DNA of 64,000 nucleotides from positions 6,758,500 to 6,822,499 of the forward strand of contig NW_006921533.1 of the NCBI RefSeq assembly GCF_000340215.1, written 5' to 3'. Made by a program: the position numbers and the translations under genes. This stretch comes from Pseudocercospora fijiensis CIRAD86 (taxonomy: Eukaryota > Ascomycota > Dothideomycetes > Mycosphaerellales > Mycosphaerellaceae). Shown here in pieces: positions 1-64,000 of this stretch. The notes beneath the pieces were generated by a model that had not been told where the DNA came from, searched no databases, and was given only the letters and a program-made list of their open reading frames with translations. How positions within the stretch are numbered: the first letter of the stretch is position 1; every line of letters begins with the position of its first letter.

Positions 1-874
1 CTTTGTCGTCGACCCCAGAATCTTTTGAGGAGCTGAAGTACATCGTCGCAAGATCCTCTCCTGCAATGTCTGGACCAAGATCAAGATTTGAAGGCAAGAA
101 AGGCGGCAGTGGCTTGTCATGAAGCGAGGCTTGAGGGACTGGGGACCGTTCTGAGCTTGGCTGTAGATTTTGAGCAGCCTTGTAATGCTCAGCAGCTGTT
201 TTCAGGATATCTGCTACCATTTTCGTCTTGCTGTCGTAGCCCAGTCGCGATAATGGCGAAGCACGATCCAGACACTGGCCCCATTCGAGCCGGTCAGCAT
301 AAGCCAGAGCAATCTCGTCAGGTAGCGTTCGAATCAATGCCTTCCAGCCATGCTGGCTTATCCCATTCGCAGTGCAGCACCTTTGAAGCACCGCGTGGAG
401 ATTAATGGTGTTTTGGTGGTCATGTTCAGCGTAGCGACCTTCTTGAAGAAGCGTAATGACTCGAGCTTGATGATGATGCGTTCCAGAGTAGTGGTTGAGA
501 GCACAGTCTAGACTTTCAAAGTGATGAAAGAATGTCTTGGCGTCGTAGTAGATCCTTCCGTCGTCAGAGCAGGTAAAAGCTCGCTTTTGAGACAACGCAA
601 TGCGTTCAATGGGTTCCGGGTGGCGATGCTTGCTTCGATGCAATCTTACTTGATGAGCATTTCTGCCTACATGAGTACACGAAGGGCATATACTGCCGTC
701 GCCAAGTCTGGTGCATCGATCCTGGAAGTGCTTTTTCCGGTCTGCCTTCTTCTTGAACGTATTTGGGCAGTGAGAACAGGCATACTTGTTGTCGGCCTGT
801 TTCTCAGCAAGTGTCCGAGTATTCAGCTGAACGAGTTGCTGTTGGCCTGCTCTATACTCTTGTATAAGGTCCAT
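1..874 (-). CDS. C2H2 zinc-finger protein, 3' end beyond window
   Basis: An open frame on the minus strand starts at ATG 872-874 and stays open for 291 codons to the left edge, so the C-terminus is missing. Near residues 31-55 there is a Cys-x2-Cys...His...Cys finger (YACSHCPNTF then HFQDRC) and near residues 61-84 a Cys-x2-Cys...His...His finger (ICPSC then HRSKH). The rest is rich in His, Gln and Pro without a domain I recognise. It is probably a nuclear DNA- or RNA-binding protein, and its target is unknown. The frame is open a little further upstream: a spliced exon could join at acceptor CAG (905-907) from a GTAAGT donor (1084-1089), adding residues before the Met, but I found no start codon there. 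The gene is easily missed because it has no stop inside the window. Codon use is normal and RIP is absent. Confidence 0.75.
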   Translation of the reverse strand, partial: MDLIQEYRAGQQQLVQLNTRTLAEKQADNKYACSHCPNTFKKKADRKKHFQDRCTRLGDGSICPSCTHVGRNAHQVRLHRSKHRHPEPIERIALSQKRAFTCSDDGRIYYDAKTFFHHFESLDCALNHYSGTHHHQARVITLLQEGRYAEHDHQNTINLHAVLQRCCTANGISQHGWKALIRTLPDEIALAYADRLEWGQCLDRASPLSRLGYDSKTKMVADILKTAAEHYKAAQNLQPSSERSPVPQASLHDKPLPPFLPSNLDLGPDIAGEDLATMYFSSSKDSGVDDK

Positions 875-1707
875 GTTGGTGAGATATGGTAGATCATAGC
901 CAATCTGCCCCGATATCAGAGAACCCGTGGAGTAGGTTGTGCACGAAGACGCTCGAGACTGGAGACTGAAGACGGAGGACGTCGCAACACTAGACCGATT
1001 GATATCACTGTCGACAGTCGAAATCGAATCCCTAGCTGTGCAGATGCGTGTGAGTCCCATTCTCATCTTTGTCGTTTGCGAAGACTTACGCCACTGCATG
1101 GGTCCCTGTTCCATCGTACCCCAAAGACCATTAGCACCTTCACGGCTCGCGTGCAAGTTCTGTGAAGACTCTTAAAAGCAAGAAACAAAATCCAATCCTT
1201 TTGATCATGAATCGCAGGGCATGAACTCATGTCGAGGAGAGCGTACAGATGCCATCTTAAAAGCTTCTCACCTGACGAGAACACTACCACGACCTGAGGT
1301 TCTCAGACTCCTACCTCGTGTTTCAACATTAGAGAGGCCTCCAGGCCCGCAGATGGCGCGAGAGGAGGTGCATAGAAATGTGTGGTGTTTGGAGGCAACC
1401 TGAAACGCTAGTGGCCATTCACCGGTTCTGAGGTGTGGGGTGTCGTCACAGGCTGACAGCCTCGCTTATATGCGAGATTTCATCGAATCTCTACGTCAAG
1501 ATTGTTGTTCTGACTGCTCGGTCGTTCATTCGTGCTCTCGATGCAGATCTATTGACGCCGTATCCTCGGATCTCAATGGGCATCGCGTAAAGTACAACGT
1601 GTATCATAATCCGGCTGGAACACGAAAGTATCGCAAGACGAGGCCGCAAAAGCCAAGACGTTCAAGAGATGCGAGTCGACACAAATCTGTCCGAGCAGCC
1701 GTTTGGG
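875..1707. other. intergenic region between zinc-finger and alcohol dehydrogenase genes
   Basis: Normal-composition DNA. It lies upstream of the zinc-finger gene and downstream of the dehydrogenase, both on the minus strand. The only supported structure is a possible upstream exon of the zinc-finger gene around 1090-1130. Short open frames on either strand show no recognisable domain. Confidence 0.5.
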
Positions 1708-3113
1708 CTACCATAACAGAACAGGCTTGATCGTCTTGCCAGCATGCATATCGTGCAATGCTGTTTTGAAGTCGTCAGCCGGATAATACTTGACCATTTT
1801 ATCAACCGGCAGCTTTCCAGCGCGATAATGCTTGATCATCTCCGGAATGAACTCTCCTGGAAAGCTGTCGCCTTCCACGCATCCCCACAGCCTGATGCCT
1901 CGGAAAAGGTGCTGGACCAGGTCGAGTGAGAAGCGGTAGTCTGGGCTTACAGGCCCGCCGACCTGCACATACGCTCCACGGGTGTCGACAGAATAGTAAG
2001 AGCTCTCCACTACCACGGGCACTCCTGTCGTCTCGATTACGACGTTTGGTCCTCGACCTCCAGCAACTTCTTTCATAGCAGCTGTCAGGTCCGTGATATC
2101 AGTTGTGTTCAGACCGTGTGTGGCCCCGAATAGCTCGATGGCCATATCGATGCGTTCCTGATTCTTGTCTACAGCCACGATACGTTTGCAACCAGCGATT
2201 CTAGCGCCCTGCATGAGCTGATCAGTATGGCTTGCTTTGATCGATATCACGCGACCTTACCATTACTGCGCTCAAGCCAACGCCACCAAGTCCTGTCACC
2301 ATCACAGTATCGCTCGGTGAAGGCTTCACTAGGTTGAGAATCGCACCTACGCCTGTTTGAATTCCGCATCCGAGCGGCGCAAATAGCTGCAATTCCTCCT
2401 TGCTTTTGATCAAGTCCTTCGCAGGCAAAACGGTAGATTCCTTGACAAGGCTCAGCTTGGCAAAGCTGGAATGCCCGAAGAATTTGGCGCCAATACCAGA
2501 AGAGCCATCGCTTGATTTGAACACATCAGATTCGCCGTAAAGATTCATCGGGGCGAATGTATCGCAGTAAGCCGGTCGCTTCTCATGGCATTCCTTGCAA
2601 TTACCACAGCTGTCGAAGGAAAGCAGCACCGGGTCTCCGGGCTTGATTGGCTTTGTAACGTTGGGTCCTACCGCTTTGACGTATCCGGAGCCTGGCATAA
2701 ATCAGTGGCTGTCGCCTATCGCTCACGGGTTACAAACCTTCATGGCCAGGCACGATTGGGAATGTCTGTCCTTGACCTGGAGCTGTCAAAGATAGGTCCG
2801 TGTGGCAAATTCCCGTAGCTAGCATCTCGACCAAGATTTCGCCATCTTTGAGCTCAGTTGGCACTTGAATGTCTTGTAATGCCCAGTTGTCGCCTCCATG
2901 GTGTTCTGCTGCTGGTTCTGAAGCAACAATCGCCCGACTTGGAGTCATCGTAGCATACTGCCAATGAGCATTAACACGATGCTGAAATGGAGTTGCAAAT
3001 CGCAAAACTGGTGCAGCGAGACTGGCTCTCCGCGCGCTCCTGCTCAAGGGAGTAGTGAGGCATACTTGCCCGTTGACTGCACGCGCAGCACGTGCCACTG
3101 ATGCTCTCGGCAT
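1708..3113 (-). CDS. zinc-dependent alcohol dehydrogenase (aryl-alcohol type), three exons
   Basis: Exons read complement(1708-2208, 2261-2691, 2738-3113), 435 residues; introns are 46 and 52 nt. It should oxidise alcohols or reduce aldehydes with NAD(P)H. In the sequence: catalytic-zinc region GICHTD and PGHEGSG; four structural-zinc cysteines in CGNCKECHEKRPAYC; third zinc ligand region LGCGIQTGVG; Rossmann motif GLGGVGLSAVM; and C-terminal TIKPVLLW. The splice at GHE-G and at AVM-GARIAGC restores the family pattern exactly. The second intron has an ACTGAT branch-like motif 16 nt before the acceptor. The first 58 or so residues are rich in Arg, Ala and Ser with no acidic residue, which suggests a mitochondrial presequence; an internal Met at about residue 56 could give a cytosolic form. 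An in-frame ATG at 3167 is an alternative start. Substrate is not predictable. Confidence 0.88.
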
Positions 3114-3492
3114 TGTAGTTTTTCCGCGAGGCTGTGGGTTGTTGAGGTCCGCTGTATCAATGTGCAAAGAACGTTCTTGTCATCGAAAACGGCCCTCTTG
3201 GGATCGTCAGGCTGTTGTGGATGGCGATTCAAATGTTGTTGGCAGAGTGCTGAGGATATGTCATCCTTTTTCAGCTTTTCCCGAGCACCTCATGGTCAAG
3301 CGGGAAATGCTCTCCTCTCTGACAACTTGCTAACGCTCGGCTATGTCGAATCTAACCGCTTTTGCCGTTCCCCATTCGGAGGTCGCGAGGGCCTTGGTGA
3401 GTCGGAGTCGGAGGGCAGCAGGGTGGTAGTTGACAGTGAGCGTGGAGAATGCGGCGGATGAATACCGGAAGTGGACATGAAAAAACATATTA
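3114..3492. promoter_or_regulatory. upstream region of alcohol dehydrogenase
   Basis: About 380 bp of non-RIP DNA between the dehydrogenase start and the left end of the Tc1/mariner element. It must hold the dehydrogenase promoter. No specific binding site is identifiable by eye. Confidence 0.4.
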
Positions 3493-3545
3493 TGATGCGC
3501 GAAATGTCGTGCCAACCCGTAGAATCGCCGGTGTACGCACCTCGT
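3493..3545 (+). repeat. left terminal inverted repeat of Tc1/mariner element
   Basis: Roughly 50 bp, with CGCGAAATGTCGTG and ACCCGTAGAA matching the complement of the right end. The differences are mainly C/T or G/A. Flanked outside by TA at 3491-3492. Confidence 0.85.
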
Positions 3546-3769
3546 ATATATTGCTTCGTGTAACCTACGCCTGCTACTGAATTTTAGTAGGAAAGCTAGG
3601 CAGACAGAAGTATAAAATGCGATCTGGGTATCAACAACGTTTTCTATCTCTTCTAATATATGTTGTCGCTATTTCTAGTAGTATAGCTAGTCCTAGGTGT
3701 TGTTTGCTTAGCAAGCCGGTTGCTATAGCAAGACTGCCTACTTAGTAGATATAGGAACTCCTCCGCCTC

Positions 3770-4737
3770 TTTAATACTACTTCCTTGTCGAATAACGAGA
3801 TTGCGCTATAGCCAAACCTCTCTAGGCGCTATATAGACAAGCTCTATAATACGTATAAGTTGTTTAGTATATTATATATTAAGGATTTAAATAAGTTAGG
3901 CCGGAAACGAGTCCTAAAGCCGCTATACGAAGAGGTATATATTCGGTCGCGATTTAGTCGGTTTCTAGTACTAATATATAGTTAGCGTATCCTCGAGTTC
4001 CTTACTAAGTGCCCTATCGCCTACTACGACGAGATTATCTAGTATCTCTACGATACCTTCGACGTTGTCGCGTCGCGCTATATTATCGCTCGTACGCTAG
4101 AGCGCTATAACTAGACGAGGAAAGTAGGTATACGGATCGCGAAGAAGCGTAACTAAGAGCTACGTAAGGACTTCGAGGTATAGCAAACTAGTAAGAACGT
4201 AGATAAGGTATATTATATAGACGAGAGTGCTAGTAACGAGCGTACTAGATAGCGGAAGACTAGATACTTACTAAAGGGGTTGCCTTATTAGTTTAACGCG
4301 TCTACGTAGAGGTCGACGCGGTAGAGTATATTACTAGCGATAACTTCGCGTAGTTATCTCGACGGTACCCTCGTTATTTAAGGATTAATTACTGCCGCTA
4401 TCTTCGAAGACTAGCTCGAGTTTACTGTTCTACTATAGCTTAGTTTAGGTTAGTAGCTTGTAATAGATAACGTACCTATCTATAGGAGTTACCGAGTAAA
4501 GGACCTCTACACCGCCGCTAGTATCTAGTTAAAGTACTTGCCGCTATACTTACTAGATTATAACCTAATCGAGAACTCGTTTGCTAGCCTAAAGAGCTAG
4601 ATTAAGTACTATATTTAAGACGTAGGCGCCTTCGAGGACTTTAGATACTTCGTTAAGTATACCGTAAAGGAGGCTAACGAGACAGCTATCTCGAGACACG
4701 TAGCAGCGTAGTTCTAGCGGTATAGATATCGCTATTA
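3770..4737 (+). pseudogene. Tc1/mariner DDE transposase relic
   Basis: Reading one frame through TAG/TAA stops (read as ancestral Gln or Trp) gives the core of a fungal Tc1/mariner transposase. Order: YIDESASNERT around 4218-4250 (first Asp), TSRSYLDGTLVI near 4345-4380, ITAAIFED with LEFTVL near 4390-4430, VIDNVPIYRS near 4460-4490 (second Asp) and NLIENSFASLKS near 4563-4600 (the catalytic Glu position). The spacing fits the DDE catalytic triad. At least ten in-frame stops, nearly all at former CAG/CAA/TGG codons, mean the gene is dead. The N-terminal helix-turn-helix part upstream of about 3900 is not clear. Confidence 0.8.
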
Positions 4738-4759
4738 ATAAGAAAGGAATTGTTATGTA

Positions 4760-7320
4760 ATATAGCTAACTGTAGTTACTTATTTAACTATAGTCTTACT
4801 AAGACCGACGACTGTCTCTAACTTAGCAATACGGCCTTTTAACTCTTCTATCTCCTGTCTTATTTCTTCTATAACAATACGTGCTATATTAGCAGCAACG
4901 TCCTTTATAATAGCCTCGATATGCTATAGATTTAGAAATACCGGCTATAGTAATAAGCTTCTTAAATTAGCTAAATTAGCTAACGGTAATACAGTAGTAG
5001 CATCTCGTAGAAGGTCCTCTTCGCCTTAACTATCGGCAATCTTCTAAAAGTTAGTAAAATCTACTATTATACCTAATTGTCGTACCTCGAATATTCTACC
5101 GGTAACTATTGCGATAGAAGAGTCCTTATTTTAGTAGTTTAGAGGCCGTTTCCGTCGCTAGCATTACCTCGAGGCTATTTAAATTAGTGCTATTAGTATA
5201 AGGGTACGTTTTAGCTAGAATCCGGAGAGTACCCGCTTAGATAGCCGCGATCTATAACGACTAATAGGCTATTAACATACTACTACTATAATACATCTTT
5301 ATTATCTCTTCGGTAGGAAACAATACTATCGATGCCGCCGAACAACCTCCTATTGTCCGTTTTAAAAAGTATGCAGTTGTTATAAAGATATAATACTAAC
5401 GACATATTAGAAGATCGCGGCTTTCTATCGCTGTACTCCACTACTAACCCCACTACCGAAGGCCTCCGAGACCGCCGATATATCGCCTTTACTAATCGCG
5501 GGCTTAGTGCGCGAAGCTACGATTAACTATCGTCGACAGACACCTATAACAATACTACTACGCTAGGTAATTAATGCATTTCTTATTATAGTCTAATACT
5601 CTCGATACTAACGAAGAACCTCCCGCCTATACCGTACAAAAATACTAGATGCTCGCTAAGATACAGTATAATTAACAAAGTCCGAAATCCTACTTCCGTA
5701 TTACCGCCCTACCGACCTACAACAACCTATACGCCGGCGTTCTAATATAGGTCTTCCTATAGCGATCGCTCGTCCTTGTTATACTTCTATAGGACACGTA
5801 TTATCCGGCTGTATTAGCCTGCCTTTAAACCCTATTCCTTCTACTTAGACAGTGTTACTATTAATACTTAGTCTAGGCTATAATCTATTTCCTTTAAAAC
5901 CCCGTAGATTGCCCTTATATTAGTCTTCCGCTCTCTCTAGCTGTTACGGTCTTGTCGCTTTAGCTAGTTAAAGAATATAACAAGTTAAATGTCCGGCGGC
6001 GTTATTATACGGTTAGTAGTGTTACTAACAAGGGGACTAGAAGGCGCTATAGTACTAGATCTAACAGGACTAGACGCACAGCCGTCGGCCCGTAGCTTCT
6101 TAGTTAGTCGCTTAGAATAGGGCGCTAAGTAATTATAGATAGTAATTACGCTACTACTAATAGCAGTGCCCTTTATAGTCCTTAGATTGCCGCTAGCGGC
6201 AACCTCTGCCCTTGCCTTCTGTCTCATTATTATAGCCGCTAGGCTCTTACCTAGATAGTTAATCGTTATAGGCGGCGCCGTTAGATCTAGTAGATTATAG
6301 CCTATTCGAATAGCCTTCGCCTATTATATAAGCACATTAGGACTAATCTTTACATAATTCTCCTATCTTTAGCTTCTATTTACCTAATAATAGCTATTGC
6401 GGTTAGGACAAGCCTTATCCTTACAGACCTACCAGTTACGTAATAGATATTAATAATCGCCGCTAGGTATAGGTATCGCTTCTTCCGCGTCGAAATCCAC
6501 CTCTTATAAGCTACTACTAGCGCTAGTAGCCGCTCGTTAAGACGCACGAAGCTCGCGAATAGCCTATTGCGTTACGTTGCTACTACTATTGCTACGACCT
6601 TAAGAAGTAGGCGTTCTCGGGGGCAGCGGCTTCCTAGAGACAGGTACCCTTAGGTAGATAGTAAGGTTCTTCTTGCCTTATAGATACTACTTATAGAGCT
6701 AATATAACGCCCTTCGGATACAACCCCTTAATATCCTAGTCTTAAGGTATATTAGATAGCGATTAGCCTTCGTAATAGTCTTAAAGCGAGGCTCCTTATA
6801 TTGCTCTTAAAGGCGCGACTACTCGTCGTCCTTCTATTATAACCATTCTTCCTTATAAGTGCCGCAGTCGTTATCGGAGGTTATCTTTAATAGCTTGCTA
6901 GCTAAGGTCTCGCGACTATAGATAATAGTCTATAGTAGGGTAATATTATATAGCTCTTCTTCTTCTTATTCTACGTCCTTATCTTCCTCGCTAGCCGCTA
7001 TATAGTCGTCTTAGTCTATAGCCTCGTTACTAGCAACCTAAGTGCCTTTACCGTCGCTTCTAGCTATAGCTTTATCTAGTAGAGCGTCGTCGTTTTTATT
7101 AGTAGATAGCTCTATAGTATTCTAACGGCGGCGACGGCGAGGTTGTTTACTTATCTGTCTTAGCTTCTCGATGTTGTGCTTAGGCGGCTGTCTATTGCGG
7201 TCCGGAGGCTTTATTAAAGGCGGTAAAGGCACTAAAGAGATAGTAGATTAAATAGACTCGAGATTAGCCTCCTTCTTAGCTCTAATCGATACTACGAACA
7301 CTACTAGGCTAGAAGGAGCA
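4760..7320 (-). pseudogene. unrecognised second ORF relic inside Tc1/mariner element
   Basis: On the minus strand, long stretches read as protein when TAG/TAA are taken as former Gln/Trp. A basic patch (QPRRRRR, near 7130) is followed by an acidic Asp/Glu-rich stretch (7060-6950), then CGTYKEEW and KEPRFKTITKANRYL (6860-6750), and a cysteine-bearing segment with VCKDKACPNRNSYY (about 6430-6360) leading to IGYNLLDLTAPPI (6310-6270). I do not recognise the family. It may be a DNA-binding accessory protein of the element or captured cargo. It converges on the transposase relic. Confidence 0.4.
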
Positions 7321-7369
7321 TACTATTTACCTACGACCCACTATTTGCTAGCGAAACACTAACAAACCT

Positions 7370-7423
7370 CGGGTGTGCGGTATAGCGGCTGTTCTACGGG
7401 TTAGCACGACATTTCGCGCATTG
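7370..7423 (-). repeat. right terminal inverted repeat of Tc1/mariner element
   Basis: Complementary partner of the left repeat. Ends in CATTTCGCGCATTG at 7423 and is followed by TA at 7424-7425. Confidence 0.85.
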
Positions 7424-7648
7424 TAATATTCCTTGCTGTTGCTGTCTGCTAAGGATTGCCTTGTTGCCTGCCAAGCTTTGGAGGCACCCACACAACACAC
7501 TGTGCAGTGTGCACGCTTGCGGTCTAACTCATTAGATCGAGTGCTTGATAGATTTTTGGTTGACACCTTTAGTACTGGGTTATGAGGTGATGGAAGGCTC
7601 TTAATACTACTCATAGATTACTGTAGCAGAAAGCCAAGATTCACAGAG
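7424..7648. other. short intergenic region downstream of polygalacturonase
   Basis: Normal-composition DNA between the mariner end and the polygalacturonase stop. It should contain the polygalacturonase 3' UTR and polyadenylation signals. Nothing else is seen. Confidence 0.4.
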
Positions 7649-8908
7649 CTAGCAGGTCGCTCCAGATGGCACATTTTTGCAGCTCGAGCTCTTCTTTCCG
7701 CCAGAGATAGATACACCCTTCCAACTCCAATTTGAGCAAGAACCGCTTCCGCACAGAATGTGGATCTTGGTCGCGGAACTAAATTTTCCAAAAGTCAGAC
7801 GAGCCTCGCAAAATTTCGATCGTGCCCACTCACCTAGAAACACTCCCAGTAACTCCATTCAACGTCAACCCAGTGATCGAGACACCATTAGTAGGAATAC
7901 CCGTTGGGCCGCCATTCTTGTAGTCCTGTTCAATGACGATGCCGTGCTTCGTGATACCAGACAGCGTGATGCCCCTGTATGTGACTCCCCTAACGCTTCC
8001 AGTGGCGCCGGAGACAGTCTTGATTCGAACGCCGTTCTCTGAATTTACGACTTTGGAATTCGTCACAAGCACATTGCTGACCGAGTTGTCCGAGTGACCT
8101 CCGACTGATCCGATAGAAATTCCGTGTCCTCCCGAACAGTAGCCGTTGCTGAAAGTGATGTCGGACCCTGAGTTGACGGCCAGGCAGTCGTCCTGACTGT
8201 GAACAGTCGCGCGGTCGATGTTTATACCTCTGGAAGATCCGACATTAAACCCATCAGTGTTGTGGCCATGTCTAGAATCTCCGGCCGAGTTGTCGATGGT
8301 GATTGTATTGAGATTCAGATTGCTGGCTTGATCGATGCTGAAAACCTGAATTGGGGAGTCTTTGATCTTGATGTTCGAGATCGTAGATGAAGTCATTTTG
8401 TGTGCATAGAAGAACTTCGGCTTCGTCTTGCCGCCGTTCTTACCCTGACCGTCCCACCATCTGGCACCACCTCCGTCGAGCACTGAGCCTGGTGCCCCAG
8501 TAACGGTAATGCGGTTACCGGAGACTGAGACCAGAGGTCCATCCCACTCTTTGTAGCCGAAAGTGGTTGTACCTTCGAACATGACCTGGGAGCAACGTCA
8601 GTCAACTTTTTCTTTCGTCGTGGTCACATAGTCTTGTAACAAACATGTGTGCCATCTTGGAGCTTTGTCAGATCAAGTGTCATTCCAGCTGGTACGGCGA
8701 GGGAGGAGAGCACGATTGTTGAGCATGAAGACTTGGACTTGCTGACAAGCGAGGCGCCATCCGAGCCAGAGAAGGTGCAGCCTGTTGCGCTCTTGTCGAG
8801 AGAAGCCGCCTGAAGGACCTCATGTCGAACCACAGGGGTTGCGAGACATGATACAGCACCGAAGGCGAAGGCGAGCAGAACTGCCTGGAGAAGACTATGA
8901 GACATCAT
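7649..8908 (-). CDS. secreted endopolygalacturonase, GH28, three exons
   Basis: Exons complement(7649-7778, 7834-8585, 8645-8908) encode 381 residues; introns are 55 and 59 nt. It hydrolyses alpha-1,4 bonds in homogalacturonan of plant cell walls outside the cell. A signal peptide is visible ([20 protein letters not shown]), followed by a short propeptide-like stretch and the N-terminal cysteine pair in SATGCTFSG and KSSCST. GH28 motifs in order: HNTDGFNV (NTD), [11 protein letters not shown] (DD), [12 protein letters not shown] (GHG) and VRIKTVSG (RIK); a C-terminal cysteine-rich tail reads CGSGSCSNW and ends [11 protein letters not shown]. Both junctions restore the family sequence (DGTH-VMFEGTT and GSVS-SSATKI). 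Two tandem ATGs (8906-8908 and 8903-8905) are equally possible starts. Length matches typical fungal endo-PGs and all catalytic residues are present. Confidence 0.93.
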
Positions 8909-9567
8909 CGGGGCCAGGAATTGCAGACGTAACTGCGATATTGAACAGTGTCTGTTATGACTGCCATCGCCTTCGATGTTGCTGCCGTACATATACACAC
9001 AGTACATAGTGACAACATCCTCACTACTGAATTACTCAAGCTTCGTAGAAACAAGGCGAGTGGCCTGCTGTCGTAACCATTCCGGATTTAGTAAAATTCT
9101 GTTGTCACGACTCGTGGCAGAGAGGTTACCACGTGATAACCGGGCCATAACTGTTTTAACCATACCCCGGGACCGCCCTCACACAGACGATTCAGTAGAA
9201 CTCCTGGGCAGTGGGCAGTGCCCGGAAGTGGTTTTCAGGACACTATTGACTTCGAGCTTAATGCTTAATGCCACTGCTGCGCCCTCTCTCCTACGCACTC
9301 GACGCGTCTTGGGCCAGATTTTGGACTGTGCGTAAGGCAAATTGGACTGCGCCCGCTGCTTAAATGAGTCTGACTTTTGATACAGTTCCACCTTGATGAT
9401 GAAAGTGGGCAAAGGGATAGACCTTGAGACCCTTGTAACAAGGGTATCGTTAGAGGCTGGAAGGCCTCACTTGGTCCAGCGAAGCGCATAGAACAGGCTT
9501 GAGTGCTGCGCCTCGCTATATGCCCTTACCGCTATCTGTCTCGTCGCTGTTTGCCTTGTGCATAGAT
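8909..9567. promoter_or_regulatory. polygalacturonase upstream region up to copia insertion
   Basis: About 660 bp of unmutated DNA between the polygalacturonase start and the 5' LTR. It must contain the polygalacturonase promoter. No regulatory site can be assigned with confidence. Confidence 0.4.
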
Positions 9568-9695
9568 ACTTGGAGTGTATGCCCAGGTGTCAGGGTCCAT
9601 CACGTGCCTGATGCCTGAGGCTGCAACTGCTGCACTTCATCTTCGGACTTCTAGATAGATTAGTCCTTCTTCTGAATATATCAGTTACATCAAGT
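9568..9695 (+). repeat. copia 5' LTR, not RIP-mutated
   Basis: 128 bp, ACTTGGAG...CATCAAGT, preceded by TAGAT. It differs from the 3' LTR at 16 positions. At every one this copy has CA or TG where the other has TA, so this is the ancestral form. Confidence 0.88.
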
Positions 9696-9710
9696 AGTTA
9701 TAAGCCCCCT
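9696..9710 (+). promoter_or_regulatory. probable primer binding site
   Basis: AGTTATAAGCCCCCT directly abuts the 5' LTR. GTTATAAGCCC is one G-to-A change from GTTATGAGCCC, the complement of a Met-tRNA anticodon arm (GGGCTCATAAC). This fits the half-tRNA priming known for copia elements. The one difference fits RIP. Confidence 0.5.
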
Positions 9711-9989
9711 GCGTTTCTAACGCATTCTATACGTTTTCTAATAGTTAATCCGATTGCTACGTAGATAACGCTTGTTACTAAAAATTGCGCTAATACTAAT
9801 ATCGTCGCTGCCCTCGCTACTCTCGAGACTCGAGTCGGCTACTATTAGTGTTAGCTGTCCGCTATACCGGTTTCTAACATTAGTATTAGCTGTCTGCTAT
9901 ACTAGTATAATATAGGCGCGCCTATCGGCGGCCTCGTTATATCCTTAAGATAAGTCTATAGTCTTATTTCTATATCGCCGTCGCTGTCC

Positions 9990-12830
9990 GTAATAGCTCC
10001 CCCTATAACTACTAACGCTTATATAAGCAACATCCCTAAGCTAAAGAATAAGGAGAATTATCTAGTATAGGCCTATACCGCTAAGGGTGCCCTTAAAGGC
10101 ATATAGGTATAGCGCTATATCTAAGGGACCCGCCTAAAGCCTAAGATTAAGCTATTATCTACTAAAACATAGGAGCAATTTAAAGACCGCTAAGATAAAT
10201 AGGAGGCAAAGGACTAGTTAGCGCGTACGTAGATATTCGCTAACTATATATCGGAGATCTAGCAGTCGTTACTTAGACTCGATATCTCTAAGGTAGTATA
10301 GGATTATCTATATAAGAAGTATACTAGTAAAGGTAGGTCTACTAAATTTATGCTCTACTAGGAATATATTACCCTTCGGTATAATAGCAAGGATATTAAG
10401 AAGTTCTATAATAAGTATAAGAAGAAGCTCGGTGCCTTAAAGGACACTAAATTAGCTATTAGCTAATATTAGGCTGTCTATATATTTATTATATAGATCG
10501 CACTATTCTACGAGGCATTCGTATAGATACGCCGTAAGCAGATGCGCGCCTTAGAATACACTATTAATAACAACACCCTTAACAATATTATTAGCGCGTT
10601 ACTTAATAAGAATATAGCTTAATTAAACTAGGCCTAATATAATAGCTTCTTTAGTCTTTAGCGCCAACTATAATAGTAAGGTAGCAATAGCAACAATAAT
10701 AGCGGTCGAGGTAACTCGAACCGTAGCGGTCGTAGTAGCCGCAGAAATAGCAATAATAGTCGTAGCTGCGGTAGAAGCAACTAGAATAGTTATTAGTCTA
10801 ACCGTAAGAAGTGCGCCTATTATTAGAGGTTACACCCTTCTAACCGCTACTATACTAAGTACTCTTACCTAAAGGAGGAAGACCGACTGCGTCGTAAATA
10901 GTAGAAGGCTAAGAAGAAGGCAGTATAGCAATAGTAGCAGCGTAGACTAACTGCTTAGCAGTAGCCGCTATCTAGTTAGAATAGTACTTAGGGGCTATAT
11001 ATAGCTAATGCTACCTCGGGGGTGTTATTAGACCTAAGCAGCAACTATGCCTTTAATGCGATTACTATTAGTAACGCAGCTTCTATAGCACTTACTATAG
11101 CGACTCGTACTACTAATTAGGTTGTCGACTTAGATACTAGTATGTATATAGTTAATAACCCTTTATTGCTTATTAAATACGAAGGCTGTTATATTCCTAT
11201 CCGGTTTAGTAGCAATACGAAGTATACTACGATAGTCGGAATGGCTTAGACTAAGGTAGTTAATAAACGTAGTATAAGCAGTATAAAGTTGTCTAATATA
11301 CTATATATACTAGGTCTAGCAGCTAACCTCCTATCTACTAAGAAGCTTGCCGATAAGGGCTGTTTCTATCGGAACGACAAGCGCGTGCTATTTACTATTA
11401 TTAACGGCTCGGAGGTTACTATTGCTTAGACATACCGAAAGAATAGTCTTCCCTATCTATATGTACTAACCTCCGGACCGGATAGCTAAGTTGTTACGCT
11501 TCTATCGAAGAAGGGGGTAACTTCGGGGGTGCTAACAGATACGATAGAAGAGTAGTATCTACGATATAGCTATATTTATTACCGCAAGCTGCTAAGAATA
11601 GAGTCTAAGGGCTAAATTGTTATTACTAGCGCTAAGAACGACTTCCGTAACTGCATTGCCTGTCGTATAGCTATATTACACAAGGAATACAATCGGCTGC
11701 TACGCGTACGACTATCTACGATCTATTACATTGTCTGTATAGATGTAGTTACTATTACTAATCCTAGTCTGTTACAGGAGCGCTATTTTATACTGTTTAT
11801 ATACGCTAAGTTAGGCTATCGACACGAATATGCTAGTACGCTTAAGTTAGGGGCTATAGTAGCTATTAAGGACTATCGTATATATATCCGTATATAGACT
11901 AGTTACTTAATCCCAATCTACCGCCTCGATAGAGGGGGTAAATACGGCGGAAATTAGCTATTAAATTAGGCTCGAGACGAGGGTATTATACTATAAGTTA
12001 CTGCACCTTATTTATTAACTTAGAATAGCCTTACTAAGGTTAGCAATTACATCGTATATACGACTGCGAGAAAGATAATGCTACAGGCTAACCTTCTAAA
12101 GTCTCTATAGCTATATACTATTGCCTCCGCTATATAGGTTCTTAATATTACACCTAGAACCCTAGAAGGTCTTAGCCCCTATACTATTGTAGCTAGGGAG
12201 CTCAATTAGTCTCGAAAGCAGCTACGCCTTTAGCACCTTCGAGCCTATAGCTGTACTGCTATTATATACGATTACAGTGTCGCTCGTAGAAAGAAGATAG
12301 ATAGTAGAGGTCTTGTTAGCAAGCTAGTTAGCTATACTAAGGGCTCTGTAGACTCTAGAAAGTACATAATCTACCTGCCTAATTAATATAAGGTTATCGC
12401 TTCTAAGGATGTTTAGTTTATTAAGTTAGATAGTAACCTTCTGCTTCTAAATAGCATAGATCTATATACTAATCCTAATAATCCTTCTAAGAACGAGTTT
12501 GTTACCCTTAAGTCTATTATACCGGCTTTGTTCAATTCTATAAGTAACGAGGCTCCGTCGCCTACCGAGGCTACTAGTATAGTCTAGCGGCTTCTAGCTT
12601 AGCAAGAAGAATAGCCTATATAAGGACCTATATAGGAAATAGCTAATAAGGTCGCTAATCCGTTGCTAATCGATAACGACCTTCTAGACGTTTAACTACT
12701 AGCTTCAAGTAATAAAGATAGCTTTTAGTTAGCCGAGGAAGAGCTAGTATATAAAGTATCGTTTAAGCCCTATAGTACTTGTTCTAATCGAGCGGAGCGA
12801 CGGCGTAGAGATCGAGAACTAATTAGATTA
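9990..12830 (+). pseudogene. copia Gag-protease-integrase relic
   Basis: A single frame punctuated by TAG/TAA at former Gln/Trp codons. Gag start region IPKLKNKENY (near 10,030); polar Ser/Asn/Arg linker (10,680-10,790); zinc-knuckle remnant CAYY...HPSNRYY (about 10,810-10,860); aspartic-protease region VVDLDTSMYIVNN (about 11,120-11,165), where the DSG/DTG-like triad is retained in altered form; GAG-pre-integrase CIACRIAILHKE (about 11,650-11,690); integrase core with CIDVVTITNPS (about 11,730-11,770); then a polar stretch up to the Helitron junction near 12,830. Frame continuity with the RT part after 21,612 shows that the two halves were once one ORF. Confidence 0.8.
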
Positions 12831-12879
12831 GGGCTAAAAGCGCTTTAATATATTACATTCTATCTACTTAAATTGCTTA

Positions 12880-15800
12880 TCGTCCTATGTCTGCGCTATA
12901 GCTAAGTCCTCCTCCTAATTGCGACGCAATCTAGTATTAAAGGCCTGTTAACGCATCTGTTCCTCCGCGATTGTAATCTAAATACGTATCTCTTCGTTAA
13001 TCTCTTTATTATCTAATGTATTCTGCTGTCTATCTTGCTCCTACTGTATGCCTTACTCTTCCTAAGTACCTTGCTCTAGCTAGGTTACCGGGTCGCTATC
13101 GACAACATTACTACCTCGAAGAAGGTAGCTCGGGTAGGTTACCTACGATTGCTGCTAGGCTTAGCGATTAGCATTAACGTTGCGCTAGAAGGTCTTATTA
13201 TTAAGGAACTCGCTAGCAACCTGCCGATCGCTAAGACGGTCTAGATTAGTACGCGGTACGAGCTTAACTCTATAGGGTTTATAAGTAAGCTTATTACGCA
13301 ACTATATATTGCGGAGGGCATTAGTAAAAGTGCTGCCCTTAAGGCGGCGGCTATAGACCTCTATAAATCTATAAGATAGTGCTCCGAAGCGGATGTACTA
13401 TCTAGGTACTATTAAAGTCGGCAGTATACGCTTAAGGAAAGCGATAGAGGCGACTAGAAGAGCGGCTTCCTCGGACGATAGTAGGTTATTACCTAGACTA
13501 CGAGATTCTATCTTAGCAATCTTAACTAAGTCTGCCTTAAGGCGTGCTTCTTCCTCTTCCTCTTACTACCGCCGACGAAGCGCCTCTTCCTAGGTATGTT
13601 CTCGTACGCGTTACTGCTAAAGGCGGCGTTATTGCTAGCTTTATACGGTTTATAGATTACGCTCGCGCTTTGCTACCTCGGGGTCCGGATACGGTAGATT
13701 AGAGGAAAGGATCCCTCTAGGTAGCAGAGCTCGCTGCTTCTTACGACGGATATAATCCGTATAGCGGTTAATATGCGACTTATGCGGCTTGCCTTTAAAG
13801 CAGTTATAGTTAAAAGGCTCGTCGAAGAGGATATTAGTAAGATTACGGAACCGAGAGCATACGACATATGTTAAAGTAGGCGTAAAGTCCTTCCTAGAGA
13901 TATCGAGGACTCCCTTATCTAGTGTTATACCCTGCGCCTTATAGATAGTAATAGCATAGGCGATAGTTAAAGGAAACTAAGTACGAGTACATTAACTATC
14001 GGAGCGGTCGTTATACTTCTACTTACGCCGAGATAGTACAATAGGCACTATATTAGGGGCTAAGCCGTCGATTTCCTAATTAAGAGTCGGTCTAAAGTAC
14101 TTGTCTAACTTAACTAATACGATAGCTAGCATATCTTTATCGATAACCTCTTAATTAGTGCGCGTAGAGTCCTAAGCCTAGATAATATCGCGGACAGTAC
14201 CGAGAGTGCTATTAACAATACCCTGCTATACCTAAAGGTTCTCGGTTATTATAACTCGAGCGTTAATATAGAGAGGAAGAGTTTTATACAGGTTTCCGCT
14301 AGTCTCGTAATTAGCCTAATAAGTATAGCGGCTAGTTTAGTCGGCCTTAACAGGCTTAATCGGCTATTAAGTGTTACGTATAGAGGTATAGTTGATAGTT
14401 AACACTTGCTTCTTATAACTAAACAGGCGGATAGCATCCTTGAATTCCTATAAATAGGGGCAGGAAGGATCTCGAATACGGGTCGTAAGGGTCGACTATT
14501 GCTAAATAGTTAACTTGCCTAGTCCTGCACGTAGGCCTTCTAGGGCAGCTTTAAATGCCTGTGCCGCTAGGTCGTTTCCTTGTTAACGCTAAATAGTATT
14601 TAGCTAAATAGTTTTATCGAAGAGATGCTATATATAACGCCCTAGGACAACCTTAGGTAAGTCGGTAGGGCTTAGTCTGCTAAACAGGGGGCGACCTCTA
14701 ATTAGAAGAAGCTAACTAAAGTCGCTATATATGCATATAGTAAAACCTCCGAATAGTAGTAAGGTATCAACTTCCGGATCGTCTTAGTCTTCTTAAGAGT
14801 AGCTTAGGTCTTACTATCTAACCTGTCGTAATCGCTTGTCGATCTAGTACAGTTCTACTAAGTTAATTATCGACTTTTTATCGATAATAATATAGAGAAT
14901 GCTATTTATATGTTCCTAGAAACTAGACAACGCCTTGCCCTTAAGCGGTATATACTCCTTTATAGTTAAAGGGAGGCGCAAGGCCGAATAGATAGTCGAC
15001 CCTTTAATACTAAAAGCAGCAGCACTAGTTAGAGCGATCCGCATAATAGGATTGCCTAGTTAGTGTTGCACTACACTAGAGGAGCCCTATTGTTCTGCTA
15101 TTTCCTCGATAGTAGAAGATAGAAGCTCGATTATATAGGACTTCCTAACACCGGCCTTACTATTAATATTTAGTAAGATAGGATCCGGGATAGTAGCGCT
15201 ATTAATCAACTCGTTAGCGTAGTTATAGATCCGATCGTACTAAAGCCGCTGTTCTAGGGACAGGCTATTAACCTTCTACTACAAGTTTGCAATACTACTA
15301 ATCTTCTAATAAGCACTACTAGTACTACGCTTGTTCTTCTACCAATCCTTGAGCTAATGTCTAAGGTTATAACGTCCGATATAAGGAGTCCAATCGTAAT
15401 CCTTATCTAACTAACGATTGCTAAGATTGTTAAGGTCTTCTTCTTCTATAAGATTGCGATTAGGGATAGCCCGGGCGAGAAGTTTACCCTTAGCTTCCTC
15501 TTCTTCCGGTTTATAGTGCTCCTCTTTAAAGAGGTCTTCTATCGGCAAAGGAAGATTAACACTAAAGTAGTTAAAGGGGTAGGTATAATTGTCAGAGCAC
15601 TAAGCGTAAGCTTCTTACTACGTATAGAATTCTTCTTCGGGATAATCGCTAAAAGTATATAGAAGGGCTAGGTATTAACTATCGAATAGGTAATGTAATA
15701 CGACCTTAGTGCGACAATAGTCTCTATAGGTACTATTATCTTCCCCCCGATTGCTAGAGTACTTAGGGAAGTAGTTAAGTAGGCGAGCCTTTACGCGAGG

Positions 15801-18760
15801 GCGTATCTTAAAAGTGCTAAAGTCCTACCGAGTTAGAAACTCAAAGAGAGTTAAGTTAGGCCGATTAAGAAGGTCTAATTTAGTAAACTTTACTAGAGGA
15901 ATACTAAGACGATCGATATACTTTAGCAATAGTAACTTGCCCTATATAACGATTTCACTAGCGTGCTTATCGTACCGCTTAACCTTTGCCTAGTGCTTAG
16001 GAAGGCGATAATCGAAACTCTATACCTACCGCGATCCTTATAAAAGAGGTAAACTAAGTAACTAGTAGCATACCTCCTATGCCGAGATATCCCGCTCTCC
16101 GATTAACTTATTTATTATCTTTATAAAGAAAGAGACTATAGGGCGATTAGCGTTCTAGAGGTAAGGACCTAGCTACTTAGCGATATCGAGTAATAGGGCA
16201 CTACGCTTCTCTACCTTGCTATAGTATTTAGCGAGATAGTCTATAACAGTGCCTTTAGAAGTGCATAGGGCGAAGTCGGTATTCGTAAGCTAAGCTATAG
16301 AAACAGTACGGTTGTAGCTATTTATCTAGGGATTATTGCGAGGTCCGTTATATATAAAATAGCGTAGGTTAAGGTCTCGAGAAATGCGTACTTCGTCGTA
16401 GAGGTCTCGAGGATAATAGAAGCGACAGCTACGAGCACTAGTATCCTTATTCTTACGCTAGTAGTATTTATAACCGCATTAATAACGCTAGACTCTGTTT
16501 AGGTTTAATATTAACAAATACGCTATGTTTCGCAGTTCATTCGGTCGCATAGATAGCACTATAGGCTCTCCTAGTTGTAGACCGGTACGATCGGGGTCTA
16601 GCTAGAAAGCAGTAACGTAACGGCCCTAAAACTTAGCAAGACTAGTGCGGTCTGCTAGTAGGTAAGAGATTATACTATATTTTAGGATCGATATCGGTTT
16701 AGAGCTAGTATATGCTATAGTTATAAGAGCTACTACGTACCTAGAATTCGAACCGATTCTAGTAATCTATAATGCCAAATTTAGGCTCGAGCACTATCTG
16801 TTAAAGAACAGTATAGCGACGATAGTAGTAATATATAGCGATTGCCGGATTGTCTCGTACGTTGTCGCGTGCGATCTTTCGCCGCTAGTAATTATTACCA
16901 GTAGGGATGTTAGGCATATGCTTTTGCAGAGACTACTACTAATTGTCTATAGCGCTAAAGGTAAGGAACAGATAAGGTGTACTAAGAGCTATAATATAGA
17001 TCTTAAGCTGCTTACGCTTGCTAATCTAGTATATACGTGTTCCTCGCAATTTGTTAGCGTGTCTTATAAGGTTAGACAACACCTTCTTAGATTCGTCGTT
17101 ATTATATAAAGCTAGAGCCGCCTTCAGGTCCTTAAGGGAGATATCCTAATAGTTAGGATTCTGTTATACGACGAAGTCCGCGATTCGGTTAGTCTAGCGT
17201 CTTATAGAGGTATTTAAAGCGACGTATCGAAAGCGTATATACTATACGAAGCGGCCGTCTTAATACTTTAGTATATACTCGATGTATTCCTCGTACGATA
17301 TAGTACGCTGCCGGGATTCTACGAAGTTAGCTACGCCTATTAGATAGAGGGATAGGAAGGCGAGGGATAGCAATACTATCGATTTGTTAAACTCGGAAAG
17401 CGGTATACGATCGTATAGCGGCAACGTTAGGTAATTCTATAGGGCATCTCCTAGACTATCGTACTAAGAAGCTTATAGGCGAAGCTTATCGTCCTTCGCC
17501 TGCCGCTATTGCTCCTACTAATCTACGACTTCTTACAATTGCTAGCGTTAATCCTTAGGTAGACGAGCTTAAGGCAGCGCTAACTCGAAAGGGTAGTTAG
17601 CAAGGTTATCTTCTTCCTAGCTAGTAACATCGGTATTGCCTTCTTCTAACAGCGGATATAGGCCTAATGCGTTTAGAGGTAGCGATAGTAGAATGTTATC
17701 TTCTATATAGTATTAAACATTAACGCGATTAATAATATTATTATCCTTAGGTAAGCTAGATAGGCGGTTCTCGTCTAGGAGGACGTTAGAGTATCCTTTA
17801 TAGTTGTCTTTTAAGAAGCGTAACTACTAACGAACAATAGCCTACCGAACACGAAAGTCGCGTTTAAAGATACGCCTCGTAGTCTTATCGCCTTGCGCTA
17901 GTCGGAGGAGAACAGTCTCTAGGTGTTTAGGAAGCAACGGAAGTTCTTACTAAAGCTTGCCCGTATCGCGGAGGAAGTTAACGACATTGTTCTTATATCG
18001 GTACTAGGCGCCCTTAATTAATCGCAACTCGATATAGACATAGACGCGTACGATTAGAACCTCTTTAATTATCGTAAGCTTTAGTAGGTATGCCGGGTAT
18101 TCTCCTAGGTCTATAAGATTGGCTAACGATATAAGATCGGGCTCTTTAGATCGCTTGCTATTATCGCGTGTTATACGACACTTCTTGCAAATTTAGTATA
18201 TAGAAGAGTCTCGGCGGGTATCTAGCTATATATTAAACTAACGCTCTTTACATCCCTTCTATAGCTCTTTATTCTAGTATGTTTCTATCTCTTTAGCTTC
18301 TAATGCCTCGAAGAAGTCCTAAACTAAACTATAGTTAATATCGGCAAGAGCCTTTTAGCTATTAAGATTAGTGCGAACTTAGATAGGTAGATCGACTAGA
18401 TCGGTAGTAAGGAAGTAGTCGCGTAGGTCCTGCTTATAGCGGTCTATACGTGCACGGTCGCGTTATCTAGGTCGAGGTATACGATAAGGTAGATTATTAC
18501 GAAGAATGCGGTAGGCTATATAACAGTTCTCGAGTTCCTAAGAGCCGTTAGGTAAGTAGAATTCGTAACGCTTTGTCTCGTATCGACGAAGAATATACTA
18601 CTTATATTAATCGGCCTCGTTGCTATCTCCTTTAGCGCAGTAATAGCAGACGTTAATACCCGGATCTGCCTTAGGTACGTTGTACTTGCGGGCAATAGCG
18701 CGTAGCTAGTCGCAGATACTATATTTAAACTAACGTCGAGCATTGCGAATTAGTAGATAG
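12880..18760 (-). pseudogene. Helitron RepHel replicase-helicase relic
   Basis: About 5.9 kb read in one minus-strand frame with stops at former Gln/Trp codons. In order: a cysteine pair in INVCYYCAKGD (near 18,650); a DUF6570-like segment with YRYKNNVVNFLRDTGKL (near 17,980); the Helitron-like N domain with DNPAIAIYYYYRRYT and IVLEPKFGI (near 16,860-16,780); NTDFALCTSKGTVIDYLAKYY (near 16,250, Rep region); Walker A NSKAGVRKSYI (near 15,170; the GVGKS Gly is changed to Arg); AAAFSIKGSTI (near 15,010); DISRKDFTPTLTYVVCSR (near 13,890) preceded by IAYAITIYKAQGI, the PIF1-type C-terminal motifs. It would nick and unwind DNA for rolling-circle transposition, but it is dead here. Confidence 0.8.
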
Positions 18761-19936
18761 TTTAGATCTCTAGTAGGTAGGCTAATATTACTAAAGGTAG
18801 AGCTCGGTAGAGGGGGATTACTACCGTAGTCGGTCTGTTAGCTTAGCTAAAGGGTTTGTAAAGTCTGCTACTGAACTTGCTAGCTTAGCTAAACGGTTTA
18901 TAAAGACTACTGCTAAACTTGTTAGGTTAGCTAAACGGTTTATAAGGATTACTGCTAGCCTACGAGGACTTTAGCGATAGTAGGGGTAGGAGGTAGATAT
19001 TTACTAGCGCGACGTTCTTAACGGTGTTGCCGAGAGATAGAGGCAACTTGTATACGAGTAGCTATAGTTGCTAGGTCGTTACTACTATATTAACCGCGCG
19101 GCCGAAAGTCTAGTCCTAATCTAGAAGACTAAGTAGAAACTAGCGGTAGACCTATTAATCCTTAGGGCGGCGGTAGATTGCGCTTAATTAGATCGCTAGT
19201 AGTCGAGGCTAAGGAAGGCGGAAGTATAGAGAGTATAGAGCTTAGCGTAGGGGAAGGTGCAATAGTAATTAGGTTAGATACGGCGCTAGTACTAGCTCGC
19301 GGAGTTGCTAGGCGGCTACGCTTTACTAGAGTCGAAGCAATAGTATCCTCGTCGTTAGTATTACGCGCGTGCTTCTTAGACTTCTTTATTGCGGTATTAG
19401 CAAGTCGATATCTTAAGTACTATACTATCGGTCGCGTACTCGTCTTATTGCCGCGAAGGCTCTAGAATTAAGTAGCCTTCTTACGCTTACGATAGGAGAC
19501 GTAGACTCGACTGTTTTAAGTAGTAGCCTCGACTTCTTTATCGTTAAGGGTAGGGTACTAGATATCTTCCTTATCGGTACGGTTAGGGGGAAGATTCTTG
19601 CGTAGATCGCTACCGCTAGGAGGGCCTTATCCGCCTAGTACGCTAGTAGCGGCTTACTAACCGAAGTGCTAAACGTCGGCTATAATTAGGAGGTTGTTAT
19701 AAAGAAGCTACGAGCTGAAGTTAGCTATCGAAAGGAAAGCAGAAGTAGCAAGTAGAAGTAGTAACGGGGAACGCTAAAGAAGGAAGGAAGAAGGCGGAAA
19801 GCGGAAGGCGGAAGGCGGAAGGCGCTCTCTATTTATAGAACTATGCCGAATTAGGCCTAGAAGGTAAATGCGGCTTCTTATATATAACAGCTTAGACTTA
19901 CTATAGCTAACCGAGACTCGAGACTTGCATCGCTCT

Positions 19937-20331
19937 TAGTACCCTTATTTGTCCGACGTTAGCGTTCCGGATATGTTAAGCGCTCGCTAGGGCTCGACTA
20001 AACCGCCCTCTACTTTAGTACCCTTATTTGTCCGACGTTAGCGTTCCGGACGTGTTAAGCGCTCGCTAGGGCTCGACTAAACCGCCCTCTACTTTAGTAC
20101 CCTTATTTGTCCGACGTTAGCGTTCCGGACTAGTTAAGCACTCGCTAAGGCTCGACTAAACCGCCCTCTACTTTAGTACCCTTATTTGTCCGACGTTAGC
20201 GTTCCGGACTAGTTAAGCACTCGCTAAGGCTCGACTAAACCGCCCTCTACTTTAGTACCCTTATTTGTCCTACGTTAGCGTTCCGGACTAGTTAAGCACT
20301 CGCTAAGGCTCGACTAAACCGCCCTCTACTT
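19937..20331. repeat. five tandem copies of a 79-bp unit
   Basis: Copies start at 19937, 20016, 20095, 20174 and 20253. Each begins TAGTACCCTTATTTGTCC and contains GTTAGCGTTCCGGA and GGCTCGACTAAACCGCCC. Copies differ by a few bases; copies 3-5 share GACTAGTTAAGCACTCGCTAA. They lie in the 5' region of the Helitron, upstream of RepHel. Confidence 0.92.
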
Positions 20332-21289
20332 TGGTACCTTTATTAGGTCCTAGTTTAGCGACTTAATTCGGTCGGCTTCGTAGGGCAGGTTAGTATACTA
20401 GTTTAGGGCGTACCTAGCAATGTTAATATCGACACTAACTTAATATTAATAATGCGGCTTCTAGATACGGAATTAAACCCTTAACTAATGTAATATTCAA
20501 ACCTTACCTACCTGCCTTCCCCTTCCGACTAAGCTATTACCCTAGGCAGTAGCAATGAGGGTATACAATAGCACTGCAATTCACGACCTTTAACTAATAA
20601 TAATCGACTAAAACGAAGCGACGCCTAGCTACAACTAGGTAAGGAGTTGTAGTAATCCTTTGCGCCTAGTTGTTAAGTTACGTAGGGAACCTAAGGGATT
20701 TGCGCTATTTAATAGTCTTTTCTGAGGCAGCTAGCAGCCTAATAAACCAGTAGAGGTAACTGCCTATTGTCTAACCCTAAAGAAATCAGTCCGCCTAGTT
20801 TTCTATAGCGGCACTTCTTCGGAAGTATATAAGGTCGAAGTCTAGTAGGCATGTTTACTTAGTTAATTCGTGACGTGTCTTAAAGGGTCGTATACTCGAG
20901 GTCTATATCGTGTCCGTAAGAGTGACTCCGGGTGTTACCCGTCTATAGTTTTTTGCCTTTTAGTATTGTTCTTTTTTTTAGCAAAGTCTTACATTTCTCT
21001 ATATCCTTTATTTCTCTATATCCTTTATTTCTCTATGTCCTTTATTGCTTATGCTTGCTCTTTTACTATTAAGGGTCGCTACAGATTTGGTTTGTTTTAG
21101 TATAGAAGGTCGCTATAGGTTGTTATATACGGAATAGGCAGGCAGCGGTAGTATATTGCTAGTATCGCAGGGTGCTTAGCAGGTGTCGTATAGCACTAGT
21201 CGTATAGTACTAGTCGTATTATATCGAGTTGTATCGCACTATGCTATTAGGGGATAGTAGTGCTATTATCGCATTATAGTGTTGCCTTT
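20332..21289. other. Helitron 5' region without recognisable gene
   Basis: RIP-mutated, noncoding as far as I can see. Contains a short tandem run of TTTCTCTATATCCTTTA-like units (about 20,993-21,045). Confidence 0.4.
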
Positions 21290-21611
21290 GTTATAGGAAG
21301 TAACGTAACGTAAAAGTCTAGCCTAAGGTTAAGTAGCATGTAACTCGGATTCGACTTTAGACTAATTAGAGGGCTCGGTCAGTTTTGCGGGCGCATCTTT
21401 GAAATTTAGCCTCCCTATGCTGCTACTACTACGACCACTAACACTACTACTACTAATACGTATACGTTATTAGTACTAATCTGATTTGTTCTCGATCTCT
21501 ACGCTAGACTTAATAGATACCTTATACAACTCTCGTCGCAAGCTCCTTAAGTTGCTCTAGGTGCCTATTAAGTCTGTCGCTCCGCTCGAATAATCTAAAC
21601 GCTAAGAAGGG
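21290..21611. repeat. segment shared with 48,190-48,500
   Basis: Contains GTCTAGCCTAAGG, GACTAATTAG and CAAGCTCCTTAAGTTGCTC. The same blocks, in the same order and orientation, occur just beyond the copia 3' LTR. The two copies look like diverged, RIP-mutated members of one repeat family, possibly the terminal region of related Helitrons. Confidence 0.65.
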
Positions 21612-22941
21612 CGAGCGAGGCTAGTTGCCTAAGTTTGAGCGACTAGCTAAAGCTGTTAGTAATCGTTTAACGCGCAAGATACGGAGCAACAAGTCGGCTC
21701 GTAACCTATTGCGTAGCTATCTAGCTAATTGTAGTGTTAAGCGGTTAACTCGACGTATAATAGCTAATATACCGATAGCCTATATTAAGGGTTTTATAGC
21801 TTCCTATTACATTGCTAAACAGTCTAATAGAGACACTATTCCTATTCCGAAGAGCTATAAGGAGGCGACTTAGTTACTATATTAGCTACAATAGAAGGAA
21901 GCCTATAAGGCTAAATACAAGTTACTAATCGACAACTATACGTAGGTACACGTTTCTCGACTAGAAGTGCCTAGAGGTCGCAAGGTTGTCCGTAGCCGAT
22001 AGGTGTTTACTATTAAGCGTAATACTAACGGCAAGGTAAGCCGCTTTAAGGCTCGTTAGGTTGTCCGCGGCTTTATATAGGTTAAAGGACAGGACTACGA
22101 TAAGACCTATACGGTAGTAGCTAAGCCTTCTATACTGCGAGCGCTGTTTGGCCTAATTGCTTATTACGACCTAGAGGCTAAGCAATACGACATTCTAACA
22201 GCCTTCCTTAACGCACTTATTAGTAACAAGCACAAGATCTACGTTGAACAGCTATACGGCTTTAAAGGCCGTAGTAGCAAGGGCATAGTTTGCCTACTAC
22301 TAAAGGCCCTATATAGTCTAAAGCAGTTACTAATGCTATAGTATAAAGAGCTTCGGAAGTACTTAAAGAGCCTAGACTTTATTCTAATAATGTCCGACGT
22401 CTGTGTATTTAAGTACGTTAGCGGCTCGATTATTATTATCTACGTCGATAATATAATTATTATCGCTTACAGCCTATTAGTACTAGAAGCTATTGCTTAG
22501 TTACTAAAGGAACGCTTTAATATGCGAGAACTAGGCGACCTTTACTACTATCTCGGTATACGCATTATCCGCGACCGTAACAAGCGTACTATCTACGTCG
22601 TTTAGGACGCCTACTTAAATAGGCTCTACGAGAAGTATAGTATACGTAGCCGTATCGGTCTAGCTACTCTAATAGCGCCTCGTTACGTTAAGACATCCAT
22701 TTAACGCGCACCTAAAGGCTATATAGCTAGTGCCGCCTTTAAGACTTAGTATTAGGAGGGTGTTAGTAAAGCCCTCTAGCTAGCAATAATTACTCGGCCG
22801 GATGCTTGCTATACTGCCGGCCTGTTATTACGATTTATTTCTAACCCGACCGAGGAGCATTATACCGCGCTTCTTTAGCTAATTAAGTACCTAGTTAGCA
22901 CCCTTAGCCGTAGTATACGCTTCTAAGGCAACCTAAACGAC
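21612..22941 (+). pseudogene. copia reverse transcriptase relic
   Basis: Continuation of the copia pol frame. After a basic linker it reads the copia RT signature: VPRGRKVVRSR with VFTIKRNTNGKVSRFKAR near 21,970-22,050, then GQDYDKTYTVVAKPS (near 22,090-22,130) and LYSLKQ (near 22,310), the catalytic YxDD-type region in IIIIYVDN (near 22,430-22,455; the second Asp reads as Asn, a G-to-A change), and GDLYYYLGIRI (about 22,535-22,565). The frame is cut within the RT/RNase H connection at 22,947 by the giant TIR element and resumes at 47,367. Confidence 0.82.
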
Positions 22942-22947
22942 GTTACG

Positions 22948-23110
22948 AAAACTTTTTTTCTAATCGCGTCGATCCTATCGATCCTATCGATCCTAAGCGA
23001 TCCTAAGCAATCCTAAGCGATCCTAAGCGACCGAGTCGCGACCCGACTCGCGCCCGGATCGCTTAGGATCGATAGGATCGACGCGATCGACGCGATTAAT
23101 AGGATCTATA
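22948..23110. repeat. left TIR with subterminal GATCCTA palindrome
   Basis: After the terminal A/T-rich stretch come repeated ten-base units of the type GATCCTATC and GATCCTAAGC (22,970-23,025). They are followed by a GC-rich centre (GAGTCGCGACCCGACTCGCG) and inverted copies GCTTAGGATC and GATAGGATC (23,055-23,080). The block can fold on itself. Such arrays are usual transposase binding regions. Confidence 0.75.
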
Positions 23111-23389
23111 CGGTAAATTTTTGTATATATAGGATCGCTCTAGGTCGCTCGCAGTCGCAGTCGTTAGTAGTATTTATACTATTCGTATAGTACTATATTA
23201 ATACTTATCGACTCGTCGACTCGATCGTATTAGTCGACTCGGTCTAAACTAGAATATACTAGTAGTGCTACAGTTTTAAGTGTATTACTATTACATTAAC
23301 CGTCGTTACTATATATCGCTATATCCTATCTTATACGTTCTCTATAAACTATAAAATTATTCTTCGCCGCCTTAGTATTATTGTCCTCT

Positions 23390-26300
23390 ATGTTTCGGAG
23401 GTGCGATTTCTATATACTCTATATAGCACGTTGCCTTTTTATTACTCGCCTGTAAGCCTTTATAGCTCGTATTTCCTTATCCTCCTATTCCTCGTCGTAA
23501 ATTGTATTATACGTCTCGAAATCAACTGTACTATTAATATAGCGAGTCCTATACGGGGCGCCTTCGTCTACGGGTATAGCGTACAATGTGTAATAGACTA
23601 GTAGTAGGCTATATACCCGTCGCCCTTTAAGTCTACTATAGTACGGTAAAAGACGCCGTAGCCGGATTATCGTTAGACTATACGTATCCTTGTACTCGCT
23701 CTTGTCGTTAATATAGTCGTAAAGCTTAACAAAAACGCCTATAACGGGCCTCCGTTTCGTCCTAAGCCCCTTCCTATATTTAATTCCTATCTCTATATTA
23801 ATCGAGATTACGTACTTTAGTTAAGCTAGTAGGCGACCGCCGAATCGAACCGCTGATTTATTAGGTGTTTCTATACAATTGACGTTGTATTCCTATACCT
23901 ATATAAAATTATAACGTCTATTGCTATAGAGCCCCTCCTAGTTTAGTATATATCTCGCGAAGTCGGCTACTACTACGTTAGGATGTTCTATATCCTTACC
24001 CGTAGGCTTCTAGTATCGGATTCTACCGTAGAAGTAGATCTCTATATCTAGGACGTATATACAGTCTATTACGATATCGTTAGGGTCGGCTAAGGTACTT
24101 AATACGCTATTCTTATCGTAGGTACCCTATTGCCGCACGAATACCGTAATCGCTTATTAGAAGTCGCGACCTAAGTTCTCTTCTATTATAGCTATAGCCT
24201 CCCTTATCGTAATCTACTTAACCGATTTCTTTCCGTTCCTCTGTTTCTCGGGCTAGTATCCTAGGATGTCCTCTACTAGCTATACTATAGTTAGTATTAT
24301 TAGCTGTTACGTATACTCCTTAATAGTACGAGCATTTATAGGGATTGCTATATATTCTTTGTCGTCTTCGGCCTATATATTCAATCTATTAGCATCGCTA
24401 TCTAGTATACTTTCTTCCTAGCTAGGCTTCTTATTTATTAGCCGAAATGCAAGCTTTAGTAGTTTATAGTATTTGTGCTCGAAATAGCTAGTATTTAAGT
24501 CTAGAAGATTGCCGAACGTCTTAATACAGCTTAAGGCATATATTATGCCGTAGAATTTCGGTATATTAAAGTGCCCTTCTATTTGTATTATTATTAGCTC
24601 GTTAGCTTCGTCGTCCTCGTCTATTGTAACCGTATCGTCGTTATTTAGGTCGTTCGTTCTTCGCGTAGTAGCCTTCGCCTCCCGCTAGGCTCTCTTCTAT
24701 ACCTTTATTACCCTATATAGGCGAAACACATTCTTCTATTCGTTTATCCGGTGCAATGCTATCCTAAGATACTTAACTGTTTCGTCGTTATAGTATCTAT
24801 ATATCGCTAGAACGGTAAAGTCTACTAGTATATGTAGAAATCTTATCGCCTACGGTTAATAGACCTCTTCGAGTAGTAGTATAAATATAACTAATAAGAC
24901 TTATAGGACGCTTTGCTACTCTTAGCCTATCTACTAAGTAACTGCTAAGTAGTAGTAGAACTTGCGAAGATTAGTGTATACGGGTATATACGCGAACCGT
25001 CTATCTAGTATCGTGTCGATAATCCCTTATACTACTGTTTTCCCTAGCTTTCTTGTTTTAGTAGATAGGCCCCTATTCGGGGTCGAGTCGGCAACTAGTC
25101 GGTATCTCCTCGTTTTTATATAGCTTATCTTGTCTACTAGTAGGTCCGTAGTCTATTAGATTGCGTATATTAGCACTCCTTTTAGTAGCTAGTATAGTGT
25201 GTCTACTACTAAAGACCGGTATATGTCGACGTATTTCTAGCGCTATATAAAGCAATCGATGTCGTAGACGTTCTACGGATCCTTCGCTATATATTCGCCT
25301 TTACGTTGCCTTAGATATCGCTGCTTCGTAGATTCGTATAACCGCTATTCTACTATAATATCGAGGTACTCTCGTTCTATCGGGTATACTAGGCAACTTA
25401 GGCAATGTATGTTTGTCTTAACTCCGGTAATTGCAACTTGCTCTTTATAGTCTACTAATATTACTACTAAGATTAGAAAGCACCTACGCGTCGCGCTATC
25501 TATATATATAATGTCCTAGCTCTCGCCGTCGGCCGCTTTTATAGCGGAGCGAAATATATATACTATCGATATATAATATATACTATTTTTAGTAAAACTA
25601 TCGCTATCCTTAACGACCGGTAGTAGTCCTAGCAAGATCGTGCCGGGTCTGTTGTTCGCGTTGCGTACTCGTACGTATAGGTTTCCGATAGTAAGGTATA
25701 TAGGGTATACTATTAAGTTACCTTAGTAGTTAGTTATCTGCGTTTTATCGGTTGATACGATTAGAGGTACGATCGTTGCGCCGTCTATATTTATCTTGCT
25801 CTAGGTATCCTACTACTAGTCTACTAACGCTATATTAGAGTAGATTCGCCGTAGTAGGTCGTTAGTCGTCTACGCTCGATATAGCTTATATACTAGATTA
25901 TTCCTAAAGCTACTATAACCTATTAAGAATATTACTGCTTTCTTAACGGATCGGTATCGTAGTACTAGCTCCGTGCTACTGCAACCCGTTCGACTTGTCG
26001 TAAGGTATAGCTTTCGAACCTTTATTTAACCTAATGCCCTCGATAGTAGTATACCGCTAGCTCGCAGTTTCGACGTTATAGCCTTTATACTTTTCTAGCT
26101 TAGTAGATCGTATAGTAGTACTAGCCTCTCGTCTTCGAAAAGCCTCGCAATTGTATATCTAGATATTCTCTCTCTTTTTAAGAATTACGTAAAGCTTATA
26201 TCGAATAGTAACTTAAATGTTCCGTACTCGCCTAAAGTATCTTGTGTTCGTATTTTAACGCTGCTTATAGATTAGGCGCTTGTATTCACTCTACTATACT

Positions 26301-26877
26301 AAACTGTAATTATGCTATACCTAGCTATAGGCTTGCTAGCGGCACGGCTAGTATATTCGGTAAATATATCGATATTATCCGCGGTACGGTAGCCTTTTAG
26401 TATTAGCCGTAATCTTATTGACTTCTAGCTTCCTAGCGTTATTATCGTTCCGGCGGCAGTTGCCTATACGCTTTCTATTTCGTCTTCGTCCGCTAGGCTA
26501 TCCTATATATCGAATTCCGGTAATTTAAGATATCTATCCTATTTAATACTATCTACACTTCCCTTATCTTCCTATAGCGCTAGTACTATTAGCGTTAATA
26601 TCGTTACTAGAACAGCTTCTATTGTGCCTTCTTTATTTACGTCTTACTATATGCCTTCTAGTATCGATCTGTCGTCGGCTTGTTCGGCGCTCTAGTTACT
26701 ACCTTAGATCGTATATAAGTTAAGTCGGGCTCGCTTCGCGGCATTGTTTATAGTAGAATCGTGCTCGGCAAATTCTTTTAGTACGACGCGTTTCTCGCAC
26801 TTGTTTCTATATTGCTTATAGCCGTAGGAGCTTTTAAGCAGCCGGTTACATAACCCGCATTCGATATAGTAAGACAT
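23390..26877 (-). pseudogene. Plavaka/KDZ-like transposase relic
   Basis: Starts at ATG 26,877 with an N-terminal zinc finger (MSYYIECGLCNRLLKSSYG then YRNKCEK) as in Plavaka transposases. After a variable acidic linker it has the family core: VPLIVSTDKTQITNY (near 25,760), VYPIYLTIGNL (25,710-25,680), RPGTILLGLLPVV (about 25,650-25,610), a segment with IHCLSCL (near 25,400) and later VDTLY.LLKGVL (25,200). Further down, GHFNIPKFYGIIYALSCIK and NLLDLNTSYFEH (about 24,570-24,480) resemble the conserved NTSYxE/H block. About 1,160 codons with many TAG/TAA at former Gln/Trp. It was likely the enzyme that moved the 24-kb element. Assignment rests on motif recall only. Confidence 0.65.
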
Positions 26878-28924
26878 TACTATATATATAGCTAGCTTTC
26901 GATAATAGGCGCTAGTGCTATAGCTACTATAGGTTTGCCGTATGTCGACGTATACGAAGTTACTAAGGCTCTTTAGCTCTACTATAGGTGTAGTGCTTAG
27001 TAAACCCCCTTACTACTACGAAGTTAGGCATAAGTCGGGGTCCGACTCGATGTCGATTCGTAGCCCGCGGATTCGGCAAAATCTCGGATTTATCCCGTTC
27101 GATTATACTAACTTAATGTTACTCTACTAGCGCCTCTTGCGATAATATTTAAATACTAATTTGTATGCCGACTCGCCGTCCGACTCGGTTACTAGTTAGG
27201 ACTAATCGGAAAATCAATACTAAATATAAAAGACCGTACTACACTTCGACTAGACTTCTACGTTACTCCTAACGCTCTAAGGCCTATATATTATACCGTA
27301 AAATGCGTTATATATGTTCAATTCTATATACGTATAGGAGTAGCATTGCTCCGGTTTAATACTGCCCCGTAGCATTATTAATTACGTTAAATTCGCCCGG
27401 TACTACTAAGGCTTACTCTAGTTATATTATAGCTAGGTTGTATTCCTAAGTAAAGTAAACGAATAGCGCTCGAGTAACTGCTAGTAAGTGTTGCTTAGCC
27501 GACTTAGTAACGACGTCGTTTAAGGCGGCATCTAATAAGCGGTTTATGTCAAATCTAAGGCCTCTAAGACTCGTAGCAGTTACGACTACCCTGTCGGTGC
27601 GCCTATTAGATAGAAGTATAAAGCCTTATCCTGTCGACTCTATTTGATTTTCATATATACGCTATTACACACACGCTATTACATATACGCTATTATATAG
27701 ACCTATACGCCGACTTATTAATATTAACCTATGTCTTAACCTCTAGCGCAGCTAAGTATCGGGTCTCGCGTCGCTCTAGGGATAGTGCGCTAGTTATCCG
27801 CTCCCTAGCTAATAGCACTATTCTATTAGCTAGAGCCCGCGGCTCTAACCCGCTTTAGGGTTCTAGGTATTAAGGTCGGCTAGGTGTGTTTCCGGTTAGG
27901 GTCGAATTGCCCTTATACTAGACTGTATCTTCGACGTAGCGAGATCTAGAGCTAATCGTATCAATGTAGGTGCTTTAGCCGGGTATTACCTACTCGCTCG
28001 CCTATACTTAATAGGATATTATAGGTTATAACCTAGAGTAGATCGGCTTTCTATACTAGTAGGCCGGGGAGGGTAATAATGCTCGCGTCTACTGTTTTCT
28101 AGTCGGCAGCAATTATACTACTACTAGTGCCTCTTTCTATTTTATAGGCTAGTTCGCTAATAAGGATTTGCTACTCGATCGCTCGTACCTAGAAGACTAG
28201 TTTATATGCCTCCTATGCGATACAGTTCTAGCTAATACTAAGCTCGCCGACTATATTATATTTCCGGACGGCAGTATGTTAGACTAGGACGCTAGTAAGG
28301 ATCGTGCTATTGCTATAGTCTGCGGCGTAGATAAGCAGTATATCGATAGTATCTAGAGAAGTACGTTTCACTATAACTCGAATATTTAGCTACCGCTAAC
28401 TCTAAGTAGCACGATAAACGTTTACTACGGTCGGCTTAAGGTAGTATTGTATACTATCGCAGGATAGCGTGCGAGCACTGTTAGTCTAGTATAGATATAT
28501 GTATTATTTATATATAGGGTTGCTAAGTTCGGGGTCGATTAATAATTTAGGGGCGGATTAATACTACGACTCGGTATCTTAGAGTTAGCCTACACTTTTC
28601 GGTAATACTATTAACATATCAAACTTATATCCTACTATATTACAATGCTATTTTCCAATATTACCGTCTTCGTATTAGACGCTCGGTTAGCGCTAGACTA
28701 ACCTATATCCTATATGCTAGCGGCAACTACGCCTTCGCGGATTGTCGAATTACTAGAAGTAACTTGAAACATTCCGGCATATATAGCGACCAATTTGATT
28801 ACAGATACGTATACCTATGCATTTTATCGCGATAGGCCTTAATATAGATTAATGCAGTACCGAAGAGTTTAGCTACTACTAGTTGAAATTATTGTCCTAG
28901 CTACTATCCTAGCATTCTACTACT
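26878..28924. other. RIP-mutated DNA with one unrecognised ORF relic
   Basis: Mostly TpA-rich sequence. Around 28,160-28,400 on the plus strand a frame reads as protein with former Gln/Trp stops (KDLLLDRSYLED, LLCDTVLANTKLADYIIF, AIVCGVDKQYIDSI), including a Cys that may have been one of a pair. The family is not recognised. Confidence 0.3.
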
Positions 28925-29570
28925 ACTACTACTACTACCGACTCGCTATAGATAGCCTACTTAGCCTCGATTCGCATAAGTTCCGTACTGCTTAACTTTC
29001 CGATATCTAGTTTCCTTATTCGATCTAGCCTCCCGGCTACTAGATCTATATCCTATTACTACTATTACTACTGCCGACTTACTACGGATACCCTACTCGG
29101 CCTAGAGTCGTACAAGTTCCGCACTGCTTCACTTCCCGCTATCTAGTTTCCTTGTCCGATCTAGCCTCCCGGCTACTAGATCTATATCCTATTGCTACTA
29201 TTACTGCTACCGACTTACTACGGATGCCCTACTCGGCCTAGAGTCGTACGAGTTTTATACTACTTTACTTCCCGCTATCTAGTTTCCTTGTCTTATCTAG
29301 CCTCCCGGCTACTAGATCTATATCCTATTGCTACTATTACTACTACCGACTCGCGGTAGATACCCTACTCGGCCTAGAGTCGCATAAGTTCCGTACTGCT
29401 TTACTTCCCGCTATCTAGTTTCCTTGTCCTATCTAGCCTCTTAGCTACTATATCTATATCCTATTGCTACTATTACTGCTACCGACTCGCGGCGGATAGC
29501 CTAATTAGTCTCGACTCGTACGAGTTCCGCACTACTTTAGGTCCCGCTCTATAGTTTCTTGTCTTTTATA
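28925..29570. repeat. 136-bp tandem repeat, about 4.5 copies
   Basis: The landmark TCCCGGCTACTAGATCTATA recurs at 29,031, 29,167, 29,303 and (diverged) 29,439, giving a constant 136-bp period. Each unit also holds a run of CTACTATTACT triplets, CGGCCTAGAGTCG and CCCGCTATCTAGTTTCC. Copies differ mainly by C/T and G/A changes. Confidence 0.9.
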
Positions 29571-29652
29571 GCATCTCGTTATAATTCTCGGTAGAAGTAC
29601 TATAGGATTTTCGTCGCCGTCGTAGTTATACCGTAGTTAACGAAGGTCGAGG

Positions 29653-29858
29653 CTAATAACGCCGTAGGCTCGGATCTAGCACTAGTATATTAAAAGGGCA
29701 TACAAGGCTGCAATTATTATTAAGTAGCTAACCTCTTCGTTATAGGTAGAGCTATTTGCCTTCGCCTATAACGAAGGGATTAGCTGCTTAATAATAATTG
29801 CAGCCTTATACGCCCTTTTAATATACCGGTACTAGATCCGAGCCTGCGGCGTTATTAG
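29653..29858. repeat. 93+93-bp inverted repeat with 20-bp spacer
   Basis: Left arm 29,653-29,745 and right arm 29,766-29,858 are reverse complements at about 90 percent; the mismatches are transitions. Arms begin CTAATAACGCCG and meet at CTTCGTTATAG. The structure would form a long hairpin. It could be a small foldback element or the joined ends of a deleted TIR element. Confidence 0.9.
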
Positions 29859-30994
29859 GTTTATATCGAGTCCGGGCGCTAGATTGCTAAGGTGCATATC
29901 TAGTATAGGTAAATACGGCCTTAGTCGTATAGCTAAAGATATAGTAGTAGTAGTATATAAATTACTAAAGTTTATTCTCCTAATATTGAATTCTTCTTCT
30001 TCTTCTTCTTTATCCTCTAGACGAGACTACTCTTGTCCGGCGTTAAAGACTAAAGAATTACTGCTATAACTCTTAGCTAGGACGCTAAACAAATAGGCAC
30101 GGCTACGCTCGCAAAGAAGGTCTGCGTAGTATACTAGTAGGCAGATAGACATAGCCTTTGTCGCACGGCTAAAGAGGTAGCAGAGGTAGTATATAAATTG
30201 CTAAAGTTTATCCGCCTTAAACTTGATTTCGTCCTTAATAACTACGTAGTAAGCGGATCGTGCTATGCCTTGAAGTCCTAAATATACCTATAGCCCGACC
30301 CTATATAGATCTTGTCGGCGATACTATAGTCGACGACTATACCTACGAGTAGGTTCTAACAGTTATTACATACATCCTACCTACGAGTCGGGTAGAAACG
30401 AGTATAGGGACGCTTACTAACGATAATTACGGTTATCTTCGGATACTTCTCTTTGCTACCGTAGAGCTTTGTAAAGGCCTTTTTAGGACTACCTAGGTTA
30501 CTATATAGTATACTGCCTCGATTGCTCTTACGGTTAGTAACTAGGACCGACTACTTATTAAATTTTCTAGGTCTAGTAAACTTAACGCTCTATAAGTTCT
30601 AGTAGTCCTTCTACAGTATACTAGGTTTCGAATTCGAATTATAGCCTACGCGAGGAGTATCTAGGATGCGGCCAGGCACTATAATTATACTAGTACCTAC
30701 CGAGAAGCTAAATAGCTTTACGGGAGTTAACTAATAATTACCGGTAGGATCGGCAAGACAGAAGAGCCGCGGACTATTCCTAAGCCTAGCACTAGGAGTT
30801 CCGGTAATAGACATAGCATCGAGGTTTAGAAATATAGCTACGAATTTAAGTATCTTAGAAGTCTAGTCGCCTCTAAGCAGGCGTCGATAAGGCTTATTAG
30901 TACGGATTATATACCGCTCGGCAGGTAAGTATTAGGGATTAGCGCGTATACTAACGTTCAGTACCGGACGACCTACGTTTCTAAGGGTAATTCC
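29859..30994. other. RIP-mutated DNA, no recognisable gene
   Basis: TpA-rich sequence inside the giant element up to the assembly gap. Short open frames (for example 29,884-30,069) lack any domain. Confidence 0.4.
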
Positions 30995-31094
30995 NNNNNN
31001 NNNNNNNNNNNNNNNNNNNNNNNNNNNNNNNNNNNNNNNNNNNNNNNNNNNNNNNNNNNNNNNNNNNNNNNNNNNNNNNNNNNNNNNNNNNNNN
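30995..31094. other. assembly gap of exactly 100 N
   Basis: The round number suggests a scaffold gap of unknown true size. The length of the 24.4-kb element is therefore a minimum or approximate value. Confidence 0.98.
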
Positions 31095-31115
31095 TATCAC
31101 TGCCGTGATCAGTAT

Positions 31116-31209
31116 CCGGAAAGGGCTATAAGGAAGCTTAGGGGCTCGAAAGAGGAAGCTCTCGGGTACTTGTTCGAACCCCTAAGCATCCTTATAGCCC
31201 TCTAGCCGG
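31116..31209. repeat. hairpin-forming inverted repeat next to the gap
   Basis: Arms 31,116-31,150 and 31,173-31,209 (CCGGA..GGGCTATAAGGAAGCTTA against TAAGCATCCTTATAGCCC..CCGG) with a 22-nt loop. Hairpins like this can stop assembly, consistent with the N gap 21 bp away. Function unknown. Confidence 0.8.
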
Positions 31210-31357
31210 ACAAACGGTCCCTTATTATCTAACCTAACGGCATTACGCTAGGTTGTATACGTCGGAGCAATATATAGCGAGAATAATAAAGGTATAGTTA
31301 CAGGATACTCCGAGAGTAAGTAAGGCGACTCGGTTGTCCTCCCGCGATGCTCTTACT

Positions 31358-31720
31358 ACCTTTGCCCTAGCTATAATCTAGCTCCGTAGTATAATAGCGG
31401 CGCCGCGTAGTAGATAGGGTTTAGCTTCTTATTCTACTAGAGGCCCGCGATAGCCGTAGCCGTAGTTCGTATCTCGAGCTTAACTTTACCTACGCCTTTG
31501 CCCTAGCTATAACCTTGCTCCGTAGTATAATAGCGGCGCCGCGTAGTAGATAGGGTTTGGCTTCTTGTTCTACTTAAGGCCCGCGATAGCCGTAGCCGTA
31601 GCGTCCTCCTCGCGATGCTCCTTATCGCCGGCGTAGTTCTTATCTCGAGCTTAACCTTATCTACGCCTTTGCCCTAACTATAGACTAGCTCCGTACGCAT
31701 AATAGTAGCGCTATATAGTA
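31358..31720. repeat. three direct repeats of a 136-171 bp unit
   Basis: TTTGCCCTAGCTATA-type starts at 31,361, 31,497 and 31,668, followed in each by CTAGCTCCGTA or CTTGCTCCGTA and, in the first two, AATAGCGGCGCCGCGTAGTA. The third copy is more diverged. Confidence 0.75.
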
Positions 31721-33179
31721 AATAGTGTCGTAGCGCCGAGTATAGTTCTAGCTAGCGCGCTAGTTACTAATCGCTCTAGCTACGGTTATAGGGTTGTTTA
31801 ACCGATCGCCTATACTACGTAACCTAGTCGACTATATTCGATTTCCTAGCCTAGGGTCTATACTATACATGTTCTACTTAATACTAGAACGATAAGGAAC
31901 TTCGATAATATAGATAAGGTAAAGGATAGTTAAGAATCGCAGTATGCGGTTAAGTCGTTAGTACTTAATCGAGTCGACAAACGTAGTAGCTAGTTAGCCT
32001 TTCCTAACGTAGAGGACCCGGTTAGATAGATTAAACGAAGCATTCGAATCTCGGGCAGGGCAGCGCTATATATCCGCAAGAATAGACCGCCGCTATTTAT
32101 ACGACAGAAGACGAATAAAGAACTATAAGACGAGGTAGAGCGGTTAGCACTAGAGTTAGAGCAATTGCGTAAAAATGTTGCGTTTCTATTACGAAAACAA
32201 TAGGTATATAATAATATTATGCTCGATGCGTAAAGAAGGTAGTAACGGAATATAGGGAAATATACTATACGGATATATAGTAAGAGGGGATAGGAAGGGT
32301 AGGGCGGTAGGTTAGGTAGCTTTCTAATACGTCGGTTTGCCGATTAGCAACCTAAGCCGGACTAAGTCGGATAGCTAGTCGGTTATCGAGTCGCATCGCT
32401 AATTTGAAGGGCAGAGCGGTAGTCTAGGTCGCTTCCTAATATATAGGCTTGCCGACTCGTACCCTAAGTCGGTTATCGAGTCGCATCGCTAATTTGTACC
32501 TATAGTAGTAGTTATTAACATTAGGCGCGGATAAACACAACGTTAGGCTTGCTTTACTTATATTAACATTTTATAGCGTATCTACTATATCGACGTCGAC
32601 TCTATATACTACTTTCCCCGCTCGTAATACTAGCGCCGACGTACGCTATAGCTATATCCTATTATACTTTACCCTTTTTCCTCTTTTTTTCCTTCTCGAA
32701 GCCGAGCGATTGTTATATATCCTAAGCTCGTGCCTGTCTGCTTATAACCTATACTGCCTATATAATTACAACCGATACTATTACAAATCGGTACGACTCT
32801 ATAAAATCTGCCCTCTAAACGCCGGCTACGCGAGATACTCTTCTACCTATTTGAATATTAGCCTCCGGAGTCTAGTAATTATCGATAATAATAACGGTGT
32901 CTGTAGGGGGGAGGTTTATGCTAGTTGTAATCTAGCTTGCATATACTACTATAAGCCACTTCTCGTCGCTGTATCTGTTTACCTTATTCCTCGTAGACAC
33001 GAACTCTTTAATAAGGTCGGCCCTAGTAGTATCGGTCTAGCTACTCTAAGTATCGATAAGGATTCTATATACTGTGTTGCTAGTGCTTAGGATGTTATCG
33101 TAATACTTAGAGTCTTTTTTCTATATAGCTAGCTACTAAAGACACTACAAAAATATTAGTCTTATATACTTAGTAGATA
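31721..33179. other. RIP-mutated spacer of the giant element
   Basis: Contains a second direct repeat with the shared block CGGTTATCGAGTCGCATCGC near 32,380 and 32,470. A 126-codon open frame at 32,710-33,090 is free of stops but has no recognisable domain and looks incidental. Confidence 0.35.
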
Positions 33180-36100
33180 GGGGGGCAGATAGATACGTAC
33201 TAAGTCTAAAACGAAGACATTCTACGGCTTAAAGCTAGCTAGTATAATCTTACTTCTATGCCCGTACTAGCGCTGCTTGCTACGCTTAATTCGGATTATA
33301 TACTATAGCGACACTATAACCGGCTCGTTATGCAGTATTAGCATATAGTCCTAGAGGTAGGGATCCGATAAACCGTAGTCGCGTATCCTAGGAAGTATGT
33401 TTTTAATGTCCTATAGTGTGAAAGTACTAAGTTCCTTAATTAAGTCCGTATCGCCCCCCCGTAGTACGAGAAGTAGCGATAGAAATATAGTAAAGACCCG
33501 TATTATCTTAGATACGTATATAAATTTAGCATCTTCCGCTACCTTCTATTCTTCGACCTACTCGCTTAGTGCTAGATCTTCTATAGATTTAAATTGTAAG
33601 CCGATGTTAAAATAGGAATGTAGTAGACAATCGATAGCCGGTACGCGCGGAGCATTAGATATAGGTTGCTATATTAGCGTCTTCTTAAGGCGAACTATTT
33701 TCGTTAGCAACTAAGGGCGAAACTTGTCTAGTGCCCGAGTATCTTTATCCGTAATACTTAGTTCTGTTCGACCTACTATCGCGTTAGAGTATTCGGATTA
33801 TAAGTACTTAGAAACCTAATTGCTAATATGCCTAGCCGAGTCGGAGATATTACTATTGTCGCTAAACTAGAAGTTACGTTCTATATCGCGCGTCTCTTTA
33901 GTCGATAGCGATTAGTCGACGAAATCAAACCGTACTATAGAAGGCGACTAAATAGGGTAGAGGTACCTCTTTATATCGTAGGCATTAACGTATCTCTATA
34001 CCGAGGCAGTTGCGATAATAGCTAAATTAGATAGTTTACTAAAGGGGGTACTACTTAGGCCGAGAACGAAAGGATAGCCTATAAGACTAGCGACGGCAGT
34101 CTACTCTTTAGCGCTATATATCTTAGTAATATAAAACTCGTCGACGATAATAGTCGTAGCTAGTATACGAAGTAGCGGCGGTTTCGAATTAGATTTCTCC
34201 GACCGTATCTAGGACTTCTATTTCTTAGCTCGTTCGTACGTTATAAAATCTAGTACGTTAGATATTATAGTCGAGGTAGTAAGGACGATCTATTTATAGT
34301 ACTATAAATAAGGGGGTACTTCTATATCCTCGTGTTTAAGTAATAAGCATACCGGGACGCCTTTTTTAAACTACTACTTATCTACAATCTTTGTACCGAA
34401 TACCTATTCTAGTTCTAGCCGAGTCGGGAGCGCTATATAATCGAGATAAAGAACGTCCTCGATATATACGACCTAGTTATAGTTCTACGGACTAGCTCTA
34501 TTACGTCTCTTATCTTTCGTTAGCTTACTAGAGTCTTTTATAAGATATACGAACATAGCTCCGGGTAGTATAAAGTTGTCGATCTTATATATCTAGTTTT
34601 CGGCTAGCTGCTTCGGAATATAGACAACGTAAACGCTAGGGCGGATAACCGGCTTTATACCGCTAGCTAATACCTACGGATCGAACGCAATTTTCTTATT
34701 TAGCCGAAGTCCTAGGTTAACCGACGAATTAGATAGCCGAAAGGGATAGGCGTTAGCAGTTAATAGCCCGTTATTACTCTATACCCTCTACTATATCGAG
34801 ATTATAGCGACGTACCCTAACGTATATACCGTCTTGCCTATACCTACGTCTATACCGCCGATATAGAAGTCTGCGCTAGCAACGGAAGCTAGAAGCGTCT
34901 AGGTAATTATATAGAATTAGTAAGACTTTAACGGACGAGTCGATCTCTAATTAGGCGGAATAACGCCTATATACGGCGAAGTCTGAAAGGGATCGAGTAG
35001 TCTAAAATCGCATATTAACTTAAAGTTCTTAGCGTCGAGATAGGAGTATACGTTACTAGACAACTGCTTCTCGACGTCGGTTTCTATATCTAAATCTATC
35101 GACTAGCTAGGTATCGCCGACGAGATCTAGTCGACAAAATCTACTAACGTCTAGATCGGTAGAGGGTCGGCTTAGACTTCTACTTGCGTACCCGGTAGTC
35201 GTACGGCGAGTTTAGGCTTATTCGGATCTAGTAGCGATACGATCTAACTCGGTAACGACTCGATCTATTTCTAGCGAATTCGATCTCGCTTCGAATCGAT
35301 TATATCTCCGGCCTTCTTACTATTAGCATTATCGGCTTTGCTCGATTTAATTTTTCTATTATCCTTAGCATTATTACTAGCATTTGTCTACGCCGGAGGT
35401 TGTACTAGGGATAGTGCTAGTCTATTTAAAGCGTGCTATATCTTAGGCAGAGTAGAAGCAATATAGGCCTTTACCGTATACTCTATCGTATCGGGCTATA
35501 CGGAACGGACGGCCGTTCGAACCGAATCGTCGAGGGCGACTAGAAGTAAAGCAGTATTCCTATTATAACCGTTATCGCGGAGTACCTCCTTAACTGCCTT
35601 GTCGATAGCCTACTAAATCGCTATTATATCCGCGGCGACGTCGGCTATAGCTTTTCGCGCGGCTACCTACTAAGCTACCTCCTACTCTTTATATATCCTC
35701 TAGAATCTATCTGCGATAAGCTATTTATAGCGCTCGCGATCGGCGCGATCCTTACGAGCGAGTCGGTCGTCCTTAGCTTACTTAATAGCCGATTTCGTAG
35801 GCGACTACGGACCCTAACCGATATTAATTTCGGTAGGATTACCGGCTATAGAAGTACCGTACTAAGCTAGGTCGATAGTTCTAGAAGCCTTAAGTAGGGA
35901 CGGTCGACGATATATAGAAGGTATCCTAGTACAGTCCGTTATATTTTTGCCGACGAGGAAATCGAGTCTAGTAGAAATCCTAGTATCTAAGCTATTATAT
36001 ATCTCTATAGCTAGGGAGTAGAATATCGGATTAGTCTTGCATTTAGAAAGACCTTTAGGGCCGCGAGCTAGATCGATTACTACGAAGAATTCGTACTTCT

Positions 36101-36780
36101 ACTATTCGGGCGATAGCAATAACTCTCGTACGAGCTAGAGCCGTAACAAATCCTTTATACTAATATTATTAGAAGTCTTCGATTATAGGACAGACTAATT
36201 TAGGCTAAACACGTCGTAGTCTGCCGTTAAAGGTAACCGCTAGTCGACAATACTAAACTATAACGTAATCTTAGCCCGGTCCGGCTTAATAGGGCGTAGC
36301 GCGTCGGACATTACTAGATTAGTATCCTTACTACCGTACGAATCTCCTAGCGTTATTCTCTTAAACACCCGACCGGCTCTGCTAGTCTTACTAGTAGAGG
36401 CAGAACTTGCTCTACGCTTAGGTATAGAGGGCGTAGTTTATCGGGATCTATTAGTCTCGCTCTCGGATACGTCTTCCTCTTTAGCATTATTACCGGCCGG
36501 CGGGGTAAACTTGTCCCTTATAACCTTCTATATAAGGCGGTATACTAAGTAGACTACAGACCTCTAAATTTCATTATTCGGACTATTTGTATTGTCCTAC
36601 GGAAGCATTCCCCTAACGTACTACTTCGGAGCCTATTTAGGATCTTTAAAGTACTATTCGGGCATTAATAGCGTATGTCTAGGTTTAGTAGGATAGTTGA
36701 GGTTGCTAGCAATAGCGTATACTATAGCTTTCTCCTCCTTATAATGCCCCTTAACGGGCTAGCGACTCTACTTCCCCTTT
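33180..36780 (-). pseudogene. SNF2/DEAD-like helicase relic carried by giant element
   Basis: A minus-strand frame of about 1,200 codons with stops at former Gln/Trp sites. A Walker A region reads GIDVGIGKTVYTLGY (about 34,865-34,820), in the context of a SNF2-type N-terminal lobe. A Walker B-like IIVDEF.I (about 34,150-34,127) is followed by VASLIGYPFVLGLSSTPFS (34,100-34,050), matching the SNF2 motif III context of Ser/Thr-Pro. Upstream lies a long charged region rich in Ala, Lys and Asp with no domain I know. The partner and role are unknown. It could aid transposition or target chromatin. It may be element cargo or belong to an undetected nested element. Confidence 0.5.
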
Positions 36781-38479
36781 AACTAGTTAAATGAAAAATG
36801 TTTCTCTAGATACGGAAGGAGCCTTTTTATTGCTAACGTAAGAAGAGGCTTGTCGATGCTATATAGGTTTAGTATAATATATTTAGGGACGTCTTTACTA
36901 CTATTTAAGGCTTTGATTAGTAGCTCGTTGTCCTTTAGCTAGTCCTCGATATTTATAGAGACTACTATCTCGGTAAAGGCAGTAGGCGACGAGTTTATAA
37001 CTAGTATATAGCATTAGTATATAATAGGTTATACTAATTAGTAATACTTATATAATAGAGGTTAGGGACTATAGATCGACAACGACGTACACTATCCGAG
37101 AGTAGCAGATAAACTAATAGAATTAGTAAAATTCGCTATACGTTAGGGTCGGTGGAGGTAAGAATAGGAGCAAAGAGCTACTTATACCCGCCGACCCTAA
37201 CGCGAGCCGTTAGAGTTGCGTTATGCAACGAGTGTCTATATATACTAGCTTAACGCTAGTCGAGCACGACGGCTAAGTTATATAGTACGGCCTATATACG
37301 AGTTAGAATAGGGCATTAGCGAAGGAAATAATATACTATACGTATAATAGGGAGAGTAAGGGGATGCATATATATAGAACAGGTATATTAGTGCGAGTTA
37401 ATAGTAAATATTAAAGAAGGCAGTAATAAGGAAAGGTAACGACCTTAAATGCCTACCTTATAACCGGGTCGGTTAGCGAGTCGGGCCTAACTAGCTAATA
37501 AATCGACGAAGTGAGGCATCTAGCGCTTAAGTATATAATAGTTTAGTTACGCAACTAGTAACCGAAGTAATAAGGCTACAGATAATCGTTATAGTATAAA
37601 CCCCTATACGATAGACGGTTCTAGATATAGGACTAACAAGTCGCAGTAAATATAGTACTACGTAACAAGTAATCGAAAGTTAGTAATGTAAATATAAGCC
37701 TATTTATAGTAGAGTTGCGACTGCGATCGCCGGCGCGAGACGCGAGTGCTTATAAGCTACGCAATATAGCTAAATTAACCGATCTATGTCCTTATAGTAA
37801 CTAACAATTATTATACGATAGCGAGTAGACTAGACCCGCTATAGTACGAGGGTATAGGCTAGTAAGGCGGTTAGTCTTAGGACCCGAGAGTAGGGTATAT
37901 AGATAGTTCGAGCTAACGATCAAGATAGTATGTTTTCTATAGATACTACTAACTCTATCGGCGGTAAAAAGGCATGTATTTAGCTATAACGAGTAGTAAA
38001 CAAAGGTATAAAACGATCGAAATATTCTATAGATCGTATACTAGAGTAGTAGTCTAAGTAGGAGGCCGAATAAACGACTATATATAAATCCGCGGCAATA
38101 TAATATACTAGGCGTAAGGTTAAGAAGCGAGATAATAGATAACGTAATTTGCCGAACCCGCTACCGAAGTTAGTAATAGAGGATATAGAAGTTGCCTAGT
38201 AGGCTTAGTACCCGATTCGATACCGAATTAGGGCCCGAGTCGGTATTAGCAAACCCCGCGACTAGAGTAGTTCTAGTTTCTACTACTAACTAACGTCGAC
38301 TTTCTACTACGCTATATATATAACTACCGCCTTCGAGAATGCTACGTACTTAACTACCTCGCGATCAATATTTAATAGGTAGTATTACCCGCGGCCTTAG
38401 CCTATCGCCGTCGATATACTACGCATTTTACGCTAGCGTCGAGAGGTTAATTTAGGAGTCTAGTTAGATTAGTAGTACG
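36781..38479. other. RIP-mutated DNA, no recognisable gene
   Basis: TpA-rich sequence between the helicase relic and the next plus-strand ORF relic. Nothing identifiable. Confidence 0.4.
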
Positions 38480-39130
38480 TTCCGATTACTATTATTGCCG
38501 GAACGCCGAAGGACGCAAGGTTACCTATGCGACCTAGTATTAACAGACGAGAAATACGAAGAAGAGTTCCCTAAGGTAGTAAAGCAGATCCGTACGGTAG
38601 AGGGACAGACTGCGTTTAGGTGCCTAGTATACAAGATTTGTTCTAATTATCGCCGACGGACGAGACGAAAAACGGTACGCGTAACAACGCGTAGAGTCGG
38701 CGATACTAGCGATTACGCGGAAATTGCTATATCGACGGATACTAGACTAGCGATACTAGAAGGATCTAGAGCGGTGCCGCCGTACCGCGTACTAAATAAT
38801 GTATAGCAGAGCATAGTTATAGTATAAGAGCAGAACGGGAAGGTAAAACCTATATATCGACTATATAAACTCGATTATCGCTAGCCTATAGTTAGAGGCC
38901 GCGCGTTAGTAGAAGTCGATAATATAGACCTCGAACGATTAGTTAAGATACTACGGGTAGATTGTAGTTTCGAAGCCGGCGTCGACGCCTTGCATTAGAT
39001 AAGCGACTAATATAGACACGTTCGAATTAACAACGAGCGATAGTAGAGGGCTAGTCTATCCGACATATTAGGCAGAGGCCTATAGCTGCGATTTGCAATC
39101 TATAGGCAAATTAAGGAGGCAGAACGAGCG
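38480..39130 (+). pseudogene. unrecognised plus-strand ORF relic
   Basis: An open stretch of 103 codons (38,495-38,806; MPERRRTQGYLCDLVL...) continues in the same frame through four former-Gln/Trp stops with plausible protein (LERLVKILRVDCSFEAGVDA near 38,930-38,990). It is rich in Arg and charged residues. I cannot assign a family. Confidence 0.35.
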
Positions 39131-40329
39131 TAAATATAAACGCAGAAAAGCAAGATAAATAATTAATTTTACTAAGTCCGATATAGAAGTCCTACTCTAA
39201 TAGTAATAGGCACTAATCTATTTATTAAACGGAAGGCAAGATGCCCCGACTACGATAAGTACTACGCTTTAATCTTAGATATATGCTAATATATAGTAAG
39301 TATATTACGTATAGCAGTCTTAAGCGCCGCGATCTCTTCCTTTATCTATTTAATCTCGGCCTATATTTGAGTACCCTAATCGCGCTATAGCGATAGCGGA
39401 CTCGGGGTAGCGCGATAGTTAAGGAAAGGCTAAATCGGCTACGACTAGCAGTCGTCGTACTAGGGTAGATTATATGCCTCTAGCTAATCTAGTTAGAATT
39501 GCATCTATCGAGTATAGGGCCTCTACGGTATTATTAACCTCGAATTAGCTAAACACGCTAATAGAGATAGTTCTAACTAACCCGTAATACTACGAGGCGG
39601 CTTCGAAGGTATATATTCGACCTAGCGGATTAGCTAACGCCGATTGATTTACCGATAAAGAACATATATCTATATATACTATAGTAGCGACCGAGCGAGG
39701 AATAAATAGTCTAAATGCGCCGATTGCTTTAGTACAATGTCGATAGTGTTGCTATATACCGTCGGTATAGACTGCAATAATTACCGCTAGACTAATAATA
39801 GCGCTAGATTAATAGTTCCCGAATCCGACTCGCGACCGAATTAGGCTAGCGTCGACAAGGTACGAAAATAGCGAACAGTCTATAGGCTACGATTATACTT
39901 TAGCGTTAGCGGGGCATATCCGATAGGACTAATAAGCGATTATAGACGGCGACTCGGGCAGTCTATATAGGAGCAGAAGATGAAACCGCAATTTAATGCC
40001 CCCCTTTTCGTAGAGTAAACAAGTACGAAGACGCGTATAGTCTAATATATACTATATTAGATTCGTAACAATACTACTACTCGTTATAGTACACTTAGGA
40101 TAGGTCGCAACTACGAAGAAGATAAATACAGAACTAAGTCGTTATCTAACTCGATAGAGTCGGATAGGGATACTAGATTCGAAGAAGAAAACAGAGAGGA
40201 TACTCGTTTATATATAGCGACTAGCATTAGATCGAAATTTATAAAGGTAACGTATGCTAGAGCACGGTAATAGAGGACTAACGTAACTAGTATAAGGGCA
40301 AGAATAGCAAAGATCCGGTAAGGCTAAAA

Positions 40330-41875
40330 CGGAAGTATAGCGACGATAGGGCGGATTAGAGCGACGATACAAAGCTATTAAAACGACGTAAGAAGCGAGA
40401 CAAAGGCTTAACGACTTCTAGTAAAGAACGTTTAAATCGAAAGAAGGGCTTACTCGAAGTAAGGGAGCAAATCTTATATAACGAGACGCGTCGTAAACTA
40501 TTCGCTATTACGTTAACTAGGGCCCGAGGATGTAAGACGATGTTTCCTACTACCTAAACCCTAGTATAGGTAGACGAAACAATTAAGGAGGTATATAGTA
40601 AAAACTATAATCGATTACTAGCTTTACGTATAATAGTGCTATAGCTAGGTAGCTATATACCGTCGAGAGACGTAGTCTAAGCAGTCGGTAGAGATCCCGA
40701 TATAATAGTATCGAGACTAATATTAGAATAGTTGCGAGAAGCTATACGAAAGGAGCGAGGCTATATTAATACCTATATCCGATTGACCTTAATAAACTAA
40801 GTACCGATCGCAATAACCGACACTCTAAAAAGGATAGTATACGCTAAGAGGATGCTCGATAACTAAATCTTCGAGTGCTACGACGAGAAACTAGTAAGAC
40901 CCTCTCTAAAATAGTATAGTTACTAGATAATAGCTAACGGTCGATATATACTACGCGCTACCTTAGTAAGCTTATATACAAATGTCTAGCAGGTATACTA
41001 CTCCGGTAGGATCGGCGAGGCTAGAAGATACATATTAAACAGTACTACTACAAAGTCACCCCTTTTATAATATTGTCTACCGCTACGGTACTCGGTAGAA
41101 TACTAACTAGATAGTCGATAGAGTCGCATTTAACTAAAGTTAGAGGTAAAGCGATCTAGCTAGCCCTAGATTACAAGTTAATGCACTAGCCGTTCCTAGA
41201 TCGGATAACTACGTAGAATGCGACGGATTAAGCTACTCGTAACCTTCGGTTATCGAAAGCGTAGAAGATATATATACGGTATATAGGCAGAGTATAGGAT
41301 ATCCCTAAATTATTAATAAATAACTTCGAGAGCGTACGTAACGACATCGATATACTTATAGCAATCGACGTCGTTTTAGATTCTAACGATAAAGGCGGAT
41401 CGATCGAGCGCTATAGTAAGAGTAGTCTACGAGCGCCGTATTTCTCTTATCTGCTAATATAATCGATAGGTCCTAAAGCGTCTACCGGGCAACAATTAAG
41501 TAAATAACTCAAAGCCGGCGATAATACGATAGATAGGTTAGCGGAGGCGGAGGCCCTATCTAAGAAAAACGATGTTAGACTACCTATACTATAGAGCAGT
41601 TTCTAAGCGATAGATTAGAAGCCGACGGGGGCTACTAATCCGTTTGCTTCGGTACGGGGAGGCAACGGCATAAGTGTAACCGAGACAATAGAATACAATA
41701 GAACTAAAGACAATTAATACTAAAGGTATAGATATACCGCGGTAATAGTAATAGGGAAGGATTACGCGCTAATTACTATAAGAACAGTAGGTATTCCGAC
41801 TAGTCTTATATAATAGATAAGACTTTATTCGCGGCGGTAAGTAATCGCGTTAGGGATATATTAGGGCTAGAAGAG
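40330..41875 (+). pseudogene. unrecognised plus-strand ORF relic interrupted by LINE
   Basis: Plus-strand frames read as protein with former Gln/Trp stops: LLKRRKKRDKGLTTSS and LNRKKGLLEVREQIL (about 40,375-40,475), FAITLTRARGCKTMFPTT (40,500-40,555), and LFAAVSNRVRDILGLEEGE (about 41,825-41,880). The last runs straight into the LINE target site and continues on the other side at 46,775 (ADIEADGGKVKEIAFNEET), so one ORF was split by the LINE. Family unknown; a strongly basic N-terminal part suggests nucleic-acid binding. Confidence 0.4.
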
Positions 41876-41949
41876 GGGGAGTAGATATAGATAGATAGAT
41901 AGATATTTCATTTGCCTATTGTAGTGCCTTTCGGCCTATGTAGGTCTGT

Positions 41950-44900
41950 TTCTATGTATTGTTTTAGGTAGGAAACCAGCTTAGTTAGTAAAAACCTCCC
42001 TCCTATCCTATTTATAAGTATTGATCTTCCTCGTTTCCTTGTTTTCCTTCCTCTAGGGTATACTAGTGTTATAGTTGTTACCCTCTAACTACCTTGCCTA
42101 CTGCCTTACCCTTCTTTCCTCCTCTTCTTCCCTCCTTCTTATCTACTCCTTAGTTTCCCTTACTAGTACGAATTGTTGTACAAATCCCTGTTTAATAATC
42201 TACTTTACTATCCTCTTTAGGTCTTCTTTACTCTAGATTAGCTTATCGTATTCCCTTTCTATTGCTTTTAGTCTCTAATCACTTCTGCCTTCTAACTATT
42301 AAGGGCAGACTAGTAGTATATACTTAGGGTTCTGAGATTGGTAGCTATATTAGTAAGCTCTACTTTTAATTCCTAGGACGTTTCTTCTAAATAGGTAAGA
42401 TCTGAGTCTAATATGTTTAGATCTAATTTAGATAGCTAGGCTTGCCTCGGCCCTGTTTAGGTCCTTATAGAGCTAGTAGTTGTGTTAACCAAATTTGATT
42501 AGTGCCTTTAGGGTTCCCGGTCTAACTTGTGTTTTGTTCTATTCCTGCTCCTATAGGTATCTAGCAATTAATTCTGCTAGGCTTTGTTTCTCTCCCTTTA
42601 GCTTGTCTTCCTTTAGCCTTGCGTTTAGTCCCTAAAGCTCTTTCTCTAGCATTTCTCTTATTAAGACTCTATATTGCTCTAGGTCTTTGACTTTCTAGGG
42701 AGTTATTTGTAGTCTGTCTCGCCTCCTAGTCCTAATGTACTAGGTTTTTATCTTATCTAGTGCCTTTTAGATAGTCTGTTAGGCTAGGTATTCTATTGTC
42801 TTTACTGTATATTAGTGTCTTAGTCCCTTGAAGTATTGTTTAACTAGTAGGATCCCTAATTCCATTTCTACTACCCTTATTAGTATAGTTTTATATACTC
42901 CTAGGATTTTCTTTAGGCTTTAGGTTTAGGACCTGCTAACTAGTTGCTTAATCCTCTTTAGTGTTTTCTCCTAGGCTATCTATATCTGTACTCTATATAG
43001 TATTGCTAGCTTAACAATTGCTTTGTATATAACTTTAGCTTTCTCGAACGTAGCCCCCTATATAGAGGCTATAAGCCTATTAATAGATTGCATATTAGCA
43101 TCTGCCCTCTACTTTGCCTTCTTTACTTATAGTCCCTAATTTAGTTTTGGATCTAGCTAGATCCCTAGTACTCTAAGCTCTGCTAATAGTTAGGTTTTAA
43201 AGCCTTAGATAGTGATTGATTGCTTTATATTATAGGTTGATTTGGCCTTGCTAAAGTAGATAAGCTAGTACTTTTCTAGGGCGAATTTTGCTCTATACCT
43301 CCTTGCCTATTTCTTATATTCCTAATGCTTCTCTTCTAGGATCTTACAGTTTGTTTCTATTGTCTTAGACTAGGTTAGGATGTTTGTGTTATCTACAAAC
43401 CCTAATACTAATATGTTTTTTAATTCTAGGAGTGGGAGTAGGTCTACTATAAAGATAAGGAAGAGGATTAGGGAGAGTATTAATCCTTAGGGGATTCCCC
43501 TTTTAGTTAGTATTAGGTCTGATTTGAATTTACCTAGAATAAGTTGTATTAATCTTTCCTACAAAAAGGACTAGATAAATTAGACTATCTAGTTTAGTAT
43601 AGCTTTCTGTTTAAGTATATATAGGAGCCTTTTATAGGAGACATTGTTAAAGGCTCCTAAGATGTTAAGGGAGAGGAGGGTTGCTACCTAGTTTTAACTA
43701 TAGTACTAGATATGCTTAATCTATTCTATAATTAGTTCTATAGCTGTTAGTATTAACCTCTTCTTTCTTCCTCCTATCTAGCCTTTAAGAAGGATGTTCC
43801 TTTCCTCGGTAAAGGTTGTTAGCCTTTTAGCGACAATTTTTTCTAGTACCTTACCTATTGTATTAAGTAGGGCTATTAGTCTGTAGGCCTTAAGCTGTAT
43901 ATAGTCTTCCTTCTAGGGCTTCCTTAGCACTACTATTAGGGACTTCCTAAATAGTCTTAGGTAGTGTCCTAGTACTAGGCTTTGTAAAAAGATATTGGCT
44001 AGTGCTAGGGCTAGCCCCTTCCTGTATACTTTTAGAAGTTTGTTATAGATCTTGTCTTCTCCTAGTGCCTTATTGCCTAGAATTTTTTTTAGGATCCTTT
44101 TAATGGTTTCGGGTTTAACCTAGGTGTCTCTTAGTATACCTAGCAGTAGAGTCTCTTATTCTTTCTCCTTTATATCTAATAGGTCTGCTTATACTTTTCT
44201 ATAGAAGAAGTGTTAGCCTAGGGCTCTTACTTTCCCTTCTATTGTAGTCTACATTTGTCCTTATTAGTCTATAATGTCCGGGAATTGTAGTAGCATATCC
44301 TTATCCTATTTAGGTCTCCTTACCTATTTGGCTATCCTCTATATCTCCTCTAGTTTCTTTGTAATTATTCCTATTATAGATCTCTATTCTTGTATCTTGT
44401 CTTTCTTAATCTAGATCTTCTTTTCCTAGTAGGCTTTATTGTAGTTGTCCTATGCTTCCTAGGTGTAGGTTTGTGTCTACTGCCTCCTAGCCTTCCTTGC
44501 TACTTTAACCTTCCTTATACACTTACTAGTCTAGTATAGTTGCTAGTATAGTGAATGTTTCTTTGCTAGGGTATACTTTTTAGCTACCTATTTCAGGATT
44601 CCTATTAGTTCTTCTACTGCCTTATTAATGTCCTCTAGCCTTAGTAGGTACTTTGTTAAGAGTTCCTCTAGTTTTGGGTCCCTTTCTAGTTCCTCCCTAA
44701 TCCTACCCTATTAGGCACCTTTCTAGTTAAGCTTCTCCTTTAGTTCCCTTTCCTAATTGGCTTAGATATTTAGCTCAATCTATACCGGGAAGTAGTCTGA
44801 TAATTCTTCTAGTTCCTAGTTGACCCTGCATCTTATAATCCTATTCCTAATCTAATATAATGCAAAGTATAGGTCTAGTATGCTACTGCTTCCTCTTGCC

Positions 44901-45490
44901 TCCTAGGTAATTAGTCCCTTTAGGGTAACAATTTCTATTCCTTCCCTCTCTAATATGTTAATTAGTCTTCCTACTAGGAAGTAGTAAGCTAGGGTAAAGT
45001 CTAAGCCCTAGAGGGGGTAGTAGAGGTTGAAATCCCTAAGTAGGATTTAGTAGGTGTTCCCCTAGATAACTCTAGGTAGTCTTTCTAGGGTTTTTAGTTA
45101 GGTACTGCTTCTTAAGTCTAGTAGTAGGTTATATATATAGTGGACTTGGAGTGTACCTTAGGATGTCTCTATTTAAACTAATATTAGGTCCCTATCCTCC
45201 TATAGTATAGCCTGCTAGGTTTCTATATCTATCTCCTTGCTAATGTAGATGCATATCCTTAGGGCTCCCTAGTTGTAGATAATTAGGTAGTATCTTAGGT
45301 CTTTAACTATTGCTAGTCTCTTTGTATATAGGTTGAGCTAGGGCTCTTAGATTGCAATAATGTAATGTTCTTTTAGGTTTAGTGCTTAAAGGAAGCTCCT
45401 CTATACCTTGTCTTTACTCTTATTAATATTGTACTATATAATGTTTAGTAATGTTGCAATGTTTATTAGGTTTTATCTATATTATTTCCC
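41950..45490 (-). pseudogene. LINE ORF2 (endonuclease, reverse transcriptase) relic
   Basis: The N-terminal APE-type endonuclease region reads IIQYNINKSKDKV (near 45,420), then EPQLNLYTKR (near 45,330), LLRDFNLYYPL (near 45,040) and SSSILDLYFAL (near 44,880). The reverse transcriptase has AYRLIALLNTIGKVLEKIVA (near 43,870), IGGRKKRLILTAIE (about 43,780), NNVSYKRLL (43,640), KRGIPQGLILSLILFLIF (about 43,500-43,450) and the catalytic box GFVDNTNIL (about 43,400-43,380), where the second Asp is Asn through a RIP-type G-to-A. The active site is therefore lost. A C-terminal RNase H/zinc region is not clear to me. Confidence 0.82.
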
Positions 45491-45499
45491 TATAAGTTT

Positions 45500-46755
45500 T
45501 CCTTTAGTCTTCCCTTACTTTAGACCAATATTTGACTAAGCTTTGTCTGCCCTGCTTCCTTTCCTGCAATGTTAAGGTATCTTAGTCTCCCTAGTTGCTA
45601 GTAACTCTCTTGTACTAGTAAGGCCCTAAATATAAACCCATTATCTTATCTAGACCTCTTTTGTAACACTTAGCTAGGTTGCTTCTGTACCTAGCTGCCC
45701 TAGCTTATTGTATATCTTTTTAGTATATTAATTCTAGCTTCCTTTGCCTTCCTAGCTGCCTGTATTCTTACTAGGCATTCCTTCGCCTAAGAGGGGTGTC
45801 TTTTAGTATAGCATATACATCTTACTTCTCCCTTATATGCTTTGCATTCTTTAACCTAGTAATCCCCTATACAATAGGAGCAGGTATTAGTTGTCTTTAT
45901 ACACTTAGCTGCTAAGTGTCTATAGTATTAACATTTGAAGCACTATATTATCCTATAGTTGCTTCTATATATCTCTGTTTCTAATCTTTTAAAGTCCTAG
46001 AACAACCCCTAGTCTAGCACTATATTAGCTTGCTCTACACTCCCTACCTAGATAATTAGGGAAGACTGCTTCTTAGTCTCTTCGATTTTCCTTTTAATCT
46101 ATACTACTTTTGTAATCTTTAGGCCTAGGCATGTAGCTTGGTTTTGTCTCTATAGGCTCTTAATATCCTATTCTTCCTTAAAGCTTCTTATTATACTATA
46201 GGCTATAATTATAAATTGCTGTTAGGAGACCTTTGCTGTTTTCCCTATCTTAGTTGTCCATTCTTTTTGTATTTCTAGCTTCTTTTTGTCTTGCTCTTAT
46301 GCTATAAATAGCTTAATTACCCCTTTACCTTCGTTCTTAGCCTTAATTACCTCTTTAACTGCAATTCTTTCTACAATCTCTTTCCCTATAAGTCCTTAGA
46401 TTTCCTTTTACTCCTATAGGTCCGTAATATAGACTCTAACTACTGTCCTCGGGGGTTTTAGCGCCTCCTAACTAGCTACTACTACCTAGGTACGGTAGTT
46501 TAGGCTTATCTCCTATTATTTCTTCGTAATCTTTACTGCAACTGTATTAGCTACCTTTGTAATTACGTAGCTTGCCTAGTTGTAGATTGCTTTTAGTCCT
46601 CTAAGGAGTTCTAAGATTATTATCCTATATACCCTCTTAGGGGTTCTTCTATCTTCCGCCTTTAGTACCTCCTCTGCCCTAGTATATAGTGCTTTCTATT
46701 CGTCCTCCCTTCCTTCTTAACTATCCTCCCTTCGTCTCTAATTATTCGCTACCAT
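45500..46755 (-). pseudogene. LINE ORF1 (Gag-like, CCHC knuckles) relic
   Basis: Starts at ATG 46,755 (MVANN). After a charged N-terminal half, zinc knuckles are visible near 45,935-45,780: YYRHLAAKC, then TCSYCIGDY...KECK, then CICYTKRHPS. This is the Gag of Tad1-type LINEs, which binds the RNA in the retrotransposition particle. Several former Gln/Trp codons are stops. The zinc-ligand pattern is partly changed. Confidence 0.7.
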
Positions 46756-46774
46756 TTTGGGGGAGTAGATATAG

Positions 46775-47276
46775 TAGGCGGATATAGAGGCAGACGGCGG
46801 CAAAGTTAAAGAGATAGCATTTAACGAGGAGACGTAGGATCGAAGAATTAGAAGATATATAGTAAAAGAGAAGAAGAAGTCGAAAGGAAACAAACGAAAG
46901 AAAGTAGAGGTATATCGCTTTAATATAGCTATAGAGGACGAATAGAATACATTCTTATTAACTATAATAAATAGATGCCCTATATAATATAACGAAATCT
47001 GTTAATACTATACGAGTCGGTCGCTAAGTCGGTACTAACTTAGTATACGTAGTAGACGTATGCAAATGCTAGTAGTTACCCGAGTATACGTATAAACGTT
47101 AGATATTAGTAGAAGCAACAATCGTATAATATACAGATCCGATAGAAAATGTAATTCAAATGCTAGTACTAGTATATACGACGACTCGAGCCCGACTCGA
47201 TATACGAGTCGGACGGTAAAGAATAAAATTCTTACTACGAACAGATTTGCTAGAATTTCTAAACCGCGACGATCCT
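46775..47276 (+). other. right remnant of LINE-split ORF and spacer
   Basis: Begins with the continuation of the ORF cut at 41,876 (ADIEADGGKVK, then IRRYIVKEKKKS and VYRFNIAIEDE up to about 46,945). It then runs through TpA-rich spacer to the right subterminal repeats. Confidence 0.45.
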
Positions 47277-47360
47277 ATTAGACAAGATCTTTAACGTACG
47301 ATCCTAAGGATCCTAAGCGATCCTATCGATAGGATCATCGCGATCGGTAAAAAAGTTTCT
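47277..47360. repeat. right TIR with subterminal GATCCTA units
   Basis: GATCCTAAGGATCC, GCGATCCTATCGATAGGATC and ATCGCGATCGG precede the terminal AAAAAAGTTTCT. These are the inverse of the left end. The same ten-base unit is used at both ends. Confidence 0.75.
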
Positions 47361-47366
47361 ATAACG

Positions 47367-47894
47367 GAAGACGACCTCAAGTTCGCTAGTTACTATAACG
47401 CCTTATAGGCTAATAATCTAGTTACTCGTCGCTCTATAGGCAGCTTCTACTTTACTATTGTAGGCGGACCTCTATTGTATAAGTCCGGCCGCTAGATACT
47501 CGTTACACTATTATTAACTAAAGCTAAGTATATTCAACTTACTATAGGGGCTAAGGAAGCAGTTGCCTTAGCTCGCTTATTAAAGGAGATTAGCTACAAG
47601 GGCTATATTCTCCTAGTAACACTCTACGAGGACAATTAGTCCGCTATTGCTATTACTAAATCGACTACTATTAATAGCCGTACGAAGCATATAGATGCTC
47701 GTATTTACTATATTCGAGAGAAGATTGCTAATAGTTCTATTATCGTCTAATAGGTTAGTATATATAATTAGATAGCCGATAGCTTTACTAAGCCGCTTAA
47801 TAAGATTAAGTACGGCCGCTTTGTTAAACAACTAAACCTAGTAGATTGCAAGGCCGCTATTGCGAGCGCTACAAAGCTAGCTACTAAGTACTAA
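47367..47894 (+). pseudogene. copia RNase H relic and pol stop
   Basis: The frame resumes with EDDLKFASYYNAL and NNLVTRRSIG, then FTIVGGPLLYKSGRQ, YIQLTIGAKEAVALARLLKE (about 47,530-47,590), LYEDNQ-type SAIAITKS (with a TAG for Gln near 47,638), RTKHIDARIYYIREK (47,680-47,730) and IADSFTKPLNK (47,770-47,805). These are the conserved copia RNase H and C-terminal blocks. TAA at 47,892-47,894 is probably the true pol terminator. Confidence 0.88.
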
Positions 47895-48051
47895 GAAGAA
47901 AGGGCCTTTGTTTGCTTTGTCTATATAACCTAAGAGTGGTCTAGTTTGTTTACCTGTTTCTGCTTACCTAATACCCCTTATTTGCTTTGCTAATAGAATA
48001 GCTATTATATTGTTTGTTATTCTATAGCGATATATACGTACTAAGAGGGTA

Positions 48052-48179
48052 ACTTAGAGTATATACCTAGGTGTTAGGGTCTATTACGTGCCTAATGCCT
48101 AAGGCTGCAACTGCTATACTTTATCTTCGGACTTCTAGATAGATTAGTCCTTCTTCTAAATATATTAGTTATATTAAGT
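48052..48179 (+). repeat. copia 3' LTR, RIP-mutated
   Basis: 128 bp, ACTTAGAG...TATTAAGT, preceded by a purine tract AAGAGGGTA (polypurine tract) and followed by TAGAT. It carries TpA at all 16 positions where it differs from the 5' LTR. Confidence 0.88.
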
Positions 48180-48184
48180 TAGAT

Positions 48185-49150
48185 CGCTCGTCTACTAGCG
48201 ACTATCTTTAATCGGTCCCTCGTACGGAAGGTAGGAAGTAATAAAGTTCTAGCCTAAGGCTTCTAGTACGTAATAACTTCTCGAATTTTGACTAATTAGC
48301 TCGTAGGACTAGATTTGTATAGACGTATCTTCCTTAGCGACCCCCTTCTAAACTTAACCTAAGGTAGCAAGTCTAACTGTTCTATATACTACGCTCCGAA
48401 TACCTTCTACAACTTTCGTCGTAAGCTCCTTAAGTTGCTCTAGGTGCCCTTCGCTTCGCTAGAATAAATTTATAGCGATCGGATTATTAGAGGGCTACTA
48501 TCTTACGCTTTTAACGCTTAAGCCGAGACTAGACAGATTTCGCTATACCCTTCTAACTCGATAGGTGCCGCTCTAGTCCCTAATTAAGCCGCTAAGATCC
48601 GAATATAGTTAAGCGTAGTAGAAATTTTATATAATTTGTACCGTTGCTATACTAGAACGCATAGCCTCTGCTAATAATAGTCTCTCTACGCCTCTCTATA
48701 ATACGTCGTATTAAAAGACTAAGTTATGCTTAAATTATACTAAACTATAAGTATTTTAACGTATTAGAAGTTTAGAGCGGCCGCTCTAGCTTAGCGAACA
48801 GTACTCGAATAGGAAGCTAAGAGTCCCGATTAGGCCTGCCTCTAAAGCGGCACCTAGAGTAGTATTAAAGGTGTAGCGAAATCCGTCTACTGCAATTAGT
48901 TCAGACCCTTAGTAGCCGAAAATAGAAGAAATTGATATTTGCGAATGCTGTTTTATCTAATAGGCGAAGCAGGTTATGCCTGTATAGAGTTATTAAGTAC
49001 CGTACAGGCAGGTGCTGCCCAAGGGGTAGCCGAGCGAAGCGCCTACCAACTAGCATTTGCCGCATATCGTAAGGTATACAGTATCGATACAGCACGGCGG
49101 TCTCGTGCGGGGCTACGCGGGTTCCGTGGTATTGGTGTGCTCAAGCTGCG
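48185..49150. repeat. RIP-mutated repeat beyond copia 3' LTR
   Basis: 48,190-48,500 resembles 21,290-21,600 (see there). 48,500-48,900 is TpA-rich without a recognisable gene. Normal composition returns between about 48,950 and 49,150. The copia therefore landed at the edge of an older repeat. Confidence 0.6.
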
Positions 49151-51324
49151 CCGGTAGTAATACGAGAACCGGATCGGAGACCAGAATGCGGTCCTTACCA
49201 GCTTCTCCTAAGCGTCTTCTACGTTTTTGGGACCGACTTTAACAAAAATCGTAGAAGATCTGCCTCAATCAAGAAGGCAGGAAGGCAGCGCTACAGAACA
49301 ATATGACAACCAGAATAACGAGCGGCGTCGCGTGTGTGAAACAAGGGGCCACGTAACCGAAGGTTCCGCAAGCCCTAAATGCCTGGCCAGTGCCCCTGCT
49401 TGGCATGAATGCTTCGCTTTCTCACTACGTTTAACCATCTCCGTCGCATCCACCTAAGCATCATCAATTCTGAAGAGAAGAAGACTGCATTAGAATATTG
49501 ATCTATGCCCTTGAACTACCTGCCCTCGTTTAAGAGGGCCGTCCCAAATGCAGCACACGAAAAGAGGAAACCGCGATGCCCGGGAACTCGAACAGATGAG
49601 TAAATAGCAGCATAGCAGTGCGAGGCGTGAACGGCGAACTCAGCGTGGTCCCGGAGGAGAATAGTGAAGCGCCGTTCCTTGCGTTAGATCGCTTTTCGAC
49701 GATATCGTTGGAGATCTTGATGGATCACTGCTGGTCAGCGTAGAAGCTGCCAATTCTTCTTCTTCTGGTGCGTTGCTGTCTTCTGGGCATGGCACCTATC
49801 GATCGCTCACACGCGCTTGAAACCAAAGACATTTACTGACACGAGATAAAGTGCACCTTGGAGAATACTAGGACGTATACAACAAGGCAAAAGCCTTCGT
49901 TTCCAAGGTAGTGTTTGCCGTAGGTTCGAGTTCGAGAGATCTCAGAGGTTCGGCTTCCTTGCAGATCTGAAGAATGGCTCACTCTCAAACGATGTAGGAT
50001 AATGAGTAGAGTCCTCTGCGAATGTAGATCAGCATTGGTCAATCGTAGTTAGGCAACTTGTGATCTACCACCGAACCTTCAATCTCTTTTACTGCTCAAT
50101 TGATGTAACTAGTTGCAGGACGATTGTCATCGGTAGGTATGGAATTTCTACGTCCTATTTCAATCTTTACTTCATGTAGTAGTCCGCTGCCATACGATCG
50201 ACGTCTTCACTCATGCAGGATGGTTCCCAATCGGAACTCGGCCACTGAACCAGGATGGTAGAATATCTTCTCAGTCCAAATGGGTGATGAGCGGTCCACG
50301 AACGCCGTCGCAGTCAACCGTTCCATCTTTTCGCGGCCACGTTTTCCCGTACTCGTGAGCCATCCCACGCCTCGTCGCACACCTACACCCAAAGTCATAA
50401 GTTACATGCAGCATGGAACATATCAAGCAAAGATTGGCCTGAACAGATGCAGTCTTAGATAATAACTAGCTCAAGCTTCATGCTCATTGAGCCGGATCGT
50501 CGCTACCTCCCTCGCTCCTTCCGATGTTCCGAAGAACCTCCTCTGCGACCTCCCACCTTCGCCGTTTTCCCGCTCTCTCTCCTCTTCTTCATTGCAATAA
50601 TATGATACTTGGGCCTTCAACGCCTTCTGGAGGCCTCAAAAGCCTTTCTTGGGGGAACATGAGGTGTCGTGGTCGACTTGTTCTTCATGTTGACGATTGG
50701 GACGCGGCTGGGGTCACTTCCACGTGACAGCGATGAGGAGACAGGTCACTTTGATGGCATGATCGACCGCGAAGATTCTGCTTGCAGTCAGTCGACACGC
50801 AATACCATCATTTGGTGACGCATCCGTTCGGAGCTCAAGGAGCACGATCATACGGCCGTTGGCACATTCTGTCATTCGCGAGGACCTCTCAAGACAACAC
50901 CGGACATCCAGCAAACATAGGTCGCGATTCTCAGCTTCATAGACTCTTCGGCAGACAAGACAGGAAAGCGCCAATGGGAGGATGAACCGGCAAGTATGAT
51001 CTGATATCTTTCATTCATGAAGCGTTTATCTGTACCGTAACCACCAGCAGATGCGCGCCATTCGTCATGTAGCACGCTTTTCAAGGCCGAACGCGATGCA
51101 AAGTTGGCCTGATTCTCGATTCTCCCCAACGCCGATGCTAATCACAAGTCGTCTAATGCTCTAGCAGCTCAGGAAATCCACTCTCAATCCATCGTCTCAA
51201 AGCACACCCGCGCTGTCCTTCAGCATGGCGAACGCTTGGTGTGCAGCGAAGGGATTGGGTCAAGTCGGTCCTTGATTTAGACCACACTCTTCATACCGAA
51301 ATCGAAACCCTCAATCAGCGATTG
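49151..51324. other. gene-poor intergenic region
   Basis: About 2.2 kb of normal-composition DNA between the repeat block and the PAPS reductase 3' end. Open frames on both strands are short, overlapping and without domains. No tRNA or repeat seen. Confidence 0.45.
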
Positions 51325-52221
51325 TTATTCGGCCGCCCCGATCTTCAAGCCCTGGTTTATTGCGTCGCTCAGTTCTTGCTGGCGCTTGGCTTCTTGCTCT
51401 GCGAGGTACTGGGCATATCGACTTCGCTTGTTGTGGATACCGCACTCGGTCTTCTGGCGTCCTTTCCAGCGGCCGGCGCGCTCATCCTCGCTGTCAGTCA
51501 CAGGCTGAGTGGAGTGCCAGTCGCCGATTGATCGGTAGCCTTGGTCAAGCAGATCATTGGTTGGCACGTCGTTGGCCTGAATGTACGACTGAACCTCCTT
51601 GAACGACCAGTTTGCGAGAGGATTCACTTTGATGAGGCCCGCATCATCGATCTCGACAATATCGATATCACCTCGCTTTCCGCCTTGGGTCCGTCGTCGA
51701 CCGGTAATAATGGCCTTCACATCGAGTTCTCGATAGGCGCGCTGAGCTGGCTCAACCTTGGCGACGTAGTCGTATCTCTCCTCATCGACCTCCCACAGCT
51801 TCTCTCCGAACTTAGCCTCGAAGTCGGCGGTCGTCTCACAGCCTTGTGGCTTGTATGTGTGCACCTTCATGCCCGAGTACTTCTGGTTGGCTCGCTGAAC
51901 GAGGTCGAGGGTTTGAGGGAAGTGATACAAAGTGTCGAGGAAGATGAGCTCAATGTCAGTGCGAAGAGGTGTATCAAGCTTGGAGATCATATCCATGATG
52001 GCGAGACCTGTGAGGCCGAAGGCGGAGGTCTGAAAGAGGCGCGGCAGAGATGCGATACACCATTTGAGGACCTCGGGCGGTTCCAGCTTCGAGAGTTGGG
52101 AGTTGATGAACTTCAAATGTGGCCGCGAGAAGTACACTTCTGGCAGCGAAGCGGTCGAACTGCCACTGGCATACCCGGATTCTACTTCCATGTCGGAAGA
52201 CGATCTGTTGTGGTAAGACAT
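51325..52221 (-). CDS. met16: phosphoadenosine phosphosulfate (PAPS) reductase
   Basis: Intronless, 298 residues. It reduces PAPS to sulfite and adenosine 3',5'-bisphosphate using thioredoxin in cytosolic sulfate assimilation. Visible motifs: the N-terminal PAPS-binding loop as TSAFGLTGLAIMDM (residues about 66-79), LIFLDTLYHFPQT (residues about 93-105), RRRTQGGKRG (about 176-185), VNPLANWSF, and the catalytic cysteine in KTECGIH near residue 259. Length is slightly above the yeast enzyme because of a Ser-rich N-terminal extension. All conserved blocks are intact. The symbol follows the fungal family name and is not from an organism-specific match. Confidence 0.93.
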   Translation of the reverse strand: MSYHNRSSSDMEVESGYASGSSTASLPEVYFSRPHLKFINSQLSKLEPPEVLKWCIASLPRLFQTSAFGLTGLAIMDMISKLDTPLRTDIELIFLDTLYHFPQTLDLVQRANQKYSGMKVHTYKPQGCETTADFEAKFGEKLWEVDEERYDYVAKVEPAQRAYRELDVKAIITGRRRTQGGKRGDIDIVEIDDAGLIKVNPLANWSFKEVQSYIQANDVPTNDLLDQGYRSIGDWHSTQPVTDSEDERAGRWKGRQKTECGIHNKRSRYAQYLAEQEAKRQQELSDAINQGLKIGAAE

Positions 52222-53488
52222 GGCGCAAGAGGAGGGGTGCGGCGGTCAATTGAGGCGACGGGCAAACGTGATGTGTAGTCCAGTTGGTCTCTTCAGCAAG
52301 GGCTACGGATGGCGTCGATACTGGGTGATGACAAGGAAATAATAATGGTTGGAAGAAGAGATGGGCTCGAGGACACACTTGCATGTGAGCACGCAATCGC
52401 CATTGCCCTCCCGCGGAGTCCTGCCGGCACCAGTAGTGAGGGCTCTAAAGGACTTTGAAATCAGTTCAATCACGCAATATCACGTGCTCTTTGAGGACGA
52501 TGGAGCATCGAGGCGGATCCAGCCAGTCAGAATCGGCGCTGGAATGCGCTCAGGCCACGGGAGTCGCTGCTCTGTCAGTGTCCGCGGCTCTGATCAATTC
52601 TTGCGCTGTTTTCGCGACTCTCTGCACAACTCTCGTCATTACTCGTCCTGCCTGCAGTTCCGATCTGATCACAAACACACAGTATGCCGCGTCTGACGGC
52701 AATGAGCACTCGACAAATAATGCTTTGGGACGCACTAGCCGGGCCGTAAACGCCTGCTTTCTTTGTCCTTTCCTGGCTGACAAACCAGAAAATCTCGTAA
52801 TCTCAAGACTAATCTGCTGTGTCTTGGCTTGCCAAGGGCTCTGTCGCACATTGACCATCTGCCAGAATAATAATCGTGATATGCTGATCGTTCAAGTCAT
52901 ATGGACACAATTCGCATAGCAGTACCTCAGCAAGCAATCGAGGGGAGATTTTCGCCGCACCTGCGACCGGATAGCAAATGCCGCTCGCTCCAGCGCTGAC
53001 GCGGTCGCTCAAGGAAACCATTGGAAATCAATGAAAGCGGTTCAATCAGACTGATCGGAGAACCGATACAGGTGCCACGGAAGACACGGAAATCCATCGT
53101 AAACTAGGCCTGTATAGGCGCTTGACGGGGCACTGGAGCGGTGAGAAGTCGCTCTGATGGTGAAATAGAGGGAGGGAGGGCGGGCGGGTGCGGCGGCAGT
53201 GGTCATGGCAGCGAGTATGTGAAGGGCAGAAGAAAGGTTGGCACGGCAAGAAAGAAGAGAACAAGTGAGGGGCATTTCGTGTTTGGATCTCCGAGAACCT
53301 GCCACGTGCGATTGAGGGAGGGATATTCAGTGAAGAAAGCAAAGCCGTATTTCGGGTATCGCGTAGCCGGGTGAACCTATTCAGAGCAGATCATCAACAT
53401 CTGTGCGCAATGCATACGCAATGCAGCTCGACTCAGGAAGTTGATCTTTGGCAAGCGGTAGTCTGATCTCCGACCTCGATTCGGATCT
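52222..53488. other. intergenic region upstream of PAPS reductase
   Basis: About 1.27 kb holding the PAPS reductase promoter on its left side. A purine-rich stretch (GAGGGAGGGAGGGCGGGCGGG, 53,167-53,187) is present. Short open frames have no domain support. Confidence 0.4.
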
Positions 53489-53930
53489 CTACTGAGTGAG
53501 GCGACAGCTTAGCAGGCTCTCGTCCTGCCACGCGTCGTCCGCGACCATCATCTGCTCGACCTCTCGCATCTTCGCATCACCTTGAAGCTCAAACATCTCA
53601 GCAACAGTAGCAATATCACTTGAAACCCCTTCCAGCCCCCCCATCCTCAAGAATCTTCGCAAAAGCCTTCCTCATCCCCATGACAGCAGCTCTAATACCC
53701 TTCCCCAACCTCGCAATCTCCTCGAATGAAAGCTGAGGATAACTCGTCGGGACCAAAACAAGCGGAACACGTCCATCCCAGCCTCCAGACATGGAATTAT
53801 TGTGGTCGAATCATGCTTCATCATCACTATCCAACCACGGACTTCATGCCGAGATCGACGAAGGATTGCTCATAAAGTGGAACCTGCATCTATCCAACCA
53901 GCTTCCTTCCAATCCAAAAATGCAAATGCG
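53489..53930 (-). pseudogene. PEP mutase / isocitrate lyase-family remnant
   Basis: Three minus-strand frame pieces together resemble the C-terminal half of phosphoenolpyruvate mutase-like proteins: VMMKHDSTTIIPCLEAG (about 53,840-53,790), then WDGRVPLVLVPTSYPQLSF and IRAAVMGMRKAFAKILEDGG (about 53,780-53,640), then SSDIATVAEMFELQGDAKM and VEQM (about 53,625-53,540), with TAG at 53,489-53,491. Frameshifts lie near 53,790 and in a run of seven C (53,636-53,642). The segment before GIRAAV lacks several residues expected in the family (strand plus ANH motif). No N-terminal catalytic part is found. It abuts the MFS gene stop. Probably a decayed gene; a homopolymer sequencing error could explain only one of the breaks. 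Confidence 0.6.
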
Positions 53931-53939
53931 ATAATGCGC

Positions 53940-56282
53940 TTAAAATTTCTCCATGAAATTCTTCCTGACAGTCCACATTCTCGCCCTCTTGCCATAGATA
54001 TACATAGGTATAGTGGTTAGCAGGCAAGCCAACTGAATTCCTCCGATCGCAATGAAGACATCTCGACTTCCATCGGACTCAAGCCAATGGTTGAAGAACA
54101 GACTCCAAACGAGACCGTGCAAGATGTTCTTGCTGAAATTCAAGGTGACGAGCGCTTCGCCAGCGTACTGACGATAAGAGTCCACGGCAAAAGTGATGCT
54201 GGTTGTCGATCCGAGAGAGCATCCAAAGGATATGAAGCCGAAGAAAAGGGTGGGAACGATCCAAGCGTCGCGTTCTTGTGCGCTCCAACCAAAGCCCATG
54301 AGCCCAATGACGGTGAAGATGGCAATTGGTATGGCCATGACAAGTCTGAACTCTGGTTCGTAGATGCCTCCGTTCCGTCGAGCCATCCACCGCACTATGA
54401 CGTCGCTCACTTTTCCAGCGACTGCAGTGCCCAGGACTCCGCCCACGAATGGCGAAATATAGACCAGTCCAGCCTGTAAAGACGTGAAGTTGTAGCTGTC
54501 GCGAGAGATGTATATTGTGGTCACCGATTCGGAAAGGACGATGAGCCAGCCAATGGACAAAGAGTACACAAGAGCCGACCATAACAAGGAAGGATAAGTG
54601 TAGAGGATGAATGGGCGGACTGCGACCTTCAGCCATCTATCACGAGTCATGCGTCCGGACCACGGGCGGAGCTGTTCGATATACGACTTTGCTGGTTGGG
54701 ATGAGAAATGCTTGGTGTATGCGTTCCGCGGGTCGTGATGATCGCTCAGATCGGTGGGCACTCGCGACAGCTGAGGATGAGCCTCTTCCAAGTGGCCTGG
54801 AGATACCGGTCGATTGTTGAAGTAATCCTCGCCAGATATCTTATGCTCATCGAACGACCGCGCCTTCGGTGTTTGTGGCGATGGCGGCGCAGCTTCAACC
54901 TTGAGTTGCTCGCGGTCTGGCTTCTCTGCAGGCGTTTGATCCGCAGATTGCACATCTTTCTCGTCTTCTGAAGCTTCAGTAGTAAAGTGTGCATGTCGCT
55001 CCGACTTTGGTTCTGGATGATCGTGGTTGTCTGCTGGTATACTTGCAGCCTCCTTGTGCGTTTTGCGCTCCGCAGCTGGGCTTCCTGGACGCGACAAGGT
55101 CCTGATGACATGAGACATGCTGAAGTTGCTGTGCCGTTGACGCTGCTTATGGGGTATAGGCGAACGATCCCAAAAGGTCTCTGGGACGAAAAAGAAGAGC
55201 AGACAAAGTCCAAAGCCCACGACCATGGCGACCACCCAGAACACCCTACCATCATGTCAGTTGCGTCCACATTCGTGGTAGAAGTGCATGGCTTACCATC
55301 TCCATCCCAGGCTTTGTATCACCGCCGCGCTGACCAGCGGGACGAGATTCTTGCCTCCCAGCAGGAGAAGCGTGTATATACCTAATCTGTATGCCTTTTC
55401 GTGTAAGAAGTAGATCTCGGCAACTGTAGCAGAAGGCAGGCATTCAACGCTGCTAACAGCAAAGCCTTGAAAGATGCGAGCGCACACGAGACTGGCAAAG
55501 TTAGGCGACAAGGCACACCAGACGCCGGAGAGTATGAAGCAGACGGCGGCGATCAGATAGACAGGTCGCTTGCCGTATAGAATGGCCGTAGGACTGAGCA
55601 CTACACTTCCCAGTCCAAGTCCCATCATGTATAGTCCTGTGGTCAGGGCGACCCGTGGCACAGAAACGTTGTACTCTTCCGCAACATCGTGAAATCCAGC
55701 AGCCAGAATCGGCGTCATGCCTCCGCCGACCATGCAATAGAAGCCAAGAGACAGCAGCGCTGCGTCTCTGCGCCAGACTTTCCAGTTCAGCGGATCGTTG
55801 GCGCTATCGTCAGGCTGCGGTTCGAGAACGAACTTGCCGTCCGCTGTAGTTTTCTTTTCTGGTTGGCGAAGGCCAAGCCGCCATCTGCGTATGCTCGTAG
55901 AAGAGCTCGAACGCGAGGGAGCTCGAGGTCGTGGAGACTGTGGAAATGATGAGGTCGAGTTTCTCGCGGGCGCATTGCGCATTCCAAGCGGCTCATTGAA
56001 CTGCGAGACCTTGCTCAGCAGCAAGACCGAGCCAGGTACTTCTTCAGTATCTGGATTCAGCATGCCCATGTTCCATCTTGTTGGCTTGCTCTTGCTGCCT
56101 CTTTCGTACTCAGGCCCTAAACGCATTTCGTCGGATGTCGTCTGGCTCTTCTTCGTATTGGCACTGCTGTCTTCTCGACGACCAAGCATAAGCTTCCAGT
56201 CGAAGCGTCTGTTTGCGCGGCCATTCGCCGCCTGCTCATGCGGATGAGGACCTGCCTCGTCCTTCTCTTGTGTAGAAGCCAT
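53940..56282 (-). CDS. MFS transporter, DHA1-like, one intron
   Basis: Exons complement(53940-55245, 55297-56282), 763 residues. The 51-nt intron (GTAAGC...TAG) splits the Trp codon in LGWRW-VFWVV. N-terminal cytosolic region of about 165 residues, rich in Ser/Arg; then the DHA1 entry motif DDSANDPLNWKVWRRD, six TM segments with YGKRPVYL after TM2 (motif A position), and RIFQGFAVSSVECLPSATVAEIYF (motif around TM4). The loop between TM6 and TM7 is about 170 residues long, acidic and Ser-rich. The second half has TM segments starting FILYTYPSLLWSALVYSL and ending YIYGKRARMW. It resembles HOL1-type plasma-membrane drug/cation:H+ antiporters; the substrate is unknown. Starts at the first ATG of a long open frame. 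Divergent from nothing nearby that suggests a cluster. Confidence 0.88.
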
Positions 56283-57592
56283 GCTGGGTCCGGCCAGTTG
56301 CTATCGCTGTATTGAAATGCTATCGTCTATGAGCCAGTCGAGTCCGCGAAGGCAATCGTGGTATTGAAGAAGTGAGAGACGGAAGGACAGGAACGATATC
56401 TATGCAAGGAGAGGGAAGAATATGCTCCACCGTCCTGTCAGGCGTAATCCTTCCCTTAGGCGTCATATGAGAGGGATTATGTTGCATGTGATCGAGGGAG
56501 GGGAGGACAAGTAAGGCGGCACACCACTAGCAGGCTGTGTTGGTGCACTGCACGTATACAGCAATAATATATGGCGACAGTATTGTCGGTGGTGGAGAGT
56601 TTGTGCACAGGTTCTACGCTGCGAGGTGTCCTTGTCAACCACCTGGACCCACTCCGCAGCGATCCCTTGGTGAGATGACCCCCGGTCTATTGATTCTTCA
56701 TCTCCCTTTCATCGACAATATGTAAGACACTTCGCAGCTCCCGAAGAAGTCCCAGGGGCGAAATACATATAAAACCAGCGAGAGCTCGAGGGTGGTTGTT
56801 CAGATGATGTCGATCGTCGGCGGGGATTGGTCGCCGACATGGGTTGGAAGAGCTCATGCATGCATGCGTAGCAGCTACGTGACTGCGTGACACCATCGTC
56901 ACGCACACTCAATGTGAGCTAGTAGCCTGGTACCTGTATCTGGTGATATTGGACACGGCCGGCGGGCACATGCAAGGCGCCATTTGTCTCATTCACTCAA
57001 GGCGTCTGGCAACAAGGCTTGCCAATCTAGCATTCAACAGCGATATGAATCTACTTCAGGCGGTCGTAGATTCTGCTGATGGTGATCTGGCCGGAGGCCT
57101 GGTATGAGCAGCCACATGCGAGAACGATTACCCGTTGTCATTGCCATGAACGAACGACTTACCCAGCAGACTTCACTATGGATATGGCATACCTCCTCGG
57201 CGAAGGCGACAGATCGTGACAGAATCGATGCACCTGGCTCTGCCAGGTCGAAAGAGCCATACCTATCCTTCACCAGTTTGAGAGTGAACATGTCGCAAGC
57301 CTGTGTTCCTGCATTTCATGGCTGGCTGGCAGTTGCCAGTTGGATGACTAGCTGCTGCGCAATAATTGAGAAGCACTTGCTGTAATAGACTCACTGCTCG
57401 CCGTTATGAGGCATTCTCCCATCTGCTACCTCAATCAACATCAACAGGTCTTTTCCGAACGTCGAAGCAAAGCAGTCCTACACACTCATACCAAGCTATT
57501 ATCAGAGAGCAATCTTTCGCTACATTAATTTCCACGGCAGTGCGAGATAAGGCTTCTGTCCACTCTTGTCACATGCTAATGGCTTGCAGAAA
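56283..57592. other. intergenic region between MFS gene and small gene
   Basis: About 1.3 kb with divergent neighbours, so it should hold two promoters. No repeat, tRNA or convincing coding exon found. Confidence 0.45.
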
Positions 57593-58110
57593 ATGGATCC
57601 AAGTCGCGCCAACCGCACACCTCAACGACAAGCGTACATGGGGAGGAGAGATTCTGCTCAAACTCAGAATCGACGGGGACGCGACAATGGTGTGTTCTCT
57701 CAGACTTGTCTCAAAACAAACGCTAACAAGCAAGCATAGAAGAAGATGTTGTTCCGGCAGACGACAGGGACGACATAAGTTACATCAGCCCAATAGATAT
57801 GAACAGGCTGCGAAGACGTTCCCGACCTCTGGCTGTCCAGCTTGCGGAGGCGGATGTCGCACTTGCTCCACGATCCGCTCTATCTTCCCGCCGTAGGAAC
57901 AGACCCGTCAACAACGTCAATGCGTCCTCAAACAGGAGCTCAGCCCAGGGACCGCTCGCAAGGACAACACACACAAGTGAACGTCGTAACACTGCTGAAG
58001 CACCGCCTACAAACCCGTCAACCGAAGTCCAAGCAGCAGTCGAAACACAGGCTCCGCAAAGTCCGCGCTCAAAATCTGGCAAGGAACAGGCAAGCAAGGA
58101 AGAGAAGTAA
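57593..58110 (+). CDS. small protein of unknown function, two exons
   Basis: join(57593-57689, 57740-58110), 155 residues. The 50-nt intron begins GTGTGT, has a CTAAC branch motif and ends ATAG; removing it joins GRDN to EEDVVPADD in frame. The protein is polar: basic N-terminus (MDPSRANRTPQRQ), short acidic stretch (EEDVVPADDRDD), then LRRRSRPLAVQLAEADVAL and a Ser/Thr/Pro/Arg-rich C-terminus ending KSGKEQASKEEK. No signal peptide, membrane segment or known domain. The clean intron and in-frame joining support a real gene. A possible further upstream exon is hinted at by CTAAT...TTGCAG just before the ATG. Function unknown. Confidence 0.5.
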
Positions 58111-58820
58111 GCTCGATCGGTCCGGTTTGAGGTTGGTCGGTGTTGGTGGCTTGGAAAAGGTTGTACGCGACAGTGGAGTCTGCCAAGTTCGCCCAGATAT
58201 TCTGTGCTCATCAACTCGCTCTCGCAAAAATCAAAACTTAGGAATTGATGGGGTTGCATAGATGTTCTCTTTCCAAACTATCATCCGATACTGCTTATCT
58301 ACTGCTTACTTCAGAATTCGTTCATGCTTCTACGATACGTCAGGTCGCAAGCAGTCAGCAATAATACTGGCAAAATAGGTATATGCTTTGCTCCTTCTGC
58401 TGCGCAATGTCACCGTGCAGAGGTATCGCGGCTCCGCCTAATGGTGGCATGCAGGATGCCGAAACTCAAGAGAAAGGCGTCTGATCCTACATGCACGGAT
58501 TCCCCGATGACAGCCCTTGGTGTGCTCAGCCTTGAGGATCGAGGATGAGTGATGTCTCCGTTGTGGGCAGTGCTTGTTTGCTCGTTTGATCGCACTCGGT
58601 TGATTCAGGTCATTGGTATCTCTGGCATTATACAACTGCTCAAACTCGTGAGTGAGCAATGCTGAAGAAGAAAAAAAAATTATACGAAATGATAAGAGAG
58701 CTTCTCATGCCTCTGCCCTCACTATCCCTCCCAAAGCAAAAGCGCCTTCGCTCATGAAATTTTGCAAGCAATGCGTGACATAGTAAATCGTGACTTCATC
58801 TCAAGTGCTCGTTATCAGCT
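58111..58820. other. convergent intergenic region
   Basis: Lies between the 3' ends of the small plus-strand gene and the second MFS gene. It contains an A-run (58,669-58,678) and no coding signal. Confidence 0.45.
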
Positions 58821-60791
58821 CTAGCCGGCTGCGAAAGTACTCTTCTTGCGGAGTGCTTCTCCGTACCACCAGAGAATGAAAGGCGCTGGGAAGCCAATAG
58901 CAATTCCGACAAATGCCAGCGTGGTATTTCCCCATCCGTAGCCGAGTGCTTGATACATCTGATCTGCGAAGAGCGGGAAAGCGAAACCTCCCAGGGATCG
59001 GAAGACCGCAGTTGCTGCAATCGCGGAGGCTGCGTAACGGGTGTACGCGTCGACCAGGTATGTTTGACAATTCTGGAAGACCAGTTGATTTCCTGCTGCG
59101 AAAATTGCTGTACCGATGTTTGGCACGATCCAGTGGGTCTTGTATTGCGCAGACCAGCCGTAAATTAGGAGTCCGACAGGAACCATGACTGCACCTGGGA
59201 ACATCAGAGGAACACGGAATTCACTTCGTCCTTGGTCGTTGTTCTTCGCCTTCAGCTTCTTGTAAATCCTGTCTGCGAATCTGGCAGCGACTTGAGTTCC
59301 GAGGAAGAATCCGAGACCGAGAGAAATATAGTTGAGACCACCGATAGCTGGACCTTCGCCGTAGACTCTCATCCACAGCACTGGGAATGAAGCCAAGACC
59401 AGGTAAAGCACGCCGTAGACGTAGCCGATGTAGAGCGCCAGAACTTGCACGATTGGCTGCGTGAAGAGCAGGATGAATGGTCGCTTGAATGCAACGCCAA
59501 TGTGGTTTGCAAGACTTCGAGATGGGTTGTCAAATTCAGTGCGAAGCTCTTTGTTCCCAGTAATCTTGATGAGCTGCTTCTTCTTCTTGCTCAAGACAGC
59601 GGCAGCGTATGTCTCCTTGAGGAAGAACCAGCCAAGAAGCTGAACAAATACTGCTGCGATCGACGTGGAGTAGAAGACCCATCTCCAGGTTGAGTATTGA
59701 GCAATGAAACCACCAGCGATTGGACCAATTGCCGGACCGAGTAGAGGCGCAAGCGAGTAGAAAGCCATAGCCTTACCACGCTCCGTGGGCAGCCAGATAT
59801 CTGCAAGAACGCCACCACCAATACCGAGTGGCGCACTGCCTCCAAGACCAGCCAGGAAGCGGAACGCAACGAGTGTGCCCGTGTTGTTTGCGAAACCACA
59901 AGCGAGGTTGAACGCGAAGTAGAACAAATTGCTGAGCTGCAGGACGATTCGTCGACCGAAAAGCTCAGAAAGTGGGCCGAGAGCCAGAGGTCCGATGGCA
60001 AACCCGAGAATGAACACAGACATGGCCAGTTCTGCTTGCATTCTGTCTGACGACTTGCTTGGGTCCAGTCCAAAGTCTGTCAAAACTTGCGTTAACGCTG
60101 GAGCGACCATGGAACTGGATACAGGTGAGATGAATGTGAACAACGAGACTGTGAGTGTTGCCATCCATCTCGCCTGCTTGGTCCAATTCTTCGGGTTGTC
60201 TGGATCGTCGGGGCCATCCCAAGTTACGAGATTGATATCCTTCTCGCCCTTTTTCGACCTTGAGGATGCGTTTCGTTTCACTGTTCCGTTTCTGCCCATC
60301 TTCGATGCATTTCGCACGATCTGTATTCGGCCAAAATCAGGCGCTTGTTGGCCTTGCTGTGGCCATCCCTGCTCCTCGTCATAGCCCGCCTCTGCCATCT
60401 CCTCCTCAAAATCTGCCTCCTCCTCGGCCTGGTAATCGTGTACAGCTCCGGCATAATAATCGAGATCGGAGACGATAAGATGCAAGTCGACAATACTTTC
60501 TCGCGGGCCACTCCTTTGTGATCGTACTGATCGATTTCGATTATGTTGTTGACCCTCCTTGAACCATTGCGGCGGCCTATTGGTCTTTGCATCTGCTACT
60601 GATCGTATGGGTTCGAATTCCTGTGATAGCCATGGAAACTCCTCGTGCGTGTCTCGATTAGGTCGTAATCTCGCCTGATCCATCTCCTCCACGGCCCTAT
60701 TCTGCAGGGCATATGAATCGTCGGTCCATCCACTGTAGCGACTGTTCCAAGACTTCACAGTCCCTACAGTACTTCTAGGAGTTTGTGACAT
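58821..60791 (-). CDS. MFS multidrug transporter, DHA1 family
   Basis: Intronless, 656 residues. A long hydrophilic N-terminus (about 205 residues) includes an acidic block (EEEADFEEEMAEAGYDEEQG). It is followed by the DHA1 signature WDGPDDPDNPKNW and twelve predicted TM segments. Visible motifs: LGPLSELFGRR (motif A, after TM2), FRFLAGLGGSAPLGIGGG (motif around TM4), LAPLLGPAIGPIAGGF (TM5, drug:H+ antiporter motif C), WRWVFYSTS, LKETYAAAVL, and YTRYAASAIAATAVFRSLGG near TM11. It is a typical plasma-membrane drug:proton antiporter of the azole/fungicide resistance type. Substrate cannot be read from sequence. All motifs are intact and the start is the first ATG. Confidence 0.93.
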   Translation of the reverse strand: MSQTPRSTVGTVKSWNSRYSGWTDDSYALQNRAVEEMDQARLRPNRDTHEEFPWLSQEFEPIRSVADAKTNRPPQWFKEGQQHNRNRSVRSQRSGPRESIVDLHLIVSDLDYYAGAVHDYQAEEEADFEEEMAEAGYDEEQGWPQQGQQAPDFGRIQIVRNASKMGRNGTVKRNASSRSKKGEKDINLVTWDGPDDPDNPKNWTKQARWMATLTVSLFTFISPVSSSMVAPALTQVLTDFGLDPSKSSDRMQAELAMSVFILGFAIGPLALGPLSELFGRRIVLQLSNLFYFAFNLACGFANNTGTLVAFRFLAGLGGSAPLGIGGGVLADIWLPTERGKAMAFYSLAPLLGPAIGPIAGGFIAQYSTWRWVFYSTSIAAVFVQLLGWFFLKETYAAAVLSKKKKQLIKITGNKELRTEFDNPSRSLANHIGVAFKRPFILLFTQPIVQVLALYIGYVYGVLYLVLASFPVLWMRVYGEGPAIGGLNYISLGLGFFLGTQVAARFADRIYKKLKAKNNDQGRSEFRVPLMFPGAVMVPVGLLIYGWSAQYKTHWIVPNIGTAIFAAGNQLVFQNCQTYLVDAYTRYAASAIAATAVFRSLGGFAFPLFADQMYQALGYGWGNTTLAFVGIAIGFPAPFILWWYGEALRKKSTFAAG

Positions 60792-62513
60792 GGTGTCGAA
60801 CTGTCGACGGGTCAGGAAAGGGAATGTTGGGACGTAAGGCGCCTCTGAGCGCAGCCAAGGTGCTGCCGTGTATATGTGGCAGCGGCCCTCGCATCTCCCT
60901 ACTCTGCTTCCGGTATCGCGGCGTCAGAGTCCACGCTGCGGCGTATGACAGCCGTGCACACGCGATCGTCTCCATCCTGCTGGACGACGTAGCCCAGAAC
61001 CGTTGCCCGAAACGTGTGAAGCATCCGTAATCCCTGGCTATGCACGCACATGTTTAGCTGAGCGTGCTCATTTTTAGGCTTTGCACATCGCCAAGCGAAG
61101 CTAGCGTGATCGGATAACTGTGGAGCAGGCTCGGACATGACTATTTCGAGCACCACTGCCTCAGAATCCATCGATCTGACAGGCTGACGATGTGCGTTCA
61201 TCTTCCGCTGTGCAGATCTCCTCCGATTAGGGGCAGGGAGGACAACGGTGGAGCCGGACTGCATCCCAAGTTGCTGCTGCTGCCTTTTCACAAGACTGGC
61301 GCCGGCGGATTTATGCCTAAGCCTTGCTGTCCTTCACAACGCCATCGTGCTGATGATGACGGCCGTGGTTACGGCTATGGAGAATCGCTGACACGAGCGG
61401 CATGACCGTAGAATATGTATGGGCTCTTGATCTCCGCTGCACCGACTCCACGGCTGCATATGCTGTACGCGACCCGGCACATTGTCCACCGAGCACGGCC
61501 ACGCCGTTGACGAAGTACAACAGCAGCAGAAGAGGTCGTGAGCAAGGAGTGCGGTCGTGAGAATATGCTACCGAACAGGCTTGCGGCATAGAAATTGGCA
61601 TGGCCTTTGGCGTGCACAGAGTTCGACGTGCTCCTCTTGATGAGTCAAGCAAGCACTCCTGTCATCCCTAAATTATCTCGCTTGTTGTCCCTTCGACGCC
61701 TCTGACTGAGTATCAAGTGAGGAGGTCTTCCATCTCCCTCCTCTTCTCCTTGTTCCTTCGTGCGTCGCAAGCCTGAGCTGACCGAGCTGCCGTGCGGTAG
61801 GTCTGGAACTACTTCTCAAATTCATCGCTTAGTAGTGCTGATCCTCACGTTCCTCGCATTCGCCCTGGCTCAAAATAGTGCAGGACGTTGACTATTGAAA
61901 GTCCGCTGCCGAGTGCGTCATTGTCGCGGAACGCCCACCGTTCAATTGCTTTTGATTTCGAGTGAGCAAAGGGGAGAAAAAGTTGCGCCTCAGGCCAACG
62001 CCAAGCTTTTCATCGGACTTGCCATGGTCGCACACGCCCGTCGGTTGGACATATACCAATGATCCGTATCGAGGTCTTGAGCATCTACAACAGGAATGCG
62101 TCGAAGTTCATTGGGAATGAGGAATCTGGGATGTACTGTCACAGTTGATCACTCTCTCAAACCGCTTCTGTACACGCTCAGCAGGAAGACTTGGATTTCG
62201 ACATATCTCGAAACATTATAGGTACCGAGGAGCTTCTACTTTGAGGCCAGGAGGGACTGAATAGTAGTAAACGCGGTATACACTTCTGTTACTGGTAAGA
62301 AGAATTGACTGTGTGGATGACATTCGATGTTGCATTATGAAGACAGCGTTAACTATGCCACGTCGACCAAACTATATGTTGACGACTATCATCTCTACAG
62401 CTCTGAGCTGTGTTGTGTTGCGAACCCACTTGTTTGGCGCTCTTTCCGCCAAAAATTGGGATTCTCAGTCCATTTCTACACTTATACCACGATTATACTA
62501 GGCCTACCACGCC
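60792..62513. other. long intergenic region upstream of MFS gene
   Basis: About 1.7 kb of normal-composition DNA, including the promoter of the second MFS gene on the left. Short frames lack domains. Nothing else is identified. Confidence 0.45.
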
Positions 62514-62519
62514 AAAAAA
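62514..62519 (-). terminator. oligo-T RNA polymerase III terminator
   Basis: Six T on the minus strand, starting five bases after the discriminator C73 of the tRNA-Pro gene. No run of four or more T occurs inside the gene or its introns. Confidence 0.75.
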
Positions 62520-62550
62520 GAAGTGGGTCAAACCGTGGATTGAACACGGG

Positions 62551-62601
62551 CTACATGAAAGTCAGCATGTGGTAGAAATTCGCTGGACCAGTTGGACGTA
62601 C
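62551..62601 (-). other. tRNA intron 3, spliceosomal-type, 51 nt
   Basis: GTACGT donor, GCTGAC branch-like motif 12 nt before the acceptor TAG. It separates GCGAGAGGT from CCCGTGTTC at the variable loop/T stem boundary. Confidence 0.7.
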
Positions 62602-62611
62602 ACCTCTCGCA

Positions 62612-62629
62612 ATTCGTTCTTAGGGTGAA
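62612..62629 (-). other. canonical tRNA intron at 37/38, 18 nt
   Basis: Follows G37 and precedes T38. CCCTAA inside it is complementary to TTAGGG of the anticodon loop, as usual for introns removed by the tRNA splicing endonuclease. Confidence 0.8.
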
Positions 62630-62642
62630 CCCTAAGCGAGAA

Positions 62643-62701
62643 CTGCCGATTGTCAGGACGCAAGGCCACAATCGCAACCAGGAAGCATGATGTCTACTCA
62701 C
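62643..62701 (-). other. tRNA intron 2, spliceosomal-type, 59 nt
   Basis: GTGAGT donor, CTGAC branch-like motif about 11 nt before the acceptor CAG. It separates GGTATGA from TTCTCGC in the 3' part of the D arm. Confidence 0.7.
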
Positions 62702-62720
62702 TCATACCACTAGACCATTT

Positions 62721-62774
62721 CTGTACGACGTTAGAACCTATGAGACGCAGACTGAACCAAACGGTTTAACTCAC
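62721..62774 (-). other. tRNA intron 1, spliceosomal-type, 54 nt
   Basis: GTGAGT donor, TTCTAAC branch-like motif ending 10 nt before the acceptor CAG. It separates GGTC from AAA of the acceptor 5' strand; only removal restores the seven-base-pair acceptor stem. Confidence 0.7.
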
Positions 62775-62778
62775 GACC

Positions 62779-63331
62779 GAGGGCAAGCGACACGCTTGAT
62801 TGGTCAGCTTGGATTTGCTGTTCTAACATGTAAGCTTGATTGAAGACATGGATCGATTCCGGAGCATCTCGAGCGTGAAGATTCCACTCTCGAGAGCTCA
62901 AAAGAGGCTCAGAGAATTTCCATGTCCAGTTGTATAGTCCCTATCAATTCCGAGCACCTCTTATAATCCGAACGGCGAGAAAAAAATGTATTGGAAGATT
63001 TCTAGCATCTTGGGCTTTCCCGGACCAACCTCCGGCCTTCTCCACCCTTCTGTACCGAACGTCTTGCACCTTACTCTTCACAGCTCTTTCCGTTCCTCAT
63101 GGTCCAGGAACAGGTCTCGCATTTCGAGGATGCTTGTTGACTGATAAGACAGAATCGTTCAGATGAAGCTGAGAAGAAGATGTCTGCAAACGTATTCTAA
63201 TGGAAGAAAAAGGAGAGCCGCACAATCGACCCGTGCCGGGAACGCCTACCAACGTCGATCCGCAAACAACACCGAAAGGAAAACATTTTCTCCTTCGATC
63301 GGGATCGCCGCTACAGTATAATCTTCCATAT
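62779..63331. other. intergenic region upstream of tRNA-Pro
   Basis: 5' flank of the tRNA gene and beyond. No TATA-like element is convincingly placed and no coding exon is recognised. Confidence 0.4.
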
Positions 63332-63761
63332 CTAGTCTCGACAATCATTCTTTGTCTCTGGACGACAAACGAGCCCGCGTGCTATTTTCATGCCGCTCGC
63401 GTTGGAGAAATAAATGCTCCTGAGCGACAGATAATAAGACCATGAAATCTTAGCGAGACGTGCAGCCATGAGCTCTTCTCTCCCAATGGCACCCAGAAGA
63501 CCGCCAATGATCGCAAATGGATCATCCTCTGGGTTCTCGATGATGTCGTAAACAGTAAAAATGCGCGTCGCAAATCATGTCCCAGTCTCGATGCTGTGAT
63601 CAGAAGTTTGAAGCGATGGACTGCAGATGAGATCAGCAGAGAGGTAGGCCGAGGGCGGTCGGAATTGCTTCTCCATTGATGGCGGCGCGACACTCTTGGT
63701 CGCTGTAGCGCTTGACTTTCAGCTTTACGAGCCAGTCCGTCATCTCTTCTGTGCCTGCCAT
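63332..63761 (-). pseudogene. possible frameshifted small gene, unknown family
   Basis: A 42-codon frame from ATG 63,761 (MAGTEEMTDWLVKLKVKRY...) ends at TGA 63,633-63,635. Further on, DWDMICDA is followed, one frameshift later, by IFTVYDIIENPEDDPFAIIG and GLLGAIGREELMAARLAKIS, then open to TAG at 63,332. The second stretch has strongly protein-like composition. An intron with acceptor CACAG or TGCAG could join the parts, but no donor restores one clean frame. Either a decayed gene or one with an unrecognised intron. Confidence 0.25.
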
Positions 63762-64000
63762 GATAATGCGAGTTGTGTGGAAGTCAAGGCGGGCGGGTAT
63801 GTGATGTGTTGAAATGGCACTCGCTCAGCCACAAGATGCGCGCACGCGTGATTTTGTGCGAGACGTCACAAGCCATTCCGGATTTACTGCTCATATTGCA
63901 TGTGAAAGTGGTCGTGAGTGAAGTGAGGTCCGAGCTCAATCCTCATCGTGTACCCAATCATCTAGACTCCGTTATATACACACTGCCCCGACTCCAAAAA
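63762..64000. other. right-edge intergenic sequence
   Basis: Normal-composition DNA at the window edge; no feature supported. Confidence 0.4.

Follow-up and report, generated by a model that had tools for sequence, protein, structure and literature searches.

Can a nuclear tRNA gene carry introns of the kind that are spliced out of mRNA precursors and still give rise to a tRNA? The question is raised by a locus of the fungus Pseudocercospora fijiensis, in the window (the whole 64,000-nt stretch of DNA that we analyzed). An earlier note had described this locus as a tRNA-Pro gene with three spliceosomal-type introns in addition to its canonical one, and had left two readings side by side, that the introns are spliced or that the gene is a recently interrupted copy that no longer works.

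The structure of the window gene

We confirmed a tRNA-Pro(AGG) gene on the minus strand, from 62778 to 62525, with three GT..AG inserts and an 18-nt canonical intron. The starts (GTGAGT, GTGAGT, GTACGT), branch motifs (CTAAC, CTGAC, CTGAC) and ends (CAG, CAG, TAG) of inserts 1 to 3 are those given in the note. The features are listed below, with insert positions on the tRNA in our own numbering and with A and B boxes placed by their consensus sequences.

62797..62803, minus strand: CCAATCA box, beginning 25 nt upstream of the gene; common to many tRNA genes of this genome
62525..62778, minus strand: tRNA-Pro(AGG) gene, whole predicted transcribed body, with 62778 as the 5' end; identified by ARAGORN, once spliced, as tRNA-Pro(agg)
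62775..62778, minus strand: exon 1, GGTC, tRNA positions 1-4; placed by the structure-only excision test and by the CCAAT box upstream
62721..62774, minus strand: spliceosomal-type intron 1, 54 nt, GTGAGT..CTAAC..CAG, between positions 4/5
62702..62720, minus strand: exon 2, AAATGGTCTAGTGGTATGA, positions 5-24; A box at about 62717-62707
62643..62701, minus strand: spliceosomal-type intron 2, 59 nt, GTGAGT..CTGAC..CAG, between positions 24/25; placed by splice signals and paralogue gaps
62630..62642, minus strand: exon 3, first part, TTCTCGCTTAGGG, with the AGG anticodon, to position 37
62612..62629, minus strand: canonical tRNA intron, 18 nt, at 37/38; placed by ARAGORN
62602..62611, minus strand: exon 3, second part, TGCGAGAGGT, positions 38-47 (exon 3 overall spans 62642-62602, with the canonical insert, 62629-62612, inside it)
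62551..62601, minus strand: spliceosomal-type intron 3, 51 nt, GTACGT..CTGAC..TAG, between positions 47/48; placed by splice signals and paralogue gaps
62525..62550, minus strand: exon 4, CCCGTGTTCAATCCACGGTTTGACCC, positions 48-73; B box GTTCAATCC at about 62545-62537
62514..62519, minus strand: six-T stretch starting 6 nt past the gene, a likely Pol III terminator

Spliced in silico, the gene has 7/7 acceptor pairs and 5/5 T-stem pairs, so the perfect acceptor and T stems that the note had reported were recovered by count. What excision leaves is a cloverleaf with conserved stems, as in a functional nuclear tRNA, and not the decayed stems and relaxed exons of a tRNA pseudogene. ARAGORN calls the spliced form tRNA-Pro(agg) with an 18-nt intron and calls no tRNA in the unspliced region, and Rfam searches of the whole window at the gathering threshold returned no match. 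The 18-nt insert alone sits at 37/38, the position of canonical eukaryotic tRNA introns, whereas the remaining inserts, at 4/5, 24/25 and 47/48, carry mRNA-type signals, with the branch-like A 10, 10 and 11 nt from the end of introns 1, 2 and 3, respectively. The A box and the B box are each uninterrupted. The window also contains an assembly gap of 100 N at 30995-31094, far from the tRNA gene. A PAPS reductase encoded in the window has 96% identity to a protein of Pseudocercospora fuligena and 93% to a P. eumusae protein.

We consider it very likely that this is a tRNA-Pro(AGG) gene, probably transcribed by Pol III, from which the spliceosome removes three inserts and the tRNA-splicing endonuclease removes the 18-nt insert, and that it is one of 25 such genes found in the genome.

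Interrupted tRNA genes across the genome

The earlier note had proposed looking for other tRNA genes split in the same way, and 24 more nuclear ones were found, giving 30 spliceosomal-type introns in 25 genes of the same genome. The genome (73.9 Mb in 30 contigs) was searched with RF00005, with a pattern for the Pro anticodon arm and with patterns combining a B box and a terminator, and the resulting stretches were read by eye; a further genome search for a T loop plus splice donor added no new gene. By our own reading the interrupted genes span 18 isoacceptors, with introns at many positions of the tRNA.

Pro(AGG): window gene, three introns; L032 (C3:1162324), 38/39
Pro(TGG): L033, T loop; L034, 6/7 and T loop
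Pro(CGG): L035, T loop
Asp(GTC): L025, 4/5; L064, D loop; L063, 49/50
Ala(CGC): L066, 4/5; L091, 25/26
Ala(AGC): L036 and L041, D loop
Gly(GCC): L070, T stem; L087, D loop
His: L071
Leu: L073, 3' acceptor strand
Ser(TGA): L074
Ser(GCT): L028
Thr(TGT): L075
Gln(CTG): L076
Val(CAC): L077
Arg(TCT): L079, two introns
Arg(CCT): L088
Arg(ACG): L095
Glu(CTC): L085, two introns

Another 23 nuclear tRNA genes were found uninterrupted. The list is incomplete, since these searches turned up no nuclear gene for Asn, Cys or Trp. Only one sample had been collected without selecting for introns 5' of the T loop; it comprised 45 rows at 31 distinct places and yielded 18 resolved tRNA genes, nine interrupted and nine uninterrupted, the other 13 places being non-tRNA or unresolvable. 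Loci at which the gene could not be resolved were left out of the count (L027, L068, L069, L078, L081, L082 with two places, and L089).

For the 24 interrupted genes other than L032, ARAGORN called every spliced form a tRNA (24/24) and only 5/24 unspliced forms, three of these with the wrong identity. Together with the lack of any Rfam match in the window, this means that standard tRNA finders undercount here. Its isoacceptor for the spliced form agrees with ours in 19/24 genes and differs for L064, L073 (also Leu, with another anticodon), L079, L088 and L095; these disagreements would be due to where ARAGORN places the canonical intron.

Inserts resembling the canonical 37/38 intron occur in most of the other interrupted genes; L066 (G000:C2:3312080-3312380), an Ala(CGC) gene, has an intron at 4/5 and, at the canonical site, an insert of 79 nt. 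In L032 (G000:C3:1162324), a 57-nt GT..CTAAC..TAG segment at 38/39 abuts the canonical intron, so that two splicing systems would act at adjoining sites; ARAGORN reads a single 72-nt intron there, and the two can be read as one anticodon-loop intron.

Several other tRNA-like loci were seen along the way. A His-like locus (L027:1501-1591, minus strand, ARAGORN gtg) has a 19-nt insert seemingly at about 33-35, on the 5' side of the anticodon loop and not at 37/38. L082 (G000:C7:3353050-3353650) consists of two adjoining tRNA-like units whose acceptor and T arms are intact and whose anticodon regions are long and hairpin-like. L068 and L097 (G000:C2:6209700-6210360) hold a Leu(TAA)-like 3' part, with no 5' exon found within about 600 nt upstream. 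Dispersed tRNA-like repeats with a B box and oligo-T (L023, L024, L029, L030 and L072) are SINE-like, and such repeats made up most of the matches listed in the first B-box search. A tRNA cluster at L006 (G000:C1:2531984-2535055), one member of which has the anticodon tca, resembles mitochondrial DNA inserted into a nuclear contig.

Splice signals, boundaries and probable transcription

All 30 introns begin with GT and end with AG, 25/30 begin with GTNNGT, and the acceptors are TAG (15), CAG (12) and AAG (3). Lengths run from 51 to 65 nt, with a median of 55.5 nt (n=30). A CTRAY motif whose A lies 9-19 nt before the 3' end is present in 30/30 introns, compared with 10% of shuffled introns. GT..AG ends and a branch-site motif, both hallmarks of U2-type spliceosomal introns, are thus found throughout, and removal as a lariat is predicted. 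We also tried using mRNA introns predicted de novo in the window as a yardstick and dropped the comparison, since it gave five candidates, too few, and the branch motif had been required in their selection; the one trusted candidate, at 55246-55296 between two MFS ORFs, is 51 nt long and reads GTAAGC..CTGAC..TAG.

Some junctions had been set by eye with the splice signals in view, and we therefore ran two tests blind to these signals. The first scored every 40-90-nt excision by the resulting cloverleaf, with gene ends and canonical introns fixed by annotation. The annotated excision was among the best for 20/30 introns, and the sole best for eight, while another excision scored higher for 10/30. 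In the window gene, the annotated excision of intron 1 was the single best of all, that of intron 2 fell one point below another excision, and that of intron 3 was tied with 113 others.

The second test compared paralogues without regard to splice signals, and the best gap placements included GT..AG in 18/21 comparisons. The three misses were window intron 1 twice (against both L033 and L032, the acceptor stems differing) and L035 against L039 (the lengths differing), whereas for window introns 2 and 3 GT..AG was among the best placements against these same two Pro genes. Several pairs are almost identical outside the introns: L034 and L033 match at 72/72 exon positions with one possible gap placement, L070 and L087 at 71/71 and L063 and L064 at 70/72, both of these in both directions, L036 and L017 at 71/72, and L095 and L008 at 70/74. 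Such pairs, in which one of two near-identical copies has an intron that the other lacks, fix the intron boundaries.

Within 40 nt upstream, 15/25 interrupted and 10/23 uninterrupted genes have a CCAAT box, compared with 15/483 background windows. With 25/48 examined nuclear tRNA genes carrying it, CCAAT(CA) is likely an upstream promoter element of tRNA genes in P. fijiensis. Six genes have a first exon of 4-10 nt; the box precedes exon 1 in 5/6 of them and exon 2 in 0/6. The window gene likewise has the box before its 4-nt exon 1 and none before exon 2, and this position supports the short exon independently of folding.

Since the spliceosome normally acts on Pol II transcripts, these genes could be spliced by it and yet be transcribed by Pol II rather than Pol III. 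We regard this as improbable. A run of at least four Ts follows within 60 nt downstream of 22/25 interrupted genes, and two of the three exceptions, L064 and L071, were examined over flanks of only 27 and 9 nt (TTTTT does follow L064). TTTTT is absent from all 30 introns, the interrupted genes share their CCAAT box with uninterrupted tRNA genes, and the A and B boxes of the window gene are each contiguous. The Pol II alternative does gain from the fact that TTTT, rarer in the introns than in base shuffles, is not rarer than in dinucleotide shuffles; after this control we dropped TTTT depletion as evidence for Pol III.

Probable retention of the spliced products and relation to known systems

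The Pro(TGG) pair L033/L034 shares a T-loop intron. Its exons are identical (72/72), whereas the shared intron matches in 43/56 columns and the 3' flank in 45/55 (exon versus intron divergence, P = 9e-6). The shared intron is probably older than the duplication, and identical exons around a diverged intron suggest that selection has kept the spliced product. In the Ala pair L036/L041, exons and intron do not differ in this way (66/72 and 47/54, respectively, P = 0.56). Across the 25 interrupted genes, the acceptor and T stems contain one mismatch in 300 pairs, compared with four in 204 pairs for 17 genes that lack such introns (the unresolved L027 and 16 of the 23 uninterrupted genes).

For three isoacceptors, pattern searches allowing up to three mismatches found no uninterrupted gene. 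The Asp(GTC) core occurs only in L063 and L025, both interrupted elsewhere, and the third Asp(GTC) gene, L064, is broken inside the search pattern. The Gly(GCC) core occurs only in L070, which is interrupted in the T arm, and L087 is again broken inside the pattern. The Pro(AGG) pattern matched 28 loci, all of which were run through ARAGORN and 12 considered by eye; L032 is the only Pro(AGG) among them. Intact copies with more than three mismatches, or absent from the assembly, would escape these searches. A whole-gene DNA search for more Pro(AGG) genes returned only the window gene itself and carries little weight, even the stretch it has in common with tRNA-Ala having gone unreported. Five ORFs in the window use the matching codons (CCT 29, CCC 9, GAC 49, GAT 42, GGC 66 and GGT 39). 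Unless intact genes have been missed, intron removal must be required for the fungus to live.

The interrupted loci could instead be non-functional copies that never mature, with the cell relying on intact genes, which was the second reading of the earlier note. Uninterrupted copies do exist for some isoacceptors (for example L017 for Ala(AGC), L008 for Arg(ACG), L012 for Gln(CTG) and L039 for Pro(CGG)), and L041, with 67/72 identity to L017, carries a stem mismatch. We nevertheless reject this reading as very unlikely, given the recurrence of the pattern in 25 genes, their intact stems, the Pro(TGG) exons conserved around a diverged intron, the upstream CCAAT box common to interrupted and uninterrupted genes, and the lack of uninterrupted Asp(GTC), Gly(GCC) and Pro(AGG) cores in the pattern searches. 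Several intact tRNA-Pro(AGG) genes elsewhere would have favored a dead copy, and the sole other Pro(AGG) gene found itself carries GT..CTAAC..TAG. The note's first reading, that spliceosomal-type introns entered a tRNA gene and are spliced, gains support from the same recurrence and the intact stems; the splicing itself we infer.

What can be read from the sequence is a consistent set of mRNA-type signals, a cloverleaf that is intact after excision, pairs of paralogues of which one has an intron that the other lacks, and conservation of the Pro(TGG) product. For spliceosomal removal we envisage that Pol III would transcribe the whole unit up to the oligo-T, that the spliceosome would excise the GT..AG introns by intron definition, and that the tRNA endonuclease and ligase would then take out the 37/38 intron. 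The fold on which the endonuclease and RNase P rely is broken by the inserts, so the spliceosome's step would probably come before theirs, inside the nucleus, and a working tRNA would be the end product. One pre-tRNA would pass through two unrelated splicing machines. It is likely, if somewhat less so than the reading of the window gene, that protein synthesis in this fungus depends directly on the spliceosome, with about half of the nuclear tRNA genes, among them all those detected for Asp, Pro(AGG) and Gly(GCC), giving Pol III transcripts that need the spliceosome, often before the endonuclease cut, and with spliceosomal introns having spread through an entire class of Pol III genes, in any arm of the tRNA.

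Spliceosomal-type introns in genes for small structured RNAs have precedents in fungal U6 snRNA and U3 snoRNA. Pol III makes U6, and the fission-yeast U6 gene carries an mRNA-type intron (PMC10484740). According to a 2017 paper, no small structured RNAs other than U3 and U6 were known to be interrupted often by an intron (PMC5832005). These are single gene families, whereas here many tRNA genes are interrupted at many positions, some of them also with a canonical tRNA intron. We considered U6 as a further invaded Pol III gene in this genome and rejected it, as its two full-length matches have no intron-sized insert.

A parallel in gene structure is the red alga Cyanidioschyzon merolae, in which nuclear tRNA genes can carry several introns each, in the D, anticodon and T arms (PMC9602550), attributed to the endonuclease and BHB motifs (PMC4090602). 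That the three inserts are likewise ectopic tRNA introns cut by the endonuclease, with GT..AG incidental, is highly improbable and is disfavored on signals alone, since the endonuclease has no role for GT..AG with CTRAY in 30/30 introns or for the narrow 51-65-nt range. The BHB pairing test does not separate the two readings: a full central helix is found in 1/30 introns under strict scoring (2.5% of shuffles) and in 4/30 with the best of five registers (13% of shuffles), and the canonical introns of these genes also score no higher than shuffles, so the test is without power.

Searches of open-access papers other than preprints turned up no description of spliceosomal introns in tRNA genes. 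The parts are known; a spliceosomal class of tRNA intron has no precedent in the papers that these searches covered. If the spliceosomal reading holds, it would breach the usual division between nuclear tRNA introns, cut by the tRNA-splicing endonuclease, and mRNA introns, which need the spliceosome, and it suggests that short Pol III transcripts with exons down to 4 nt can be spliced. It would also tie tRNA supply to the splicing apparatus, and would provide naturally occurring intron gains, next to near-identical paralogues that are uninterrupted, for studying intron origins.

The earlier note had raised an introner-like origin. Introner-like elements and intron gain are known in Dothideomycetes, the same fungal class (PMC4457414). 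Such elements are near-identical and multicopy. The introns found here, in contrast, matched only their own loci: a search of limited sensitivity returned 27 matches, each at its own locus among the 25 genes, and no further copies in the genome, so an introner family is not supported. The introns of L025 and L076, which lie in different tRNAs, have their first 12 nt in common (GTGAGTACCACC), perhaps a trace of common origin.
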